64,000 nt of DNA from Enterococcus haemoperoxidus ATCC BAA-382 (GTDB lineage Bacteria > Bacillota > Bacilli > Lactobacillales > Enterococcaceae): the NCBI RefSeq assembly GCF_000407165.1, contig NZ_KE136480.1:434001-498000 (forward strand), written 5' to 3'. The position numbers were made by a program, and so were the translations under genes. Below the pieces are notes generated by a model. That model searched no databases. It was not told the DNA's origin and was given only the letters and a program-made list of their open reading frames with translations. Shown here piece after piece: positions 1-64,000 of the stretch; the first letter of the stretch is position 1, and each line of letters opens with the position of its first letter.

Positions 1-978
1 GTCTAGTTTACGGCCATCAGGACGGATTTTATCGATCGTGATCAATTCACGAACCACATCTTTTTCAAGATCTTCAGCAATTTGTTTTACTTCTTTGGCT
101 ACTTGCGTTTCATCTTCATGACCTGCAAATTTTTCAGCATACGCTTCTTTTAATTGGTCTTTTATTGCATCGATATTAACTTCACGAGCTAGTTTTTCTT
201 CTGTCATAACCGCTTCTTTCATTGAAGCATAGTAAGCATCGAAGATTTCTTTTTTCAAGTCAGCATCAACTTGTAATAATTTGATTTCCATTTTTTCTTT
301 ACCAACAGCGGCAACGATTTCTTCTTGGAAAGCAACTAGTTCTTTGATTGCATCAAAACCGAAAAGTAACGCGCCTAGCATATCTTCTTCTGATACTTCT
401 TTGGCACCACTTTCAACCATGTTGATTGCTTTTTTCGTTCCTGCAACGGTTAATTCGATATCTGTTTTTTCAGATTGTTCTACTGTTGGATTTAGCACGT
501 ATTCGCCATCTACACGACCTACATCAACACCTGCGATTGGTCCATCAAACGGAATATCTGAAATCGCTAATGCTAGAGATGAACCAAACATCGCAGCCAT
601 TTCTGGTGTGCAGTCTTGTTCAACACTCATCACGGTATTTGTGATTTGAACTTCATTACGGAAGCCTTCAGCAAACATCGGACGGATTGGGCGGTCAATC
701 AAACGAGCAGTTAATGTTGCACGTTCACTCGGACGACCTTCACGTTTGATGAATCCACCAGGGATTTTACCTACAGCGTACATTTTTTCTTCATAGTTGA
801 CTGTTAATGGGAAGAAATCGAAATCTCTCGCATCTTTTGAAGCAACAGCGGCACTTAATACCACAGTCTCTCCATAACGAACTAATACTGCGCCATTTGC
901 TTGTTTGGCTAATTGGCCAACTTCAACTTGTAATGGACGTCCGCCCCAAGTTGTTTTGAATACTTGTTTTTCTGACAT
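1..978 (-). CDS. pnp: Polyribonucleotide nucleotidyltransferase, N-terminal part (runs off window)
   Basis: Only the first 326 codons are inside the window; the gene continues past base 1. PNPase is a phosphorolytic 3'-5' exoribonuclease of the RNA degradosome. The visible part starts [16 protein letters not shown] and covers the first RNase PH domain (about residues 1-145), with the conserved stretch around [22 protein letters not shown]. The helical linker follows, and the sequence reaches IRPDGRKLD, where the second RNase PH domain begins. The ATG at 978 is preceded by GAAGGAG. It sits downstream of rpsO in the usual rpsO-pnp order, separated by the rpsO terminator. Confidence 0.97.
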
Positions 979-1147
979 ATATCTCTTCTCCTTCGATTCT
1001 TCGGAAAAGTTAGACTACTACTAAACAAATGAAAAGATTCAAAAAAATTGAGTCCTTTTATTTGGTTAGTAGATTCATTCAAACTTTCCAAAGATGATGA
1101 TTTTTTAGTATTTTACGGATGACTAAACCTTCGCTTTTAAATAAGCT

Positions 1148-1180
1148 AAAAAGCGAGGTTCATTACGAATCTCGCTTTTC
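1148..1180 (-). terminator. rpsO terminator
   Basis: GC-containing hairpin (AAAAGCGAG paired with CTCGCTTTT, 13-base loop) starting 10 bases after the rpsO stop, followed on the minus strand by a short T-run. It separates rpsO from pnp. Confidence 0.75.
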
Positions 1181-1189
1181 CTTTTTTGA

Positions 1190-1459
1190 TTAACGACGTA
1201 ATCCTAAACGTTGGATCAATTCGCGGTAACGTTGGATGTCAGTTTTACGTAAGTAAGCTAACAAGTTACGACGATGTCCAATTTTTTTCATTAGTCCACG
1301 GTAAGAATGGTGATCTTTTTTGTGAACGCGAGCGTGTTCATTCAAGTGATTGATATCAGCAGTTAATACAGCGATCTGTACTTCTGGTGAACCAGTATCT
1401 CCTTCATGACGAGCGTATTCGCTAATGATTTCGTTTTTCTTTTCTTTTGACATTGCCAT
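1190..1459 (-). CDS. rpsO: 30S ribosomal protein S15
   Basis: 89 residues, the normal length for S15, which binds 16S rRNA early in assembly of the small-subunit platform. The conserved core [20 protein letters not shown] and the ending [12 protein letters not shown] are present. The reading frame stays open 66 bases further upstream, but the start [10 protein letters not shown] at 1459 is preceded by GAGGTG at correct spacing and gives the standard N-terminus. It is transcribed divergently from def and lies upstream of pnp. Confidence 0.97.
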
Positions 1460-1555
1460 GTTTTTCACCTCTTCTTTAATAGTCATCTTCCTACTGAGTA
1501 ATGCGTTGGTGATTCGCACAACCAAGTAAAAGACGGTATGTTTCCATACAGGTAT

Positions 1556-1584
1556 ACTTTACAGGAAATTTGTTAAAAATGCAA
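1556..1584 (-). promoter_or_regulatory. rpsO promoter
   Basis: On the minus strand TTGCAT (1579-1584) and TAAAGT (1556-1561) are separated by 17 bases. This sigma-A type promoter would give a leader of about 90 bases, room for S15 autoregulation as known in other bacteria; no leader structure was worked out here. Confidence 0.6.
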
Positions 1585-1641
1585 GACCAAGCACAATTTA
1601 CCCACTGTTTTTTGAACAATTTATCCCCATTATGCATGGTT

Positions 1642-1670
1642 TTGTGATAAACTGTATAGGCAAATAAATA
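1642..1670 (+). promoter_or_regulatory. Candidate def promoter
   Basis: TTGTGA (1642-1647), 17 bases, TAAATA (1665-1670), placed 70 bases before def. Weak match to consensus and the region is AT-rich, so other positions are possible. Confidence 0.35.
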
Positions 1671-1740
1671 CATTGATGGAAAGATTTAGTTTCTAACTGA
1701 AACTGACCGAGACTTTTAAATATAAAGGAGGAATTATCCT

Positions 1741-2304
1741 ATGATCACCATGAAGGATATTATCCGCGAAGGAAACCCAACACTTAGAGAAGTGGCCGAA
1801 GAAGTAGTTCTGCCACTATCTGATGAAGATATCAAATTAGGTGAAGAAATGATGGAGTTCTTACATAATAGTCAAGATCCTGTCAAAGCAGAAGAATTAG
1901 GATTACGTGGCGGTGTTGGTTTAGCGGCACCGCAATTAGACATTTCAAAACGAATCATCGCGGTTCATGTACCGAGCGGCGATTTGGAAAACCCAGAACC
2001 AACATTAAGTGCAGTAATGTATAATCCTAAAATTTTAAGCCATTCTGTTCAAGATGCTTGTCTTGGCGAAGGCGAAGGGTGTTTATCTGTTGACCGTGAA
2101 GTTCCAGGTTATGTGGTACGCCACAACAAAATCACGTTATCTTATGTAGATGCATCTGGCGTTAAACAAAAGATTCGATTGAAAAATTATGAAGCAATCG
2201 TCGTTCAGCATGAAATCGATCATTTAAATGGTGTGATGTTTTATGATCATATCAATCAAGAAAACCCATATGCGTTGAAAGATGGCGTTTTGGTCATTGA
2301 ATAA
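1741..2304 (+). CDS. def: Peptide deformylase
   Basis: 187 residues. It removes the formyl group from the N-terminal methionine of new proteins at the ribosome. All three family motifs are visible: GVGLAAPQ (58-65), EGCLSV with metal ligand Cys114, and HEIDH (157-161) with the other two metal ligands and the catalytic Glu. The inserted segment between the first two motifs is the long form seen in Gram-positive (type 2) deformylases. AAGGAGG ends 9 bases before the first ATG; a second in-frame ATG three codons later is less well placed. It is a single-gene unit ending at a bidirectional terminator. Confidence 0.97.
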
Positions 2305-2305
2305 A

Positions 2306-2351
2306 AAGTGATCCGCACAAACTCAATCGTTTTGTGCGGATCGCTTTTTTT
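2306..2351. terminator. Bidirectional terminator between def and the HAD gene
   Basis: Perfect 12-bp stem GATCCGCACAAA / TTTGTGCGGATC (2310-2321, 2331-2342) with A-run before and T-run after, serving the two convergent genes. Confidence 0.9.
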
Positions 2352-2355
2352 ATTC

Positions 2356-3132
2356 TTAAATTGCCTTTAGTTCTTTCAATGCTTTCCAAATACCATCATT
2401 ATCATTCGTATCCGTCACAATTTTTGCTTCTTTTTGGATATGCGGCAAAGCATTGCCCATCGCCACTCCAATACCAGCCTCACGCAACATTTCACGATCG
2501 TTTTCTCCATCGCCGAATGTGATGATATCTTCACGAGCAATTCCAACACGATCTGCTAAATTCAGTAAAGTCGCTGCTTTAGAACCATTATTTGGTACGA
2601 TATCTACGCTTTCAGAATGCCAACGAATAAAACGGAATTTAGAAAATTCACGGTCAAACATACCATCTGCTGAATCGTCGTAAAAAGCCAATGCTTGATA
2701 CACATCATTTTCTTTTTGGAAATTCACATCGTATTCCGGTGCTTCAAAATCGATTGACCCCATCGCTTCAACCATTTGCGCACGACGATGATGATTGTTT
2801 TTCTTAACATCATCTAGTCCAACATAAGCTAGTCCAATCTCTCTTTTCTCGACCTCTGAAGCAAAACGATGCAATTCATCTTGATCCAATAAATTTTGAT
2901 AATACTGCTCATGATCTAAAAATGCTGCTGCTCCATTACAAAGTACATAATTGGAAAAATCTAAATCTAAAATAATATCTTGCGCCATAAATCGGCTGCG
3001 ACCTGTTGCAATTGTTACGAGATGTCCTTGTTGTCTTAAACTCTTTAATGCTTCTCTTGTGCTTTCCAACGGTTGTCTGTCTGTTCCCAGTAGTGTTCCA
3101 TCGATATCAAATGCAAAAAGTTTTCTTCTCAT
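2356..3132 (-). CDS. Cof-type HAD-superfamily phosphatase
   Basis: 258 residues. Motif I is FDIDGT (nucleophile Asp9, acid/base Asp11) and the late motif GDGEND, near residue 205, carries the Mg-binding acidic residues. The large cap between them is of the C2 (Cof) type. Relatives dephosphorylate sugar phosphates, pyridoxal phosphate or flavin mononucleotide; the substrate cannot be read from the sequence. The start at 3132 has only a weak GAGCGAG upstream. It follows the alkylation repair gene by 22 bases and is probably co-transcribed with it. A second Cof-type gene lies at 47282-48109. Confidence 0.9.
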   Translation of the reverse strand: MRRKLFAFDIDGTLLGTDRQPLESTREALKSLRQQGHLVTIATGRSRFMAQDIILDLDFSNYVLCNGAAAFLDHEQYYQNLLDQDELHRFASEVEKREIGLAYVGLDDVKKNNHHRRAQMVEAMGSIDFEAPEYDVNFQKENDVYQALAFYDDSADGMFDREFSKFRFIRWHSESVDIVPNNGSKAATLLNLADRVGIAREDIITFGDGENDREMLREAGIGVAMGNALPHIQKEAKIVTDTNDNDGIWKALKELKAI

Positions 3133-3154
3133 GGCGTAATAACTCGCTCGCTTT

Positions 3155-3802
3155 CTATGGTTTTGGCAAATATTTACTGCCTTCTCTAACTGCTAATGGG
3201 CTTAGTTCAGTCGTCTTGATCAATGTTTGAACCCATAAATGATCCGTTTTGCTATATTGACGCAAGGACCAGCCAATTGATTTTTGAATAAAGAACTCAT
3301 CTGTAGTTTTATCATAAATAATGGCTTTTTTCAATAACACAGTATTTGTTTTTTCTTTATATAACAGTTGCAGATTGATTGCAATTCTTCGATGCCAAAA
3401 ATCTTTTTCGCCAAAAAAAGCTTCAAACAACTGAGGCATTTCTTCTAAATTCTGAAATCCCCAAAGGCCAAAAAATTTACGCCAAGAATCAACACTATCC
3501 CACCAAGCTTTATCGATCACAAAAGGTTTGAAGTGTAACACTTCTTCAAGAGAGAAGCGTTTTACATTAACAGTTGCTAAATCGATTGCCAAATACTGAT
3601 ATTCCCGTTCAGGCTTATGATAGTAAAAACTGATTAAATCAAATAACTCTATAAATGGTAGTTTTTTACTCTCTTTCAACAGTTCTTTCTCTAGCACAGC
3701 GCGCTCTGGTGCCGTAACACCTGCAAAAGGAAATAAATTTTTCATGTAAGCCGCCATTTGTTCTGCTTTTTCTTTATTTTTAGGAAAAACGACTTTATTC
3801 AT
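3155..3802 (-). CDS. DNA alkylation repair protein (AlkD-like, HEAT-repeat)
   Basis: 215 residues, all-helical in appearance. Features of the AlkC/AlkD DNA glycosylase family are visible: an N-terminal YMKNLFPFAGVTAPER segment (substrate-path motif with PER), then helical repeats with conserved Trp and Asp residues (DKAWWDSVDSW). Family members excise N3- and N7-alkylated bases. The start is preceded by AAAGGGAG. It forms a likely two-gene unit with the HAD gene downstream. Substrate activity is inferred from family membership only. Confidence 0.85.
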   Translation of the reverse strand: MNKVVFPKNKEKAEQMAAYMKNLFPFAGVTAPERAVLEKELLKESKKLPFIELFDLISFYYHKPEREYQYLAIDLATVNVKRFSLEEVLHFKPFVIDKAWWDSVDSWRKFFGLWGFQNLEEMPQLFEAFFGEKDFWHRRIAINLQLLYKEKTNTVLLKKAIIYDKTTDEFFIQKSIGWSLRQYSKTDHLWVQTLIKTTELSPLAVREGSKYLPKP

Positions 3803-3856
3803 TTCATTACTCCCTTTTTCTTTTTTACTCTATTTTACTTCAATATACTGTAGACA

Positions 3857-3893
3857 GCAAAAAAGCTGAAACGGAAAATCCATCTCAGCCTCT
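3857..3893 (-). terminator. Terminator of the formate/nitrite channel gene
   Basis: On the minus strand GCTGA...TCAGC hairpin followed by TTTTTT, just after the stop at 3901. Confidence 0.7.
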
Positions 3894-3900
3894 AAATTGT

Positions 3901-4698
3901 TTAATCTAAATATGTTGTATCCGCATTATTCAACCATGCATAACCCAAGCCCATTACTAAGCCTCCGCCAATAAAGTTACCGATCAAGGCAAAGAATAGA
4001 TTGTGTGCTACGCTGCCAACTGTCATTGCCGCCATTGTTCCATGAGAAGCGAAATACGCTAAACTAAATGCTGGGAAGTTGGCGATAACGTGTTCGTAGC
4101 CTAAGAATGCAAAGATAAAGATGATAAAAATGATTGCGGCAACTTTACCAGCATCGTCTTTCATACGCATACTTACTAATACGGCTGTATTTACCACGAT
4201 ATTTGCAAACATCGCTTCAACTAAAATTTGTGTCGTTGTTTTATCTAATTTACCAGCAATCGATGTAAAGAAAAAGCTATCCGCAGGTAAATCTTGGAAA
4301 GGAACAGTCAATGAAATCAAATAGCCAAACAAAACGCCACCGACTAAATTAAAGAAAATACAGGCAAATAAAATTTTTGCCGCAAAAGAGAAGTTGATTT
4401 TTTTGCGATAGACCCCAACTGTCATATAAAGCATATTCGATGTTCCGAGTTCCGCATTCATATAAAGAATCATAACAAGTGACCAGCTGAACATAAAGGC
4501 ATATAGAATTTTACCTAAGCCATGGACCATTCCTTCACCTTTGATTGCGATCGCAAAGGCCACTGCTGTTCCTAATGTTAAAAACATACAAGCGAGCATT
4601 GCACGAAAAGCGTAACGCATAAAACTACTTTGGAATAAGTTCATTTTTTTACTGATTGATTTGTCGATCTGCTCAAATAATGGCGATACAGGTTTCAT
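3901..4698 (-). CDS. Formate/nitrite transporter (FNT) family channel
   Basis: 265 residues with six hydrophobic membrane spans, the size and topology of the pentameric FNT channels for formate, nitrite or related small monovalent anions. The AELGTSN segment corresponds to the family's broken-helix signature. The frame extends six codons upstream, but AAGGAG is 7 bases before the ATG at 4698 (MKPVSPLFEQ), so that start is chosen. It is monocistronic, with its own terminator. Which anion is carried cannot be told; formate is plausible in a mixed-acid fermenter. Confidence 0.88.
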   Translation of the reverse strand: MKPVSPLFEQIDKSISKKMNLFQSSFMRYAFRAMLACMFLTLGTAVAFAIAIKGEGMVHGLGKILYAFMFSWSLVMILYMNAELGTSNMLYMTVGVYRKKINFSFAAKILFACIFFNLVGGVLFGYLISLTVPFQDLPADSFFFTSIAGKLDKTTTQILVEAMFANIVVNTAVLVSMRMKDDAGKVAAIIFIIFIFAFLGYEHVIANFPAFSLAYFASHGTMAAMTVGSVAHNLFFALIGNFIGGGLVMGLGYAWLNNADTTYLD

Positions 4699-4926
4699 TG
4701 TGTTTCTCCTTTTCAATTTGTTTTCATATTATATTTTCAAAAACATCCTTTACCATTCTAAAGACCAGTAAGGGTTTTGTCTAGTAGTTTTTTCACAATA
4801 CTTTCTAAAATAACATTAATTCAATTCTATTTATACTATTTTCTTGTAATACTACTCTAAATCCCCATGACTTGATGCATCACTACAGTCACCTACAGAA
4901 AAACAACGAAATTGAATGCATCTCTT

Positions 4927-4956
4927 GGTTGTCATTATGTTGCAATAAAATTATAA
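4927..4956 (+). promoter_or_regulatory. Strong promoter of the 26-residue mini-gene
   Basis: A TTGTCA element at about 4928, a 17-base spacer, and TATAAC at about 4951 lie just upstream of the AAAAGGAG ribosome binding site of the small gene at 4985. Confidence 0.65.
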
Positions 4957-4984
4957 CATACTTGCAAAAGGAGATGCACTTGAC

Positions 4985-5065
4985 ATGGAAGCTATAACGA
5001 TGTTTTTTTGGGGTATTTTGGGCGGTGGTTCTTCTGGTGGCGGTGGAGCTTCTGGCAAATGGTAA
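4985..5065 (+). CDS. Small Gly-rich peptide of unknown function (26 aa)
   Basis: 26 codons from ATG at 4985 to TAA at 5065. AAAAGGAG lies 12 bases upstream and a good promoter precedes it. The peptide begins MEAITMFFWGILGGG: a short hydrophobic head, then a run of Gly and Ser, ending ASGKW. There is no signal peptide or lipobox, and it is too short for a full membrane helix plus anchor. I do not recognise a family. It sits alone between the FNT channel gene (divergent) and the rpsD promoter. It could be a leaderless secreted peptide, a small membrane-active toxin, or the coding part of a dual-function RNA. Promoter, ribosome binding site and ORF in register make translation likely. Confidence 0.55.
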   Translation: MEAITMFFWGILGGGSSGGGGASGKW

Positions 5066-5091
5066 ATTGTAGAGCTTACTTAATAAAAAGC

Positions 5092-5120
5092 TTGAGTTAT
5101 CCTCAGTTTTAAGCTATACT
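5092..5120 (+). promoter_or_regulatory. rpsD promoter
   Basis: TTGAGT (5092-5097), 17-base spacer, TATACT (5115-5120): near-consensus sigma-A promoter giving a leader of roughly 190 bases before rpsD. Confidence 0.8.
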
Positions 5121-5127
5121 ATGCTTT

Positions 5128-5300
5128 GTGTAAAATAATGCAGCAGAAAAATAATAGGCTCGTCAACATTTCATTGCCTTGATTGCTTCGGCTTTCAGGT
5201 TCAACTGCGTAACCCACGGCTGCAAAGGGCGAAGGTTGAAGAATGAACTGAACGAATATGAATTTTTCAGAAGATTATTTTACTCCAAAAAATTATTTTA
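5128..5300 (+). promoter_or_regulatory. rpsD leader, probable S4 autoregulatory RNA
   Basis: Long transcribed leader between the promoter and rpsD, with several complementary G/C-rich blocks (for example GGCTTTCAGG, ACCCACGGCTGC, GGGCGAAGGTTG). In Firmicutes, S4 represses its own monocistronic rpsD through such a leader. Position and length fit; the pseudoknot was not modelled. Confidence 0.5.
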
Positions 5301-5315
5301 TTGGAGGAATTTTTA

Positions 5316-5927
5316 ATGTCACGTTATACAGGACCATCATGGAAAATCTCTCGTCGTCTAGGTATCTCTCTATCAGGAACTGGTAAAGAACTAGCACGTC
5401 GCCCATACAAACCAGGACAACACGGACCAAACAGCCGTGGTAAAGTTTCTGAATACGGTATGCAATTAACTGAAAAACAAAAATTACGTCATATGTACGG
5501 TATGAACGAACGTCAATTCGTTAACTTGTTTATTAAAGCAAGCAAGATCAAAGAAGGTAAACACGGTGTTAACTTCATGATCTTACTAGAACAACGTTTA
5601 GATAACGTCGTTTACCGTTTAGGCCTTGCTACTACTCGTCGTCAAGCACGTCAATTAGTAAACCACGGTCACGTTACTGTAGATGGCAAACGCGTAGATA
5701 TCCCTTCATACCACGTTGAAGTTGGTCAAGTGATTTCTGTTCGTGAAAAATCTCAAAACGTAGTAACAATCAAAGAAGCTGTTGAAGCAACTGTTGGACG
5801 TCCAGCATTCGTAAGCTTTGACGCTGAAAAATTAGAAGGTAGCTTCACTCGTTTACCAGAACGTGATGAATTATACCCTGATATCGACGAAGCTCTTGTC
5901 GTTGAATACTACAACCAAAAACTTTAA
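5316..5927 (+). CDS. rpsD: 30S ribosomal protein S4
   Basis: 203 residues, full length. It begins [20 protein letters not shown] and contains the S4 RNA-binding domain (about 93-155: [20 protein letters not shown]). S4 nucleates 30S assembly on 16S rRNA. It is monocistronic, as usual in Firmicutes. The chosen ATG at 5316 follows TTGGAGG; an in-frame TTG at 5301 overlaps the ribosome binding site and is rejected. Confidence 0.98.
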
Positions 5928-5964
5928 GATTCTCTTGCTGTTATTGCATTATGGATCTTTCTCG

Positions 5965-6003
5965 AAAAAACCCTGTACAGTTTTTCTGTACAAGGTTTTT
6001 TTA
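5965..6003 (+). terminator. rpsD terminator
   Basis: Stem AAAACC(C)TGTACAG paired with CTGTACAAGGTTTT, followed by a T-run. Confidence 0.88.
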
Positions 6004-6071
6004 TATAAAAAATGAGAGCGAGACAAAAGTAAAAATACTTTTGCCTCACCCTTTAAAACCAAATAAACATG

Positions 6072-6764
6072 TTATCTCATTTGCTTTTTCAAAGTTTTTT
6101 GTTTTTGCAACACACCATCTTTCATCACATATACTTCATCGCAATGCTCAATCAAGCGTTGATCGTGAGTGACCATGATCGTTGCTTTATTTTTTTCCTT
6201 TGTTTCTCTCGCTAATATTTTTACAACTTCAAAAGCCCGATCTGAATCTAAGCTTGCTGTAGGTTCGTCCGCTAAGATAATAGACGGATCATTATACAAG
6301 GCCCGAGCAATTGCTACTCGTTGACGTTCACCACCAGAAATTTCATCAGGATATTTTTTCTTCAACTTTTCAATTCCTAGCTCTGTTAATAACTTATTGA
6401 CTTTATCCACATCGGTCTTTTCTTTTTTTACTTTATCCACCAAACGTAGTTGCTTTTCCACTGTTAGAAACGGAACTAAGTTCGATGCTTGTAAAATAAA
6501 ACCAATTTCAGAGAAACGGATTTTAGAGCGTGTTTTCTCATTTTCTTCGCTAAATGCTTCATTATTTATCTTAACCTCGCCATTCGTTGGTGTTTGCAAG
6601 CCACCAGCTAATGTTAAAAACGTACTTTTCCCCGAACCACTTGGACCAATAACTGCGACAAATTGCCCTTTTTCCACAGAAAAATCGGTGGATTTCAATG
6701 CTTCGATTGTGGTGTCTCCATCTAAAAACTGTTTATCCACAGACAAAAATTCGATTGCTTTCAT
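6072..6764 (-). CDS. ABC transporter ATP-binding protein (MacB/HrtA-like)
   Basis: 230 residues. Walker A GPSGSGKST (40-48), Q-loop GFILQAS, signature SGGERQRVAIARAL and Walker B ILADEP are all intact. The sequence type belongs to the LolD/MacB group that powers mechanotransmission exporters rather than importers. It begins 17 bases after the stop of the FtsX-like permease gene, so the two form one exporter. The pair resembles the heme efflux system HrtBA; that role is inference, since no regulator gene lies next to it. Confidence 0.92.
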   Translation of the reverse strand: MKAIEFLSVDKQFLDGDTTIEALKSTDFSVEKGQFVAVIGPSGSGKSTFLTLAGGLQTPTNGEVKINNEAFSEENEKTRSKIRFSEIGFILQASNLVPFLTVEKQLRLVDKVKKEKTDVDKVNKLLTELGIEKLKKKYPDEISGGERQRVAIARALYNDPSIILADEPTASLDSDRAFEVVKILARETKEKNKATIMVTHDQRLIEHCDEVYVMKDGVLQKQKTLKKQMR

Positions 6765-6781
6765 TTTAAACTAGCCCCCTT

Positions 6782-7867
6782 CTAACCAATTGCTTTCAGT
6801 GGATCTATTTTAATAATTGTCCGAACTGAGAACAGTGCACCTAATACCGCAATCACCAACATTATGCCGCCAATCGATAAAAAGAATAACCAATTCGCTT
6901 GAAATGGAACCGCCGTTGGCAAGACGAAAGATGTTCCCACAGTACCAAGCAAACCTAAAGTTATCCCTAAAACGGCTAAGACAAATGTTTGAACAATTAC
7001 CGAGACCGCAATGTAAAAACCAGAAATCCCCTGCGCTTTCATGATCCCGAAAATCGTTGCTTTTTGCATAGTCAAGACATAGATGAAAATTCCGATAACT
7101 ATCGCTGCAATCACAATCAAAAATCCGATCATAAACCCAAATGTTAGTACCTGAGCGTTATATCCTGGTAATTCATTGATGAATTTCGTGATACTATAAC
7201 GGGTCAAGCTATCCTCTTTCAAGTGAACATTTTTTAATTTTCCCTCTTTTGCACGAAAAACAATCGCATTCACACGAGCCTTTTTTGAGGTATCTGATTT
7301 TTCAAAGCGAATTTGCTGAAAAGCGTTTGTGGTTACGTATAATACAGGTGCAACATTAAACTTAGCATTATCCGTAAATCCGACGACTTTAAGCTTTTTA
7401 TCATTACCAGCTAGTTTGATTGTATCTCCAAGTTTGATGCCATTTTCTTTTTTCAAACTGTTATCCACAACCGTTTCGTTATCATTCGTGAATGGTTTCC
7501 CTTCAATAATATTCGGCATTAAAAATTCATCTTTATTGATACCGAAAAAACTAGCATTGATTTTTTCAGCATTCTTTTTATCTAATTGAATCACTGCCGC
7601 AGTTTGTCCTAATGTCGCTTTTTCTTTTGCTTCGACTTCATCCATTGACTTTAGCTGAATCATTGACATATTGATATTGGTATTGGATTCATCCGACAAC
7701 ACGATGCCGTCTGCCTGCCATTTATCCACAGCTGTTCGATTATCTTCAGCCAAACCATACGCTAAGCCTGTTAAAAAGAAAACTAAATAAGAAATCAAAA
7801 ACATCACACTAATGATCAGTGCATAGCGTAACTTTGAGCGGGTTATTTCATTCCAAGCTAAAAACAT
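6782..7867 (-). CDS. FtsX/MacB-like ABC permease (HrtB-like)
   Basis: 361 residues with the type VII ABC topology: one N-terminal membrane helix (about 12-36), a large extracytoplasmic domain of some 200 residues, then three closely spaced C-terminal helices (about 240-350) with the FtsX domain. It is preceded by AAGGAGGAGG. It lies first in the two-gene operon with the ATPase. Length and topology match HrtB heme-efflux permeases (about 350 residues); exporters of antimicrobial peptides in this superfamily are usually larger. Heme as substrate is a hypothesis. Confidence 0.88.
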   Translation of the reverse strand: MFLAWNEITRSKLRYALIISVMFLISYLVFFLTGLAYGLAEDNRTAVDKWQADGIVLSDESNTNINMSMIQLKSMDEVEAKEKATLGQTAAVIQLDKKNAEKINASFFGINKDEFLMPNIIEGKPFTNDNETVVDNSLKKENGIKLGDTIKLAGNDKKLKVVGFTDNAKFNVAPVLYVTTNAFQQIRFEKSDTSKKARVNAIVFRAKEGKLKNVHLKEDSLTRYSITKFINELPGYNAQVLTFGFMIGFLIVIAAIVIGIFIYVLTMQKATIFGIMKAQGISGFYIAVSVIVQTFVLAVLGITLGLLGTVGTSFVLPTAVPFQANWLFFLSIGGIMLVIAVLGALFSVRTIIKIDPLKAIG

Positions 7868-8017
7868 AGTCCTTCCTCCTCCTTATCAATCGATAAGTTC
7901 TATAAAAAGTATAGCAAAATTTAGGAATGACAACAAAATATCTGCTTTAGAAATTCTATTGAACCTTAAATAATCCATAAAATCATCGGATTTTCTTATT
8001 ATTTACTCTATTTATTC

Positions 8018-8026
8018 TGGTATACT
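8018..8026 (+). promoter_or_regulatory. lepB extended -10 promoter
   Basis: TGGTATACT, a TGn-extended -10 box, 34 bases before the lepB start. Confidence 0.6.
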
Positions 8027-8059
8027 AGTAAGAAATAATAATTAAAAAGGAGTTTATTT

Positions 8060-8605
8060 ATGAAAAAGAAATACAGTACCCTTTTTACAGTACTACAGTT
8101 CGCAATGATTTTGATGTTTGCACTTTTTTTAAGGATGTTTGTTTTAACACCTGTAGAAGTTGTTGGCATTTCAATGGAGCCAACTTACCATGAATCGGAT
8201 CGCTTGTGGCAGTCGTCTTTAGTTAGTCCAAAACGATTTGACATAGCAACATTTCCTAGCCCACGAGATGGGAAACGAATCGTTAAGCGGATTGTTGGAA
8301 TGCCTGGTGATACACTTAGGATGGAAAACGATCAATTATATATTAATGACAAAAAATATGACGAACCTTATTTGGCTGAATTTAAAAAAGCTTTGACAGA
8401 TGGAATGCCTTTGACTACCGATTTTACTTTGGAAAATAGTGCGGCAGGTCCTGCCAGAGTTGTCCCAGATGGAAAATATTTTGTGTTAGGAGATAACCGT
8501 CGAAAAGCGGATGATAGTCGTTATTTTGGTTTTGTAGATGAAGAGGATATTGTGGGGATTGTTTATTTCCGATATTATCCGTTGAATAAGATTGGCGTGC
8601 AATAA
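8060..8605 (+). CDS. lepB: Signal peptidase I
   Basis: 181 residues. One N-terminal membrane helix (about 10-30) is followed by the S26 peptidase domain: ISMEPT with catalytic Ser38, VKRIVGMPGD with catalytic Lys76, and GDNR. It removes signal peptides from secreted proteins at the outer membrane face. Both catalytic residues are intact, 38 residues apart, which makes it a useful contrast to the homologue at 27538-28356, where both are replaced. AAAAAGGAG precedes the ATG. Single gene with its own terminator. Confidence 0.95.
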   Translation: MKKKYSTLFTVLQFAMILMFALFLRMFVLTPVEVVGISMEPTYHESDRLWQSSLVSPKRFDIATFPSPRDGKRIVKRIVGMPGDTLRMENDQLYINDKKYDEPYLAEFKKALTDGMPLTTDFTLENSAAGPARVVPDGKYFVLGDNRRKADDSRYFGFVDEEDIVGIVYFRYYPLNKIGVQ

Positions 8606-8653
8606 ACTTATTATCCACGTATCACAAGCTGACTTTTGGAGTCATTTTATTAA

Positions 8654-8693
8654 AGGCTGTATAATGTAAAAGATGCATTATATAGCTTTTTTT
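8654..8693 (+). terminator. lepB terminator
   Basis: Hairpin AGGCTGTATAATG / CATTATATAGCT followed by seven T. Confidence 0.8.
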
Positions 8694-8761
8694 GTGTATG
8701 AATAATGAAAAATACTTACTAATTTCCGAGAGTAAATCAACTATAGAAAGGATTGTAAAAA

Positions 8762-9205
8762 ATGGAAAACTTCCCTGAACGATTAGAGGGCCGCTGGATA
8801 ATACGAGGGACTAACTTTCCTCTTTGGCTATCGAAAAAGCGTAGTGATCCTACTATACAATATGAAAAATCCGAAAATTCTCCCCTCAAATTTTTGGATA
8901 TTGTTACTTATAACAATAATAGAGGGCAACAAAAAAAGATTATCGGAATAGATACATATAAACAAAATCACTTTGTTTGGCGTGGGAAAGGGCTCTTAGC
9001 TATTTTAAGTAGCAAATGGTCCATCTTGACTGTTACGGAGACGATTTTAGTTATCAAATTCGACCGCTCTTTTTTAACACCTGCTGGAATTGACATTTTG
9101 GTTCGAGAAGGCATCGATATCGATGATCCAAAACAATTTATTTTAGATTGCTTTGAACAGTATTCCCTTACTGCTAGTGAACTCAATAGTCTAGTTTGGC
9201 TATAG
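8762..9205 (+). CDS. Hypothetical protein, 147 aa
   Basis: I do not recognise a family. Soluble protein with no signal peptide or membrane span, rich in beta-type alternation and Trp (GRWIIRGTNFPLWLSKK, HFVWRGKGLLAILSSKW), which recalls small beta-barrel (lipocalin-like) folds. The C-terminal 35 residues look helical. AGAAAGG lies upstream of the ATG. It stands alone between the lepB terminator and the convergent DUF1054 gene. Confidence 0.75.
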   Translation: MENFPERLEGRWIIRGTNFPLWLSKKRSDPTIQYEKSENSPLKFLDIVTYNNNRGQQKKIIGIDTYKQNHFVWRGKGLLAILSSKWSILTVTETILVIKFDRSFLTPAGIDILVREGIDIDDPKQFILDCFEQYSLTASELNSLVWL

Positions 9206-9221
9206 AAACTTGAAGCCTTGC

Positions 9222-9268
9222 AAAAAAAAAAGCAGAACAATAGTCTATATAGTGACCTTTGTTCTGCT
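9222..9268 (-). terminator. Terminator of the GNAT-DUF1054 unit
   Basis: Perfect AGCAGAACAA / TTGTTCTGCT stem followed on the minus strand by ten T; strong intrinsic terminator. Confidence 0.88.
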
Positions 9269-9274
9269 CTAGCC

Positions 9275-9892
9275 TTACTCCTGTAACCCAATCGCTAGCT
9301 GATACAATGGAATTAATTCTTCATATGTCTTCAACATATATTCACAGGCTTTTTCTGGATCATTCAACAAATCATCCGTCTTTCTAATGATTCGTCCAAT
9401 TTGAAACTCTCCTTTTTTCACATCACGAAAACGAGTAAGATGCTTCTCCAAATCCGCTTCATTCAATCGTTCAATTTCGGGTTGTGTATGATCGATCGAC
9501 AAATAAAAATCATCATCTAATTGCTCAAATAACGCTTGATTGTCTAAAAAAGCTTGCGCAATTTCTTTTTCATTTTTAGGATTATCAATTAGTGATAACC
9601 ACATGAAAAGATAGTCTGGCCAAATACCTAATTGGAAATGGGCTTCCATTTTATAGCCGCGTTTTTTCTGACTTAATGCAGACCATGTATTTTCTGGTGG
9701 ATAAACTGTTCTGCGACGGTGTTGGGCAATGTGAACAAAAAATTCTGTTTCTAGTTTTTCGCCCAATCTTTCAGCAAAATAATCATCTAATTCTTGAAAT
9801 TTTGGTTGGATCGTGGAACGAATACCAGCCATCCTTGGGTCTAATCCATCTATTGTAAAAACATCAAAATCTTTTTCAGTAAACATTAACAT
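9275..9892 (-). CDS. DUF1054 (YktB-like) family protein
   Basis: 205 residues, the usual length for the DUF1054 family (Bacillus YktB). Family-typical segments include MFTEKDFDVFTIDGLDPRM at the start and HIAQHRRRTVYPPENTW in the middle. The biochemical role of the family is not established. It lies 32 bases downstream of the acetyltransferase gene and probably shares its transcript. GAGGAG precedes the first ATG. Confidence 0.88.
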   Translation of the reverse strand: MLMFTEKDFDVFTIDGLDPRMAGIRSTIQPKFQELDDYFAERLGEKLETEFFVHIAQHRRRTVYPPENTWSALSQKKRGYKMEAHFQLGIWPDYLFMWLSLIDNPKNEKEIAQAFLDNQALFEQLDDDFYLSIDHTQPEIERLNEADLEKHLTRFRDVKKGEFQIGRIIRKTDDLLNDPEKACEYMLKTYEELIPLYQLAIGLQE

Positions 9893-9924
9893 GTAGTCAT
9901 TTCTCCTCTGAGCTGTTCTGTAGG

Positions 9925-10494
9925 TTAGTTATGCAATTTTTGCCATTCTTCGAGCGTGATACCGCGAATAATATCTGTAACGACTTTCCCTTTCCACATC
10001 CGGGCATTCGGGATATTACCTTCTACTTTCATACCTATTTTTTCCATCACACGACCAGATTTGGGATTATCGATATCATGCGTTGCAAAAATACGCATCA
10101 ATTTTAGCTCTTCAAAGCCTAAACAAAGTAGTTTGTGTGCCGCTTCTGGCATATAGCCTTGTCCCCAAAATACCTTGTTTAAAGAATAACCAATTTCTGC
10201 AATATTATGCTGATCTACCACACGTAAATCGATCGTTCCAATAAATTTTCCAGTCGCTTTTAACTCGATGCCATATTTGCCAAGTGGTGCTGCTATGAAG
10301 TAGTTTGCAATACTTTCTTTAGTGTCTTTAATAGACTGATGAATCGGGAAAACATAGGTGACCGTTTCTTCATCGGATGCATATTCGTGCATATCATTAG
10401 CGTCACTTAATGTCACTGGACGTAACTTTAAGCGTTCCGTTTCCAAATATTGATTTTCTGCAAAAATTAAATTGCGATTGATGACAATCTCCAT
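9925..10494 (-). CDS. GNAT-family N-acetyltransferase (RimJ/RimL type)
   Basis: 189 residues. The RimJ/RimL-like core is visible: LRPVTLSDANDMHEYASDEE near the N-terminus, EIGYSLNKVFWGQGYMPEAA as the acetyl-CoA binding motif A, then NPKSGRVMEKIGMKVEG. It transfers an acetyl group from acetyl-CoA to an amine; the target (protein N-terminus or small molecule) is unknown. The start has AGGTGG upstream. It begins 74 bases after the trpA stop with no obvious terminator between, so read-through from the trp operon is possible. Confidence 0.88.
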   Translation of the reverse strand: MEIVINRNLIFAENQYLETERLKLRPVTLSDANDMHEYASDEETVTYVFPIHQSIKDTKESIANYFIAAPLGKYGIELKATGKFIGTIDLRVVDQHNIAEIGYSLNKVFWGQGYMPEAAHKLLCLGFEELKLMRIFATHDIDNPKSGRVMEKIGMKVEGNIPNARMWKGKVVTDIIRGITLEEWQKLHN

Positions 10495-10568
10495 AATTCC
10501 ACCTACTTTTCATACTACTTTACAGAAAGAAATGCTTATAGGCAAGAGGAAAAATATAAAATATAAAA

Positions 10569-11336
10569 TTATTTACTGACTGCTTCTTTGATAAACGTAC
10601 TAACTTCTGCACGTTTTCCTTCACTAAGCAGCTGAACGATCTTGCTACCTACGATCACGCCCGCACAACTTTTCCTAAAACGTTCCACATGTTCTTTAGA
10701 TGATACGCCAAATCCTGCTAAAACTGGTTTATCACTGACTTTTTGAATATATGCTAAATGTTCATCTAATGTTTCTTGATAATTTCGTCCTGTGCCTGTT
10801 ACACCGTTGACTGCCACCGCATAAATAAATCCTTCTCCTGATTCTACTAAAGTTGGAATTCGATCTTTAGGTGTGGTTAAAGCAATCAGTGGTATCAACG
10901 AAATATCACTGTCTTTTAGTAATGGTGCTACTAATTCTTGATGCTCATGTGGTAAATCAGGGATGATTACTCCTTTTACATCCGTTTCAGCTAAATCGTG
11001 AATAAATGTTTCTAAACCATAGGTAAAAATCGGATTGAAATAGGTCATGATTACTAAAGACGTTTTAGTTTCGATTTTTTTTAACTGCTGGATTATTTTC
11101 TGCAATGTTACGTTATTTTCTAAGGCTCTTAGGCCAGCCGCTTGAATTATTGGACCATCTGCAACTGGATCTGAAAATGGAATCCCTAATTCGATAGCAC
11201 TAGCTCCAGCTTCTGTTAGTAGTTGGATTTCATCGGCTAACTGATCTAGACCTTGCGCACCTGCCATGATATATGGAACAAAAATCGTTTCATTTGCTTG
11301 TTGTTTTGCTTTCAATTGCCTCGTTAGTGTTTTCAT
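10569..11336 (-). CDS. trpA: Tryptophan synthase alpha chain
   Basis: 255 residues. It cleaves indole-3-glycerol phosphate to indole, which passes to TrpB. The TIM-barrel motif [14 protein letters not shown] carries the catalytic Asp, and GFGVSS with the VGS loop binds phosphate. Last gene of trpEGDCFBA; its start overlaps the trpB stop by 4 bases and has AGGAGG upstream. Confidence 0.98.
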
Positions 11337-12526
11337 CCGTTTCCCTCCTGTTCAAACAATCCTTTGATTTGCTGTACATCTTTATCCCCACGTCCTGAAA
11401 GGCAAACGATGATTTGTTTATCTGGTCCAAGTTCTTTTGCGACTTTTAGCGCATGACTAACAGCGTGAGAACTTTCTAGAGCTGGAATTATTCCTTCTGT
11501 TTGGCATAAAATTTTAAAAGCCTCTAACGCTTTTTGATCGGTTACTGATTCATAACTTGCTCGTTGCGTTTCGCTTAAATGACAATGCTCCGGTCCAAGT
11601 CCAGGATAATCCAAACCAGCTGAAATCGAAAAGGCTTCTAAAATTTGCCCATCATCATCTTGTAATAACTTCATCATCGCCCCATGTAATACACCTGTTT
11701 TCCCTTTGGTGATCGATGCTGCATGTGATGTTGTATCTAGTCCTAATCCCGCTGCTTCAACACCAATCAGCGCGACATCATCATTGATAAACGGATAGAA
11801 AATCCCCATCGCATTACTGCCACCACCAACACAAGCAACGACTGCATCAGGTAATTTGTTTTCTACTTCTAAAAATTGGCGTCTTGCTTCAATTCCGATA
11901 ATACTTTGATAATCTCGGACGATTTCTGGAAATGGATGAGGACCTAACACAGACCCCATCACGTAATGGGTATCTTCAACATTAGCCACCCAAAAACGTA
12001 ATGCTTCGTTTACCGCATCTTTTAAGGTTTGACTGCCTGACGTCACACTTTCAACTTTGGCGCCTAATAATTCCATCCGAAACACATTCAATGATTGACG
12101 AGCCACATCGACCGCTCCCATAAAAATCGTGCATTCCATCCCAAACAAAGCAGCAACTGTAGCAGTTGCTACACCATGTTGTCCTGCCCCTGTTTCTGCA
12201 ACAACTTTTTTCTTACCCATTTTTTTCGCCAATAAAATTTGTCCGATCGTATTGTTGATTTTGTGGGCACCCGTGTGATTCAAGTCTTCTCTTTTTAGAT
12301 AAATTTTAGCTCCACCAGCAAATTCTGTTAAACGTTCGGCAAAATACAACGGATTTTCCCGTCCAACATATTGTTTTAAATAGTAATTCAATTCAGCTTG
12401 AAATGCTTCATCTTCTTTTGATGCTTCATAAACTTCCTCTAATTCTTTGACGGCATACATCAATGTTTCTGGAACAAATTGTCCCCCAAAATCTCCGTAA
12501 AACCCTTGATTTGGTTGATTATACAT
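11333..12526 (-). CDS. trpB: Tryptophan synthase beta chain
   Basis: 397 residues, full length. It condenses indole with serine using pyridoxal phosphate. The PLP lysine lies in [10 protein letters not shown] (Lys89), and [10 protein letters not shown] forms the phosphate-binding loop. The start overlaps trpF by 8 bases and is preceded by AAGGAGG. Confidence 0.98.
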
Positions 12527-13124
12527 GATCTTCCTCCTTGGCTTTTTTTAAAAAAGCAATGATTTTTGTTGAGTCTTTTACCCCGTTTGTTTCAACTCCA
12601 CTGGATACATCAACTGCATATGGATCGAATCTTTGTTTGGCTTGCTGCACATTTTCTGGAGTTAGACCACCTGCAATAATGATTTTTTTAGTTTTGATAG
12701 CACTAGTATCTAATTGCTGCCAATCGAAAACTTCACCGTTGCCGCCGACAAATTGTTTGGGCGGTGCATCAAAAAGTAGAAATTCTGCGGCGGTTTCTTC
12801 CATGCGTTTTTCTTGCTCCATTCCGTCAACTGGTATCGCTCGGATCAGCGGTACTGAAAAGTTTTCTGTCGTTAATGCCCCATGAATTTGCACCATATCA
12901 AGTCCAGCTCGTTGAATGATTTCTTCTACGTCCGATTGGGTCGGTGAAACAAAGACACCCACTTTTTTTACTTCTTTTGGTACATTTTTCGTAATTTCTT
13001 TGGCTTTTTCAGGGCTGATCTGTCGTTTACTTTTGGCAAAGACAAAGCCAAGATAATCTGCGCCATAAGCTACTGCCACGTCTACCTGTTCTTTGGTTTT
13101 CAAGCCGCAAATTTTCACTTTCAT
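12519..13124 (-). CDS. trpF: Phosphoribosylanthranilate isomerase
   Basis: 201 residues, a TIM barrel. VKICGLK at the N-terminus carries the catalytic Cys, and the C-terminal AGGLTPENV and DVSSGVE motifs bind phosphate. It catalyses the Amadori rearrangement, the third step from anthranilate. It overlaps trpC by 4 bases and is a separate gene, not fused to trpC as in enteric bacteria. Confidence 0.97.
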
Positions 13125-13879
13125 CGCAAGACCTGTAATTCTTTGACCTTGGCTTTCGGATCATTTTCTCGCATCAATCCTTCTCCCACTAAAATAGCTT
13201 GATAGTTTTCTTTTACCAGAGTAATTTGTTCACTCGATGAAAAACCGGATTCACTAATATAAATAGCATCTGTTTTTTGATTTTTTCCCAACGTTTGACT
13301 CACTCCAATCGAAACCTCAAAAGTTTTCAAATTTCGGTTATTTATGCCAATTAATTGTGCTGATAATGCTTCAGCAATCCTTAGTTCCTCTTCATCATGG
13401 ACTTCTACTAAAACTTCTAGCCCTAATATCGTTGCCTTTTTATACAGTTCTGCCAATTTTTGTTTGGACAAAGCCGATACAATCAATAAAATAATCGTCG
13501 CTCCAGCATTTCTCGCCCGAATCAGTTGTTTTTCATCAATAATAAAATCTTTGCATAAAACAGGAATCGTCACTTGTGAGGTTACTTGTCTTAAATCCTC
13601 GATCGATCCTTTGAAGAACACTTCATCTGTTAATACAGAAATTGCTGTAACGCCCGCTTGTTCATACGCTTTTGCCTGTTCAATCACGTTGACAGATAAA
13701 TTAATTGCGCCTTTTGAAGGGGACGCTCGTTTGACTTCCCCAATGATATGCATTTTTTCGGGATGATCTTTGACTTGCTGATAAAACGAGTATGTTTTTC
13801 GTAGTGGTCTAATTGTTTCTAATGACATTGCTTTCACTTCTTGTTTCTTTTCATTGATAATTTTTTCTAAAAAATCCAT
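13121..13879 (-). CDS. trpC: Indole-3-glycerol phosphate synthase
   Basis: 252 residues. Signature segments are GEVKRASPSKG (catalytic Lys), VLCKDFIID and INNRNLKTFEV, with ESGF and LVGEGLM at the C-terminus. It makes indole-3-glycerol phosphate, the TrpA substrate. The start lies next to the trpD stop at 13880. Confidence 0.97.
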   Translation of the reverse strand: MDFLEKIINEKKQEVKAMSLETIRPLRKTYSFYQQVKDHPEKMHIIGEVKRASPSKGAINLSVNVIEQAKAYEQAGVTAISVLTDEVFFKGSIEDLRQVTSQVTIPVLCKDFIIDEKQLIRARNAGATIILLIVSALSKQKLAELYKKATILGLEVLVEVHDEEELRIAEALSAQLIGINNRNLKTFEVSIGVSQTLGKNQKTDAIYISESGFSSSEQITLVKENYQAILVGEGLMRENDPKAKVKELQVLR

Positions 13880-14893
13880 TTAAGCAACCTCCTTTTGCAC
13901 TTGGATCAGCTGTTGAAGTTTATCAAATGCAGCACCGCTGGCCACGCAATCTTTTGCCAATAAAATTCCTTCTTGAACAGTTGATACTTTTCCATTGCTG
14001 AAAAAACCTAAGCCAGCATTCAATAAAACAGTGTCTAAATAAGGACTTGCTTGATTTTTCAAAATAGCCAACAGTATCTTAGTGTTCTGCTCAGCATTAC
14101 CACCGCGAATCGCTTCTATAGGAAGACGAGTAAAACCAAACTCTTCTGGTTCGATCGTATGCATAGTGATCATCCCCTCTTCTAGCAAAGCAAAATGTGT
14201 TGTTCCAGCTAACGTTGCTTCATCCAAACCGCCTGAACCATTGGCCACTACCGCCCGTGTACGTCCTAGTTCTCCTAATGTTTTTGCTGTTTCTTCTAAT
14301 AAGTCTCGCCGATAAGTTCCCATTAATTGTGAATTTAAAAGTACCGGATTCGTTAATGGACCAATCAAATTTAAGATGGTTGGTGTTCCTAGTTCTTTGC
14401 GAACTTTCATGACATATTTCATTTTCGGATGCATATGAGGCGCAAAAAGAAAGACCAATCCGACTTCATTCAATACAGTACTTAATTTATCTGGCGAAAG
14501 GGCAAGATCTACGCCTAAGCATTCAAAAATATCTGCACTGCCTGATTTACTGGAAATACTACGATTGCCGTGTTTAGCCACAGATACGCCCCCTGCCGCT
14601 AAAACAAAGGCGGCGGTTGTACTAATATTGAAACTGCCAGATTGATCACCACCAGTTCCACAATTATCCATGACATTTTCTTTTTGACAATCGATAGTCA
14701 CCGCTTTTCTCTGGATCGTTTCAGCAATTCCTGCCATTTCTTCAGCTGTTTCTCCATTACATTTTAGCGCTGTTAAAAAAGCTGCAATTTGACTATCAGT
14801 TAGTTGACCTTCAAAGATTTTTTCCGCTACTTGCTGCGCTTCTATACGCGTCAAATGTTCATTTCTAAAAACTTTCTCAAATAGATCTTTCAT
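13880..14893 (-). CDS. trpD: Anthranilate phosphoribosyltransferase
   Basis: 337 residues. The PRPP-binding motif DNCGTGGDQSGSFNIST and KHGNRSISSKSGSAD are intact, followed by NLIGPLTNP. It transfers phosphoribose to anthranilate. It starts just after trpG and stops against the trpC start. Confidence 0.98.
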   Translation of the reverse strand: MKDLFEKVFRNEHLTRIEAQQVAEKIFEGQLTDSQIAAFLTALKCNGETAEEMAGIAETIQRKAVTIDCQKENVMDNCGTGGDQSGSFNISTTAAFVLAAGGVSVAKHGNRSISSKSGSADIFECLGVDLALSPDKLSTVLNEVGLVFLFAPHMHPKMKYVMKVRKELGTPTILNLIGPLTNPVLLNSQLMGTYRRDLLEETAKTLGELGRTRAVVANGSGGLDEATLAGTTHFALLEEGMITMHTIEPEEFGFTRLPIEAIRGGNAEQNTKILLAILKNQASPYLDTVLLNAGLGFFSNGKVSTVQEGILLAKDCVASGAAFDKLQQLIQVQKEVA

Positions 14894-14894
14894 G

Positions 14895-15470
14895 TCATCG
14901 TTCCTCCATTAGTTGGATAAAATTTTTAATAATCACTGCACCCATTGACGTTCCGATGGATTCCGGATGAAATTGAAGTCCAAAAACAGGATATGTTTGA
15001 TGTTCGATCGCCATGATTTCCTGATCCTCTGCCGCAGTTGCTGTAACTATGAATTCTTTTGGTAGTGTTTTTTGATCAATGACTAATGAGTGATAGCGCA
15101 TCACTAAATATTCATCAGAGGTTCCTTTAAAAAGTTGGCTGGTTTTATCTGTGTTAATAACGGATTGTTTACCGTGACGAATTTCTTTGGCTGTTATTAC
15201 CTTAGCGCCAAATACCTCACCGATTGTTTGATGCCCTAAACAAATACCTAATAATGGTTTCCGTTGATAAAATTGCTGTATAATTTCTTTTACATAGCCT
15301 GTTTCTGCTGGCGTTCCAGGTCCTGGTGAAATTACAATTGCGTTTGCTTGTTCTGCCAATCGAAAAATATTCGTTGAATCGTTTCGAATGATTACTACAT
15401 CGTGGTCTGTCCCAATCAATTGAGCAAGATTGTGTGTAAATGAATCATAATTATCGATCAGTAAAATCAT
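14895..15470 (-). CDS. trpG: Anthranilate synthase component II (glutamine amidotransferase)
   Basis: 191 residues. Class I amidotransferase triad: Cys77 in GICLGHQ, plus His and Glu in the FHPES motif near 167. It supplies ammonia to TrpE. In many Firmicutes a pabA-type subunit is shared with folate synthesis; placement inside the trp operon indicates the tryptophan role here. GGTGGGAAA precedes the ATG, which overlaps the trpE stop by 4 bases. Confidence 0.96.
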   Translation of the reverse strand: MILLIDNYDSFTHNLAQLIGTDHDVVIIRNDSTNIFRLAEQANAIVISPGPGTPAETGYVKEIIQQFYQRKPLLGICLGHQTIGEVFGAKVITAKEIRHGKQSVINTDKTSQLFKGTSDEYLVMRYHSLVIDQKTLPKEFIVTATAAEDQEIMAIEHQTYPVFGLQFHPESIGTSMGAVIIKNFIQLMEER

Positions 15471-16831
15471 TTTCCCACCTCCAAAAGTGCTTTGGCTTTT
15501 TGCAACGTTTCTTCATATTCTTTCGTAGGATCAGAATCATAAACGATACCCGCTCCTGCTTGCACATAAGCTTTATTTCTGTGGATGACCATCGTTCTTA
15601 TCCCAATAGCAAAATCAGCTTGATCATTTTTAGATAAGTAACCTACTGCTCCTGCGTAGATGTTTCGTTTGACGGGTTCGATTTCGTAAATACGCTGCAT
15701 CGCTCGGATTTTTGGCGCACCGCTGACTGTTCCAGCAGGCAACGTCGCCTTTAATGCATCCATCGCGGTCAATCCTTTTTTTAATTTTCCTGTTACGACT
15801 GAGACTAAATGCATTACAAAGCGATACTTTTCAACGATCATATAAACAGGGACGTTAACAGTTCCTATTTCACTCACTTTCCCAACATCGTTTCGCCCTA
15901 AATCAATCAACATTAAATGCTCTGCACGTTCTTTTTCATCTGTGAGTAGCTCTTGTTCTAAAATAAAATCTTGTTCCACCGTTCGCCCTCTTTTGCGTGT
16001 TCCTGCAATTGGATTTGTTGTTACGATTTGATTTTTGACACTGACTAGACTTTCTGGAGATGATCCAATCACGTATGTTTCACCAAAATCTAGAAAATAC
16101 AGATAAGTTGATGGATTAGTGACCCTTAATCTACGGTAATAATCGAAAGGTTCTTCTTCAAAATCAGCTGTTAAGCGTTGTGAAGGCACCATTTGGAACA
16201 TGTCTCCCTGCTTGATATAGTCTTTCACTTTTGTAACTACTTGTTCAAAGCTTTCTTTGGTAAAGTTGCTTTGATAATCCAATTTTTTTAACTGGATCTC
16301 CTTTTGTTCTTCTTCGTTTGGTGTTTGTAATTCATTTATTTTCTGCTTGATTGCTTCGTTTAATACTTCTTCACTTCGTTTTGAGTAAGCGTCCGCCTCA
16401 ACCAAAATGATTTTTTCACCGACATGATCGAAAATCAAATAAGAATCGAATAGATAAAAGTGGATATCAGGAACATTTAATTCATCAAATGGCAGCTTGC
16501 CTAAATCTTCATAGCAGGCAATCACATCATAGCCAACATAACCAATTGCTCCACCTTGAAAAGGAAGTTCTTTTACGAGTTCTTCTTTTTTCAATACATG
16601 TTTTTCGATTTCTTTTAATGGATCTTTTACCGTATTTGTTTGCCCATCTATCGTTAATTGTTTTCCAAAACAAGTGATTTCAGAAATAGCATCCCATGCA
16701 ATGATCGAATAGCGCCCTTTGCTTTTATCTCTAGGAATGCTTTCTAAAAGGCATTTGTTTGTTCCTTTAATTCTTAAAAATGCGGATATCGCAGTTAGAT
16801 AATCTGCTTGGATTTCTTTGATTAATTGCAC
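15467..16831 (-). CDS. trpE: Anthranilate synthase component I
   Basis: 454 residues from a GTG start at 16831, preceded by AAGAGG at 7 bases; the frame stays open 36 codons further upstream, but that part is leader repeat sequence. Chorismate-binding signatures include [48 protein letters not shown] and AGAVGYLS. It converts chorismate to anthranilate. The N-terminal region keeps LLESIPRD, the segment typical of tryptophan feedback-sensitive TrpE. First gene of the operon, behind the T-box leader. Confidence 0.96.
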
Positions 16832-16884
16832 GTTATGTCCTCTTTTCTCATTTTTTATTTTATAGTTTGATAGATCGCTTTGTA

Positions 16885-17222
16885 GTGATTCTCTAGTACG
16901 GTAACTTCTCTCGCTTACACGCCTTGTACTGTTCATCATCTACTCTGGCGTAACCCTTCAATTCTTAGTGCTCCTGCTCTTAGGTATTGATGTGATTGAA
17001 ATGTAGTGTGGTGATTCTCTAGTACGGTAACTTCTCTCGCTTTGCTCGCCAAGTACTGTTCATCATCTACTCTGGCGTAACCCTTCAATTCTTAGTGCTC
17101 CTGCTCTTAGGTATTGATGTGATTGAAACGTAGTGTGGTGATTCTCTAGTACGGTAACTTCTCTCGCTTTGCTCGCCAAGTACTGTTCATCATCTACTCT
17201 GGCGAAGCCAGTCGTAGTGATT
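16885..17222. repeat. Three tandem ~126-bp leader repeats resembling half of a T-box stem I
   Basis: Two full copies (16885-17010, 17011-17137) and a third, shorter copy (17138-17222), each opening GTGATTCTCTAGTACGG on the plus strand. On the minus strand each unit carries AGATGATGAACAGTAC and a GCGAGAGAAG segment. These closely match the 5' half of stem I of the second trp T-box (GATGATCAACAGTAC, GGGAGAGAAG). No T-box (GGTGG) antiterminator sequence or terminator follows any of them. They lie between the second T-box terminator and trpE, so they are transcribed only after antitermination. Confidence 0.85.
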
Positions 17223-17226
17223 CACA

Positions 17227-17271
17227 GCAAAAAGCCCTCACAAAACAGACTTCTATCTGTTTTGTGAGGGC
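17227..17271 (-). terminator. Terminator of trp T-box 2
   Basis: Stem GCCCTCACAAAACAG / CTGTTTTGTGAGGGC followed by TTTTTG on the minus strand; the 5' arm competes with the T-box antiterminator. Confidence 0.9.
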
Positions 17272-17431
17272 GAATAATAGTATCCACGGTACCACCTCAA
17301 TGAAAAGTGTATTTCTTTTTAAGTAACCTTTGGCTTGTGTCCACTATTAACTAGATTAGATCATAGCCTAGTAAGGTTGCTTCTCTCCCTTTGCGCACCT
17401 TGTACTGTTGATCATCTGCATTGGCAAAGCC
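17227..17431 (-). promoter_or_regulatory. trp T-box 2 (tRNA-Trp sensing leader)
   Basis: On the minus strand a stem I can be drawn from GGCTT (17427-17431) to AAGCC (17332-17336). It contains the GATGA and CAGTA loop elements, an AGAGAAG bulge and a TGG specifier candidate (17341-17343). The T-box GGTGGTACCG follows (17286-17296), then a strong terminator hairpin GCCCTCACAAAACAG... (17234-17271). Uncharged tRNA-Trp is expected to open it. Confidence 0.85.
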
Positions 17432-17508
17432 AATCGTACTCCTTTACTTCTTAGAGCTTTAACTCTTAGAAATTGATGAGATTGAATCGCTATGTAGTGA
17501 TAAACAAT

Positions 17509-17773
17509 AAAATAAGCCCTCAAACCACACAAAATCTGTGGTTTGAGGGCGAAAAATTCACGGTGCCACCTCAAGTTCGAAAGAAATTCTTTCCTCTTAT
17601 CAGTCGTCTATCAACGACCTTACTCTATAACGGGAGTTCCCGAAAATGCCTACTAACATTCAACATTTCGCTCGAAAGTCCATTCACAACCCATCCCTTA
17701 CTGATTCACAGTCCCATCAGCTCTCTGAAAAGTTCCAGTGTTGCTACTCCTCTTTCTCAAAGCTTTGCTATTG
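17509..17773 (-). promoter_or_regulatory. trp T-box 1 (tRNA-Trp sensing leader)
   Basis: Canonical T-box leader: AGTAG and CAGAGAGC elements in stem I, then GTGAA-TGG-AC with the TGG specifier at 17680-17682. The T-box GGTGGCACCG lies at 17561-17570, followed by a terminator hairpin GCCCTCAAACCACA / TGTGGTTTGAGGGC (17515-17550). First of two tandem Trp T-boxes on the trp operon. Confidence 0.93.
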
Positions 17774-17779
17774 AGAACA

Positions 17780-17808
17780 ATCATATTAGAGTTTTCTAAT
17801 CTTGTCAA
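17780..17808 (-). promoter_or_regulatory. trp operon promoter
   Basis: TTGACA (17803-17808), 17-base spacer, TATGAT (17780-17785) on the minus strand; nearly perfect consensus, just after the pepT stop. Confidence 0.9.
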
Positions 17809-17839
17809 CTGTTTTTTTATATAAACAGCAACTTTTTCC

Positions 17840-19075
17840 TCAAGTTTTTGATGAATCAGTATTTTCTTTAATGATTTCTACAATTGTTTTTGCTGCTAAT
17901 TCCATTGACTCTAACGTGATAAACTCATATTGCCCATGAAAATTTTCGCCACCTGTAAATAAATTAGGAGTTGGAATACCCATAAAAGAGATTTTTGAGC
18001 CATCCGTTCCACCACGAAAAGGTTGGATATCCGGTTTGATGCCAAGATTTTCCATTGCTTTAACAGCAAGTTCTACAGGTGTCATATCTTTTTCGATGAT
18101 TTCTTTCATGTTGTAGTATTGATCTAGAAAATCGATCGTGATTCGTTCTTTGTCAAATGAGCTGTTTAATTCGCTAACGATCTCTGCAAGTTGTTCTTTT
18201 CTCTTTTTGAACAGTTCTTTGTCATGATCTCGAATAATATACGTCAACTCAGCATGATCCAAACTACCAATAAATTTCGTCAACAAATAAAAACCTTCAT
18301 GCCCACGCGTTTTTTCAGGAACTTCTGCTTTCGGTAATTGGGCATCTATATTCTCACCCAATTTGATTGCGTTGACCATTGTGCCATAAGCCGTACCAGG
18401 ATGGACACTGGTACCTTCGATCGTGATCACAGCTTGTGCCGCATTAAACGTTTCATATTCAAAACAGCCCACTCTTCCGCTATCTATCGTATAAGCAAAG
18501 GCTGCTGGAAAATTAGCTGCATCAAAACGGTCTGCCCCACGTCCGATTTCTTCGTCAGGACCAAACGCAAGTAATACTTTCCCATGAGGAATTTCAGGGT
18601 GTGCCAATAAATACTCAACTGCATCTAAAATTTCTACAATTCCAGCTTTATCATCCGCTCCTAAAAGAGTTGTTCCATCTGTTGTGATCAAGGTTTGACC
18701 GATGTAATCTTTTAGATTTGAAAACTCTTCAATCTCCATGATGATTCCCAGTTTTTCATTCAGTACAACATCTTGACCGTCATAGTTTGAAAAAATGTTG
18801 GGTTGAATATTCTCAGCATTGTAATCTGCTGTATCCAAATGAGCAATAAACCCGATCGTTGGTACATTCTTGTTTGTTGTTGCAGGTAAAACAGCCGTTA
18901 AAAAACCATTTTTTTCATTGTAATGAATGTCAGAAAGTCCAATTTCAACTAATTCTTTTTCAATGATTCTTGCAAAGTCCACTTGCCCTGGTGTCGTTGG
19001 AACTGTTTGACTCGCTGCATCAGAGCGAGTATTCACTTTGACATATCGGATAAATCGTTCTAATAATCCAGTCAT
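17840..19075 (-). CDS. pepT: Peptidase T (tripeptide aminopeptidase)
   Basis: 411 residues. An M20-family zinc aminopeptidase that releases the N-terminal residue from tripeptides in the cytoplasm. Metal-site motifs are HLDTAD, LLGADDKAGI, PDEEIGRGA and FRGGTDGS, with GGENFHGQYEF at the C-terminus. It follows oppA by 43 bases, so uptake (OppA) and hydrolysis (PepT) appear to be co-expressed from the same T-box leader. The trp promoter starts immediately downstream. Confidence 0.96.
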   Translation of the reverse strand: MTGLLERFIRYVKVNTRSDAASQTVPTTPGQVDFARIIEKELVEIGLSDIHYNEKNGFLTAVLPATTNKNVPTIGFIAHLDTADYNAENIQPNIFSNYDGQDVVLNEKLGIIMEIEEFSNLKDYIGQTLITTDGTTLLGADDKAGIVEILDAVEYLLAHPEIPHGKVLLAFGPDEEIGRGADRFDAANFPAAFAYTIDSGRVGCFEYETFNAAQAVITIEGTSVHPGTAYGTMVNAIKLGENIDAQLPKAEVPEKTRGHEGFYLLTKFIGSLDHAELTYIIRDHDKELFKKRKEQLAEIVSELNSSFDKERITIDFLDQYYNMKEIIEKDMTPVELAVKAMENLGIKPDIQPFRGGTDGSKISFMGIPTPNLFTGGENFHGQYEFITLESMELAAKTIVEIIKENTDSSKT

Positions 19076-19118
19076 CGTATCCCTCTTTCATTTCAAATTT
19101 TAGCTTATATTGTGTTTT

Positions 19119-20765
19119 CTACTCCTCTAGATAAGCTGTTCTCAGATTGAAATAGTCACCATATAAGTGATAACTGATCCCTTTAATTTTCGGATTGATC
19201 AAATAGTTAGACGCACTTTGATACAGTGGCACTTGCGCGGCACCTTGATCTAATAAAATATCTTCCGCTTTTTTATAATCATCAAATTGCTTGTCTGGTG
19301 TATTTGCATTGACTGTACGGGCGTCCGTAACCAACTTATCATAGTCAGCGTTTTTGTATGAACCATAATTATACGCAGACTCTCCAGCATATAAGTTAAA
19401 ATAAGAATCTAAATCACTGCTACCCGCGATCCAGCCAGATAATGAAAGTTCATAGTTTTTATCTTTACGTGTTTGCAATAGATTATTTTTTGGCTGCGCA
19501 TTAATCGTGATTTCTAAGCCTTTTAAGTTTTCTTGTAATTGGCTTTGGATATATTCAGATATTTTCTTTCCGTTATCATCATCAGAAACCAATAGTGACA
19601 ACTTAATATTATCCCCTAAATCCGCTTTGGCTTTTTCCCACTCAACTTGCGCTTTTTTTACGTCATGAACCAAATGATCACCGCTAAATTTTCTAAAGTC
19701 TTCAGAGGTTTCAGGATTTTTGTATAAGTCGCTCGGAATCAAACCATTTAATGGTTTTGAGCCATCATTCAGCACACTTTTCGTTAATGCATCTTTATCG
19801 ATAGTTTGAGCAATCGCTTTTCGTAAGTGAGTATTTGCAAGCGCTGTGCCTTCTTTTTTATTGAAATCTAAATAATTATTGGCTACATCTGAATGCGTTA
19901 CATACCCCGCATCGTCGCTATATTGTTGCACATATTGACCACTGATTCGAGTTAAATCTAATTCATTTGATTGATATAAATTGATTCCTGTATTTTCTTC
20001 TTTGATTGTATTCACTTTAACTTCTTCTAATTTTACTTTATCAGCATCATAGTATTCAGGATTTTTCTTTAGTGTCCATGTATCAGATGATGCATCCCAA
20101 TCTGTTAAGATAAATGGTCCACTGTAAATCAAATGATCGCTGTCTGCTGCGTACTCTTTTCCTTGTTTCTCAACATAAGCTTGATTTTGCGGAGCTAACC
20201 ATCCAATTGAAACAACTGCTAAAAATGAGGGTTGCGCCTGTTCTAATACGACGTCAAATTCTTTATCGCTTGGCGCTGAAAGACCAATCTCGTCAACAGA
20301 TTTCTCACCATTACGAATTGCTTTACTGTTTTTTACATTGTCTAACAGGTAAGCATTTGGGCCAATCGTTGCTGGTGTTACAAGTTTTTTCCATGAATAT
20401 AGGAAATCTTGCGCTGTGATTGGTTCGCCATTGCTCCATTTTATATCCTCTTTCAGTGTAAATTTATACGTTAAACCATCTTCACTGATATCTACTTTTT
20501 CTGCTAAACCGGGAATCGGTGTACTATCATCATCAAAACGATATAGCCCTTCAAAAAGATGTTGAACGATCGTGAAAGTATTTTTGTCCATTGTTTGTGT
20601 TGTATCTAAAGTTGAGATCGGTGCTGGTGAGCTGATTTTAATTTTTTGACTTGCTGCGATTGTCCCGTCTTCGCTTTTAGTTGTTTCTTTTTTGTCGTTG
20701 CCCCCGCATGCGGTTAGAATTAATCCCGTTAGTACTGCACTTACGACTAATAATTTTTTCTTCAT
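19119..20765 (-). CDS. oppA: Oligopeptide-binding lipoprotein (OppA-like)
   Basis: 548 residues. Lipoprotein signal MKKKLLVVSAVLTGLILTAC with Cys20 as the lipidated residue, then a family 5 solute-binding domain (segments IKWSNGEPITAQDF and YSGPFILTDW, and the closing hinge RTAYLEE). The frame extends 10 codons upstream, but GAAGGGGG lies just before the ATG at 20765. No permease or ATPase gene is adjacent, so it must feed a transporter encoded elsewhere. T-box control indicates use as an amino acid source under starvation. Confidence 0.93.
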   Translation of the reverse strand: MKKKLLVVSAVLTGLILTACGGNDKKETTKSEDGTIAASQKIKISSPAPISTLDTTQTMDKNTFTIVQHLFEGLYRFDDDSTPIPGLAEKVDISEDGLTYKFTLKEDIKWSNGEPITAQDFLYSWKKLVTPATIGPNAYLLDNVKNSKAIRNGEKSVDEIGLSAPSDKEFDVVLEQAQPSFLAVVSIGWLAPQNQAYVEKQGKEYAADSDHLIYSGPFILTDWDASSDTWTLKKNPEYYDADKVKLEEVKVNTIKEENTGINLYQSNELDLTRISGQYVQQYSDDAGYVTHSDVANNYLDFNKKEGTALANTHLRKAIAQTIDKDALTKSVLNDGSKPLNGLIPSDLYKNPETSEDFRKFSGDHLVHDVKKAQVEWEKAKADLGDNIKLSLLVSDDDNGKKISEYIQSQLQENLKGLEITINAQPKNNLLQTRKDKNYELSLSGWIAGSSDLDSYFNLYAGESAYNYGSYKNADYDKLVTDARTVNANTPDKQFDDYKKAEDILLDQGAAQVPLYQSASNYLINPKIKGISYHLYGDYFNLRTAYLEE

Positions 20766-20822
20766 TTTATTTCCCCCTTCAATATCTTTATACATTAAAC
20801 TACTCCTACCTTGTTTGTGTAG

Positions 20823-20930
20823 ATGTCAGGAAAGCTGATCATAAATGAACATAGATGTAACTTCTCTCCCTTTGGTCGCCAAGTATTGTTCATCATCTAC
20901 TCTGACATAGCCAATCGTAGTGATTCACAA
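20823..20930 (-). promoter_or_regulatory. Orphan stem I-like element in the oppA leader
   Basis: Located between the T-box terminator and the oppA start. It shares AGTAGATGATGAACA, CTTGGCGA and GGGAGAGAAGTTAC with the trp leader repeats, and the segment next to the terminator (GTGAATCACTACGA) is also shared. The ends ATGTCAG (20902-20908) and CTGACAT (20823-20829) can pair into a 7-bp closing stem. No antiterminator or terminator follows. Confidence 0.6.
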
Positions 20931-20931
20931 C

Positions 20932-20967
20932 AAAAAACTCTCATCCTATAAAAGGACGAGAGTTTTA
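20932..20967 (-). terminator. Terminator of the oppA T-box
   Basis: AAAACTCTC / GAGAGTTTT stem ending in TTTTTTG on the minus strand. Confidence 0.88.
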
Positions 20968-21195
20968 AACTTTCGCGGTACCACCTTCAATTGACTTATA
21001 TAATAAGTCCACTCTTTCAGTACAAACATACTGAGGCGCTATAACAGGCGCACCTGAATTGACCTTAACTTGTTCGATCAATTTGTTCAAAGGCCATTTT
21101 CTTTTCCATGTTCACTGTCTCTTTCCACCAGTCGAGACTCTCTTTGAGTTATCTGAAAAATACTTTCCTTATCTTCACATTTAATTTTAATAGAT
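20932..21195 (-). promoter_or_regulatory. oppA-pepT T-box leader
   Basis: Stem I contains AAAGTA, AAAGAGAGTCTC and GGTGGAAAGAGAC. The T-box GGTGGTACCGCG is at 20974-20985, and the terminator stem AAAACTCTC.TCCT / AGGA.GAGAGTTTT is at 20934-20967. The specifier region reads AAAAGAAAATGGCC; AAT (Asn) or ATG (Met) fits depending on register, so the amino acid sensed is not settled. Confidence 0.85.
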
Positions 21196-21209
21196 AATGT
21201 ATTATATGG

Positions 21210-21239
21210 ATTGTAGCATAAATTTTTAGCGAGAGTCAA
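21210..21239 (-). promoter_or_regulatory. oppA-pepT promoter
   Basis: TTGACT (21234-21239), 18-base spacer, TACAAT (21210-21215) with a TG extension on the minus strand. Confidence 0.85.
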
Positions 21240-21401
21240 CAGAGTTTTTTTCATTTTAATCGAACATAATGACTTATAACCCCTCTTCCCTGATACCCCT
21301 TAATGTAAGAATAAAAATACATCCGAATTATAATCTATTACTTTGTTCTCTATTTCTTATAAAATAAATTCTTTTTTTGATAAAACGCTCTGTCTTCTTA
21401 A

Positions 21402-21410
21402 TGATATACT
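21402..21410 (+). promoter_or_regulatory. Extended -10 promoter of the MucBP adhesin gene
   Basis: TGATATACT, a TGn-extended -10 box 47 bases before the ATG; no good -35 at proper distance. Confidence 0.5.
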
Positions 21411-21457
21411 TTAATTGTATCAAAATAATTTGGTACTATTTAGGAGGAGAAGGTAAA

Positions 21458-22720
21458 ATGAAAAAAAACAAAAGATTTGCTAGTTTAGCGTTGGTTACTT
21501 TACTAGCGCCAACATTATTGAATGCACAATATGCATTCGCTGAAGAAGCTCCGTCAGTTCCTTCAGAGCAACAAGAGGTCGTTCCAGAAAAAGAACAGCC
21601 TGAAGCTGAAAAAGAAGTTGAACCTGAAAAACAACCAGAAACAGAGGCTAAACCTGAAACACCTGTAGAGGAAACTAAGCCTGAAAGCAAACCAGAAAAA
21701 GACCCTTCAAAAGAAGAGGCTAAACCTGAAGCTGAAAAAGAAACAAAAGAAAAAGAACAGCCTAAAGAAGACAAAGCTGCTACAACTGTAACTGTAATGA
21801 TCAGCCTTATTGATCAAACAACAGGTACAACCCAAGTTATACCTATTGCGGGTGAAGTTGGTACAACTAAAAATATTGGTCTACCTTTAGAAGCTGGACG
21901 ATATGAATTTGTATCTACCTCAGATGGATTGGCAATTCCTATTGTTGATGAAACAGGTCAATTAGGTTTACAGCTGACATTCCCAAACTCTAATACAGGT
22001 ATTCATAATATTTCTGTCACTGTTAGACAACTAGCTGGCATCGTGGGAGGAAATGTCTTTGTACTTCACCTTGACGATTTAGGCAATGAATTAACAGAAG
22101 CGCTAACTGTTTTAAATGGTTTTATTGGTGAAAACTACACAACTGTAGCCCAAAACATTCCTGGTTATACGCTAGTAAATACACCTCTTAACAATAACGG
22201 TTCGTATACAGAAACTGAACAGACAGTCATTTATCGCTATGATCGCGTACAAACAACTGTTAGTGTCATTTGTGTTGATGAAAACGGCGAACCTTTAGGT
22301 GAAGTCGTTTCCCAAGTTGGTAAGTTTAAGGATACTTTCACTATTACAGCGCCTGAAGTACCTGGTTATGAATATTTAGGTATTTCTCAAGCAACCTATT
22401 CGAATCCTTCTACAACATTTAGTGGATCATATGGTTTAGAAGATCAACACTTCGTTGCTACTTATAGAAAAATTGTTGAGGTACCAGCGACTCCCGCTGC
22501 CCCAACACCAAGTATCCAAACAGCAACAATTCCTAACCTATTAGAGCAAGTTCCTGTCAAAACAGAACTTCTTAACAATAAGCAATCTAAAAAAGATCAT
22601 AAAAAATTACCTGAAACTGGTGAGGCTGAAACTAGTTCTTTAGTCGCTTCTATCGGACTAACAATCATTGCAGGTGTCTATTTCACTAAGAAAAAAAGAG
22701 AAGATCAATTTAGCTTATAA
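21458..22720 (+). CDS. LPXTG-anchored surface protein with MucBP domains
   Basis: 420 residues. Signal peptide ends AFA (cleavage near 28). A Pro/Glu/Lys-rich stalk (about 29-106, many PE, EKP and KPE repeats) should span the cell wall. A unique region (107-195) is followed by two MucBP-like domains (about 202-262 and 265-337: NIPGYTLVN, VPGYEYLG). The sorting signal LPETG starts at 384, then a membrane span and KKKRE tail. It would be covalently attached to peptidoglycan by sortase A; MucBP domains are associated with mucin binding. The frame is open 27 codons upstream, but AGGAGGAGAAGG precedes the ATG at 21458. Monocistronic. Confidence 0.92.
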   Translation: MKKNKRFASLALVTLLAPTLLNAQYAFAEEAPSVPSEQQEVVPEKEQPEAEKEVEPEKQPETEAKPETPVEETKPESKPEKDPSKEEAKPEAEKETKEKEQPKEDKAATTVTVMISLIDQTTGTTQVIPIAGEVGTTKNIGLPLEAGRYEFVSTSDGLAIPIVDETGQLGLQLTFPNSNTGIHNISVTVRQLAGIVGGNVFVLHLDDLGNELTEALTVLNGFIGENYTTVAQNIPGYTLVNTPLNNNGSYTETEQTVIYRYDRVQTTVSVICVDENGEPLGEVVSQVGKFKDTFTITAPEVPGYEYLGISQATYSNPSTTFSGSYGLEDQHFVATYRKIVEVPATPAAPTPSIQTATIPNLLEQVPVKTELLNNKQSKKDHKKLPETGEAETSSLVASIGLTIIAGVYFTKKKREDQFSL

Positions 22721-22730
22721 AATATAATAG

Positions 22731-22776
22731 AAAACAGGACATACGTCATTAGTTGACATATGTCCCGTTTTTTATT
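22731..22776. terminator. Bidirectional terminator, adhesin / iron transporter
   Basis: Stem ACAGGACATACGTCA / TGACATATGTCCCGT with A-run before and T-run after, between two convergent genes. Confidence 0.85.
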
Positions 22777-22788
22777 GTTTAGTAAAAA

Positions 22789-23754
22789 TTATTTCAGTGA
22801 TTTTGCCACATCTTCAATCATCAAGTGCGTAGACTCTAATCCACCACCACTTAGGTACCAAACATCAGGTTGTAAAGAAATAACTTTACCATTTTTCCCA
22901 GCATTTGTTTGTTTTACTAACTCATTATTTTCTACATTATCATTCGTATCGTCGCCACCGATTGCTTTCGTACGGTCAACAACGAATAAGATATCTGGAT
23001 TTTTTTCTAAAACATATTCATAAGAAACACTTTGGCCATGCGTTGATGCTTCGATTGCATCATCTGCTTGTTTAAAGCCAAAAGTATCATGAACGATACC
23101 GAAGCGAGAACCCGTACCATAAGCTGAAAGTTGTCCTTCATTTACTAAAACAACTAGCGCTTTTTCATCACTTGCTTGTGCTTTTTCTTTAACATCAGCA
23201 ATTTCTTTTTCTAAATCGGCAATTTTCGTCTTCGCTTCGTCTTTTTTATCGAAGATTTCAGCTAGTGTTTCAATATTTTTCTTGGTAGAGTTCCATGTAT
23301 CCTTAGCATCTACTGATAGGTAAATCGTTGGAGCGATTTTGCTTAATTTGTCTTGGAAATCTTGTTGGCGACCAGAGATAATGATCATATCTGGTTTCAT
23401 TTGGTTGATTTTTTCCAAATCAGGTTCTTTGATACCACCTGCTGATTCTACTTTTTTGTAGCTTTCTAAATATTTAGGTAGGTTTTTCGTTGGCGCACCA
23501 ACAACGACATCCCCCATACCTAACGCATCAATTGTATCTAGGGATCCATTATCAAAAACAACGACTTTTTTAGGGTTTTTAGGCACTTCTACCGAGCCGT
23601 TTGAATCTTTTACTGTGATCGTTGTTGCTGCATCTGAACTTGATTCTTTAGAAGCTGAACCGTCTGTCGCTTTTTTCCCATTGTTACCACATGCACCTAA
23701 TGTAAGGAGTGCGATCATAGAAACAGTTGCAATTGCTAAGAATTTCTTTTTCAT
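22789..23754 (-). CDS. Iron-siderophore substrate-binding lipoprotein (CeuE/FatB/YclQ-like)
   Basis: 321 residues. Lipoprotein signal ending LLTLGAC (lipid-modified Cys21), then a periplasmic-binding-protein fold of the ferric siderophore class (VVVFDNGSLDTIDALGMGDVVVG, MKPDMIIISGRQQ, YGTGSRFGIVHDTFGF). It captures ferric catecholate-type siderophores and delivers them to the two permeases. Last of four genes in the transporter operon, 70 bases after the ATPase gene; the spacing may allow higher separate expression. Confidence 0.92.
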   Translation of the reverse strand: MKKKFLAIATVSMIALLTLGACGNNGKKATDGSASKESSSDAATTITVKDSNGSVEVPKNPKKVVVFDNGSLDTIDALGMGDVVVGAPTKNLPKYLESYKKVESAGGIKEPDLEKINQMKPDMIIISGRQQDFQDKLSKIAPTIYLSVDAKDTWNSTKKNIETLAEIFDKKDEAKTKIADLEKEIADVKEKAQASDEKALVVLVNEGQLSAYGTGSRFGIVHDTFGFKQADDAIEASTHGQSVSYEYVLEKNPDILFVVDRTKAIGGDDTNDNVENNELVKQTNAGKNGKVISLQPDVWYLSGGGLESTHLMIEDVAKSLK

Positions 23755-23824
23755 TTTATTTCCCCCAGTTTAATTAATAGTTTAAAATTCTTCTATTACA
23801 TTTGAATGTGTTTGTTCCACTTTT

Positions 23825-24583
23825 CTAATTAAAATACATACAAAATCTTTTTCCTTCAATTTCACAAATTCGGATGTTCATATCATAAAGTTTATTCAAT
23901 ACCTCAGATTGAATAATGTCATCTGTACTACCATGTGTAAACAGCCGACCGTCTTTCATTGCTACGATTTCATCTGCATAGCTCGCCGCAAAATTGATGT
24001 CATGCAGTACAATAATGACCGTTTTACCAAATTCATCCACCAAACGCCGTAATGTCTGCATCATTTGAACTGCAAAATTCATATCTAAATTATTCAATGG
24101 CTCATCTAGTAAAATATAATCCGTATCCTGCGCCAAAACCATCGCAATATAAACTCGTTGTAATTGTCCACCTGACAATGTATCGATCAGTTCATCTGCT
24201 AATTCCAGCAATCCAAGATTTGCCATTGCTTCTTCAACTTTTTCATGATCTTCTTTTTTTAAGCGACCTTTACTATAGGGGAAGCGGCCGAAATTAACTA
24301 ACTCTCTAACCGTAATTTTCAGATTGATGCCATTCGTTTGTTTTAAAATCGATAACTTTTTAGACAGTTCACTTTGTTTCCACGTTTTTACTTCGTTGTG
24401 GTCTAAATAAATCTCACCAGTGTCTTTTGGAATCAAGTGGCTCATCATCGAAAGCAGCGTACTTTTACCTGCTCCATTTGGACCGATAAAAGCTGTCAAT
24501 TTTTGCTCCGTAATGGGCAATTGAACCTCTGAAACAACAATCTTTTCACCATATCTTTTTGAAACATTTTTGATTTCGATCAT
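23825..24583 (-). CDS. Iron-siderophore ABC transporter ATPase (YclP-like)
   Basis: 252 residues. Walker A GPNGAGKST, signature LSGGQLQRV and Walker B YILLDEP are intact; the length and the C-terminal ICEIEGKRFCMYF are typical of ferric siderophore importers. It overlaps the preceding permease gene by 4 bases. Confidence 0.94.
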   Translation of the reverse strand: MIEIKNVSKRYGEKIVVSEVQLPITEQKLTAFIGPNGAGKSTLLSMMSHLIPKDTGEIYLDHNEVKTWKQSELSKKLSILKQTNGINLKITVRELVNFGRFPYSKGRLKKEDHEKVEEAMANLGLLELADELIDTLSGGQLQRVYIAMVLAQDTDYILLDEPLNNLDMNFAVQMMQTLRRLVDEFGKTVIIVLHDINFAASYADEIVAMKDGRLFTHGSTDDIIQSEVLNKLYDMNIRICEIEGKRFCMYFN

Positions 24584-25548
24584 CTGCGCTGCTTCCTTTC
24601 ACTTATAATCTTTCCGACAAAATAAACACCGCCGCCAAATTCGATTACAATACTTAACGTCGTATTCAACTGAAACACTTGCTCTACAAGAAACTGTCCA
24701 AATACTAACAAAAGGATGGACAATAAACTACCGCCTAAAAATAACTCACGATGTCGATAGGTACCCATCAGTTGATAGCTCATATTTGCCACAATAAAGC
24801 CAAGAAAGGTCACAGGGCCCACCAAAGCAGTCGAAAGTCCGATCAATCCACTAATCACAGTCAATAAGACAAACTGAAATCTCGGAACATTGATCCCTAA
24901 ACTAGTTGCTTGCTCATTCCCTAAATGCAAAACATCTAATGCATGACTTTTAAGCCATAAAAATCCTACTAATAACGTAATCAAAATTCCAGCAATCAAT
25001 AGATGCTGACTATTCACATTCCCAAAACTAGCAAATAGCTTACCTTGCAGTAAATCATATTCATTCGGATCCATCACGACCTGCAAGAATGTGCTGATAC
25101 TATTGAAAAATGTTCCTAAGATAATCCCGATCATCAATAGTAGAAACAGATCATTACCGCCTTTTTTCAACAAGAAGCGAGACAACATGATACTCGCACT
25201 TACCATCAATAAGACATTCAAAAGAAATGTAGCGATCGTTTCATTGCCTAAAAGTTGCTGCCCACCTAAAAAGAAAAACAGCAAGGTTTGAATAAAAACA
25301 TATAATGAATCCAGACCCAAAATATTTGGCGTTAAAAAGTGGTTCTGTGTCATCGTCTGAAAACTGATTGTTGAAAATGTTGCAGCGATCCCGACGAACA
25401 CAAAAGCAAGTAATTTTTTCCCTCTAAGCTCTAAAGCAAAGGCCCAGTTTCCATAAGTTTTATAGGATAAATACAAAGCGCAAACTACAATCACGGCAAC
25501 CAACAGTAAAGTGATTTTTATCGCGGATGACTGGAAGAATTTTTTCAT
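24580..25548 (-). CDS. Iron-siderophore ABC transporter permease (YclO-like, FecCD family)
   Basis: 322 residues with about nine to ten membrane spans. The FecCD signature region LGNEQATSLGINVPRFQF (coupling to the ATPase) is followed by GPVTFLGFIVAN. It pairs with the neighbouring permease to form the membrane channel. It overlaps both neighbours by 4 bases. Confidence 0.93.
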   Translation of the reverse strand: MKKFFQSSAIKITLLLVAVIVVCALYLSYKTYGNWAFALELRGKKLLAFVFVGIAATFSTISFQTMTQNHFLTPNILGLDSLYVFIQTLLFFFLGGQQLLGNETIATFLLNVLLMVSASIMLSRFLLKKGGNDLFLLLMIGIILGTFFNSISTFLQVVMDPNEYDLLQGKLFASFGNVNSQHLLIAGILITLLVGFLWLKSHALDVLHLGNEQATSLGINVPRFQFVLLTVISGLIGLSTALVGPVTFLGFIVANMSYQLMGTYRHRELFLGGSLLSILLLVFGQFLVEQVFQLNTTLSIVIEFGGGVYFVGKIISERKQRR

Positions 25549-26492
25549 GCTGTTTTCCTCCTCATCAATAATGCGATAAAGATAAAGCTGCCAAGCACAC
25601 CGACAACAACGCTGACAGGCACTTCATATGGTGCAATCACGACACGAGCTAAAACATCACAAGCTAATAAAAAGATACTTCCACCAACTGCTGTGATTGC
25701 CAACGTATTTTTCATATGATCGCCATAACGCATCGACACCAGATTAGGAACGATCACGCCTAAAAATGGAATATTTCCCACCATGATCAAAACAACCGCA
25801 CTAGATAAAGCCACAATCCCTAACCCAAATAATTGGATACGCTGATAATTTAATCCCAGATTGGTTGCCATATCTTCCCCCATACCGACAACTGTAAAGC
25901 GATACGCAAAAAGATAGGTGATGATCAATAAAGGAATCGTCAGATAAAGTAATTCATAATTTCCCTTCATCACTGTAGAGAAGTTTCCCTGCAGCCATGA
26001 AGACATATTCTGAACTAATTGAAATTGATACGCAAAAAATGTTGCCACCGAACCAATGATATTTCCAAACATCACACCAATCAGCGGAATCATGACTTGA
26101 TTTTTTGCAGGTAAAAACCGTGTTAAATAGATAAAAATCAATGTACCGCCAAAAGCAAACAAGAATGCGATAAAAGACCGGAATAATAACGGTGCACTGG
26201 GAAAAAGAATCATCACGACTAAAATTCCTAAACGTGCGCTATCCATCGTACCTGCTGTACTTGGCGAAACAAATTTATTCTGTGTTAGATGTTGCATGAT
26301 CAAACCAGAAATACTGATCGTACTTCCAGCGATTACCAAACTAATCGTTCGTGGTAATCGTGTTGTTAACAATACTAATTGTTGCTGTGAATCCCATTGA
26401 AATAATTGTGTCAGAGAAATATCTTTCACCCCGACAAAAATCGATGATACAATCAAAAGGAGTAAGAGAACAAATAGGCCTATTTTTTTCAT
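25545..26492 (-). CDS. Iron-siderophore ABC transporter permease (YclN-like, FecCD family)
   Basis: 315 residues, polytopic. FecCD hallmarks are IAGSTISISGLIMQHLTQNKFVSP near the N-terminus, GEDMATNLGLNYQRIQL and IPFLGVIVPNLV. First gene of the four-gene operon, with a long leader (about 220 bases) that holds a Fur box and two copies of a 34-bp repeat. Confidence 0.93.
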   Translation of the reverse strand: MKKIGLFVLLLLLIVSSIFVGVKDISLTQLFQWDSQQQLVLLTTRLPRTISLVIAGSTISISGLIMQHLTQNKFVSPSTAGTMDSARLGILVVMILFPSAPLLFRSFIAFLFAFGGTLIFIYLTRFLPAKNQVMIPLIGVMFGNIIGSVATFFAYQFQLVQNMSSWLQGNFSTVMKGNYELLYLTIPLLIITYLFAYRFTVVGMGEDMATNLGLNYQRIQLFGLGIVALSSAVVLIMVGNIPFLGVIVPNLVSMRYGDHMKNTLAITAVGGSIFLLACDVLARVVIAPYEVPVSVVVGVLGSFIFIALLMRRKTA

Positions 26493-26535
26493 ATACTTGC
26501 TCCGTTTTTCTACTTGCTAGAATGATACCTTCTCA

Positions 26536-26691
26536 AGAACTGAACGAACTTGTTCAGCTTTTCTAATTGTCTAGCCTTACAAGCTAGTTCTTCGGAAAAA
26601 AGATAAAACTTGCTCATGCCAAAAAGCGGCACAATCACGCTTTCTTATTTTTCTGTCAGAACTGAACGAACTTGTTCAGCTTTTCTAATTG
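26536..26691. repeat. Pair of identical 34-bp direct repeats in the iron operon leader
   Basis: Copies at 26536-26569 and 26658-26691, identical, 122 bases apart. Each contains the inverted pair CTGAAC / GTTCAG around GAACTT. Both lie in the transcribed leader, between promoter and first gene. A further palindrome, CTAGC..GCTAG, sits between them (about 26571-26587). Confidence 0.85.
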
Positions 26692-26709
26692 AGAATGATT
26701 TTCATTCTT
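26691..26709. promoter_or_regulatory. Fur box
   Basis: GAGAATGATTTTCATTCTT, with inverted arms AGAATGA and TCATTCT separated by 3 bases; close to the Fur consensus GATAATGATTATCATTATC. It lies just downstream of the -10 box, where Fur binding would block initiation. Confidence 0.88.
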
Positions 26710-26716
26710 ACTTATT

Positions 26717-26745
26717 AGTCTATGCGAAATTAGTAAGAAAAGCAA
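26717..26745 (-). promoter_or_regulatory. Iron transporter operon promoter
   Basis: TTGCTT (26740-26745), 17-base spacer, TAGACT (26717-26722) on the minus strand, immediately upstream of the Fur box. Confidence 0.7.
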
Positions 26746-26818
26746 TACCTTTTTAGCTTTTATTCATTCTCAATCAGCAAGGGAATTCAGGTCTTTTAGG
26801 TGTTTCCTGTTTGTTGTA

Positions 26819-26827
26819 TGCTATAAT
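26819..26827 (+). promoter_or_regulatory. Extended -10 promoter of the YueI-like gene
   Basis: TGCTATAAT, a perfect extended -10 element 37 bases before the ATG. Confidence 0.65.
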
Positions 26828-26864
26828 TTGAAGTAAGACTATATGGAAGCAGGTTAGATAATTA

Positions 26865-27311
26865 ATGGCACAAGATGACTTACAGAAACATTTAGATAAT
26901 GCAATGTATGGCACCCCGCTACTGAAACCCGAAGAACAGCGGAAATATATGGGAACATTCCGCGAAAGATGCTATCTGACGATGACAATAACACAGATGA
27001 AAAATACTGAGGATAAACGTAATTTCTTAAACGAACTCACAAAACATCCTGATGCTACGGTCCTTTTAAACGGGGCAATGGCTATTGATTTGCAATCGTC
27101 TTATATCAAGCTGATCAATGAGCAAAAAGTAAAATTTACAGTGGTCAATGATTTTGTTGAGAATACACCAGATGCTTTAGGGCTAGTGTTAACGGCAAAA
27201 GAGGCGGTAAATGAAGAAACGATCGATGTTGAGCTAAAGTATCCTAAGCAAACTTCAGTAAATCAAACAGAGCAACCTAAGAGAAAGTTCTGGCATAGAT
27301 TGTTTCATTGA
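26865..27311 (+). CDS. DUF1694 (YueI-like) family protein
   Basis: 148 residues. The N-terminal pattern LDNAMYGTPLLKPEEQRKYMGTFRERC is that of the DUF1694/YueI family of Firmicutes. A compact alpha/beta domain is followed by a charged tail ending PKRKFWHRLFH. No enzymatic role is established for the family. The ribosome binding site is weak (AGCAGG). Single gene, divergent from the iron transporter operon. Confidence 0.85.
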   Translation: MAQDDLQKHLDNAMYGTPLLKPEEQRKYMGTFRERCYLTMTITQMKNTEDKRNFLNELTKHPDATVLLNGAMAIDLQSSYIKLINEQKVKFTVVNDFVENTPDALGLVLTAKEAVNEETIDVELKYPKQTSVNQTEQPKRKFWHRLFH

Positions 27312-27410
27312 ACAACTTCAGTTTCTTGCTAGATTAAGGTTTTAAAGGTATTTGTCTTATAAGTACTACAATCCAGGAGCAAATATCTTTTCTTTATAAA
27401 ACAATACTAA

Positions 27411-27462
27411 AAATAAAAAAGAAGTTTAGATTTACCCCTAAGAGTTGTATCTAAGCTTCTTT
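27411..27462 (-). terminator. Terminator of the WxL locus
   Basis: On the minus strand GAAGCTTAGAT / ATCTAAACTTC stem followed by TTTTTTAT; 75 bases after the last gene of the cluster. Confidence 0.85.
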
Positions 27463-27537
27463 ATATCCAAATAAACGATGAAAAAACATTTCCCCATTTC
27501 CCGTAGCTAAACGCTTTTATTTCACTTTCTTTTCCAT

Positions 27538-28356
27538 TCAATTAATCATGCGATAATCTAGATTTTCAATTTTATACATAGGCCAAATTCTGGTTGTTAC
27601 TACCCCAATTATGTCCTTTTTATCGACTAAACCAAAATATCGGCTGTCCGTTGCATATGAACGATTATCACCTAATACCAAAAATTTCTCCTTGGGAATT
27701 TCCCCATGTCCCGTTAACGTAGTCGCAGTAAAGTCTTCTGTAAATGTTGTTTTCAATTCTTTAGATTCAGCTATTTGCTCACCAATAAACGTTTCATCTT
27801 TTATTTCACCATTAATTATTAAGGTATCATCCCTATAAACAACTGTTTCACCCGGCATTGCAATCACGCGTCTAATGTATTTCTCTTTTGAGTTTGGTAT
27901 TTCAAAATAAATTAAGTCAAATGAACGAATTTTCTTTTTCTTATCCACAAACACCCAATCTCCTCCGTGTATCGTTGGAATCATTGCATATCCTTCAACT
28001 TTAAGTATTGCATAAAAAAAATTGAAAAAAAAGAGAAGTATTGTTGCTGTGCTAATAATTGCCAACACCATTTCAAGTAGTAACATCTTTACTTTTTTCC
28101 AGTAGGCCTGTTTACTACTCTTTTTTACTGCTTTTATTTTCTTCTTAACAGCCTTTTTCTTTTTGCGAGGTTTATGTGTAAGCGCAACATCCGGAGCCTT
28201 TTTCTTTTTTGCTTTTTCCTGTACATTTTTACTTTTTTCTTTCACTTTCTTTTTAATTACAACTTGTCTACATTGCTTTTTTCTTTTTCGATTCTTCCGT
28301 TCATCATTTTTCACTTGTTGCTCATGTCTTTGCCGTTTTTTCGACTGTAACTTCAA
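27538..28356 (-). CDS. Signal-peptidase-like protein lacking the catalytic Ser-Lys dyad
   Basis: About 272 residues. A long N-terminal cytoplasmic tail of some 85 residues, extremely rich in Lys and Arg, is followed by one membrane helix (about 90-115) and an S26-type domain. The serine motif reads EGYAMIPT instead of GxSMxPT, and the lysine motif KYIRRVIAMPGE instead of xxVKRxxGxPGD. The Ala and Arg stand 38 residues apart, exactly the Ser-Lys spacing of LepB at 8060. GDNRSYATDSRYFG is kept, so the fold is preserved but cleavage should not occur. TTG at 28356 is 6 bases after AGAAGG; an in-frame GTG two codons earlier is too close to it. Last gene of the WxL operon; an assembly or chaperone role, as for catalytically defective SipA in streptococcal pilus loci, is a hypothesis. 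Confidence 0.85.
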   Translation of the reverse strand: MKLQSKKRQRHEQQVKNDERKNRKRKKQCRQVVIKKKVKEKSKNVQEKAKKKKAPDVALTHKPRKKKKAVKKKIKAVKKSSKQAYWKKVKMLLLEMVLAIISTATILLFFFNFFYAILKVEGYAMIPTIHGGDWVFVDKKKKIRSFDLIYFEIPNSKEKYIRRVIAMPGETVVYRDDTLIINGEIKDETFIGEQIAESKELKTTFTEDFTATTLTGHGEIPKEKFLVLGDNRSYATDSRYFGLVDKKDIIGVVTTRIWPMYKIENLDYRMIN

Positions 28357-28378
28357 AGACACCCTTCTTTCTTACCTA

Positions 28379-29044
28379 TTATTTTTTCTTAAATGCCTCT
28401 TCATTTACTTTGTAAAATGCAAAAACTTTTTTCTGATATTTCTGAACATTTTTTATATCTTCTATAAACTCATCAACCATTTCCTGATTTCCATAAATTG
28501 AAATGTAATTAGAAACTGTATTAGTTCCAAACTCTTTCATCGCCCTGTAATATCGGTTCAATACAAGTTGTCCTTCTTCGGTATTGACTGAACTAGCTTG
28601 TTTTGCTCCGTAACTTGCGATTTTTCCAGATAATACGCGCAAATTATTCTCAGCCTTTTCTTTACTACCTTCTTCACTTCCAGCTCTGTTCAACTCATTT
28701 GTCATATCTTTCAATAAATAATATCCTTGCGCAATAGAATCAGCGTCTTTTGCCATTAGATTGGTTGATTGATAGTAATACAAATAACCAACTCCACCCC
28801 CAAAAATAATGCAGGCAAGAAAACAAACAATTGCATTGTTTCTTCTCTTTTTTTTCTTTTTTAGCAACTTTCGTTTTTCAAGCATTAACATTTTACGTTT
28901 GCGTTTATTCTTTATACGCCTTCTCTGCATTTTTTTTAGTTTACTACCCGCCTGCCAAGAAAGGAGAAAAAAAAGGGGAAACAAAAGAAATGTCAATACG
29001 GCTAACGATATACCACTAATAAGTATCCAATCAAATATTGTCAC
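28379..29044 (-). CDS. Two-span membrane protein with a Lys/Arg-rich loop (WxL locus)
   Basis: About 221 residues from a GTG at 29044 (AAGGAG 10 bases upstream; another GTG three codons earlier is too near). The first helix covers about 3-30. A cytoplasmic loop of some 40 residues is almost all Lys and Arg, with RRRIKNKRKRK and KKKKKRRNN runs. The second helix covers about 71-90, followed by a helical extracytoplasmic domain of about 130 residues. I recognise no named domain. The basic loop echoes the basic tail of the neighbouring signal-peptidase-like protein, suggesting both contact the same acidic partner or the membrane. Confidence 0.8.
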   Translation of the reverse strand: MTIFDWILISGISLAVLTFLLFPLFFLLSWQAGSKLKKMQRRRIKNKRKRKMLMLEKRKLLKKKKKRRNNAIVCFLACIIFGGGVGYLYYYQSTNLMAKDADSIAQGYYLLKDMTNELNRAGSEEGSKEKAENNLRVLSGKIASYGAKQASSVNTEEGQLVLNRYYRAMKEFGTNTVSNYISIYGNQEMVDEFIEDIKNVQKYQKKVFAFYKVNEEAFKKK

Positions 29045-29077
29045 TTTTTTCACTCTCCTTATTAATCATTCATAATT

Positions 29078-30172
29078 TCACTCAGTCCTTTTTTTTCTTT
29101 TCTTGATCATTGAAAGTTCTTTCTTTTTTTTTGCTCTGCGTTTATTCACTATGCGAATACCAATAAAAATCACAATTAATACACTCATTACACTAGCTAT
29201 AACCATTGCAACTAACTTCCAATTAATACCACGAGCTTGTACCAAGCCAAGATCTTCCTCATTAAATTTATCTGCTTCTTCATTAGAAATACTGAATTCT
29301 TTGGTCCATTCCCATTTTTTTTTGCCTGAGGTTGCCAATACATGAGCTCGATATTTACCAGGTACCATCTTTTCTCCTCCCATACTTACAGGGAACTTGA
29401 TATTAGAGTTAGGTGCCATTCTCATAGATTTTTTTTTCGTTTCATATAACACTTCGTCACTCTTCAAGGGCATGATTTGAGCTTCTAAAGTAAGATCATT
29501 TAGAAAATTAGCTTTAGTGTTGGATGCATCAATAAACACTGCATTACGATAATTTGATTGTCCAGCAACTACCTTGTTTAATTCTAGCTCTGGCTGAACT
29601 TTGACATCACTTTCTTGAAGTACCATTGCTACAACATAAGCATACTTATTAATGATCGCTGTTCCTTCTTGCTTTGGCTTATTTGCATCATCTTGTTTCT
29701 GTAATTGAATTCCCCCAACAATCACTCCGTCATAAGAAGATTCTGGCATAGTAATCATAAAATCTAACATCTTCTCTGATTCTTTGGGTACTTCAATACT
29801 TTCTGGTGCTTTTACTAAATCTGTGAAATCATATTTTAATGATGCATCATTTTCTAGAGCTGTCGGCCCATATTCTAATACGCCATTCATATTCGTTTTA
29901 GCACCATTCAACTTGACATTAACTGCTATATCTTCATCACTATAATTTTTCACTAATATTTGAACTGTTTGTTGTTGTCCAGGTTGCATTTTTAAGTCAA
30001 AATATCCCACTTCTTGTTGTTGATTTTCAGGAAATTGTAGCTCATAAACAAACCCTGCTGCGCCACTCTCATCTTTCTTTTCATTAGCATACCCAGTTTG
30101 AGAAAAAGTGATTGTAATCCCAACTAAGAAAAAACTAAGATAGACCAACCATTTATTTTTTTGCCTTTTCAT
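29078..30172 (-). CDS. WxL-interacting membrane protein (DUF916-DUF3324)
   Basis: 364 residues. Signal peptide (about 1-29), DUF916 domain (about 38-160: GFVYELQFPENQQQEVGYFD, LVKNYSDEDIAV, SSYDGVIVGGIQLQ), DUF3324 domain (about 165-300), then one membrane helix (about 315-340) and a basic cytoplasmic tail. Proteins of this type anchor next to the membrane and bind WxL proteins and peptidoglycan. It is present in virtually every WxL gene cluster, and its position after three WxL genes fits. AAAGGATG precedes the ATG. Confidence 0.93.
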   Translation of the reverse strand: MKRQKNKWLVYLSFFLVGITITFSQTGYANEKKDESGAAGFVYELQFPENQQQEVGYFDLKMQPGQQQTVQILVKNYSDEDIAVNVKLNGAKTNMNGVLEYGPTALENDASLKYDFTDLVKAPESIEVPKESEKMLDFMITMPESSYDGVIVGGIQLQKQDDANKPKQEGTAIINKYAYVVAMVLQESDVKVQPELELNKVVAGQSNYRNAVFIDASNTKANFLNDLTLEAQIMPLKSDEVLYETKKKSMRMAPNSNIKFPVSMGGEKMVPGKYRAHVLATSGKKKWEWTKEFSISNEEADKFNEEDLGLVQARGINWKLVAMVIASVMSVLIVIFIGIRIVNKRRAKKKKELSMIKKRKKRTE

Positions 30173-30190
30173 ATGTACATCCTTTCCAGT

Positions 30191-30233
30191 GAAATAAGGA
30201 CACTAATCGAAAAAATGATCAGTGTCTTATTTC
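30191..30233 (-). terminator. Hairpin between the WxL gene and the DUF916 gene
   Basis: GAAATAAGACACT / AGTGTCCTTATTTC stem with a 16-base loop, no long T-run. It could act as partial terminator or as a 3' mRNA stabiliser, letting the WxL gene be expressed above its downstream neighbours. Confidence 0.5.
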
Positions 30234-30263
30234 AATTCTTTGTTCATTAATAAAATTTATGTT

Positions 30264-31079
30264 TTAAGCTTCAGGAGTTGCTGCTGGTGAAAATTCAATA
30301 GACCAAGTAATTTCAGCTTCATAGTCGCCTTCACTAATATTGATTCCAGCTGGTACAGTAAGTTTCACACCATCTTTAATTGAACCTTTGGCAGCTTCAC
30401 CTTTTTCATTTTTCATATCTAAATCAGATTGACCAAATTCAGCTGTATAAGTTCCTAATCCTTCTACGCCAGTTGAATCATTGTTATCAAACACTAATGC
30501 TGATTCAGCAGCCCCTTCAGCTAATTGGAAGTCAAGAACAGCTGTTGTAGCCGGCCAACTTGTAGTAACCATGTCAGAATTCAATAATCCATAACGATAA
30601 TCAATCGTTGCACCTTTTAACGTATCAGTATCGCTTCCTGCTAATGTAAATTGCTTCGTCATTTTTGCTTTAATTTGATATTTGTGATCGTTTCCTCCAC
30701 GCTTATCTGTCCAAGCAACATAGTTACCACGAGTTACATCTACACCAGCTGAATTAGTCATAGAGACCGCATTAGCCGAATAAACTTGAGGTTCTGTATA
30801 AACACCAATTTTTTGTGGTGGGAAATTTAACGTTGTTACACGATCAATTGTAATTGCACCAAACGTATCGTTGTCAGTAACATCATCAGGATTTTTAGGA
30901 TCTACACTGTCTTTGGGATTTTCTGGGTCAATATCTTTATTATCGCCAGTATCCTGTGTATAGTTAATTTTCCCCTTTCCTGTTGTTGTGTGTTCTGCTG
31001 CATTGGTAGCAGTTGGTACCGCTACCCCAATAGCTATTACTGATAATAATGCTGCTTTACATAGTGTTTTTACTTTCAT
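30264..31079 (-). CDS. WxL-domain surface protein with degenerate WxL motifs
   Basis: 271 residues. Signal peptide ends TNAAE (cleavage near 28), followed by a linker of Asp/Pro/Lys repeats (DPENPKDSVDPKNPDD) and a C-terminal WxL domain. Aligned to the next gene's GWELQV, the first motif reads KYQIKA; the second reads ITWSIEFSPA instead of LTWVLAELP, so neither is a strict W-x-L. The start at 31079 follows AGGAGG; the frame is open 19 codons upstream. WxL domains bind peptidoglycan non-covalently. It stands directly before the hairpin at 30191-30233, consistent with high expression. Confidence 0.88.
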   Translation of the reverse strand: MKVKTLCKAALLSVIAIGVAVPTATNAAEHTTTGKGKINYTQDTGDNKDIDPENPKDSVDPKNPDDVTDNDTFGAITIDRVTTLNFPPQKIGVYTEPQVYSANAVSMTNSAGVDVTRGNYVAWTDKRGGNDHKYQIKAKMTKQFTLAGSDTDTLKGATIDYRYGLLNSDMVTTSWPATTAVLDFQLAEGAAESALVFDNNDSTGVEGLGTYTAEFGQSDLDMKNEKGEAAKGSIKDGVKLTVPAGINISEGDYEAEITWSIEFSPAATPEA

Positions 31080-31111
31080 TTTTGTTCCTCCTATTTTTTG
31101 TGTGTTATTTA

Positions 31112-31918
31112 TTAAGGCAACTCGGCTAATACCCAAGTCAACTCCGTTTGATATTGTACCGCTTGAATATTTGTTTCATTTGGTACGGTTAAAAAAATTG
31201 AATGGTTATCATAAACTTGCTGGTTTTCAAATTCTGAATCCAATACTGGTGTGCCAAATTCATCAACCTTCGGCTCCAATGTAACTTTTTGATTTCGAGG
31301 ATTACTTTGAGAGGCGCCAAAAATAATGACCCATTGTCCTTTCCCCTGCCCTGATTGAGCAGTTGCAAGCGGGAATGTAGTTGCTTGTTTGTCTACCATA
31401 ATAGTATCTTTGGATATCTCTGGTGCTGTATCCAAAGAACTAGTAACAGAATTGACCCATATATTATCAAAAGATAGTGATGCACCTTTTAATTCTTTCT
31501 CTGTGCTTTTAGCTCCTTCTAGGGTTGTAAATTGTTGTTCTTGGCGAACTTGCAGTTCCCAACCTTTAATTCCGGGACGAGAATCTGTCACCTGAATATA
31601 ATTCCCTCTAGCTTCTGTCCCATCATGGAACAATTGAGCATTGGCGTAAAATTTACGATCTGTCTTGGTAATTTTATTGTGTCCAAATTTCAATTTCGGA
31701 GCAAAATCAAAGCGTAATAATCCATCAGTTGAAGGTCCTGGTCCAGGATCTACCGGTTTTTCAGGATGCTCTGGATCTACTGGATCTTTAGGTAATTGCC
31801 CCTTCATCTTAATAGTTCCTTTAGAAGTTATTTCATGTTCTTCGGCAAAATGGGATTGTGCTTGAGCTATCAAAAATGCAACAACACAGACTATTGATAA
31901 TACAAATTTTTTTCCCAT
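31112..31918 (-). CDS. WxL-domain surface protein
   Basis: 268 residues. Signal peptide about 1-25, a Pro/Asp/Glu linker (PKDPVDPEHPEKPVDPGPGP), then the WxL domain with both motifs intact: KGWELQV near the middle and LTWVLAELP at the very end. Paralogue of the preceding-coordinate WxL gene (30264). The start follows GGTGG, 5 bases after the small LPXTG gene's stop. Cell-wall-attached through the WxL domain. Confidence 0.92.
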   Translation of the reverse strand: MGKKFVLSIVCVVAFLIAQAQSHFAEEHEITSKGTIKMKGQLPKDPVDPEHPEKPVDPGPGPSTDGLLRFDFAPKLKFGHNKITKTDRKFYANAQLFHDGTEARGNYIQVTDSRPGIKGWELQVRQEQQFTTLEGAKSTEKELKGASLSFDNIWVNSVTSSLDTAPEISKDTIMVDKQATTFPLATAQSGQGKGQWVIIFGASQSNPRNQKVTLEPKVDEFGTPVLDSEFENQQVYDNHSIFLTVPNETNIQAVQYQTELTWVLAELP

Positions 31919-31923
31919 AATAT

Positions 31924-32271
31924 CTAGCCACCATTCCCATTTTTTCGTTTTTGTTTGAGCAAAAGGTAACTACAGAAAAATAGTATCGCAATCCCACATA
32001 CACCCAGTGAACCTTTTACAAATTCACCAGTTGAAGGCAATCTTCCTTTAGGTTTTTCTGGTTTTTCTGGTTTTTCTGGTTTTTCTGATTCGGAACTTGC
32101 TTCCTCTAGTTCCGGTTCTGCTCCTTTTTCTTCATAGAAACTAACTACACCATTTGTGCCAACTTGTCCCCCTATTTGATTTTCATCAGCAAAGACTGTT
32201 ATCGTATGGCATTTCCCAAACACAACCAATAAGAAAGAAATTAGAATTGTCATATATAATTTTTTTTTCAC
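31924..32271 (-). CDS. Small LPXTG-anchored protein
   Basis: 115 residues from a GTG at 32271, preceded by AAAGGAG; the frame is open 18 codons upstream inside the previous gene. Signal peptide (ending VFA, near 29), a short mature part of about 25 residues, a Glu/Lys/Pro spacer (PEKPEKPEKPEKPKG), LPSTG, a membrane helix and a basic tail KQKRKNGNGG. Tiny sortase substrates of this kind accompany WxL and DUF916 genes in many clusters; the partner function is unknown. No sortase gene is in the window. Confidence 0.88.
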   Translation of the reverse strand: MKKKLYMTILISFLLVVFGKCHTITVFADENQIGGQVGTNGVVSFYEEKGAEPELEEASSESEKPEKPEKPEKPKGRLPSTGEFVKGSLGVCGIAILFFCSYLLLKQKRKNGNGG

Positions 32272-32285
32272 TGTTTTTCTCTCCT

Positions 32286-35051
32286 TTACGGTGGTGTTGC
32301 GCCTGGCGTAGCAGATAGTTCCCAAATAATCTCCGCTTCATAATCGCCTAGTGACTGAACATCTCCTGGCAAAACTTCTAACTTGAAACCATCATCATTC
32401 TTTTTATTCCCCCAAGAATCACTTATATTATAAGCATTATGATTATCATTTTTACGGACCATAATAGGTATAGCTGAATTACTTAACTTATATTCTTGTC
32501 CATTATAGACATATCGGATCGCATCTGGTAAAACCTTACTTACATCACCCACTAAATGCATATCTCCGTTTAATTTAGCTGTCAATGTCCATGTATCCAA
32601 CAGTCCTCTTCCATCAGAAATAACTAAATCGTTATCATAAGAAGGATTATCTATTCTCGTAACTTTAGCATCAAACGCTTTGATTCCGAAATTGATTACC
32701 TTTGGTGCGGAAATAAAATTTAACTCTCCATCTTTTAACGTATAAACCAATTCATTTGATTTTAACTTCTCACTATCTATACCATAGACAATTATTTTAT
32801 GAGGACCATGAGATAATTTTTCCCCTGGTATTGTAAATTGGTAAGAATTATCATTATTTTTAGGCGAATTGATATACTCTGGAACAATCTTAACAGGTTC
32901 TCCACTGTCTACTTGGTAATACATTGTGATACTCTCAGAATCAGGATCGTTGAATGTTCCGGATAATATTTTCGCTTCACCAGTTGATACACCTTCTGTT
33001 TCGTTCAATGTAATGGTTGGTGGAATTAAGTTTTCGACTTTTTGAGCTAACAAAGCGTTGTCCTTGTCTTTGACAGGATTACCGAGTGAATCTACTCCAT
33101 TAGCATAAACCCAGTTATCAACCTTTTTCCCTGAAGCTGAAAAGTTGATTGTTGCTGAAAAATTGATTTTCAAATTAGACGTATCCTCAGCTTTTATATC
33201 TTGTTTTGGCAAGCTCAATTTACGATTATTCGCATCATAATATTCTGGATGTTTCTCAGTTGTGCCATTTTTGGTAACTTCAATTGTGCTAGTATCAATA
33301 TCTAAAGACGATTCGATTTCATCAAAAATCGTGACCTTTTTCCAAACATTCGTTGGGACAAGTGAAAGGTTTTTAACTTCCATTTCATAGTTCAAAATGT
33401 CGCCGACTTTTGCGTTATCCGTTGCGGGTCGCTTGTTGTCTTCAGCTGTCTTGTTTACCACTTTTTTAGAAACAAAAGTTTGAACTTCTTCTCCAGTTTT
33501 AATTTTAGAATAGGCCGTATTACTAGAAATAATTTTTTTCTTATCCCCTGTAACAGAAATATTATCTGTATAATGCAACTCTGATCTATTCGGTATGACA
33601 AATGCTTTTTCAGAAGCTGAGTATGTCGATTGTAGTGCCAGTCGATTCTCAGAATTCAATGTTCCTTTTATGTCCATCTCCAACATTTCACCATACATCA
33701 ACAAATTTCCATTGGCATCTTTATCTGTCATAAAGGCTTCTGTAAACTCTACACGAATAACATCTCTCACACCTGCTGGTTCTGCTAGTACTCCTTTTTC
33801 TGGATCTGCCGATACCGCTGGCACGTTTACATCGCGATCGATCGTAACATTGTAATATTTAGCTGGTAAATCTTCTTGAGTTTGTCCAAATTTAAGCTTA
33901 ATATCAGTTGCTTTTTCAACTTTAATGGCATTATGAATGGGATCTAACCATGTAAATGAATTATAACGATAGTTTTTCCCATTGTTTGGTGTATATTGAT
34001 AAACGGAATATTCCACATTTTTTTCATTATCAGTACTTTCATTGTCATATCCTACTTTATTAGGATTATCTGTTTCAAAGGGCAATAATCCTTCATTATC
34101 CGCCATCGTTGTACTATCTGACATTCGAAAAATTATCGGATAACCCGATGTTGGACCAAATGTGTATGCTGCCCAAGATAATTTAGCTTCTTCACGATTA
34201 GCTAGATCTTCGAGAGCATTTACGCCTGGGATAAATGGCATCAGATGTAGTAATCCATCTGTCTTTTTAAAACTTAATTTGGTGTCTTCTGACATGATAA
34301 GATTTTGTAAATTCATTTTCTTTTCATCTACTAAAATACTTTCACGGTAATCTACATCCGCAAAAACATTGTAACCCGTTACTTCAACTTTATTCTCTGT
34401 TCCATGTTCTAAGTATTCATAAGTCAATTCTACAGTTGGGTATTGATCTTCTTTAGTGCTTTCTGATTTCGTTAATCGTACTTGATTAAAGTGGTTTTTT
34501 GTTCCACCGATTAATAACCCTTTAGAAGAAGTCCCTCTCGCATTAAACCCACTATTTTTTTCAACATTAGTAACCGTGAGACGCATATCAATCCATTTCC
34601 CTTTAAATACCCCAACATTAGTGTACGTTAGATTTGCCGGTTTTTTCGATTCAAAATCCTCTGGGGAATATTGGTACACCTTACCAGTAAATCCATTCCC
34701 AGCGTTGGCAACTTCTGTAAACCCGTTATTTAATACCTCTGTACCTATATTTTTACCAGCAACACTTTCCGTCCAACGCGGTATAAAACTGTATTCTCCC
34801 GGCAAAGATGTAATATTTGTCTTTCCTAAGATAATAGTTTTATCTGCATCGTATTCTGTAAGCATTTTTCCACGATCACTTGGATTATCGGTCAAATAAG
34901 GGACTCCAAATAGCTTATTATCACTTACTGAGCTATCTGCGGATATCTTTGCTTGGAGTTTATAGTTATTGGAAAAGACATTTTGGAAAAAGATAAGGCT
35001 AACTGCTACTACAATAGCGATCAAAAATTGGATTTTTTTGTTTTTCAGCAT
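32286..35051 (-). CDS. Large WxL-domain surface protein
   Basis: 921 residues. Signal or anchor helix 8-28, then a large extracellular region with a lectin- or adhesin-like N-terminal part (about 40-380). Repeated DUF11/isopeptide-like beta domains follow (about 490-630, TFVSKKVVNKTAEDNKRPATDN), then a Big-type domain (640-750) and the C-terminal WxL domain with LDTWTLTAKL and IIWELSATPGATPP. It would be the long adhesive component of the cluster, held on the wall by its WxL domain. The start has AAAGGAGAGG. The stop overlaps the leader of the LPXTG gene. Confidence 0.9.
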   Translation of the reverse strand: MLKNKKIQFLIAIVVAVSLIFFQNVFSNNYKLQAKISADSSVSDNKLFGVPYLTDNPSDRGKMLTEYDADKTIILGKTNITSLPGEYSFIPRWTESVAGKNIGTEVLNNGFTEVANAGNGFTGKVYQYSPEDFESKKPANLTYTNVGVFKGKWIDMRLTVTNVEKNSGFNARGTSSKGLLIGGTKNHFNQVRLTKSESTKEDQYPTVELTYEYLEHGTENKVEVTGYNVFADVDYRESILVDEKKMNLQNLIMSEDTKLSFKKTDGLLHLMPFIPGVNALEDLANREEAKLSWAAYTFGPTSGYPIIFRMSDSTTMADNEGLLPFETDNPNKVGYDNESTDNEKNVEYSVYQYTPNNGKNYRYNSFTWLDPIHNAIKVEKATDIKLKFGQTQEDLPAKYYNVTIDRDVNVPAVSADPEKGVLAEPAGVRDVIRVEFTEAFMTDKDANGNLLMYGEMLEMDIKGTLNSENRLALQSTYSASEKAFVIPNRSELHYTDNISVTGDKKKIISSNTAYSKIKTGEEVQTFVSKKVVNKTAEDNKRPATDNAKVGDILNYEMEVKNLSLVPTNVWKKVTIFDEIESSLDIDTSTIEVTKNGTTEKHPEYYDANNRKLSLPKQDIKAEDTSNLKINFSATINFSASGKKVDNWVYANGVDSLGNPVKDKDNALLAQKVENLIPPTITLNETEGVSTGEAKILSGTFNDPDSESITMYYQVDSGEPVKIVPEYINSPKNNDNSYQFTIPGEKLSHGPHKIIVYGIDSEKLKSNELVYTLKDGELNFISAPKVINFGIKAFDAKVTRIDNPSYDNDLVISDGRGLLDTWTLTAKLNGDMHLVGDVSKVLPDAIRYVYNGQEYKLSNSAIPIMVRKNDNHNAYNISDSWGNKKNDDGFKLEVLPGDVQSLGDYEAEIIWELSATPGATPP

Positions 35052-35083
35052 TTTCCCCTCTCCTTTCCTTAGAATTTTATTTT

Positions 35084-35113
35084 AAAGACTGAGTTAGTAT
35101 TATCTCAGTCTTT
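35084..35113 (-). terminator. Hairpin between the pectate-lyase-like and large WxL genes
   Basis: Perfect 10-bp stem AAAGACTGAG / CTCAGTCTTT with a 10-base loop, 12 bases after the stop at 35126; only a weak T-tract follows, so termination is probably partial. Confidence 0.6.
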
Positions 35114-35125
35114 AAAATACTTTAA

Positions 35126-36406
35126 TTATGTTGTAGGTTGTGTAATGATGATTCTACCAAAGTTTTGAACTTGGAATTCACTGTTAAAGTCTGCTACCGC
35201 AGAGTCAACTGATTGTGTTGAACCATTAGCAATGCTCGTTGTCGCTTCCGTTACAGACCATTCTTTAGTTAGCGTATTGTAGTCACTATATGCTTCAATT
35301 TTATCTTGATTTTGGAAAGCAAACGTTAGATTCCCTTGGTTCTTTTTAGTGCTGAAAACTGGTGAACCTAATGTTTTGTTACCTAATTCAAATTCTACTA
35401 CTTCGTTCACATTGATTGATGAACCAGGTGCTGAAAAAACAATACCTTGTGTTCCTTCACCTGTAATATAAACATATGCTCCTTTAGCAACATTAATTTG
35501 AGAACCTGGTTGTGCAAGATCAATTGTTGGCTTTATTCCTTTACTTGCGCCTTTTGAGTGAATATCCAGATCTGCATTTTCACCTACGTTTAAAACAGGA
35601 GCCGTTTTGTGGTGAATTGATTTATCAAATGCTAACCCAGTTCCTTCTGTTTCAATTTTTAGTCTAGAATCACTTTGTAAATTAATTTGGTTGATTTTGC
35701 CATTAAATGCAGAGCGTGCTTGGTTTTTTACATTTAAAATTACTGATGCAGTGCTCTCAACCGTTACAGTTCCTTGCCAACCATTTTCATAAGTCCCTTT
35801 GAATTTAAATGCGCTACGATCATGGCCACTATTAGCAGCAATACCATTTAATTCAGAACCTTCTTTAAAGACAACATGTGCAACCCAACCGATTTCATCT
35901 TCTGCATCAATTGTGTTTGTTCCTTCAAACGTTAATGTTCCGTTATTCAATTGAACTAACGTTTCACCATCAAAGGTATTGTCTTTTGATACGAAGTCCC
36001 AACCATTACTCCCTTTGAAGAAAGTAGCTAATTTACGATAACCGACAACTTCTACACCTTCTAAAGTGAACGTACCTTTTTCTTTACTTGAAATTTTACC
36101 GTGAATGTAATGTTTACCAAGATCAATTTTTGCCCCTGTTGTTGAATACATTTTGACATCTCGAATTGGTACACCTGTGATAGCTCTTGGGAAAGTAATG
36201 TCCCCTGTTACTTCAATTGCAGATACTGAAGCGTCTGCCAGTGCCGCTTTCAATTGTTCAAATGTGTTTACTTGTTTCGCATTTTCTGTAGCCACAACAG
36301 ATGAACCTTCGTTAGCATGCGCTGCTAGTGGTAAAACTGTCGGGGCGATCAATGCTCCTAAAATTACTGCTTTTGTTACTGTTGATTTTAATGAAATACT
36401 TTTCAT
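35126..36406 (-). CDS. Secreted pectate-lyase-like (beta-helix) surface protein
   Basis: 426 residues. Signal peptide ends AAHA (cleavage near 31). The rest is regular beta sheet, with repeats such as GTLTFEGTNTIDAEDE, GTVTVESTASVILNV and GSQINVAKGAYVYI that suggest a right-handed beta-helix of the pectate-lyase-like kind found in Listeria and Enterococcus surface proteins. There is no LPXTG, WxL or membrane anchor; it ends IIITQPTT. Placed between the regulator gene and the WxL genes, it probably belongs to the same surface complex. AGGAGG precedes the ATG. Enzymatic activity is not implied. Confidence 0.85.
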   Translation of the reverse strand: MKSISLKSTVTKAVILGALIAPTVLPLAAHANEGSSVVATENAKQVNTFEQLKAALADASVSAIEVTGDITFPRAITGVPIRDVKMYSTTGAKIDLGKHYIHGKISSKEKGTFTLEGVEVVGYRKLATFFKGSNGWDFVSKDNTFDGETLVQLNNGTLTFEGTNTIDAEDEIGWVAHVVFKEGSELNGIAANSGHDRSAFKFKGTYENGWQGTVTVESTASVILNVKNQARSAFNGKINQINLQSDSRLKIETEGTGLAFDKSIHHKTAPVLNVGENADLDIHSKGASKGIKPTIDLAQPGSQINVAKGAYVYITGEGTQGIVFSAPGSSINVNEVVEFELGNKTLGSPVFSTKKNQGNLTFAFQNQDKIEAYSDYNTLTKEWSVTEATTSIANGSTQSVDSAVADFNSEFQVQNFGRIIITQPTT

Positions 36407-36487
36407 CTCTATCTTCCTCCTATTTTCTCTCTATATTAAACAGTCACAAAACTGTTCAATAACTTTATTTGTTACCTTTCAATGTTT

Positions 36488-37198
36488 CTAAATAACTAAC
36501 ATATAGCCTTTGGATCGAACAGTTTTGATATACATTGGCGCCTTTTCATTTTTTTCGATTTTTTTGCGCAAATGAAAGATTAAGTTTGATACTCGATATT
36601 TTCGATCCGCAACATCGTCTTTCCAAACATTTTGATAAATTTCATCGTAACTGACTGCTCGTCCAACATTTTGGTGAAGATATTCTAGCGCTAGATACTC
36701 AAGTTTAGTCAAATCAATTTCATTATCATCAATCATTACACTAAAATTACTAGGAACAAGTTCTAATCCTACAACTGTATTTAATTGATTTCTTCTAGAT
36801 ACCAACTTACCATTTTGTTTTGAAAAGTTAAGTCGGCTCCTATAGCGATTCAATGCATTAGTAATCAACTGAACTAACTCATCGGGTTCACATTCATTCC
36901 CTGCAATTCCATCCGCTCCTAATCTTGGGTAAACACTGCGATTAGCTTTTGTTAAATGCTCTGAAATAATCCACACCAATGTATCTGAGCTTTTTCTTAA
37001 ATGAATGATCATTTCACAGATATTTCCTACGTATTGATTGTCATCATCTTGAATGATAATCACATCTAATTCATTTGATTTTTTTAACATCACTTGTTCG
37101 TGCTCAATACTATGAACATTTTCATATGTAACTTTTAGGGTATTCATATAGTCTTTTTCTGTTGTGGTAGTCAATGCAACATATCCAATTTTATACAT
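36488..37198 (-). CDS. OmpR-type response regulator with atypical receiver
   Basis: 236 residues. The C-terminal winged-helix domain (about 135-236) is clear: IDLTKLEYLALEYLHQNVGRAVSYDEI, then RKYRVSNLIFHLRKKIE and TVRSKGYMLVI. The N-terminal domain has a receiver-like pattern, but the acidic pair near residue 10 is missing (YVALTTTTEKD). The phospho-acceptor region reads IIIQDDDNQY, and the usual late Lys-Pro is replaced (GNECEPDEL). No histidine kinase gene is near. It is the likely local activator of the WxL locus just downstream, and its own promoter region ends at the inverted repeat at 37373. Confidence 0.88.
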   Translation of the reverse strand: MYKIGYVALTTTTEKDYMNTLKVTYENVHSIEHEQVMLKKSNELDVIIIQDDDNQYVGNICEMIIHLRKSSDTLVWIISEHLTKANRSVYPRLGADGIAGNECEPDELVQLITNALNRYRSRLNFSKQNGKLVSRRNQLNTVVGLELVPSNFSVMIDDNEIDLTKLEYLALEYLHQNVGRAVSYDEIYQNVWKDDVADRKYRVSNLIFHLRKKIEKNEKAPMYIKTVRSKGYMLVI

Positions 37199-37372
37199 AG
37201 TTAATTTTTCTCCTTTCCACCAAGTAGGTAAAATCAGACAATATCCATATTCATATTCTTTTTATTTTTTATTGAAGAAAGTTATAATAAGTAGATTCTA
37301 TAAATTCGATAGGACAACCTGCACTCCACTACTTTAAGGTAAAATTTTATATCATAATGGAACGTACTATAT

Positions 37373-37398
37373 TATCTTGAAACTACTTATTTTGAGAT
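37373..37398 (+). repeat. Left 26-bp inverted repeat flanking the recombinase
   Basis: Identical over 26 bases to the reverse complement of 38888-38913. Internally it has imperfect half-sites (TATCTTGAAA ... TTTTGAGAT) around a 7-base centre, the architecture of a tyrosine-recombinase crossover site. Confidence 0.93.
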
Positions 37399-37512
37399 AT
37401 ATGCTTTCTCATCTATGCATATCAGTATTTCTAAAGTACTTTGACCATTTTCTTGACGGTTTAAAAACGAATACTCATTACAATAGTTCACAAAATGTTT
37501 TCGTTGAGTCCA

Positions 37513-37542
37513 TGAAAAAATCCACTCTTTTTAGGAGTGGAT
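37513..37542 (-). terminator. Terminator of the recombinase gene
   Basis: ATCCACTC / GAGTGGAT stem followed by TTTTTTC on the minus strand; the recombinase stop codon lies in the loop. It keeps the recombinase transcript from running into the regulator gene in the present orientation. Confidence 0.82.
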
Positions 37543-38643
37543 GCTTAATCTTTTATCAATAACACTTATTGCAGCTTTTCTATTTTCCCACAATGAATCT
37601 GTATACGTATCTAAAGTCATTTTTATAGAAGAGTGTCCTAATATTTTACTTAAAGTTGCAATATCAATTCCTTCTTCAACACATCTTGTTGCAAATGTAT
37701 GCCTTAACATATGGAAGTGGATAGAACCTAACCGTGCCGTCTTCACATTTTTTTTAAATCTGTAGTTAATGATTCTGGGTTCGGTAAAACTACCTCTACA
37801 GTTTATGACATACTCACTTATTGCGCATTTTTTCCATTTTAATAGATACTCTTTTAGATTTACAGCTAAAGGAATCACTCTCAAGGAGCTTTTTGTTTTC
37901 GGTGTATCAATTATTATCTCAGTCTTTCCATTTATTGTAGTTGAGGGAATCCTAGATATTGTACGTCTAACATGGATAATATTTTTTTCCATATCAATAT
38001 CAGACCATTTCAGTCCGCTGATTTCACCAATTCTCATTCCGGTATACAGTGCAATAATTTCTCCGGAGCACTCATTTTGTTGTAAGACAATTCGTTCCAA
38101 ACTCTTTTGTGCATGTACAGTCAGTGCAGCAATCTCTGGTTTTTGTATGGTGGGTAAGACAATCTTGGTGCAAGGATCACTATAGATTTTTTCATCGTAG
38201 ACAGCTTTTTTCAATGAACTTTTCAATATAGCGATAATACTGCGAATCGTGCTATTTGCTAAGTTCATCGTATTTAAATCATTGATGAAAGATTCAATAT
38301 GTTCTGTCTTCAAATCCCTCAATGTTGTCTTCCCTAAGTAAGGCAATATGTATTTGTCTATCTTACCTTTATAGTTTGAATAGGAGGATGCCTTGATTTT
38401 ATTTTTCATCAAAATCTCTAACCAATAATTAAGCCATTCTTCCAAAGTACCTGAAAAAGAAGTGATATTTTTGTTTGAAGCAATGTATTGTGCTTTTTTT
38501 ATTGATAACTTTTCTTTCACTTCTGAATAGTTTTTTCCATACACGTATCCATAAATAATTCGTTTATCTGTTGTTCGATCTTTAATAAAACGTCCTTCCC
38601 AACGTCCGTCTTTTCGTTTATAAATATTTTCACCTTTTCTCAC
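37531..38643 (-). CDS. Tyrosine-type site-specific recombinase
   Basis: 370 residues. An N-terminal arm-binding domain like that of Tn916 integrase (about 5-55, NIYKRKDGRWEGRF) is followed by a SAM-like core-binding domain (65-155) and the catalytic domain. Arg204 (TGMRIGE), His311 and Arg314 (HMLRHTFA), His337 (LGHSS) and nucleophile Tyr347 (DTYTDS) are all intact. GTG start at 38643, preceded by CTGGAGG. Both its crossover sites (the 26-bp inverted repeats) lie nearby. No excisionase, phage or conjugation genes accompany it, which favours a dedicated DNA invertase over a prophage integrase. Confidence 0.93.
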   Translation of the reverse strand: MRKGENIYKRKDGRWEGRFIKDRTTDKRIIYGYVYGKNYSEVKEKLSIKKAQYIASNKNITSFSGTLEEWLNYWLEILMKNKIKASSYSNYKGKIDKYILPYLGKTTLRDLKTEHIESFINDLNTMNLANSTIRSIIAILKSSLKKAVYDEKIYSDPCTKIVLPTIQKPEIAALTVHAQKSLERIVLQQNECSGEIIALYTGMRIGEISGLKWSDIDMEKNIIHVRRTISRIPSTTINGKTEIIIDTPKTKSSLRVIPLAVNLKEYLLKWKKCAISEYVINCRGSFTEPRIINYRFKKNVKTARLGSIHFHMLRHTFATRCVEEGIDIATLSKILGHSSIKMTLDTYTDSLWENRKAAISVIDKRLSIHS

Positions 38644-38674
38644 TAACTAAATCCCTCCAGTTTATGTAAAATAA

Positions 38675-38694
38675 TGACGGCTATCTTGACGGCT
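38675..38694 (+). promoter_or_regulatory. Direct TGACGGCT pair, possible recombinase arm sites
   Basis: TGACGGCT at 38675-38682 and 38687-38694, 12 bases apart. A related TGACGGTT is at 37454-37461 near the other end of the element. The recombinase has an arm-binding domain, so these could be accessory sites. Confidence 0.4.
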
Positions 38695-38783
38695 GATAAT
38701 GCAACCATTTTAATTAAATAACGAACCACCTCGGAAAAATAATATTGCAATTAGATTAGAAAAAAGAGATAAATATCGATTTT

Positions 38784-38812
38784 TTCATATTTTTCTCAAT
38801 TTTTATTATAAT
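38784..38812 (+). promoter_or_regulatory. Outward-facing promoter inside the invertible element
   Basis: TTCATA (38784-38789), 17-base spacer, TATAAT (38807-38812) on the plus strand. It reads out through the right inverted repeat into gene-free DNA. After inversion it would read toward the regulator gene at 37198. Confidence 0.5.
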
Positions 38813-38887
38813 TTGTAAAAAATATGAGAAGAAAACACCTAGACTAATCAAATAAAATGCTTTAAACTTGTAGAAGTAGAGATTTCC

Positions 38888-38913
38888 ATCTCAAAATAAG
38901 TAGTTTCAAGATA
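38888..38913 (-). repeat. Right 26-bp inverted repeat flanking the recombinase
   Basis: Exact reverse complement of 37373-37398; the match ends abruptly on both sides. Confidence 0.93.
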
Positions 38914-39464
38914 CTAAAATCTCATTTATATAACAAATAAAAAAGCACTTCACATACTTAAACTCCCACATTTACTTCTAACCAACCACCATCTGACGTC
39001 AATTACCTTGATTCCTTTATTATTGATTTACTCAAAAAAATGCAATAATAATCTATATGTACCATAGTATCTCCATTTAAAAAGTAACAACGTCTTCCTC
39101 AACATGATTACTTAATGCTAATTTTACTGATTGACAAAATAGAATTACATACTTGCCACATTCCAAAATTTCTACGATTTTTAACAACATTACTTGCAAA
39201 GAATAACCTCAACTACATTTTTTATTCATTGACTAAAACACTCACTTATCTTCTCTATCTAGTTCCCATATCATTATAGTTCAAAAACAATACTTTTTGT
39301 TATAAAAATGAAATTTTAACCAATTAAATCAAAAACAAATAACACATTTATATCAATAACCTCCTTCAATTCTATTCGTTTATTCTCTTTATCAGCTCTT
39401 GCATAATGGAAAACAATTTGAAATTGCTTTTCACATAAGAATTTGTCTACTCATTTTTAAGATA
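38914..39464. other. Gene-free AT-rich stretch
   Basis: About 550 bases between the right inverted repeat and the gshF terminator. I see no convincing coding sequence, RNA gene or repeat. It would receive the transcript from the element's outward promoter in the present orientation. Confidence 0.7.
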
Positions 39465-39510
39465 AAAAAAATAAAAGATCAAGCCCTATTTACGGTCTTG
39501 ATCTTTTATT
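39465..39510 (-). terminator. gshF terminator
   Basis: AAAGATCAAG / CTTGATCTTT stem followed by T-rich sequence on the minus strand. Confidence 0.85.
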
Positions 39511-39514
39511 TATA

Positions 39515-41785
39515 TTATTCAAATATCTCTGGATACAACATTTTCAATACATCCATTGTTAAATGGCGCCCATGACCCGAATGCGGATAAGCATGCATAT
39601 GCATTGCTGGGTTAAAGTTTGCTTCTATGATGCCATATGTTCGGCTATTCTTGGTTCCTTTAATCGATTTATCTGGAACAATCAAATCAATACCACATAT
39701 TTTCGCACCTAGTGCTTGAACCGCTTCAATAGCAATCCGTTTATAACTTTCATCAAAGTTATCCGTTACATCGATCGAATCGCCACCAGTGCTGATATTG
39801 GAATTCTCCCGCAAATAAACGATCTGATCTTTATCAGGAACCGATGTCGTCAATAGATTTTGCTCTTTTAACATCAACCGTTCAACATCACCTAATTGAA
39901 TCAATTCCAGCGGTGAACGGTGGTGAGTTCCTCTCAAGGGATCAAGATTCTTTTCTGCTACTAACGCTTCAACAGAACGAATGCCGTCTCCCACAACATT
40001 AGCTGGTACACGCAGCATAATTGCTCGCACTTGATCATCTAAAACAAAAAATCGATACTCAGTTCCTGGCAAGAATTCTTCGATCAAAACAGCAGAATCT
40101 TCTTTAAATGCTAATTTCAATGCTTCTGTATAATCTGCCAAGGAAGCTCCTTCTTTAAAAATTGTGATTCCCAGTCCATAATTTGTTGTTTTTGGTTTGA
40201 TTACAAACGCTTTTTCAGAATATTTGATATAAGCTTGTTCTGCCCTTTCGATCGTATCAAACTCATCTCCATCTGGTACGTTAAACCCAGCTTGTGCCAA
40301 AACCTTTTTGGTAACAGTCTTGTTCTCCATGATCAATGGTACGATATAACTATCTTTACTAGTCATATTGGCATTTTTGACGTACTCGACATGGTCGTTG
40401 TGTTTGAGTTTCAAAAATTGCTCTGCTTCATCTAACAGTTCAACTTCCACACCTTTTTGAATGATATCAAATAAAAACAACTGCGTGGATAACTCCATAT
40501 TTCTGAACCCAGCTAATTGATACGGACGTTCAAAAGCCATTCCTTGATATTCTTTTCCAAAAATAATACCCAATTCCTGATTTGAGTTACTTTCAATGAT
40601 CGTCCACATTTTTCCAGCAATCGTTAAATCAGGTGTTCTTAGTTGCGCTCGGTGAACTTCTAATGATTTCTTCGCTCTAAATAAACCTAAAGCTTCGATC
40701 ATTTCATCCATTTCAGCAAATATCCGATCCCCTTCTGCTAAAAGCTTTACTTGCGCAAAAGGATGGCCTAAAGCAACTTGCTCATTTAAGAAATCGCCTG
40801 TTGCAACCCAATCATTCGGTGCTTCTTTTTCATCTGTCCACAATAAATACAACATAAACAAATGAATAAATTCAAGTGACTCTTCATCCACCCCTAATGG
40901 CGCAAATGGGTTTAAATCCAGATTTCTAAGTTCAATATAGCGGACGCCAGTTTTAGGCAAATCAGCCATTTGTTTGCCCCCACGTAATCGAACCGCAGAG
41001 TAAAACTCTTTTTCTTCTGATAAGATACCATTTTCAACCATTCGGTGAATGTCATTAATATACTGTTGTAAAGATTCATAAGATACTTTGACATTTTCAT
41101 TGTTTTTATAGCCAAACGAACTGTTGCGTAGACTTCTGACAGGCTCTTTCGGTCGCTCTTCTCTTTCAGTAAAGTAGCCTGATTCACTGACAGGAGATGC
41201 GCCGAATAGATACGTAATCAACCAGCGATAACGTAAATAGTTACGTGAGACTTTCATATATAAAATATTTTTAAATTCTTCAATCGTTTCGTATTCTGCT
41301 TGTTCAGAAAAAAGCTGTTGAACTAATGTAATATCATATTCAAAATTAAAATGAATCCCACTAACCATTTGCTTACGTTTGCCATATTCTCTTGCTAAGT
41401 AGCGACGATAAAGAATACCTTCAAACTGATCAAGCTTGGCTATTTTAATGTCTTCATCTTTAAGTGGCAATTTTGGCGGCATACTTAACGGCCAAAGCAT
41501 TTCATGTTTATTCATCGAACGTATTGCTACATCATGAATTGCCGCAAGATAGCGGAGCATTTCATTGATCGAGTTCGCCACTGGCGTGATCAATTCCATC
41601 TGTGTTTCACTAAAATCTGTTTGAATGTATGGATGATAAGATCGATTTCCTAAAACTTCCGGATGATCTGTCGTCGCTAGTTGACCATCAAATGTCGTGC
41701 GTTGACTTTCTTTTTCTAATCCAAATCGTGCAGCCATGACATATGGACGCACACTTTTTTGCTGTAACAACTCTTTAAATTTCAT
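39515..41785 (-). CDS. gshF: Bifunctional glutathione synthetase (GshAB/GshF)
   Basis: 756 residues, the length of the fused enzyme. An N-terminal glutamate-cysteine ligase domain (about 1-450; FGLEKESQR, FSETQMELITPV) is followed by a C-terminal ATP-grasp domain (about 490-750; VIKPKTTNYGLGITIF, IEEFLPGTEYRFFVLDD, GIIEANFNPAMHMHAYP). It makes glutathione from Glu, Cys and Gly in two steps within one protein. Monocistronic, AAAGG before the ATG. It is typical of Listeria, some streptococci and enterococci. Confidence 0.97.
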   Translation of the reverse strand: MKFKELLQQKSVRPYVMAARFGLEKESQRTTFDGQLATTDHPEVLGNRSYHPYIQTDFSETQMELITPVANSINEMLRYLAAIHDVAIRSMNKHEMLWPLSMPPKLPLKDEDIKIAKLDQFEGILYRRYLAREYGKRKQMVSGIHFNFEYDITLVQQLFSEQAEYETIEEFKNILYMKVSRNYLRYRWLITYLFGASPVSESGYFTEREERPKEPVRSLRNSSFGYKNNENVKVSYESLQQYINDIHRMVENGILSEEKEFYSAVRLRGGKQMADLPKTGVRYIELRNLDLNPFAPLGVDEESLEFIHLFMLYLLWTDEKEAPNDWVATGDFLNEQVALGHPFAQVKLLAEGDRIFAEMDEMIEALGLFRAKKSLEVHRAQLRTPDLTIAGKMWTIIESNSNQELGIIFGKEYQGMAFERPYQLAGFRNMELSTQLFLFDIIQKGVEVELLDEAEQFLKLKHNDHVEYVKNANMTSKDSYIVPLIMENKTVTKKVLAQAGFNVPDGDEFDTIERAEQAYIKYSEKAFVIKPKTTNYGLGITIFKEGASLADYTEALKLAFKEDSAVLIEEFLPGTEYRFFVLDDQVRAIMLRVPANVVGDGIRSVEALVAEKNLDPLRGTHHRSPLELIQLGDVERLMLKEQNLLTTSVPDKDQIVYLRENSNISTGGDSIDVTDNFDESYKRIAIEAVQALGAKICGIDLIVPDKSIKGTKNSRTYGIIEANFNPAMHMHAYPHSGHGRHLTMDVLKMLYPEIFE

Positions 41786-41951
41786 ACTGTCGCCTTTCTT
41801 CCCGTTATTATTCCATTACTCATCATTATATAGAAAAAGAGAAGCAAAAAGAATATTTTAGCTTAAATTTTGTTAAAAAGGTAATAAAATTCCTTAATTG
41901 GTTAAAAAAACGAGTTTTTTTTGAGCCCTTTTTTCCGATATAGCATATGCT

Positions 41952-41979
41952 TTTACGTTTCTTCACTTCATTGTATACT
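41952..41979 (+). promoter_or_regulatory. Promoter of the cysteine hydrolase gene
   Basis: TTTACG, 16-base spacer, TATACT (41974-41979), 33 bases before the ATG. Confidence 0.6.
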
Positions 41980-42012
41980 AGAAAGAAAAATCGTTAAAAC
42001 AAGGAGAAATTA

Positions 42013-42507
42013 ATGAATACTAAAGCTTTGATAGTCATCGATCTCCAAAATGGTCTAGAAAATTCGGGTACTGGTTTATTTCATCTGACTGATTTATTGA
42101 CAGGGGTCAACCAACGTATTGCAGATTACCGAAAAAATCACCAGCCAATTATTTTTATTCAACACGAAGATACCGAACTTGTTCCTGAAAGTTATGATTG
42201 GCAACTATTTGAGCAACTAGATGCTAGAGATTGTGACTTTTATGTCGGGAAAACTCATGCCAATTCTTTTTTTCAAACGAAGTTAACAGCCCTCTTAGCT
42301 GAGCTAGCTGTCACCGAACTTGAATTTTGTGGTGCTCAAACAGAATATTGCGTTGATACCACAGTTCGTATGGCTCACGGTTTAGGGTACACTTGTTTCA
42401 TGAAACGAGGACTCAGTACTACACTAAACAATGATTTATTAGGCGCTCAAACGATTATCAAACACCATGAAAATTTATGGGATCAACGATTTTTAACTTT
42501 TATTTGA
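42013..42507 (+). CDS. Isochorismatase-like cysteine hydrolase
   Basis: 164 residues. The triad of the family is visible: Asp in IVIDLQNG, Lys in VGKTHANSF, and nucleophile Cys in FCGAQTEYCVDTTVR. Relatives hydrolyse nicotinamide, N-carbamoyl compounds or isochorismate; the substrate is not predictable here. AAGGAG precedes the ATG. Single gene, divergent from gshF. Confidence 0.9.
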   Translation: MNTKALIVIDLQNGLENSGTGLFHLTDLLTGVNQRIADYRKNHQPIIFIQHEDTELVPESYDWQLFEQLDARDCDFYVGKTHANSFFQTKLTALLAELAVTELEFCGAQTEYCVDTTVRMAHGLGYTCFMKRGLSTTLNNDLLGAQTIIKHHENLWDQRFLTFI

Positions 42508-42706
42508 TTAAATAGCACTCGTTTTTCTATTCTCTCTAATTTTACCATACTCATCGACTAAAAAATTAAAATTATCTCATGATATCTTCTAGTCATTCAT
42601 GATAGTATAACTAGGGGATATTTGTTGAACTTTTTATTTTTTGCTCTTATTTTCCGTTCAAAAAGGAAATACACCCCTATTCTACGAAAATGGAGGAACA
42701 TTTTAC

Positions 42707-43585
42707 ATGAAATTTACGAAAAGACAAATCCAAGATACGTTATACGTAACGATTGGTTCTTTTATTTTAGCAGTATCGATCAATTCGATTTTACTGCCAA
42801 ATAAAATTGTAGCAGGTGGTGCCAATGGGATCAGTGTAGTGATCAATTATCTGTTTGGAATCAATCCGGCTTTAGTTTTATATGCGATTAATTTGCCTTT
42901 ATTAATTGTTTGCTTTTTACTCTTAGGGAAAGAAGTTGGAATCAAAACAATTTATGGAAGCTTGATTTATCCGTTTTTTGTAGGTATCACCACTCATTTG
43001 CCTGTGCTAACTCATAATATTTTTCTAGCGACGATCTTCGGGGGGATCCTAACAGGTATTGGTTTGGGTCTAGAATTTAGAGGGAATGCTTCAACTGGCG
43101 GTACGGCTATTATTTCACAAGTCGTGAATAAGTACTTTAAAGTTTCGTTAGGTGTCTCAATTTTATTTGTAGATGGATTAGTCATTTTATCGGCTCTATT
43201 CGTTTTCAATACTGACACAGTGCTATTCTCACTGATTTGTTTATACCTTATTGGACGTGTAGTGGATATGGTTCAAGTTGGCTTTGTTCGTTCGAAAAAT
43301 GTGTTGATTATTTCACCAAAATTTGCAGAAATCAAAGAAAAAATCTTAGTTGATATGGATAAAGGCTTGACAATGATCCCAATCGAAGGTGGGTATCAAA
43401 AAAATCCAAGTATGCTGATGATGACGGTTATTAGCGAAAAAGACTTTGCTAAGATCAAAGAAAATGTCATGGCCATCGATGAAGAAGCATTTATTGTTTC
43501 GATGAATGCAAGCGAAGTTTTTGGTCGAGGTTTTAGTTTAAAGAAAATAGCAGAAGATTATGGAATTGAAGCGAATAATTTATAA
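42707..43585 (+). CDS. YitT family membrane protein
   Basis: 292 residues. It starts MKFTKRQIQD at 42707 after TGGAGG; the frame is open 22 codons upstream without a ribosome binding site. The N-terminal membrane part holds about five spans (YitT/DUF161 domain, with LPNKIVAGGANGISVVINYL and GFRG-like segments). A C-terminal soluble DUF2179 domain (about 205-285, KNPSMLMMTVISEKDFAKI) is typical of the family. Function is unknown in most species; related proteins have been linked to small-molecule export. Confidence 0.92.
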   Translation: MKFTKRQIQDTLYVTIGSFILAVSINSILLPNKIVAGGANGISVVINYLFGINPALVLYAINLPLLIVCFLLLGKEVGIKTIYGSLIYPFFVGITTHLPVLTHNIFLATIFGGILTGIGLGLEFRGNASTGGTAIISQVVNKYFKVSLGVSILFVDGLVILSALFVFNTDTVLFSLICLYLIGRVVDMVQVGFVRSKNVLIISPKFAEIKEKILVDMDKGLTMIPIEGGYQKNPSMLMMTVISEKDFAKIKENVMAIDEEAFIVSMNASEVFGRGFSLKKIAEDYGIEANNL

Positions 43586-43722
43586 TCAGAAAAGCAAAGC
43601 GTTTCACTCTCTTGAAAGTAGGATAAAATACACCCCTTTCAGCCGCAAAACTACAGAGTGGGCAACATATTAAATTACGCTATTTTTCACAGATTCCACT
43701 ATTCTTCTTGTCACTTGTATTC

Positions 43723-43775
43723 AAAAAAGCATAGTAAGACTGTTGTGTTTCCAACGGCCTTGCTATGCTTTTTTT
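43723..43775. terminator. Bidirectional terminator before the HxlR gene
   Basis: AAAAGCATAGTAAG / CTTGCTATGCTTTT stem with flanking A and T runs. Confidence 0.82.
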
Positions 43776-43800
43776 ATCAATTTCTATACTATACGTTCTC

Positions 43801-44175
43801 TTAATTATTACAATTCAAACTAATCGCTTCACCATTATCAATCAAATGCTCCGCATGTGTTTCTCCCCAAGAACAAAGCAAATCAAGAATTTCGCCTAAA
43901 GATTCACCGTAATCACTTAGACTATATTCAACTTTTGGCGGAATTTGGTTATAGGACTTTCGATCAACAATATTATCTTGTTCTAATTCACGTAATTGCT
44001 GCGTCAACATTTTTTGGGAGATATTGGGTATCGCTCTAAGTAGTTCACTTGTGCGCATGACTTGATGTCTTAAGTTACAAAGAATGATCGGTTTCCATTT
44101 GCCACCAATCACATCCATCGTAACTTCCACACCTATATTGTACTTTTTTTTGACTGATGTTGGGACTGATTCCAT
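43801..44175 (-). CDS. HxlR-family transcriptional regulator
   Basis: 124 residues from ATG at 44175 (AAAGGATG 9 to 10 bases upstream); a GTG three codons earlier overlaps the ribosome binding site. HxlR winged-helix signatures are visible: VTMDVIGGKWKPIILCNL, PNISQKMLTQQLRELEQDNIVDR and YSLSDYGESL. The conserved early Cys of redox-responsive members is not in the usual place, although Cys occurs at residue 65 of the frame and in LLCSWGETH. Divergent from the aldo/keto reductase and SDR pair, which it probably controls. Confidence 0.9.
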   Translation of the reverse strand: MESVPTSVKKKYNIGVEVTMDVIGGKWKPIILCNLRHQVMRTSELLRAIPNISQKMLTQQLRELEQDNIVDRKSYNQIPPKVEYSLSDYGESLGEILDLLCSWGETHAEHLIDNGEAISLNCNN

Positions 44176-44261
44176 ACACGTCACATCCTTTCATGATTCA
44201 TTTAACCAAAAAAAGCCTGAAAAATCAATTAATTACTTTTTGGTATGTATAGAACTTTAAA

Positions 44262-44271
44262 GTACGTACTA
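44262..44271. promoter_or_regulatory. Candidate HxlR operator
   Basis: Perfect palindrome AGTACGTACT in the divergent intergenic region, of the kind expected for a dimeric winged-helix regulator. Confidence 0.5.
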
Positions 44272-44331
44272 TTCATTTAGACTAGCAGCTGTTACGATAG
44301 ATTTACTTTAAAAGTGAAAGGAAGATAACCG

Positions 44332-45174
44332 ATGATTCGTTCATTAACAGACAAAATATTATTAAACAATAAAGTTGAAATGCCAGGCTTTGGTTTAGGT
44401 GTATTTCAAGTAAGTAATGAAAATACTGTTTTATCCGTGCAAAAAGCAATTGAGGCAGGCTACGTCAGTATCGATACTGCACAAATTTATGGAAATGAAG
44501 CTGGTGTCGGAGAAGGAATCAAGCGTGGTCTAACCTTGACTGGGAAAAAACGTGAAGAGCTGTTTATCACAAGTAAAGTTTGGAATCATGGGTTAAACTA
44601 TGATCAAACGATTACGGCCTTTAACGACAGTTTAGCAACATTAGGTTTGGATTATTTAGATCTTTATTTGATCCACTGGCCTGGAGACAATGAATTTTTA
44701 GAACCTTGGGCAGCATTGGAAGATTTGTATCTTAGCGGAAAAATCAAAGCGATCGGCGTTAGTAACTTTGAAGTCCATCATCTAAAAACACTTCTTGATA
44801 CAGCAAAAATCACTCCTGTAATCAATCAAGTGGAGCTTCATCCCCGAATGGCGCAAAAAGAAATTCGAGCATTTGGAAAAGAAAAAGGAATCATCACTGA
44901 AGCCTGGTCACCTTTGATGCAAGGGCAACTATTAGAAGACGAAACGATTTTAAAAATTGCCGCAAAACACAACAAATCGGCCGCTCAAATTATTTTAAGG
45001 TGGCATATTCAAAACGATATTATCGTTATTCCAAAATCGGTTAAAGAATCACGTATCAGAAGTAATGCAGAAATTTTTGACTTTGAACTATCAACAGAAG
45101 ATTTAGCTGTGATCAATCAACTAGATGATGGTACACGAGTTGGTCCTAATCCAGATACATTCTTTTTTAAATAA
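44332..45174 (+). CDS. Aldo/keto reductase
   Basis: 280 residues. The catalytic tetrad is visible: Asp and Tyr in SIDTAQIYGNEAGVGEGI, Lys in ITSKVWNHG, His in LIHWPG, with the NADPH motif IPKSVKESRI. It belongs to the 2,5-diketogluconate reductase-like group that reduces aldehydes such as methylglyoxal. AAAGGAAG precedes the ATG. First gene of a two-gene unit with the SDR gene, under probable HxlR control; detoxification of reactive carbonyls is inference. Confidence 0.94.
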   Translation: MIRSLTDKILLNNKVEMPGFGLGVFQVSNENTVLSVQKAIEAGYVSIDTAQIYGNEAGVGEGIKRGLTLTGKKREELFITSKVWNHGLNYDQTITAFNDSLATLGLDYLDLYLIHWPGDNEFLEPWAALEDLYLSGKIKAIGVSNFEVHHLKTLLDTAKITPVINQVELHPRMAQKEIRAFGKEKGIITEAWSPLMQGQLLEDETILKIAAKHNKSAAQIILRWHIQNDIIVIPKSVKESRIRSNAEIFDFELSTEDLAVINQLDDGTRVGPNPDTFFFK

Positions 45175-45196
45175 AATTTAGTGAGGAGATATCGTC

Positions 45197-45991
45197 ATGG
45201 AAATGAATATCAAAGGAAAAACTGCATTAATCACCGGCTCAACAAAGGGGATTGGCAAAGCGATTGCGAGTGAATTAGCCAAAGAAGGTGTCAATGTTTT
45301 GATTAATGGCCGTAACGAAAAAGAAGTTACAGCGTTAGTCGACGAACTAAAAGACCGCTTTCCAAAAACGAATCCACAATCTGCTTCTGGAGATATCGTT
45401 GTCTCAGAAGATCGCCAACGCTTATTTAACAAATTTCCTCATATTGATATTCTAGTGAATAACATGGGGATTTTTCAACCAATGGCTTATGAAGATATTG
45501 ACGATGATACTTGGGAAAGATTCTTTCGGATAAATGTACTTGCTGCCAATTCTCTCGTTAAATTTTATCTCCCTAAAATGTTAAACGAAAACTTCGGCAG
45601 AATCATTTTTATTGCTAGTGAAGAGGCGGTCATGCCTTCTGGAGAAATGCCACAGTATAGTATGACAAAAACCATGCAGCTTTCTTTAGCGAAAAGCTTG
45701 TCTAAGTTAACCAAAGGAACACAAGTAACCGTTAATACAATCATGCCAGGCTCTACAATGACTGAAGGCGTGCGTGATATGATCGAAAAAATGTATCCTG
45801 ATTCAACATTGACCTTAGCAGAAAAAGAAAAATTATTTATGGCAAACAACCGTCCCTTATCTCAGATCCAACGCTTGATCGATCCTAGTGAAATCGGACG
45901 TTTAACTGCGTTTATCAGCAGTCCCTATGCTTCAGCGTTCAGCGGTGCCGCACTTCGGATGGATGGCGGTATGGTTCCAACAATATTTTAG
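45197..45991 (+). CDS. Short-chain dehydrogenase/reductase
   Basis: 264 residues. Rossmann motif TGSTKGIGKA, LVNNMG, catalytic Ser and YSMTK (Tyr and Lys), and the C-terminal FSGAALRMDGG. NAD(P)-dependent oxidoreductase, substrate unknown. It starts 22 bases after the aldo/keto reductase, with GAGGAG upstream. Confidence 0.93.
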   Translation: MEMNIKGKTALITGSTKGIGKAIASELAKEGVNVLINGRNEKEVTALVDELKDRFPKTNPQSASGDIVVSEDRQRLFNKFPHIDILVNNMGIFQPMAYEDIDDDTWERFFRINVLAANSLVKFYLPKMLNENFGRIIFIASEEAVMPSGEMPQYSMTKTMQLSLAKSLSKLTKGTQVTVNTIMPGSTMTEGVRDMIEKMYPDSTLTLAEKEKLFMANNRPLSQIQRLIDPSEIGRLTAFISSPYASAFSGAALRMDGGMVPTIF

Positions 45992-45995
45992 CGAA

Positions 45996-46046
45996 TAAAA
46001 AAACCTTTTGGATGCCTACTTAATGTAGTCACTCAAAAGGTTTTTG
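45996..46046. terminator. Bidirectional terminator, SDR / ftsY
   Basis: AAAACCTTTTG / CAAAAGGTTTT stem with A-run and T-run on either side, between convergent genes. Confidence 0.82.
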
Positions 46047-46054
46047 TTGTTCCT

Positions 46055-47281
46055 TTAATCTTCGACTTTCAGTAAGCCTTTAAACAATCCAATTGCAAAA
46101 TCATTTGCATCAAACGGTTCTAAATCATCAATTCCTTCACCTAATCCAACTAACTTAACTGGTAAATGCAGCTCATTACGAATCGCTAAGACGATTCCGC
46201 CTTTTGCTGTACCATCCAATTTTGTTAAGACTAAGCCTGTGACATCGGTCGTTTCTTTAAATTGTTTTGCTTGTGACATTGCGTTTTGCCCAGTCGTTGC
46301 ATCTACTACAAGCAACACTTCATGAGGCGCATCCGGCAATTCACGCTGAATCACACGTTTGATTTTTTCTAATTCGTTCATCAAATTAACTTTGTTTTGT
46401 AAGCGTCCTGCTGTATCTACAAGTAAGATATCTGCATTCTCCGTTTTTGCACGTTCTACGGCATCAAAGACGACTGCTGCTGGATCGCCACCGGCATTGC
46501 CTCGAACAACTTCTACACCGGCACGTTCGCCCCAGACAACTAATTGATCGATAGCCCCTGCTCTAAACGTATCAGCAGCTGCCATTAAGACTTTTTTTCC
46601 GTCTTGTTTGAATTCATGGGCTAGTTTGCCGATACTAGTTGTTTTACCAACACCATTAACACCGACAAATAACATAACAGTTAAGCCATTTGGTTGAATA
46701 TTCAAGGCATTATTTTCTTCGATACCTTCTGCTTCGTACAAATCAACCATTTTTTCAATGATCGTATTTTGAACCGCAGCTGGTTTTTTCACGTTACGTA
46801 ATTTTACTTCTTGACGAAGGGATTCTGTAATTTTTATGGCTGTATCAAAACCAACGTCAGCGCCGATCAAGGTCTCTTCTAATTCTTCAAAAAAGTCTTC
46901 ATCAACTGAACGGAAATTAGCGAATAATTCATTCAACCGTTCGCCAAAGGTTTTACGGGTTTTTTCTAAGCCTTTTTCATACTTATCTTGTACGATGATT
47001 TCTTCTGCTTGTTCCTCAATGATTTCAGGATCAACAAGCTCTTCCGCTTGTGTCACAGGGTTCACCGTAATAAGAGGGTCGATTTCCGTTTCTGATTCTG
47101 CTTCTATAGCTTCAAGAGAATCATCTTGTGCTTGTTCCGTCACTTCTTGTTCTACTTGTTGCTCTTCTAAAACACCATCTTCTTCCACAGCTTCTGTCTG
47201 TGTTTCGTCTGTTTCGATTTCAGCTGGCTGTGCTTCTTTTTCATTCATAAACGCCTTTTTTATTTTATCGAAAAATCCCAT
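46055..47281 (-). CDS. ftsY: Signal recognition particle receptor FtsY
   Basis: 408 residues. A short basic start ([12 protein letters not shown]) and a very acidic linker (about 14-100) precede the NG GTPase domain: [41 protein letters not shown] and [12 protein letters not shown]. It receives ribosome-SRP complexes at the membrane. Last gene of the rnc-smc-HAD-ftsY group; the start touches the HAD stop. GGAGGAATATAA precedes the ATG. Confidence 0.97.
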
Positions 47282-48109
47282 TTATATTCCTCCTTTCAAT
47301 GGTTCTAACACAAATTTTTCAACGGCTTGTGCGACGCCGTCATTATCGTTTGTATCTGTGATTACATCTGCCAAATCTTTCACTCTAGCAACAGCATTTT
47401 CCATCGCTACGCCAAGTCCTGCATATTCGATCATCGGTAAATCATTTTCTTCATCACCGACCGTCATGATTTCTTCTTGATTAATGTCTAAATCTCTAGC
47501 TAATAAAGAAATTCCATAGGCTTTCGTGATTCCTTTTGGCATAAATTCTAGTAGATTACTTCTCGTTTTGATGATTTCATAACGATCATAAAATGGACTA
47601 GGAATCTTTTTAATTTGCTCATCTAGATACGTTTGTTCCACTGCAATGACTGCTTTATTGTAAATTCTATCAGCTGTCAGTTGGTCTAATTCATAAGACT
47701 CATATGTCAGTAATGTATTTAGTTGGCTATATAACGATTCATAATTCTGCGTCGTTGGCAGTTGCAACACTAGCCCGTCAGACAGAATATCCAAAGGTAC
47801 ATTCAACGCTGCAGCTAATTCAAACAAATCATGAACATTTTCTAAAGGCATGGATGCTTTTTCAATGATTTCGCCAGTATCGTTTTTTTGAACCAATCCA
47901 CCATTAAAGGTAATACTGTAATCACCGTTGTCTCGCAAATTCAAAGCGTCTAAATAAATACCGATCGCTGCTAACGGACGACCTGTACAAATGACGATTT
48001 TAACACCTGCAGCTTTCGCTTTGGCCAAGGCTTGTTTATTTCTTTCAGAAATTTCTTTTTTACTATTTAAAAGTGTGCCATCTAAATCAATAGCGACTAA
48101 TTTAATCAA
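47282..48109 (-). CDS. Cof-type HAD-superfamily phosphatase
   Basis: 275 residues. AIDLDGTLLNSKKEI (motif I), VICTGRPL (motif II), VGDEENDLPMIEYAG (motif IV). The start codon is TTG at 48109 with only a weak GGGGG upstream, so translation probably depends on coupling to smc, which ends 28 bases before. Substrate unknown. Commonly found between smc and ftsY in enterococci and streptococci. Confidence 0.92.
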   Translation of the reverse strand: MIKLVAIDLDGTLLNSKKEISERNKQALAKAKAAGVKIVICTGRPLAAIGIYLDALNLRDNGDYSITFNGGLVQKNDTGEIIEKASMPLENVHDLFELAAALNVPLDILSDGLVLQLPTTQNYESLYSQLNTLLTYESYELDQLTADRIYNKAVIAVEQTYLDEQIKKIPSPFYDRYEIIKTRSNLLEFMPKGITKAYGISLLARDLDINQEEIMTVGDEENDLPMIEYAGLGVAMENAVARVKDLADVITDTNDNDGVAQAVEKFVLEPLKGGI

Positions 48110-48136
48110 TCTGTCTTGTCCCCCAATCCTATATAA

Positions 48137-51100
48137 TTAAGTTTCAGCAACAATTGCGCCGCCTTCTTTCACTTCTTCCAAACGAACAGAAACAATTTTC
48201 GAAACACCTGATTCTTGCATCGTTACACCATACAACACATCAGCGGCTTCCATCGTTCCTTTACGGTGCGTTACAACAATAAATTGCGTATCGTCTTCAA
48301 ATTCACTTAAATAATGACCAAAACGCGAAACATTGGCATCATCTAACGCGGCTTCAACTTCATCCAAAACACAGAATGGTACTGGTCTAACACGGATGAT
48401 AGAGAACAATAACGCAATCGCTGTTAACGCCCGTTCACCACCGGAGAGTAAGCTTAGATTTTGTAATTTTTTACCTGGAGGTTGTGCTTCAATTTCTACC
48501 CCAGTATTCAATAAATCTTCTGGATTCGTCAAAATCAGCTCTGCTCGACCACCGCCAAACATATTTGGGAACACCACTTTAAATTGTGCACGAATCGCTT
48601 CAAAGACTTCACTAAAGCGCGCTTTGACTTCTTCATCCATTTCACCCATCGTTTCGAACAACTGCTCTTTAGCATCTAACAAGTCATCACGTTGAGACAC
48701 TAAAAACTCATGACGTTCATTGACTTGCTCGTATTGTTCGATCGCATTGAGATTGACTGGACCTAGGCGTTCGATATCACGTTTCAAGCGTTTGACTTCG
48801 ATTTTGGCCTGCTCTTTATCAATTGTTAATTCATAATCTTCATTCGCACGTTCAAAGGTCAAACTGTATTCTTCTTGTAAGTATTGTAAAGAGTTATCTA
48901 GTTTGATTTCTGAACGGTTTTTCTCAACTTCGATCTTGGTTTGTTCTGTCAATAGATGTTGTTGCTGTTTATTTTCTTCTGCTAAACCTGTATCGATCTG
49001 ATCAACTTGCTCTTGTAATTGTTGACGAGCAGTTTTAGCTTCTTGAATACTTGTTTGCAGCTGGTCTTTTTTCTCTGCTAGTTGTTCTAACTGAACCGCT
49101 AAGCTTTCTTCTGTGACCAAGTGATCCGTTGAATTATCATTTAATTGTTGTAATTGTTGACGTAAAGCTGTTTCTCTTGCTAAGAATTCATCTAACTGCG
49201 TTTGTTTTTCTGCTACTTGCTCCGTTAGATGAGCCAATTGTTCCGTTACCACAGCTTGATCTGCTTGCACTTGATTGAAACGTTCAAAGGCTTCTGCCCG
49301 CAAGGTTTCCATTTGACTAGCTTCTTGATCCACTTGCTTCATTTCCTGATCTAAACGGTCCTTTGTTTGATTCAGCTCTTGTTGCTGTAACGTTAGTTCT
49401 TCTTTTCTTGTTTGATATTCCGTTAAAAATTGATGCAATTCACGGGCTTCAAATTCAAACAAACGCTGTTCTTTCGTTAAACGTGTAATCGTTTCTTCTT
49501 GATTCGCTAGTTTATTTTGTAATTCTTGCTGCTTCAAGCGGCTTATTTCGCCAGTTGAACGTAGCTGTTCTAATGTTTCATTGAGCTGTTTGACTTCTTC
49601 AGTTAACTGCTGCACTTCTTTTTCATGGGCTGTCAATTGTTTTTCAACACGTTCCATTTGTTCCGTCAACGTTTGAAGTTCTTGGGTTTGAGAGAATAAG
49701 CTACCTTGATTGCCTCGCTTATTAGAACCACCGGTCATCGAACCACCTGAATTCATAACATCGCCATCTAAAGACACAACACGGTACTGATAATTTACAG
49801 CTTTCGCTAATTGATTGGCGCTCTCTAAACTTTCTGCTAACAATGTTACACCTAAAAGGTTTTGAATCACATTGCTGACTTCATCTGAAAAGTGAACCAA
49901 TTCACTGGCAATCCCTAGAAATCCTGAAATATTGCTGACACGATCGCGTACTGCACTAGAAACCATTCTTGGTTTGATTGTCGTTAGCGGTAGAAAAGTT
50001 GCACGACCGCTATGCTGTTGCTTTAGAAAAGTAATACCGGCACGTCCATCTTTTTCAGTTTCCACCACCACATGTTGAGCGGCTCCACCAAGAGCTGTTT
50101 CGATTGCTAACGTGTAATCTTTTGGTACATCGATCAATTCAGCAACGGCACCGACAATTCCAGTTAATTGATCTTTATGTTTTAAAACTGCTCGAACGCC
50201 TTGATAAAATCCTGAATAATTTTCTTGGATTTCTTGTAAGCTTTTTTGACGGGCTTTGGCTTGTTGCACCTGATTCATCGCCTGGTACATTTGCTTTTGT
50301 TTCACAGCTAATTGCCCTTGCTTTTGGTCCAACTGATGTTTTAATTGCGTATATTGTTCTCTTTGGTCGGTCAATGCCTGGTCGGATGCTGATAGATTTG
50401 CTTCTAGTTCTTCTTTTTCAGCTAAAGCATCCGTCATTTGTTTTTCTAACGCTTCATGCTTTTGAATAGATTGCTGATTTTTAGCCGTTTCTTGTTGATA
50501 CTGACGTTCTAAATATTTTAGATCGTTGGTCGTATTGGCTTGTTCTTGCATGACTTCAACGTATTGGCTACGTAATTCTTCTAGTAATTCTTTTGACGAT
50601 TTGCTGTATTTTTCGACTTCTAGTTCTGAGGCTTTGATTGCATCAACTAATGATTCACGTTGGGCTTTTTTCTCAGCTACTTTTACTTGTAAGTCTTGAA
50701 CTTCTTCACGATAACGAGTGATTTTCTCCGCATTTTCTTGTAAGGACTGCTGATATTCACTGGTTGTTTGCATCGTATGTTTTGAGCGTTCGACTAGGAC
50801 GTTTTTTTGTCCTTCCGTTTGCTTCAATGCTTCTGTGATTTGTAGAAGTTGTTGTTGTTCCGTTTCGATTTGTTCATCCAGTTTATTGCGTTTGCCACGC
50901 AATTGGAATAGTTCATCTTCTGAATCTCGGATTTTTTTGCTAGCAATCTGTAACTTTTCTTCGATGCCTGCAAGTTCCGCTGTCTTGATTTCCCAAACTT
51001 CTTTTGCTGCTTCGATTTCTGTTACTGTTAAGCTAACATCGATTTCCGTTAAGCTCTCTTTAAGTTTCAAAAACTCCTTGGCCGCTTCGCTTTGTGCAGC

Positions 51101-51715
51101 TAGAGGAGTCAGTTGATCTTCCAATTCATAGATGATATCTTGCACACGACTTAAATTATCTTCTGTTTCAAATAGTTTTTGCTCTGCTTTTTTCTTACGT
51201 TGTTTGTATTTCAAGACGCCGGCTGCTTCTTCAAAAATACCACGACGATCTTCTGGCTTACTGTTAAAAATCGCTTCAACTTTCCCTTGAGAAATAATGG
51301 AAAAGGATTCTTTTCCTAATCCAGAATCCATAAATAAATCGTGAATATCTTTCAATCGGCAAGCTTGTTTGTTGATATAAAAGTCACTTTCACCTGTTCT
51401 GCGATAGCGACGCGTCACACTGATTTCCGTAAAATCTAGCGGTAAAAAGTGGTCACTATTATCTAAGACAACCGTTACTTCTGCAATATTTAATGCTTTA
51501 CGGCCTTCAGAACCCGCAAAAATAATATCCGGCATCTTACCGCCGCGAAGACTTTTAGCAGACTGCTCGCCTAAGACCCAGCGAATCGCTTCGGTGATAT
51601 TACTTTTTCCACTGCCGTTAGGTCCAACGACAGCCGTAACACCATTTTCAAACTCTATAACGGTTCGATCCGCAAAGGATTTAAATCCTGCGATCTCAAT
51701 TCGTTTTAAATACAC
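48137..51715 (-). CDS. smc: Chromosome segregation protein SMC
   Basis: 1192 residues, full length. N-terminal ATPase half with GPNGSGKSN, a first coiled coil (about 170-500), a hinge domain (about 520-640), a second coiled coil rich in Gln and Glu (680-1000), then LSGGERALTAIALLF and Walker B VLDEVEAALDD. With ScpA and ScpB it forms condensin. The start is taken as GTG at 51715 (MYLKRIEIAGFKSF), 11 bases after AAGGAG, which matches the standard N-terminus; the frame extends 7 codons further. Confidence 0.97.
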   Translation of the reverse strand: MYLKRIEIAGFKSFADRTVIEFENGVTAVVGPNGSGKSNITEAIRWVLGEQSAKSLRGGKMPDIIFAGSEGRKALNIAEVTVVLDNSDHFLPLDFTEISVTRRYRRTGESDFYINKQACRLKDIHDLFMDSGLGKESFSIISQGKVEAIFNSKPEDRRGIFEEAAGVLKYKQRKKKAEQKLFETEDNLSRVQDIIYELEDQLTPLAAQSEAAKEFLKLKESLTEIDVSLTVTEIEAAKEVWEIKTAELAGIEEKLQIASKKIRDSEDELFQLRGKRNKLDEQIETEQQQLLQITEALKQTEGQKNVLVERSKHTMQTTSEYQQSLQENAEKITRYREEVQDLQVKVAEKKAQRESLVDAIKASELEVEKYSKSSKELLEELRSQYVEVMQEQANTTNDLKYLERQYQQETAKNQQSIQKHEALEKQMTDALAEKEELEANLSASDQALTDQREQYTQLKHQLDQKQGQLAVKQKQMYQAMNQVQQAKARQKSLQEIQENYSGFYQGVRAVLKHKDQLTGIVGAVAELIDVPKDYTLAIETALGGAAQHVVVETEKDGRAGITFLKQQHSGRATFLPLTTIKPRMVSSAVRDRVSNISGFLGIASELVHFSDEVSNVIQNLLGVTLLAESLESANQLAKAVNYQYRVVSLDGDVMNSGGSMTGGSNKRGNQGSLFSQTQELQTLTEQMERVEKQLTAHEKEVQQLTEEVKQLNETLEQLRSTGEISRLKQQELQNKLANQEETITRLTKEQRLFEFEARELHQFLTEYQTRKEELTLQQQELNQTKDRLDQEMKQVDQEASQMETLRAEAFERFNQVQADQAVVTEQLAHLTEQVAEKQTQLDEFLARETALRQQLQQLNDNSTDHLVTEESLAVQLEQLAEKKDQLQTSIQEAKTARQQLQEQVDQIDTGLAEENKQQQHLLTEQTKIEVEKNRSEIKLDNSLQYLQEEYSLTFERANEDYELTIDKEQAKIEVKRLKRDIERLGPVNLNAIEQYEQVNERHEFLVSQRDDLLDAKEQLFETMGEMDEEVKARFSEVFEAIRAQFKVVFPNMFGGGRAELILTNPEDLLNTGVEIEAQPPGKKLQNLSLLSGGERALTAIALLFSIIRVRPVPFCVLDEVEAALDDANVSRFGHYLSEFEDDTQFIVVTHRKGTMEAADVLYGVTMQESGVSKIVSVRLEEVKEGGAIVAET

Positions 51716-51738
51716 GAATAAAACGGCTCCTTCCAAGC

Positions 51739-52431
51739 TTACTCAGGATTTTGTTTCAGCGCTCGTTCAGCGGCATCCTGTTCTGCTAATTTCTTCGACT
51801 TACCTTGACCTGTCCCGATCATTTTTTCATTAACATAAACTTCTACAAAAAAGATTCGGTCATGGGCTGGTCCTTCTTCATTGACTAAACGGTATTCAAT
51901 GGTAACGTCACCTTGACGTTGTAGGACTTCTTGTAAATGTGTTTTATGATCCATCTCATGTGAAAAAGCACCGGCATCGATTTTAGGGAAAATAACTTCT
52001 GCAATAAATTTCTTGACTGCATCGACTTTTTGATCTAGGAACAAAGCACCTAAAAATGCTTCGAATAAATCACAAAGTAATGCTGGACGTGTCCGTCCAC
52101 CAGAATTTTCTTCTCCTTTGCCTAAAAGAATATATTGGTCGAAATGACATTCTTTCGCAAATTTGGATAAACTATCTTCACGAACGATTGCCGCCCGCAT
52201 TTTCGTCAGTTTGCCTTCTGGCATTTCTGGGAATTGTTTATACAAATATTGAGAAACCAATAACTCTAAAACGGCATCTCCTAAAAATTCTAATCGTTCA
52301 TTGTCTGATAGTTTTAAGTATCGATGCTCATTCACATAGGATGAATGGGTAAAAGCTTGTTCTAATAGGTTGACATCATGGAAAACAATGCCGTAACGTT
52401 CTTTTAATTCTGTAGTTAACTGATTGTCCAT
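51739..52431 (-). CDS. rnc: Ribonuclease III
   Basis: 230 residues. Catalytic signature [14 protein letters not shown] and the second acidic site ([14 protein letters not shown]), then a C-terminal double-stranded RNA-binding domain (about 158-228, [11 protein letters not shown] ... [16 protein letters not shown]). It processes rRNA and structured RNAs. First of the rnc-smc-HAD-ftsY group. AAAGG is upstream. Confidence 0.97.
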
Positions 52432-52620
52432 TTGCTACATTCCTTTAAGTTTATTTACAACCTTCTCTATTATACTTTTTTTTGCGGGATTTTTAAATGG
52501 TTAGGGAGGAATTGCGCTAAAAACACTGCTGAATTCATGGTTTTTGAAGAATTTCCTAATGATTTTAGTGTGTTTTTATCATAAACCAAGAATTTCCTCG
52601 CGTTTATTCACTTTAAAATG

Positions 52621-52664
52621 ATAAAAAGCGTTCAAGATCGTCACAAAATCTTGATACGCTTTTG
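52621..52664 (-). terminator. ndk terminator
   Basis: AAAAGCGT.CAAGAT / ATCTTG.ACGCTTTT stem just beyond the ndk stop, followed by T-rich sequence. Confidence 0.82.
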
Positions 52665-52666
52665 AT

Positions 52667-53074
52667 TTAATTGGCTTCATTAAAGAATCGTTTGATTTCA
52701 ACTGCTGCCGCTTCTGGTGAATCTGACGCATGGATAATATTTTCATAACTATTAGCGCCATAATCGCCTCGAATCGTTCCAGGTTCAGCTTCTAAACAAT
52801 TCGTTGCTCCGATCATTTTACGAACGGTTTTAATGACGCTGGTTCCTTCTAAAACAAGATAAACAACTTCTGACGACGTCATATAAGTGATCATATCTTC
52901 GAAGAAATCGAATTTTTTGACGTGTGCATAATGTTCTTCTGCTACATTGCGAGACATTGTTGCTACTTTTAATTGAGTAAGCTTTAATTGCTTTTTCTCA
53001 AATCGCTGTAGGATTTCTCCAACTAATTTACGTGAAACGCCATCTGGCTTGATGATAACGAGTGTTTTTTCCAT
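52667..53074 (-). CDS. ndk: Nucleoside diphosphate kinase
   Basis: 135 residues. The phospho-accepting His is in NIIHASDSPE (the family usually has IHGSDS); KPDGV near the N-terminus and GATNCLEAEPGTIRGDY are conserved. It balances NTP pools by phosphate transfer from ATP. AAGGAG precedes the ATG. Monocistronic. Confidence 0.96.
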   Translation of the reverse strand: MEKTLVIIKPDGVSRKLVGEILQRFEKKQLKLTQLKVATMSRNVAEEHYAHVKKFDFFEDMITYMTSSEVVYLVLEGTSVIKTVRKMIGATNCLEAEPGTIRGDYGANSYENIIHASDSPEAAAVEIKRFFNEAN

Positions 53075-53280
53075 ATGATCTCTCTCCTTGTTTAGGTTTC
53101 TTATGACGCAAGAATGGAAGCGCTTAACAAGAAGATTATCATTCTTAGAAATTTCTGTCTAGTGTAGAAGTGACAAAAAAAGTTGGTTCTTTGTGATTGT
53201 TAGATAGTCTTGAGAAACTGATTGGATATCTAAGCGTAAATAAAGATAAGTAGCTATGAATAATTCACCTGAAATGGTAG
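53075..53280. other. Gene-free region upstream of ndk
   Basis: No coding sequence or RNA gene seen. It separates housekeeping genes from the type VII secretion locus. Confidence 0.6.
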
Positions 53281-53330
53281 AAAAAAAGGTAGTCCAAATA
53301 CCATAATTTGGCATGTATACTACCTTTTTT
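53281..53330. terminator. Terminator at the end of the type VII locus
   Basis: AAAAAGGTAGT ... ACTACCTTTTTT hairpin with an inner CCAAAT / ATTTGG pairing and T-runs on both strands. Confidence 0.8.
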
Positions 53331-53418
53331 CTCTATAGATTTATATTATTTTACACACTAATATAAATATTCTTATTAAGGCTCGTCTTACTGAGCTCTG
53401 TATATTACACTTCTCTTT

Positions 53419-53829
53419 TTAATTTGTTAAATATTTTTCTGCATATTCTTTGTAACTTGGCTGTTTTTTAGTATTCATAGCATAAACTAGAGTGCCATCT
53501 AGATAATCATCACTATCTATTTTCAAAAATAACGCTAAGTCGGTATTTCCTTTTTCTGGGAATATTATAGAATATTTTTCATTATCAATCGTTAGACCAT
53601 AATATTTAACGCCATTTGCTGTTCCTACGGCATTTTGTTTGTAATCCATTTTGTCAGTATCTTTGTTATTTGAAATGGTTATTTCTTTATCTTTAATTTC
53701 AATGGAATACACATTATCCGTCGCATCTTCAGCCTTCCAAGTTTTCTGAATCTCTTTTGATCCTGAGCACCCCACCATAATAATCAGAGTTATGCAAACT
53801 AAAAGAAAAATTTTGTACTTCTTTTTCAT
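53419..53829 (-). CDS. Predicted small lipoprotein
   Basis: 136 residues. Lipoprotein signal with lipobox IMVGC (Cys21), then a small beta-rich domain (VYSIEIKDKEITISNN ...). I do not recognise a family. It starts just after the previous gene's stop (2 bases), so translation is probably coupled. Last gene of the type VII accessory tail. AGAAGGAAGG precedes the ATG. Confidence 0.8.
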   Translation of the reverse strand: MKKKYKIFLLVCITLIIMVGCSGSKEIQKTWKAEDATDNVYSIEIKDKEITISNNKDTDKMDYKQNAVGTANGVKYYGLTIDNEKYSIIFPEKGNTDLALFLKIDSDDYLDGTLVYAMNTKKQPSYKEYAEKYLTN

Positions 53830-53830
53830 A

Positions 53831-54460
53831 TTAATACCTTCCTTCTATAAATTGGGGATTGTACTTACTTTTTAATTCTTTGTTTATCGTATACTTATAA
53901 TTAATCTCTTTGGATTTGTACGCAACTTCATTTGGTGAATAGTACGCATTATCATAATAGACTGCAAAGAGGAATGCCAACATTTGATAATGCTTATTTA
54001 ATGTATTTATTGTATAGGTGCTCTTGTTATCGTAGGATACATTGTCTTTTTCAATCAGACCTACTTGAATATCGTTAGCATCATACATTGGTATTTTTAA
54101 ACCTTTTTTACCTAGTCCTACCGCGTAGAAATAATACGTTTCATCGTTGTAATTTAATTCAAAAAAAGTATAGCCAAATAACCATTTTGTTCTTCTTTCA
54201 CACAAAGAACCCACCCAAACATTGTTTTCGTTAAATAGTTGAAATGGTAGTAGTCTCACATTTTTAGTATAATCGAAACGGCTTAATGCATCTTTAATAA
54301 TGGAAAATTGTAATTTAAAATTTTTATTTGCTATTGAGACATTAATCTGTCTTCTTAGATTTATTGGTATTTTAGTCGTTCCTATGATTTTATTTGCTTC
54401 TCTTAGTTCATATATTTTTCCAAAGTTGGCTTTTGTTTGAATAAGTCTATTCGTTATCAT
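53831..54460 (-). CDS. Hypothetical protein, 209 aa
   Basis: No signal peptide or clear membrane span; beta-rich with many Tyr and Phe. The pattern (YELREANKIIGTTKIPINL, WLFGYTFFELNYNDETYYFYAVGLG, IPMYDANDIQVGLIEKDN) resembles the tubby C-terminal/LURP-like beta-barrel fold, but I cannot confirm it. GGAGAAG precedes the ATG. In the same run of genes as the lipoprotein that follows. Confidence 0.72.
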   Translation of the reverse strand: MITNRLIQTKANFGKIYELREANKIIGTTKIPINLRRQINVSIANKNFKLQFSIIKDALSRFDYTKNVRLLPFQLFNENNVWVGSLCERRTKWLFGYTFFELNYNDETYYFYAVGLGKKGLKIPMYDANDIQVGLIEKDNVSYDNKSTYTINTLNKHYQMLAFLFAVYYDNAYYSPNEVAYKSKEINYKYTINKELKSKYNPQFIEGRY

Positions 54461-54517
54461 TGGGCTTCTCCTTTTGGCGTCTTCCTAGAGATACATTTCA
54501 AAATCAATGGATAAGTA

Positions 54518-55114
54518 TCAGCTCTCATCATACTTACCTGCTTTTATTTGCTTTTTTAAAATTCTAAATGCTTTCTGTTGTGCAAATGGATGGGCTGAAA
54601 AATGTATACCACTTACAGAGAAACAAAGTAAAAATACACCTATAGTAGCTTTCAAAGAAATATTTTCAATGGTAGGTAAAATTGCTAAAAATATACTATA
54701 ACCAAATATAAATATTAATTCTGTTATCGCTAAAATTCTTAGATTTGATAGATTGCTCAAGATTTTTTGGACATCTTTTTTTGTGAATTTCTTTTCAATA
54801 TACTGACCTTTAGATCTATCTATCAAATAAACTGTTAACAGCTTACCCATAAGAAAACCTACACCAGAAATACAAAGTATATTTATATAGTTTGGAACTA
54901 AAGAAACAAGATTAAATTGTTTTGCAATCAATGGAATCAAAAACATTCCAATAAAGGCAGATATTCCCCATGTCTGAGATTTAGAATAACTACTTCCAGT
55001 TTTTTCAGTGAATGGACCAATAAATTCTTGAATAAATAATTCACGAGTGGACAAATCAAAATATATAGATTCATCCATACCTATCTTCAATAATGGTACG
55101 CATTTACTTTTCAA
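54518..55114 (-). CDS. Membrane protein, 198 aa, unknown
   Basis: TTG start at 55114, 9 bases after AAGGAG. About 45 soluble N-terminal residues, then four hydrophobic segments (about 50-70, 72-95, 127-148, 155-172) and a basic tail. No family recognised. It belongs to the accessory tail of the type VII locus. Confidence 0.72.
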   Translation of the reverse strand: MKSKCVPLLKIGMDESIYFDLSTRELFIQEFIGPFTEKTGSSYSKSQTWGISAFIGMFLIPLIAKQFNLVSLVPNYINILCISGVGFLMGKLLTVYLIDRSKGQYIEKKFTKKDVQKILSNLSNLRILAITELIFIFGYSIFLAILPTIENISLKATIGVFLLCFSVSGIHFSAHPFAQQKAFRILKKQIKAGKYDES

Positions 55115-55283
55115 TTAAGTACTCTCCTTATTCTTGATAATAACTACCTTCAACTTTTTTGGATATGTAATTGATTACCAACGATGCCAATGATTCCACT
55201 CACGTATTTGTTCCATCATATATCAAATTATTGTTTGATATCATTAACTAAAGTAGTTGTGATCCTTACTTATATCGAATTGA

Positions 55284-55472
55284 TTATTTTTCTTTTTTCT
55301 TTTTAAAAGCTAGATAGTAAAATAGGGCTGGAAATACTATTAAGCTTACAAGACTTCCTGCACCATAAGAATCAGATAGATCCATTCCTTTTAGCAATTG
55401 ATTGATTGCTGCCAATGTTAATAATACTGCTACTACTAATGCCCATTTTCGTTGTACCTTTTTTTCATTCAT
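55284..55472 (-). CDS. Small membrane protein, 62 aa
   Basis: Two hydrophobic helices (about 10-28 and 40-56) with basic ends (MNEKKVQRKW, KKKKEK). AAAGGAGAG upstream. Its ATG overlaps the stop of the 50-residue gene, so the two are coupled. Unknown function; small two-helix proteins next to toxins are often immunity proteins. Confidence 0.7.
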   Translation of the reverse strand: MNEKKVQRKWALVVAVLLTLAAINQLLKGMDLSDSYGAGSLVSLIVFPALFYYLAFKKKKEK

Positions 55473-55621
55473 TTTTTAGTCTCTCCTTTTTTTTGGATTA
55501 ATAATTCTTTGAACTGTTTACCCATTTTGGCAACCTGATCAAATATATCCTCATCAGAATCAATTATTGCATTGAACCCAATAACATTATTTAAGCTAAG
55601 TTGTTTTGTCTTTAGCTTCAT
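55469..55621 (-). CDS. Small soluble protein, 50 aa
   Basis: ATG at 55621 overlaps the TGA of the 302-codon membrane gene, and its own TGA overlaps the next ATG (55472), so it is wedged in a translationally coupled series. Charged, mostly helical (SDEDIFDQVAKMGKQFKELL), without signal or membrane span. No family recognised. Confidence 0.62.
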   Translation of the reverse strand: MKLKTKQLSLNNVIGFNAIIDSDEDIFDQVAKMGKQFKELLIQKKGETKK

Positions 55622-56520
55622 TTTTCATTCCTCCGTTTTTTATTCTTTACTTTTTTTATCATCCACTGTATAAAAATTACCGCAAATCCAACTAAAATTA
55701 TACTTACAATAACTCCGAATATATTTTTTGTTGTTCTAGATAGAATATATTTCTCATCTATTTGCACCATAAATATTATTATAAAAAAACTTATTAAAAC
55801 ATATGTTGATTTTTTTTTAAGTATTGAAAGCAATCTTTTTTTGAAGGAAAAGGATTTCCGTTCTCTATTTTCTTCCCAGTAATCTTTATCCACAATTTTC
55901 AAATAAATTAGGTAGCTAATCTCTACAAGCAGTCTTGGAAAGACTAGTACAAAAATCAAGCCAAGTATGAGCCCTAAAACAAATAAAGAATTCGTAAAGA
56001 TTATTCCAACCACGCTAACTATTCCAAAAATAATCCAAATTGAACTAGAGCTAAATACTTTTGAAAAAGCAACATAATTAGCAACAGCTCTTTGTTCAGA
56101 AAAACCTCTACTTATTTCCTTTTTGATCCAAAAAATAGTATAGCAAGTAGTTAATAGGACAACTACTCCAATTATAATCAAATACATAGTTGAATAGGTT
56201 GCGTTAAAATCAGCAATATTTGATTTATAGCCAGTCGATTTTCCGTTACTAATCATAAACGAGAGTGATACCAAAATAACTAATTCAGCTAATAAAGTGA
56301 AAAATAGTAATATAGAAGTCAATATCTGATGCTTGTATATACTTTTTTGAGGAACTAGAAAAAGTGATAAGTTCAGTAAAATAGCATAAACTACATAAAA
56401 TTTCAACGTTCCATATAATAGCGTACTTATTATGTTGTGATACCAGGAATGAATTTCCACTCCTGATATTAATCCTATAATTGATAGAACAAATAAACAT
56501 ATTGATTGGATACGCAACAT
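55618..56520 (-). CDS. Multi-span membrane protein (paralogue 2)
   Basis: About 300 residues; ATG at 56520 has AGAGG 10 bases upstream (a GTG two codons earlier is too close). Seven or so hydrophobic segments. Clearly related to the gene before it: shared pattern SSIWIIFGIVSVVG, LILGLIFVLVFPRLLVEISYL, DKDYWEEN and a C-terminal pair of spans ending WMIKKVKNKK. Function unknown; duplicated membrane genes behind an LXG toxin suggest immunity. Confidence 0.78.
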   Translation of the reverse strand: MLRIQSICLFVLSIIGLISGVEIHSWYHNIISTLLYGTLKFYVVYAILLNLSLFLVPQKSIYKHQILTSILLFFTLLAELVILVSLSFMISNGKSTGYKSNIADFNATYSTMYLIIIGVVVLLTTCYTIFWIKKEISRGFSEQRAVANYVAFSKVFSSSSIWIIFGIVSVVGIIFTNSLFVLGLILGLIFVLVFPRLLVEISYLIYLKIVDKDYWEENRERKSFSFKKRLLSILKKKSTYVLISFFIIIFMVQIDEKYILSRTTKNIFGVIVSIILVGFAVIFIQWMIKKVKNKKRRNEK

Positions 56521-56587
56521 TCCCACTGAACCTCTGGTATTCGCTAAAGAAATAAAGTACTTTTTATTTAATGATTCTGGACTGTTT

Positions 56588-57556
56588 TTATTTTCTATCG
56601 TACTTATCCCTCACTTTTTTTATAATCCACATTATGAAAGCTACCACAAAAAAGAGTAGGATCGCCATGAGAACATATGAAAATGTAATCTGAAGGCCTT
56701 TAGGCACCTTGTATCTGTCTTCTATCTCCACCATAGCAATAATCAGTAAAACACCTAAAATCACATATGTGGATGTCTTTTTTAAACGTTTTTTTAGAAC
56801 TTCTTTCCATGGTTTTTCTGGCTCATCAATATAATTGACCCAATATTCTTTGTCTGTATTTAGTAGAAATGCAGAGTAGGCAAGCTCTATTGTTAATCTA
56901 GAAAAAGCAGCGCCTAAAAACATACCAAAGACCAAGCCAAAGACCCTCGCTAAATTCCCTGTTAAAAAGGCTCCTATCATTGAAAAACCAAAGATTATCC
57001 ATAGTGATTTTGACTCGTAAACCTTAGCTCGTGCAAAATAGTTAGCAGTTGTACGGGTCTCTGAAAACCCAATTTTTAATTGTTTTTTTAACCAATAAAA
57101 ATTATAAAAAAGAGAACCTAGATATGTTAATCCGAATAGTAACAGAACAATAATTGAAAACTCAGACTCATACCAAATTTCGTTTGGTTTATCCCATTGC
57201 GTTATCATATAAAACATAAACATTAAAATTGACGTAAGTAAAACTGAAAAAAATATTAACCAAATGCTCGCAAAACCTTGATGTCGGAACAAAAATTTTC
57301 TGGTAAACCTGAGTCTAACAGTTAAAAATGTTAACAACATAAAGATTGCTATAAATATAATAAAGATATTAACCTTACTTTGTAGCGGATTTATTCCATA
57401 ACCTAAAATAGCAACATTCCATGTTATAGGTAAACAAAGAAAAGTAATGACTAAGCCCGCCCAGGATATGTATAGCGAACTAATACTTCCTCTAGTAACT
57501 ACAAATGATTTAAAATATTCTTTGTTCATCTCTTCTGGCGATTTATTTTTCTCCAC
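56588..57556 (-). CDS. Multi-span membrane protein (paralogue 1)
   Basis: 322 residues from GTG at 57556, 8 bases after GGAGG; an ATG at 57580 lies only 5 bases from the -10 box and would be untranscribed. Hydrophobic segments at about 25-55, 65-85, 95-120, 130-150, 185-225 and 270-320, with SLWIIFGFSMIG, FSRLTIELAYS, DKEYWVNY and WIIKKVRDK shared with the next gene. No named family recognised. Confidence 0.78.
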   Translation of the reverse strand: MEKNKSPEEMNKEYFKSFVVTRGSISSLYISWAGLVITFLCLPITWNVAILGYGINPLQSKVNIFIIFIAIFMLLTFLTVRLRFTRKFLFRHQGFASIWLIFFSVLLTSILMFMFYMITQWDKPNEIWYESEFSIIVLLLFGLTYLGSLFYNFYWLKKQLKIGFSETRTTANYFARAKVYESKSLWIIFGFSMIGAFLTGNLARVFGLVFGMFLGAAFSRLTIELAYSAFLLNTDKEYWVNYIDEPEKPWKEVLKKRLKKTSTYVILGVLLIIAMVEIEDRYKVPKGLQITFSYVLMAILLFFVVAFIMWIIKKVRDKYDRK

Positions 57557-57584
57557 TAAATTAACCTCCGAATCCACCATTTGT

Positions 57585-57590
57585 AGTATA
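57585..57590 (-). promoter_or_regulatory. -10 box before the membrane paralogue pair
   Basis: TATACT on the minus strand after a terminator and ahead of GGAGG/GTG; suggests the accessory tail has its own promoter. The -35 is poor. Confidence 0.4.
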
Positions 57591-57603
57591 AAATAATGAA
57601 AAT

Positions 57604-57708
57604 TTATACAGTTTTAACTTCCGCTCCTGTTAATAAAAAACTATATACATCAATACTAATTCCAACATCAGAATTTTCATCATAGAAATCTTTGAATTCA
57701 AAATACAT
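57604..57708 (-). pseudogene. Possible 3' gene remnant
   Basis: A 34-codon open stretch beginning MYFEFKDFYDENSDVGI and ending LTGAEVKTV, with protein-like composition but no ribosome binding site; the frame stays open about 18 codons further upstream into the terminator hairpin. It may be the leftover end of a lost immunity or LXG-associated gene, or chance. Confidence 0.3.
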
Positions 57709-57744
57709 ACAGGGCAAACAGTCCTTTAATATTTTAACAAAAAT

Positions 57745-57793
57745 TAGACTACCTATATCTTGTTAATTCTAAGAAATAAGTAGTCTAACTAAC
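57745..57793 (-). terminator. Terminator after the LXG toxin operon
   Basis: TTAGACTAC / GTAGTCTAA stem followed by TTTTTG on the minus strand; lies downstream of the DUF5085-like genes. Confidence 0.75.
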
Positions 57794-57898
57794 AGTATTT
57801 TTATTTGATTTCTACTTTTTCATACCTGTACTAATTTAAATAGGCGTTCTTTGATTACATTATCTAACCTATCTCTACAAATTTATGGACTACACATT

Positions 57899-58378
57899 CT
57901 ATTCAGATATTTTTATTAAAATATCTGTAAATGTTTTACCGTCTATTTGATTTACAAAGTAAAATGGTGGACTTGCCAATTCAGCATCCATATCTACAAT
58001 TTGCTCAACTAGCATTCTTATGCCTTCTGAAAATTGATCTTCACTGTCCCCTTCCACTCTTACACCTAGCATATTGATAATTTCATAGTAGGACTGGTAT
58101 CGATACTCTTCGGGCAACTCGTACGATTTTTCTTCTTCTACAGGGATAAACACTTGCAAAAGCATATCTATAGGATCTTCTAAATCAGAATTAATAGCGT
58201 AGAAAAAATTACTCGTTGGCGTGTAACCACTCTGTACAACAGTCGTTATAAAGTCTTCAAATACCTTAGCAAAATCTTTTAAATCTACTTGATAATATCG
58301 GCTTACTACATTTTCAAAATGAATAGTTTGATTAAATCCCACTCTGATTTCTTTTTTTTCTTTTCTTTTGTTAAACAT
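57899..58378 (-). CDS. DUF5085-like type VII accessory protein
   Basis: 159 residues, soluble, acidic C-terminal half. The layout (NQTIHFENVVSRYYQVDLKDF, NSDLEDPIDMLLQVFIPVEEE) resembles the small DUF5085-type proteins found beside type VII effectors in Firmicutes; the assignment is tentative. It overlaps the preceding gene by 8 bases and is related to it in plan (about 150 residues, a PxEE motif in the middle). Confidence 0.7.
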   Translation of the reverse strand: MFNKRKEKKEIRVGFNQTIHFENVVSRYYQVDLKDFAKVFEDFITTVVQSGYTPTSNFFYAINSDLEDPIDMLLQVFIPVEEEKSYELPEEYRYQSYYEIINMLGVRVEGDSEDQFSEGIRMLVEQIVDMDAELASPPFYFVNQIDGKTFTDILIKISE

Positions 58379-58808
58379 ACGGAATCACCAAATCTACCCA
58401 GTATTCTTCATAAATCTTAGAGAACAATAGTATGAGACGGTCTTCATATGGAATAGAGTTTTCTTGTAAATAGCTTTTCATCTCTTCCAATTTAGTTTCG
58501 ATGCCTTCATCAAAAGGAACACGACTTCTTAATACCTTTTTAATGTCTAACTCGGGTATCCATTTCCAATTTACGCCATCGTTTCCTTCACCTGAAACTT
58601 CTTCGTTTATTGGTAGATACACTTTAAATGTTTGTTCCTCATTCTCTATTTCGGTTGGTTTGAATTCTACCATCGTAGGTCCATTTTGAAACCGACCCTC
58701 ACCATAATTATTTAATTCGACCGTGCTCACAATTTCAATAATATCTTGAATGTTTCCGACCATCTCTCTTGAAGCTAAATTCATCATCGTAAATCGTTGC
58801 TCATTCAT
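58371..58808 (-). CDS. DUF5085-like type VII accessory protein
   Basis: 145 residues, soluble. It begins MNEQRFTMMNLASREMVGN, with a central KVYLPINEEVSGEGN and a C-terminal YEEYWVDLVIPYV. Likely the same family as its downstream neighbour. The ATG overlaps the membrane gene's stop by 4 bases and is preceded by AAGGAG. Possible role: chaperone or adaptor for the LXG toxin, by context only. Confidence 0.72.
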   Translation of the reverse strand: MNEQRFTMMNLASREMVGNIQDIIEIVSTVELNNYGEGRFQNGPTMVEFKPTEIENEEQTFKVYLPINEEVSGEGNDGVNWKWIPELDIKKVLRSRVPFDEGIETKLEEMKSYLQENSIPYEDRLILLFSKIYEEYWVDLVIPYV

Positions 58809-59452
58809 TTTTTTTCTCCTTCTTTTTTCTTATTCACTATGTCTAATGAGTTTCCATATCTGTTCATATTTTTCTGTTCAAAATATGCACCTATTCTTGG
58901 GTATTGTTTCAATGTTCCAGATAAAAATAGCATTCCTATACCAATTAATCCTACTGAAAAATTTCCATATTTTTCTATCATAAATATAGAGAATATCATT
59001 ACCAAGACAAAGGGAACTCCTACCATGATACCTATTACTTTATCTGACAACCTCTTACGACCATATCTATAAACTAGATGAACATATACCATAAAAAGAA
59101 GGGTTACCAAGATTGTTAGCATATAATAATATAGTAACTCTCCTATCGTTTGTTCAGCATACCCAATAAATGGAACTAAAAGAATTCCAAAATTGGCTAG
59201 TATCATTGTTATAAATAATAACCATAACCCAATCACTTCATTTTTTTTCTTTTTGAAAAAAATTTTTCCAATTAAAGCCATTAGCATTAGAGTCAAAAAA
59301 AATATTGCAAAGAATATAAGTCTTTTCTTTTGAATAGCTAACACTGGAAATATTTGTAGAAATAAACCTACTAAAAAAAATGTTCCGTAAGTTTTTATCA
59401 TTGTATCAAAATTTTTCAATTGGAATGGTGCTACTTTATTTATTTGAACCAC
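58805..59452 (-). CDS. Six-span membrane protein, candidate immunity to the LXG toxin
   Basis: 215 residues with six hydrophobic segments (about 25-45, 49-70, 76-100, 106-130, 143-163, 170-187) and a charged tail. GTG start at 59452 lies inside the last codons of the LXG gene (13-base overlap), with GGAG 7 bases upstream. No family recognised. Immediate coupling to a toxin with a membrane-inserting type of C-terminus makes an immunity role the simplest reading. Confidence 0.78.
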   Translation of the reverse strand: MVQINKVAPFQLKNFDTMIKTYGTFFLVGLFLQIFPVLAIQKKRLIFFAIFFLTLMLMALIGKIFFKKKKNEVIGLWLLFITMILANFGILLVPFIGYAEQTIGELLYYYMLTILVTLLFMVYVHLVYRYGRKRLSDKVIGIMVGVPFVLVMIFSIFMIEKYGNFSVGLIGIGMLFLSGTLKQYPRIGAYFEQKNMNRYGNSLDIVNKKKEGEKK

Positions 59453-60957
59453 CCTCCTACTCCTTTAATTATTCCATTCACACCTTTTTTTAATCCTTTA
59501 GTTATACCAAGTTTTTTATCAATGAATTCCACACCCTTAACCGCAACGTAGCTTACAGCTACTGCACCTGCAGCTACAGCCAAAACAGGTGCAGATGCGC
59601 CTAATGCGGCAGTGGCAGCCGCAGCACCAGCGGTCGCTGCAACTGTAGCCGCAGTTGTTGTCACAGCTACTTTAGCAACATCAACAACAACACCACCTAC
59701 TTGACTTGCAATAACTTGACCTCCTTTTAGACCATCCTCTTTTGCTAAATCATAACTATCTTTAATTCCTGTACCAACATCGATAACACCTGAAACAATA
59801 TTCAAGCCAGGAATAACTCTTCCAAATCCTTTAGCTGTTTTCAAGTTTTTTGCATCTTTTACTATCGTGTTTAAACCAAATGATATTGGTTTTTTTACTG
59901 CAGATAATACATCAGATTTAATTGCGCCCCATGTAGCTTTAGCTATATCACCAAAGCGTCCTGATGTTCCTTTTGTTAACATTCCAGCATCACGAATTTT
60001 CGCTTCTTCTAGTATTTTCAAACCATCTTTCGTTAACTTCCCACCAGAAGATATCCGATTAAAATTTTTATGCTGTTTAACAAATTTACTAAATCCTGTA
60101 AATTCATCCAATCGCTTCGACATACCAGTGACAGTCGTTACAATCAAGGTTCCATCTGATAATCGACTTACACGCGCACCGTACCAAACACTTTTAAACG
60201 ACTTATCTCCTGTTTTGATAAATTCTTTGTATAGTTTGTTCCACTCTTTTACTTCATCGTATTGTTTATCAAGTTCACTTTTCGCTTTTTCAGATTGTAT
60301 TTTAGTAAACCAACTTTTATCCGTTCCTTTTGGCAATGAATAAGAACCGTCACTATTAACAACTGTTCCACTCAATACAAGCACACCTTGCATCGCAATA
60401 CTTAACTCATTTAAGCTATTACTAAAAAGTCCATTCGTCTGACTCGAAAAATCATGTAACTTCTTAATTTTTTTCTGCACCTTGTCGATATCATCTTGCA
60501 TGCTATTTGCCATGCGGTTCAATCGATTTTGCGCATGCTTTAACATATCTTTCAATCCTGGCACTGGATTCCCTGCCGCTAGATTTCCAGCGGTATTTGC
60601 TGAAGCTGCTAGAGCAGCTTTGGATGCTTTCAAAAGTTGCATCTGCATATTCAACTTATCTTCATCCAGAAAACCTTCACTTGAGATTGCTGCATTCGCT
60701 CCTGTATATTTTACTAAATCATTTTGTATACCGTCCATTGATGTGGTAACACGACTTATCGTTGGAAGGATTAATTCTGAAAATAATCCTTTTCCCGCAT
60801 TATATGCCGCACCTGACAAGGTACGTCCATCCACGGCTGCAGTTAAGCGCTGACTTCCTGATCGTAAGTCACTCACGGTGCTTTTTGCCGTCGATAAATT
60901 GCTCGACATGGCACTCATCAATTTTGAAGAGTCTCCGCTTGAATAGACTAATCCCAT
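59440..60957 (-). CDS. LXG-domain type VII secreted toxin
   Basis: 505 residues. The N-terminal LXG domain (about 1-220) is helical and signal-less, starting LVYSSGDSSKLMSAMSSNL. A middle part follows (220-390). The C-terminal region (about 410-475) is made of Gly, Ala and Val in zipper-like repeats (GGQVIASQVGGVVVDVAKVA, AATAGAAAATAALGAS), followed by a basic Gly-rich end (GLKKGVNGIIKGVGGW). LXG proteins are effectors of the EssC system. No nuclease or NADase motif is seen; the C-terminus resembles glycine-zipper pore formers. It starts inside the last codons of lap2. Confidence 0.88.
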   Translation of the reverse strand: MGLVYSSGDSSKLMSAMSSNLSTAKSTVSDLRSGSQRLTAAVDGRTLSGAAYNAGKGLFSELILPTISRVTTSMDGIQNDLVKYTGANAAISSEGFLDEDKLNMQMQLLKASKAALAASANTAGNLAAGNPVPGLKDMLKHAQNRLNRMANSMQDDIDKVQKKIKKLHDFSSQTNGLFSNSLNELSIAMQGVLVLSGTVVNSDGSYSLPKGTDKSWFTKIQSEKAKSELDKQYDEVKEWNKLYKEFIKTGDKSFKSVWYGARVSRLSDGTLIVTTVTGMSKRLDEFTGFSKFVKQHKNFNRISSGGKLTKDGLKILEEAKIRDAGMLTKGTSGRFGDIAKATWGAIKSDVLSAVKKPISFGLNTIVKDAKNLKTAKGFGRVIPGLNIVSGVIDVGTGIKDSYDLAKEDGLKGGQVIASQVGGVVVDVAKVAVTTTAATVAATAGAAAATAALGASAPVLAVAAGAVAVSYVAVKGVEFIDKKLGITKGLKKGVNGIIKGVGGWFK

Positions 60958-61310
60958 GTTAATTCATTCCTTTCTTTCTGGATTTCTGTGCGTTCTTCGT
61001 TTAGCTCTTCAGCTGATTTTGTATACATTTCTGCTAATTCTTGCTTTTGCTCCTTGAAAAATTGTCCGAAATGCTTCTTTTTTCCATGAAGTTCTTCTTG
61101 CTCCCATCGAGCAGAAGAACTCCCTTCTTTTATTAATTCATCATTTAATTCTTGTAGTTGTCGGAAATTTCGAGTTAGTTCCGTCTCTAATGACTCAAAT
61201 ACTTCTTGAATCTGTCGTTTTTCACTATTCAAATCGTCAATTTGACGTTCTTTCTCAACAATTTTTTGCGTATACTCCGATCTTAACTTCTCATTTTTAT
61301 CTTGTGCCAT
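60948..61310 (-). CDS. Lap2-type targeting partner (coiled coil, DUF3958-like)
   Basis: 120 residues, almost entirely helical and charged; two long helices with a break near GSSSARWEQEE. Size, position just before the LXG gene and heptad pattern fit the Lap2 (DUF3958) proteins that bind LXG domains with Lap1 and guide them to the secretion machine. It overlaps the LXG start by 10 bases. Confidence 0.8.
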   Translation of the reverse strand: MAQDKNEKLRSEYTQKIVEKERQIDDLNSEKRQIQEVFESLETELTRNFRQLQELNDELIKEGSSSARWEQEELHGKKKHFGQFFKEQKQELAEMYTKSAEELNEERTEIQKERNELTWD

Positions 61311-61322
61311 ATGTTTTCCTCC

Positions 61323-61577
61323 CTACTTAAATCTCGTTTGACTATCACGAGAAGCAATAACTGCCGCAAGTTTAGGGAATTTATTGGCTTGTTCATTTAC
61401 ACAACTAACTAATTTCGATAAATCGGATAAAATCTGATTACTTACTTTAGCTCCCTGCTTCATACTAGAAATGTTACTTCTTCCCAAAGAACAGGTCTTT
61501 CCACTTTTAACAGAAACTTTGCTAATTCCAGCAACTGCATTTTGAGCCGCTCCTTCATTTGATGCGATCTTCCCCAT
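61323..61577 (-). CDS. Lap1-type targeting partner (WXG100-like, TIGR04197-like)
   Basis: 84 residues. It begins GKIASNEGAAQNAVAGIS, the pattern of the short WXG100-like proteins (SACOL2603/TIGR04197 group, Lap1) that precede LXG genes. Predicted helical hairpin, Ser-rich in the centre. AAGGAG precedes the ATG. Expected to form a ternary complex with Lap2 and the LXG domain. Confidence 0.82.
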   Translation of the reverse strand: MGKIASNEGAAQNAVAGISKVSVKSGKTCSLGRSNISSMKQGAKVSNQILSDLSKLVSCVNEQANKFPKLAAVIASRDSQTRFK

Positions 61578-61588
61578 ACTCTCTCTCC

Positions 61589-61990
61589 TTACTCTCTAAA
61601 TTTATAAAATGGATCTTCTTGTAATTGTTCTGCTTCATCTAAAATCGGTTCAGGTTCTTGAATCACTTCTGGCTCGGGTGCTTCTGGAACAACTATAGGA
61701 CCGTTAGCCATTTTTACTAACAAATCCTCTAAAAATTCTTGATCATTTTGATCTGAATAACCTTCAAAAATAACCTCAGCAATTTGATCAGCACTGATCG
61801 TGAATACTTCTTGGCTTGGTACATCCCCAAATGGGTGGGGCGCAACTTTATATCTTGAAAAAATTGCGTCCATTTCATTTTTTGCAATGGCTCGAGCAAC
61901 TACTACATAAAGTATTTGGTCATTTTCAGGTTCTTCTAATCGTAAAATACTCCCTAGAGGCAAAAAGGGCGTGCTCATTTCTTCTCTCAT
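61589..61990 (-). CDS. DUF4176-domain type VII accessory protein
   Basis: 133 residues. The N-terminal part FLPLGSILRLEEPENDQILYVVVAR is typical of DUF4176, a small beta-barrel domain common in type VII clusters. The C-terminal 35 residues are Pro/Glu-rich (PEAPEPEVIQEPEPI). The ATG overlaps the essC stop by 4 bases; GGAGGTAGGAGA upstream. Confidence 0.85.
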   Translation of the reverse strand: MREEMSTPFLPLGSILRLEEPENDQILYVVVARAIAKNEMDAIFSRYKVAPHPFGDVPSQEVFTISADQIAEVIFEGYSDQNDQEFLEDLLVKMANGPIVVPEAPEPEVIQEPEPILDEAEQLQEDPFYKFRE

Positions 61991-64000
61991 TCTCCTACCT
62001 CCATCGGTATAACAATATCTTCGAATAGATCATCCTTCAAACTATGAAGTACATTGCGAGGAACAACAACATTTTTTTGTGTGTACGGTAAATTCTCTAT
62101 GAATAATTGATTTTGTAAACTACCGCCAAATAGGATTTGATACACACTTTCTTTCACCATATTCGTCAATCCACCATACGTATTTCCAACTTTTGTTAAG
62201 CTATCTATAAATACAAGTTGCAAGTGATCATTCCCACCATTTAAAAGAAAAGCGACTTCTTCTGGATTTAAGAAAAGTTTGTCTACTAATTCTGCAATGC
62301 CATTGATTATTACGATTCTTTGACTTGAATCATTTAACAACATCGCTTCTAAAGATTCTTTTAATTCATAGTTTTGTTGGGTAACCTTCATTCGATCAAT
62401 ATATGTCGACACATATGTTGCTTTTTCTTCCAATGTTCCTGCTGCATCAATTAAAATGATATCATTTTCTTCTTTCCACTCATTGATTTGTTGCATAATC
62501 CAAGGCATCATTAATCTAAATTGTTTATTCGATGAGGTAAATATTCCTAAACTCTTTCCTTGGAATATCGGAAATTTTTCTACTAATGAAGATAATTTAT
62601 TTAATCCCAGATACAGATTATTGTTTTCTCTTTCTTTTACGAATGAAACAAAATTTTGAATGGTTAATTCTTCTGGAACCATCGGTATCTTCTCTGGACG
62701 TTCACCTGTCCAGTCTTGATCCATACGAGTCACTTCTTTTTCCAGATTTTCTAATACATCAGAACTATTCTCTCCTTCAATCGGAAGATAGAATTGCACT
62801 GATGTTGGCGTATCAAGCATCACTTGTCCTCGTCCATTAATTGCCTGAGCAGCAAGAGTCTCTCTACCCAATAATGTACTTAGTTCAGTTTCATCATTTA
62901 AGTATAACGCAATTTTAGTTGCAATGTTACTCATCATATTCATACGAATACTACCAGAGCGACTTGCCGTCATAATTAAATAGACTCCTAAGCTTGCACC
63001 ATCTCTTAATAGTTGAAGTAACACTTCATCAATCTTATCTTTCCGATTGTCCTCTACACTCAATCCATCATACCCATCTAAGATATTAATAACAATCGGT
63101 AACTTCGATTGAGTTTTTGCTTCGTACTGTACAATACTTGCAACACCATTCTTTTTAAATGAACCTTTTCGTTCGGCAAGCAAGTCAGAGATTCTATCTA
63201 GCATTTTTTGTAATTTTTCATCCTCTTCTAGCGTGACGATATCTGCTACATGAGGTAAATCTTTTAATGGTAACAATCCATTATTCCCAAAATCCAGTAG
63301 ATTAAATTGAACTTGTTCTGGTGTATTTTGACGTGCTAAATTCATAGTTAATGTTTGTAAAAGTGTCGATTTACCATAACCAGGACTTGAAAAAATAGCA
63401 GTATGACTTGCTTTTTCTAAATTGTAATGATAAACCTTCTGTGCTTGTTCAGATGGAATATCCAACAAGCCTAGCGGAATAGTTACATTTCTTTGTTTCG
63501 CTTCTTCGATAGTCGTTGTTGTTATTTGTTCACTAAGATTAGGTAACCACGGTTTATCAGGAATTGTGAACTCTGATTGTTCAAAAATTTGTCCTATTGT
63601 TTCAATCACCGCTTCTAATTGTGTTGGCAAATCACTCGTATCTTTTCCTTGTACGATATTCTCGTCTGGATCATAAAGTAGTTCTGTTTGACCTAAATCA
63701 TTAATTTTAAAAATACGTTCATCTACAACTTCTTCCATAGTCTTATCAGGATCATAAAGAACACCTGCGTAACCACTTTGGAAAAGTTCATATACTTCAT
63801 TTTCTCCAACCTTAAGATACCCTCGACCAGGATTAGTAATTTGTGCCGCATCTGGTGTTTTTAGAAGCTCATTAGAATCTTGAACACTAGCCATTTTCAG
63901 CGCAATTTTACTAGTACTGTTTGCTTCAATTTGATCATTAACCACACCTGATGGCTTCTGTGTAGCTAAGATTAAATGTACACCTAACGAACGACCAATT
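61987..64000 (-). CDS. essC: Type VII secretion ATPase EssC, C-terminal part (runs off window)
   Basis: The gene enters from beyond base 64000; the visible frame (671 codons) is the end of EssC, a membrane-bound FtsK/SpoIIIE ATPase that drives type VII export. The end of one ATPase domain is present (HLILATQKPSGVVNDQI, TPDAAQITNPGRGYLKVG). A further domain has Walker A SSPGYGKSTLL and Walker B-like VINILDGYDG, then a last degenerate ATPase domain (IILIDAAGTLEE). A Met at 63945 is internal, not the start. The C-terminal module determines which effectors are recognised, consistent with the toxin genes directly following. Confidence 0.93.
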   Translation of the reverse strand, partial: IGRSLGVHLILATQKPSGVVNDQIEANSTSKIALKMASVQDSNELLKTPDAAQITNPGRGYLKVGENEVYELFQSGYAGVLYDPDKTMEEVVDERIFKINDLGQTELLYDPDENIVQGKDTSDLPTQLEAVIETIGQIFEQSEFTIPDKPWLPNLSEQITTTTIEEAKQRNVTIPLGLLDIPSEQAQKVYHYNLEKASHTAIFSSPGYGKSTLLQTLTMNLARQNTPEQVQFNLLDFGNNGLLPLKDLPHVADIVTLEEDEKLQKMLDRISDLLAERKGSFKKNGVASIVQYEAKTQSKLPIVINILDGYDGLSVEDNRKDKIDEVLLQLLRDGASLGVYLIMTASRSGSIRMNMMSNIATKIALYLNDETELSTLLGRETLAAQAINGRGQVMLDTPTSVQFYLPIEGENSSDVLENLEKEVTRMDQDWTGERPEKIPMVPEELTIQNFVSFVKERENNNLYLGLNKLSSLVEKFPIFQGKSLGIFTSSNKQFRLMMPWIMQQINEWKEENDIILIDAAGTLEEKATYVSTYIDRMKVTQQNYELKESLEAMLLNDSSQRIVIINGIAELVDKLFLNPEEVAFLLNGGNDHLQLVFIDSLTKVGNTYGGLTNMVKESVYQILFGGSLQNQLFIENLPYTQKNVVVPRNVLHSLKDDLFEDIVIPMEVGE

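Follow-up and report, generated by a model that had tools for sequence, protein, structure and literature searches.

The Hin system uses a serine recombinase and counts a regulator among the genes that it drives. In this switch of Salmonella flagella, recombinase gene and promoter lie together in one invertible segment of 966 bp, according to the accessible parts of two reports (PMC2784873, PMC5903667). Likewise, a fimbrial segment of 844 bp in Providencia stuartii is described, in the accessible part of one of these, as enclosing a recombinase ORF between 14-bp imperfect repeats (PMC5903667). The RecV system of C. difficile is laid out differently: one recombinase, encoded elsewhere, serves several sites (PMC2784873, PMC5903667), and the cwpV segment contains no promoter, termination having been proposed as its mode of action (PMC2784873; both points as given in the available sections). 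Invertons of a defined gut community had integrases nearby and were located near surface genes, with integrase groups linked to repeat groups, in the accessible text of that study (PMC11892184).

Here we describe a locus in a window of 64,000 nucleotides from Enterococcus haemoperoxidus ATCC BAA-382 (contig NZ_KE136480.1, positions 434,001 to 498,000) that is very probably a self-contained inversion switch for a WxL operon, OFF as assembled. Its closest known counterparts are the Hin-type switches, with which it shares the placement of enzyme and promoter within the flipping segment. In contrast to Hin, the enzyme in the window is an integrase of the tyrosine class that has an N-terminal domain, its locus contains paired TGACGG repeats, and 12 such switches occur in the genome. 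Given the Pfam match to Phage_integrase, that is, to the tyrosine recombinases, the switch is not a member of the Hin family but a comparable arrangement with a lambda/Tn916-like integrase. The Providencia stuartii segment resembles it in the recombinase gene inside and the surface genes nearby, but is described, in the part of the source at hand, as one putative locus for Gram-negative fimbriae with imperfect repeats of only 14 bp. The RecV switches share a tyrosine recombinase, inverted repeats of similar length and a phase-variable cell-wall protein, as far as the accessible text of the reports goes (PMC2784873, PMC5903667; see also PMC5386303), whereas in the window the recombinase gene lies inside the segment. 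The earlier note on this DNA, made from the sequence alone, had compared the locus to cwpV as a flipped promoter; the two agree in enzyme class and surface target, but cwpV is not a promoter inversion in the text available (PMC2784873). Since the gene for RecV does not lie at the sites that it serves and no promoter is present in the cwpV segment, the likeness is limited to those two points, and assignment to the RecV/cwpV kind was rejected, the recombinase gene and, at the family level, the promoter lying inside the segment. The accessible main text of the gut community study holds no self-encoded multi-copy family and does not mention Enterococcus or WxL (PMC11892184). The open PMC literature (subscription papers lie outside this scope) yielded no account of switches like these, either for WxL loci or in Enterococcus, consistent with the earlier note, which was aware of no recombinase switch for WxL loci.

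Anatomy of the segment and its recombinase

The putatively invertible segment of 1,541 bp holds the recombinase gene and one predicted outward promoter between inverted core sites. Its features, with the adjoining right flank, are as follows.

37373-37398, plus strand: left core site (inverted repeat arm); exact 26 nt, unique pair
37442-37459, plus strand: second repeat pair, TGACC/TGACGG, with 12-bp spacing, close to the left core (putative arm-type sites; sequence, family conservation)
37520-37542, minus strand: hairpin with a T run at the recombinase 3' end (terminator-like; sequence scan)
37531-38643, minus strand: tyrosine recombinase gene, 370 aa, lambda/Tn916-like domain order, GTG start
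38675-38693, plus strand: TGACGGC repeat pair with 12-bp spacing, immediately upstream of the recombinase start (putative arm-type sites; sequence, family conservation)
38782-38830, no strand: imperfect dyad upstream of the switch promoter, 79% complementary (possible regulator site)
38784-38812, plus strand: TTCATA-17-TATAAT, promoter candidate of the earlier note, inside the dyad; present, at chance level
38840-38868, plus strand: probable family switch promoter TAGACT-17-TAAACT, outward, that is rightward and away from the WxL operon as assembled (alignment of relatives, family enrichment)
38888-38913, minus strand: right core site (inverted repeat arm); exact 26 nt, unique pair
38914-39514, no strand: stretch without a called gene, faced by the promoter as assembled (ORF list)

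The perfect 26-bp inverted repeats around the recombinase gene, as first noticed in the earlier note, are exact over 26 nt at both ends (29 nt at 97% when extended), and the sequence agrees with its view that each repeat is built of two half-sites around a centre. The 23-bp centre of the repeat has only these two occurrences in the 3.58-Mb genome, even when as many as 3 mismatches are allowed. The four TGACG/TGACC-type repeats in the window all point in the same direction on the plus strand and the core sites are inverted; moreover, the nearer TGACG-type repeat lies about 195 bp from the right core versus 44 bp from the left. Owing to this unequal spacing and to the one-way repeats, the segment ends are not mirror images. 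On the right flank, about 600 bp without a called gene precede a converging glutamate-cysteine ligase gene. In agreement with the earlier note, neither the ORF list from 28 to 50 kb, judged by eye, nor Pfam on ten of its proteins showed phage or ICE genes beside the recombinase. A prophage or ICE integration module was rejected as a classification, because the repeats are inverted and no mobile genes were seen among these neighbours.

The recombinase matches Pfam Phage_integrase (2.9e-26) and SAM_3 (1.6e-15). Its catalytic residues R204, H311, R314, H337 and Y347, reported before as intact, are indeed so and are completed by K249; across 178 aligned members, each of the six is conserved in 177 or 178, and this R-K-H-R-H-Y set in the catalytic domain places the protein among the tyrosine recombinases/integrases. 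Searched by sequence, the N-terminal part matched nothing in the PDB and nothing significantly in Pfam. The AlphaFold2 model (mean pLDDT, 85.5) predicts a beta-beta-beta-alpha N terminus (strands at residues 7-9, 15-23 and 29-36, helix at 39-56), so that in the model a three-stranded sheet and a helix precede the SAM-like domain, as a lambda/Tn916-type arm-binding layout requires. Arm-binding domains have an N-terminal layout of three strands and a helix, and the recombinase N terminus presumably resembles them. The best solved-structure match is 6EN0, an 'Int protein' that we take to be the Tn1549 integrase. Tn916-like and lambda integrases use arm-type sites and serve to integrate and excise elements. 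The window enzyme resembles both (6EN0 and 1Z1G, respectively) in domain order, in the modeled N-terminal strands and helix and in the arm-like direct repeats at its locus, but differs in that its core sites are inverted and no element is carried.

The family of switches and their targets

The genome of the window encodes 12 further paralogues of the recombinase with 42-61% identity over nearly the whole length. Inverted repeats flank 11 of the 12, which together with the window's own makes 12 switches and one orphan, and each of the 12 switches stands before an OmpR-type regulator; six distant recombinase matches in this genome (L056-L061) were left out of the member counts. At E 1e-60 or better, a survey of 105 Enterococcaceae genomes found relatives in 37, which belong to 4 of the 17 genera and carry 2 to at least 19 each; among 395 Lactobacillales genomes, a sample overlapping the Enterococcaceae draw, 27 from 6 of 80 genera had relatives at this level. 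Copies per genome are lower bounds in both surveys, which scored at most 19 and 5 candidates per genome, respectively. We examined 198 distinct loci (178 + 20), 165 of them with flanking inverted repeats of score at least 16 and 33 without. For the set of 178, 188 hits were merged by script and matches shorter than 150 residues were dropped. A repeat score of at least 16 around the gene was reached by 142 of its 173 members with full flanks versus 2 of 362 control ORFs from the same loci; these family statistics, and the exact 26 nt in the window, put the inverted repeats beyond chance.

The anatomy of the family is conserved and runs, in order, from a core repeat through an outward promoter, a TGACGG pair, the recombinase, often a terminator and a second TGACGG pair to the other core repeat. 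Among 145 members with repeats, TGACGG on the recombinase-5' side, where its pair is most often spaced by 12 bp, occurs in 139 (0.6 expected), the second pair, as CCGTCA on the outward strand, in 127 (1.9 expected), and the terminator-like hairpin after the recombinase in 58 (1.0 expected), where expectations, here and for the promoters below, come from mononucleotide shuffles and related loci are counted as independent. While the TGACGG repeats are common to nearly all switches, core repeats are alike mainly among closely related recombinases, and core-repeat similarity tracks recombinase identity (Mantel r 0.59, p 0.001, with related loci treated as independent). In step with this difference between shared TGACGG and private core repeats, columns 4-35 of the recombinase alignment have a mean identity of 0.76 versus 0.33 in the core-binding part. 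Three switches of the window genome (L048, L049 and L050, at C2:667977, C1:402697 and C2:687820) carry nearly the same core repeat and could for that reason recombine with one another, rearranging the DNA between WxL clusters. On megaplasmids of E. raffinosus, the segment of L151-L153 is about 78% identical to that of L154 with flanks at about 99% and 89%; going by these identities, this switch seems to have been replaced or to diverge faster than its surroundings.

Orphan paralogues form three supported clades of 10, 5 and 3 members, namely L054 of the window genome (C2:837642-838715) with nine relatives, L111-L114 with L116, and L084, L087 and L090. They have no flanking repeats and are nearly without TGACGG, and they keep the N-terminal stretch and the catalytic residues; a wider 6-kb search for flanking repeats of the three clades gave nothing convincing. 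Two of the three clades adjoin WxL-cluster genes. Orphan paralogues might act in trans.

In the window, the left end of the segment abuts, as had been noted, the leader of the OmpR-type regulator of a WxL cluster, with the regulator start 174 bp away. All features of this target region lie on the minus strand.

37199-37372: leader between the left core site and the regulator, 174 bp
36488-37198: OmpR-type regulator, first target gene; Pfam recognises the DNA-binding domain only
35126-36406: pectate-lyase-like adhesive domain protein
32286-35051: large WxL protein
31924-32325: LPXTG protein, EF2685/EF0750 family
31112-31918: WxL protein
30264-31136: WxL protein
29078-30172: WxL-interacting protein
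28379-29053: protein of unknown family, 224 aa
27538-28362: signal peptidase S26

Across the family, an OmpR-type regulator is among the first two outward genes on either side in 107 of 145 members with repeats. Besides these, the targets that we looked at comprise sortase pilins, a collagen-binding surface protein, a GA-module protein, an Ig-repeat protein and, on an E. raffinosus megaplasmid, an accessory Sec system; Pfam gave no match for the first genes of some switches. An E. faecalis plasmid of 73 kb typed as mobilizable (LR962555.1) carries a family member with flanking repeats before a 1408-aa Ig-repeat surface protein (L155). Two distant relatives have an outward gene on the recombinase-5' side: a TetR-like regulator in an uncultured member of the Clostridia (L033), and a dockerin-repeat protein on a Vescimonas plasmid (L159, a clostridial relative with no clear flanking repeat).

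The neighbours hold a one-sided polarity. On the recombinase-3' or target side, the nearest ORF faces away from the segment at 157 of 162 loci, three reversed loci being left out. On the far side of 162 loci, 47 nearest ORFs face away, 93 face inward and 22 loci have none within 800 bp. Fifteen outward ORFs on the far side encode 485-551 aa, and all nine that we tested match Mga regulators; at these loci (L092, L096, L100, L134, L183, L107, L082, L162 and L214) a regulator of the Mga family is thus faced by the promoter in the common orientation. These matches imply that some switches may be two-way.

The switch promoter and natural inversion

Scoring with a sigma-A frequency matrix and consensus hexamers placed a sigma-A-like promoter of at least 8 bits, directed outward, beside the core site on the recombinase-5' side in 138 of 165 members, where 12.0 were expected. 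Promoters toward the target were not enriched, either inside the segment (10 of 164, with 18.3 expected) or in the stretch that separates it from the target (7 of 151, with 13.7 expected), nor was a promoter for the recombinase itself in the 5' region family-wide (21 of 165 versus 42.3 expected). Judged from these predictions, the segments of the family would contain a promoter directed at the target in just one of the two orientations. The outward promoter inside the right end that the earlier note had postulated is therefore conserved in the family, but the site it named, TTCATA-17-TATAAT, is likely not the one. We rejected this site as the main promoter: the scan found 18 sites versus 18.1 in shuffles, and the alignment of relatives favours 38840-38868, with the rejected site lying in the dyad upstream of the promoter that the relatives conserve. 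Judging from this alignment, the switch promoter of the window is most likely TAGACT-17-TAAACT at 38840-38868. This copy is weak, at 7.1 bits below the 8-bit threshold; the rejected candidate scores 7.9 bits. The dyad at 38782-38830, which has a similar counterpart in relatives by eye, may be where an activator binds, for instance the target regulator.

At three loci of the family, both orientations occur naturally. When L106 is compared with L108 and L164, the recombinase segment and its two flanks align in opposite directions, and the breakpoints fall at the repeats. Likewise, L212 has its flanks reversed relative to the recombinase when compared with L199 and with L053, a switch of the window genome, again with breakpoints at the repeats. 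In genome G091, contig positions 1-40127 and 3802241-3842360 are the same at 99.9% except for 18637-20196 (1,560 bp), which is reversed. Outside the centre the two arms of this switch differ: the outer half-sites remain with the flanks and the inner ones travel with the segment, so that the crossover maps to within the 14-bp centre TATAACTTCTACTT. Most simply, the doubled contig end is read as an untrimmed circular overlap assembled from a culture that contained both states, although a true duplication is possible. Of the seven contig-end loci that we looked at, three have base 1 of the upstream repeat as their first position, a pattern that conflicting reads at this point would produce.

Reversal is nevertheless uncommon: among 158 orthologous pairs, the 9 reversed ones all come from the L106, L212 and G091 loci. 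In the set of 178 loci, 113 could be classified and 31 with repeats could not; a WxL-type target lies on the side that the promoter does not face in 110, including the G091 head copy, and on the side that it faces in 3, one of them the G091 tail copy. L027, called reversed by the script, was dropped from this count because its OmpR-like gene lies behind another gene. In the 20 further loci outside this tally, a WxL-type target is on the common side in 12 and on the other side in none, 8 being unclassifiable. All 12 switches of the window genome have the common orientation. Comparison among related genomes, a check suggested in the earlier note, thus yielded reversed copies at three related loci, but the window locus itself and its one close orthologue, in Enterococcus sp. 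DIV0212c (L011 and L062), share one orientation in two species. The accessory-Sec switch of the E. raffinosus megaplasmids is in the same orientation in four strains, the locus of a fifth strain being a different one. DNA searches for flipped copies of four loci of strain N17 found none, three having no match and one matching in the flank only. Most collections hold one genome per species. We read the common orientation as OFF and take the switches to be mostly OFF in culture; the bias is also compatible with inversion that is rare or conditional. With only 3 of 113 classifiable loci reversed, inversion may be rare or locked in culture.

Proposed mechanism and its alternatives

In the mechanism that we propose, the recombinase would bind both core sites, which would be mostly private to each switch, and invert the 1,541-bp segment. 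Its N-terminal domain would probably hold the paired TGACGG repeats as arm-type sites, by analogy with the lambda and Tn916 integrases. As assembled, the promoter would point right into gene-free DNA, no recognisable promoter faces the WxL operon, and the locus would be OFF; the recombinase transcript would probably stop at the terminator within the segment. Once inverted, the segment would direct its promoter at the OmpR-type regulator across a leader of about 210 nt, so that the regulator would be turned on and the WxL genes would follow directly or via the regulator. This agrees with the central proposal of the earlier note, a recombinase-encoding inversion switch before a WxL locus that is OFF as assembled; support comes from the natural inversion of related switches, the conserved outward promoter with its lack of target-facing enrichment, and the one-sided polarity of the neighbours.

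The single orientation of the window locus in two species, the uniform state of all 12 switches in the genome and the weakness of the window's promoter copy would also be expected of a relic or locked switch, a copy that no longer inverts and whose WxL operon is silent or uses an unseen promoter. We consider this unlikely, as the arms are identical, the reading frame and catalytic residues are intact, the arrangement is kept in an orthologue with 84% identity, and other switches with the same bias do invert. Alternatively, the promoter might always drive something, serving the OmpR/WxL operon in one orientation and a far-flank gene in the opposite one. Such two-way control has its attractions elsewhere in the family, given the outward far-side ORFs at 47 of 162 loci, the Mga matches of 9 of 9 tested ORFs of 485-551 aa and, at L047, a LytTR regulator with a sensor kinase on the far side. 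It is, however, very improbable for the window, where no gene is called in the first 600 bp or so of the far flank and the next gene converges on the segment, and in the family at large 93 of the 162 nearest far-side ORFs face inward and 22 loci have none within 800 bp.

That the locus is what remains of an integrated mobile element, with a phage or ICE integrase and its attachment sites, appears hardly credible. The protein is certainly integrase-like, with a PHROG integrase family match at 4.4e-70, 6EN0 as its best solved match and 197 phage records matching at E 1e-20 or better, all at less than 60% identity, and arm-like repeats are present. Yet the core sites are inverted rather than direct, no cargo or mobility genes were seen among the neighbours, these neighbours keep one fixed polarity, and viral contigs gave only 3 relatives, at 25-29%. 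We thus retain the self-contained inversion switch as the most probable reading of the window locus.

For the lineage as a whole, a combinatorial surface code is a tentative reading that we regard as possible rather than probable. About a dozen mostly OFF integrase switches per genome, with mostly private cores and a shared arm-type repeat, would each stand before their own OmpR-type (or pilus, accessory-Sec or adhesin) operon; some would choose between Mga and OmpR/WxL, and orphans may act in trans on the shared repeats. The family offers many natural pairs of recombinase and site with a common auxiliary repeat, and these make it testable how an integrase with arm-type sites can act as an inverter, and for what reason almost all deposited genomes show a single state. 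If the combinatorial reading is true, an integrase of the lambda type has been turned from a mobility enzyme into a resident machine for phase variation, and this enterococcal lineage would vary many surface operons independently from cell to cell, of which we found no example in the open PMC literature. It would also mean that intact surface clusters can be silent in laboratory culture.
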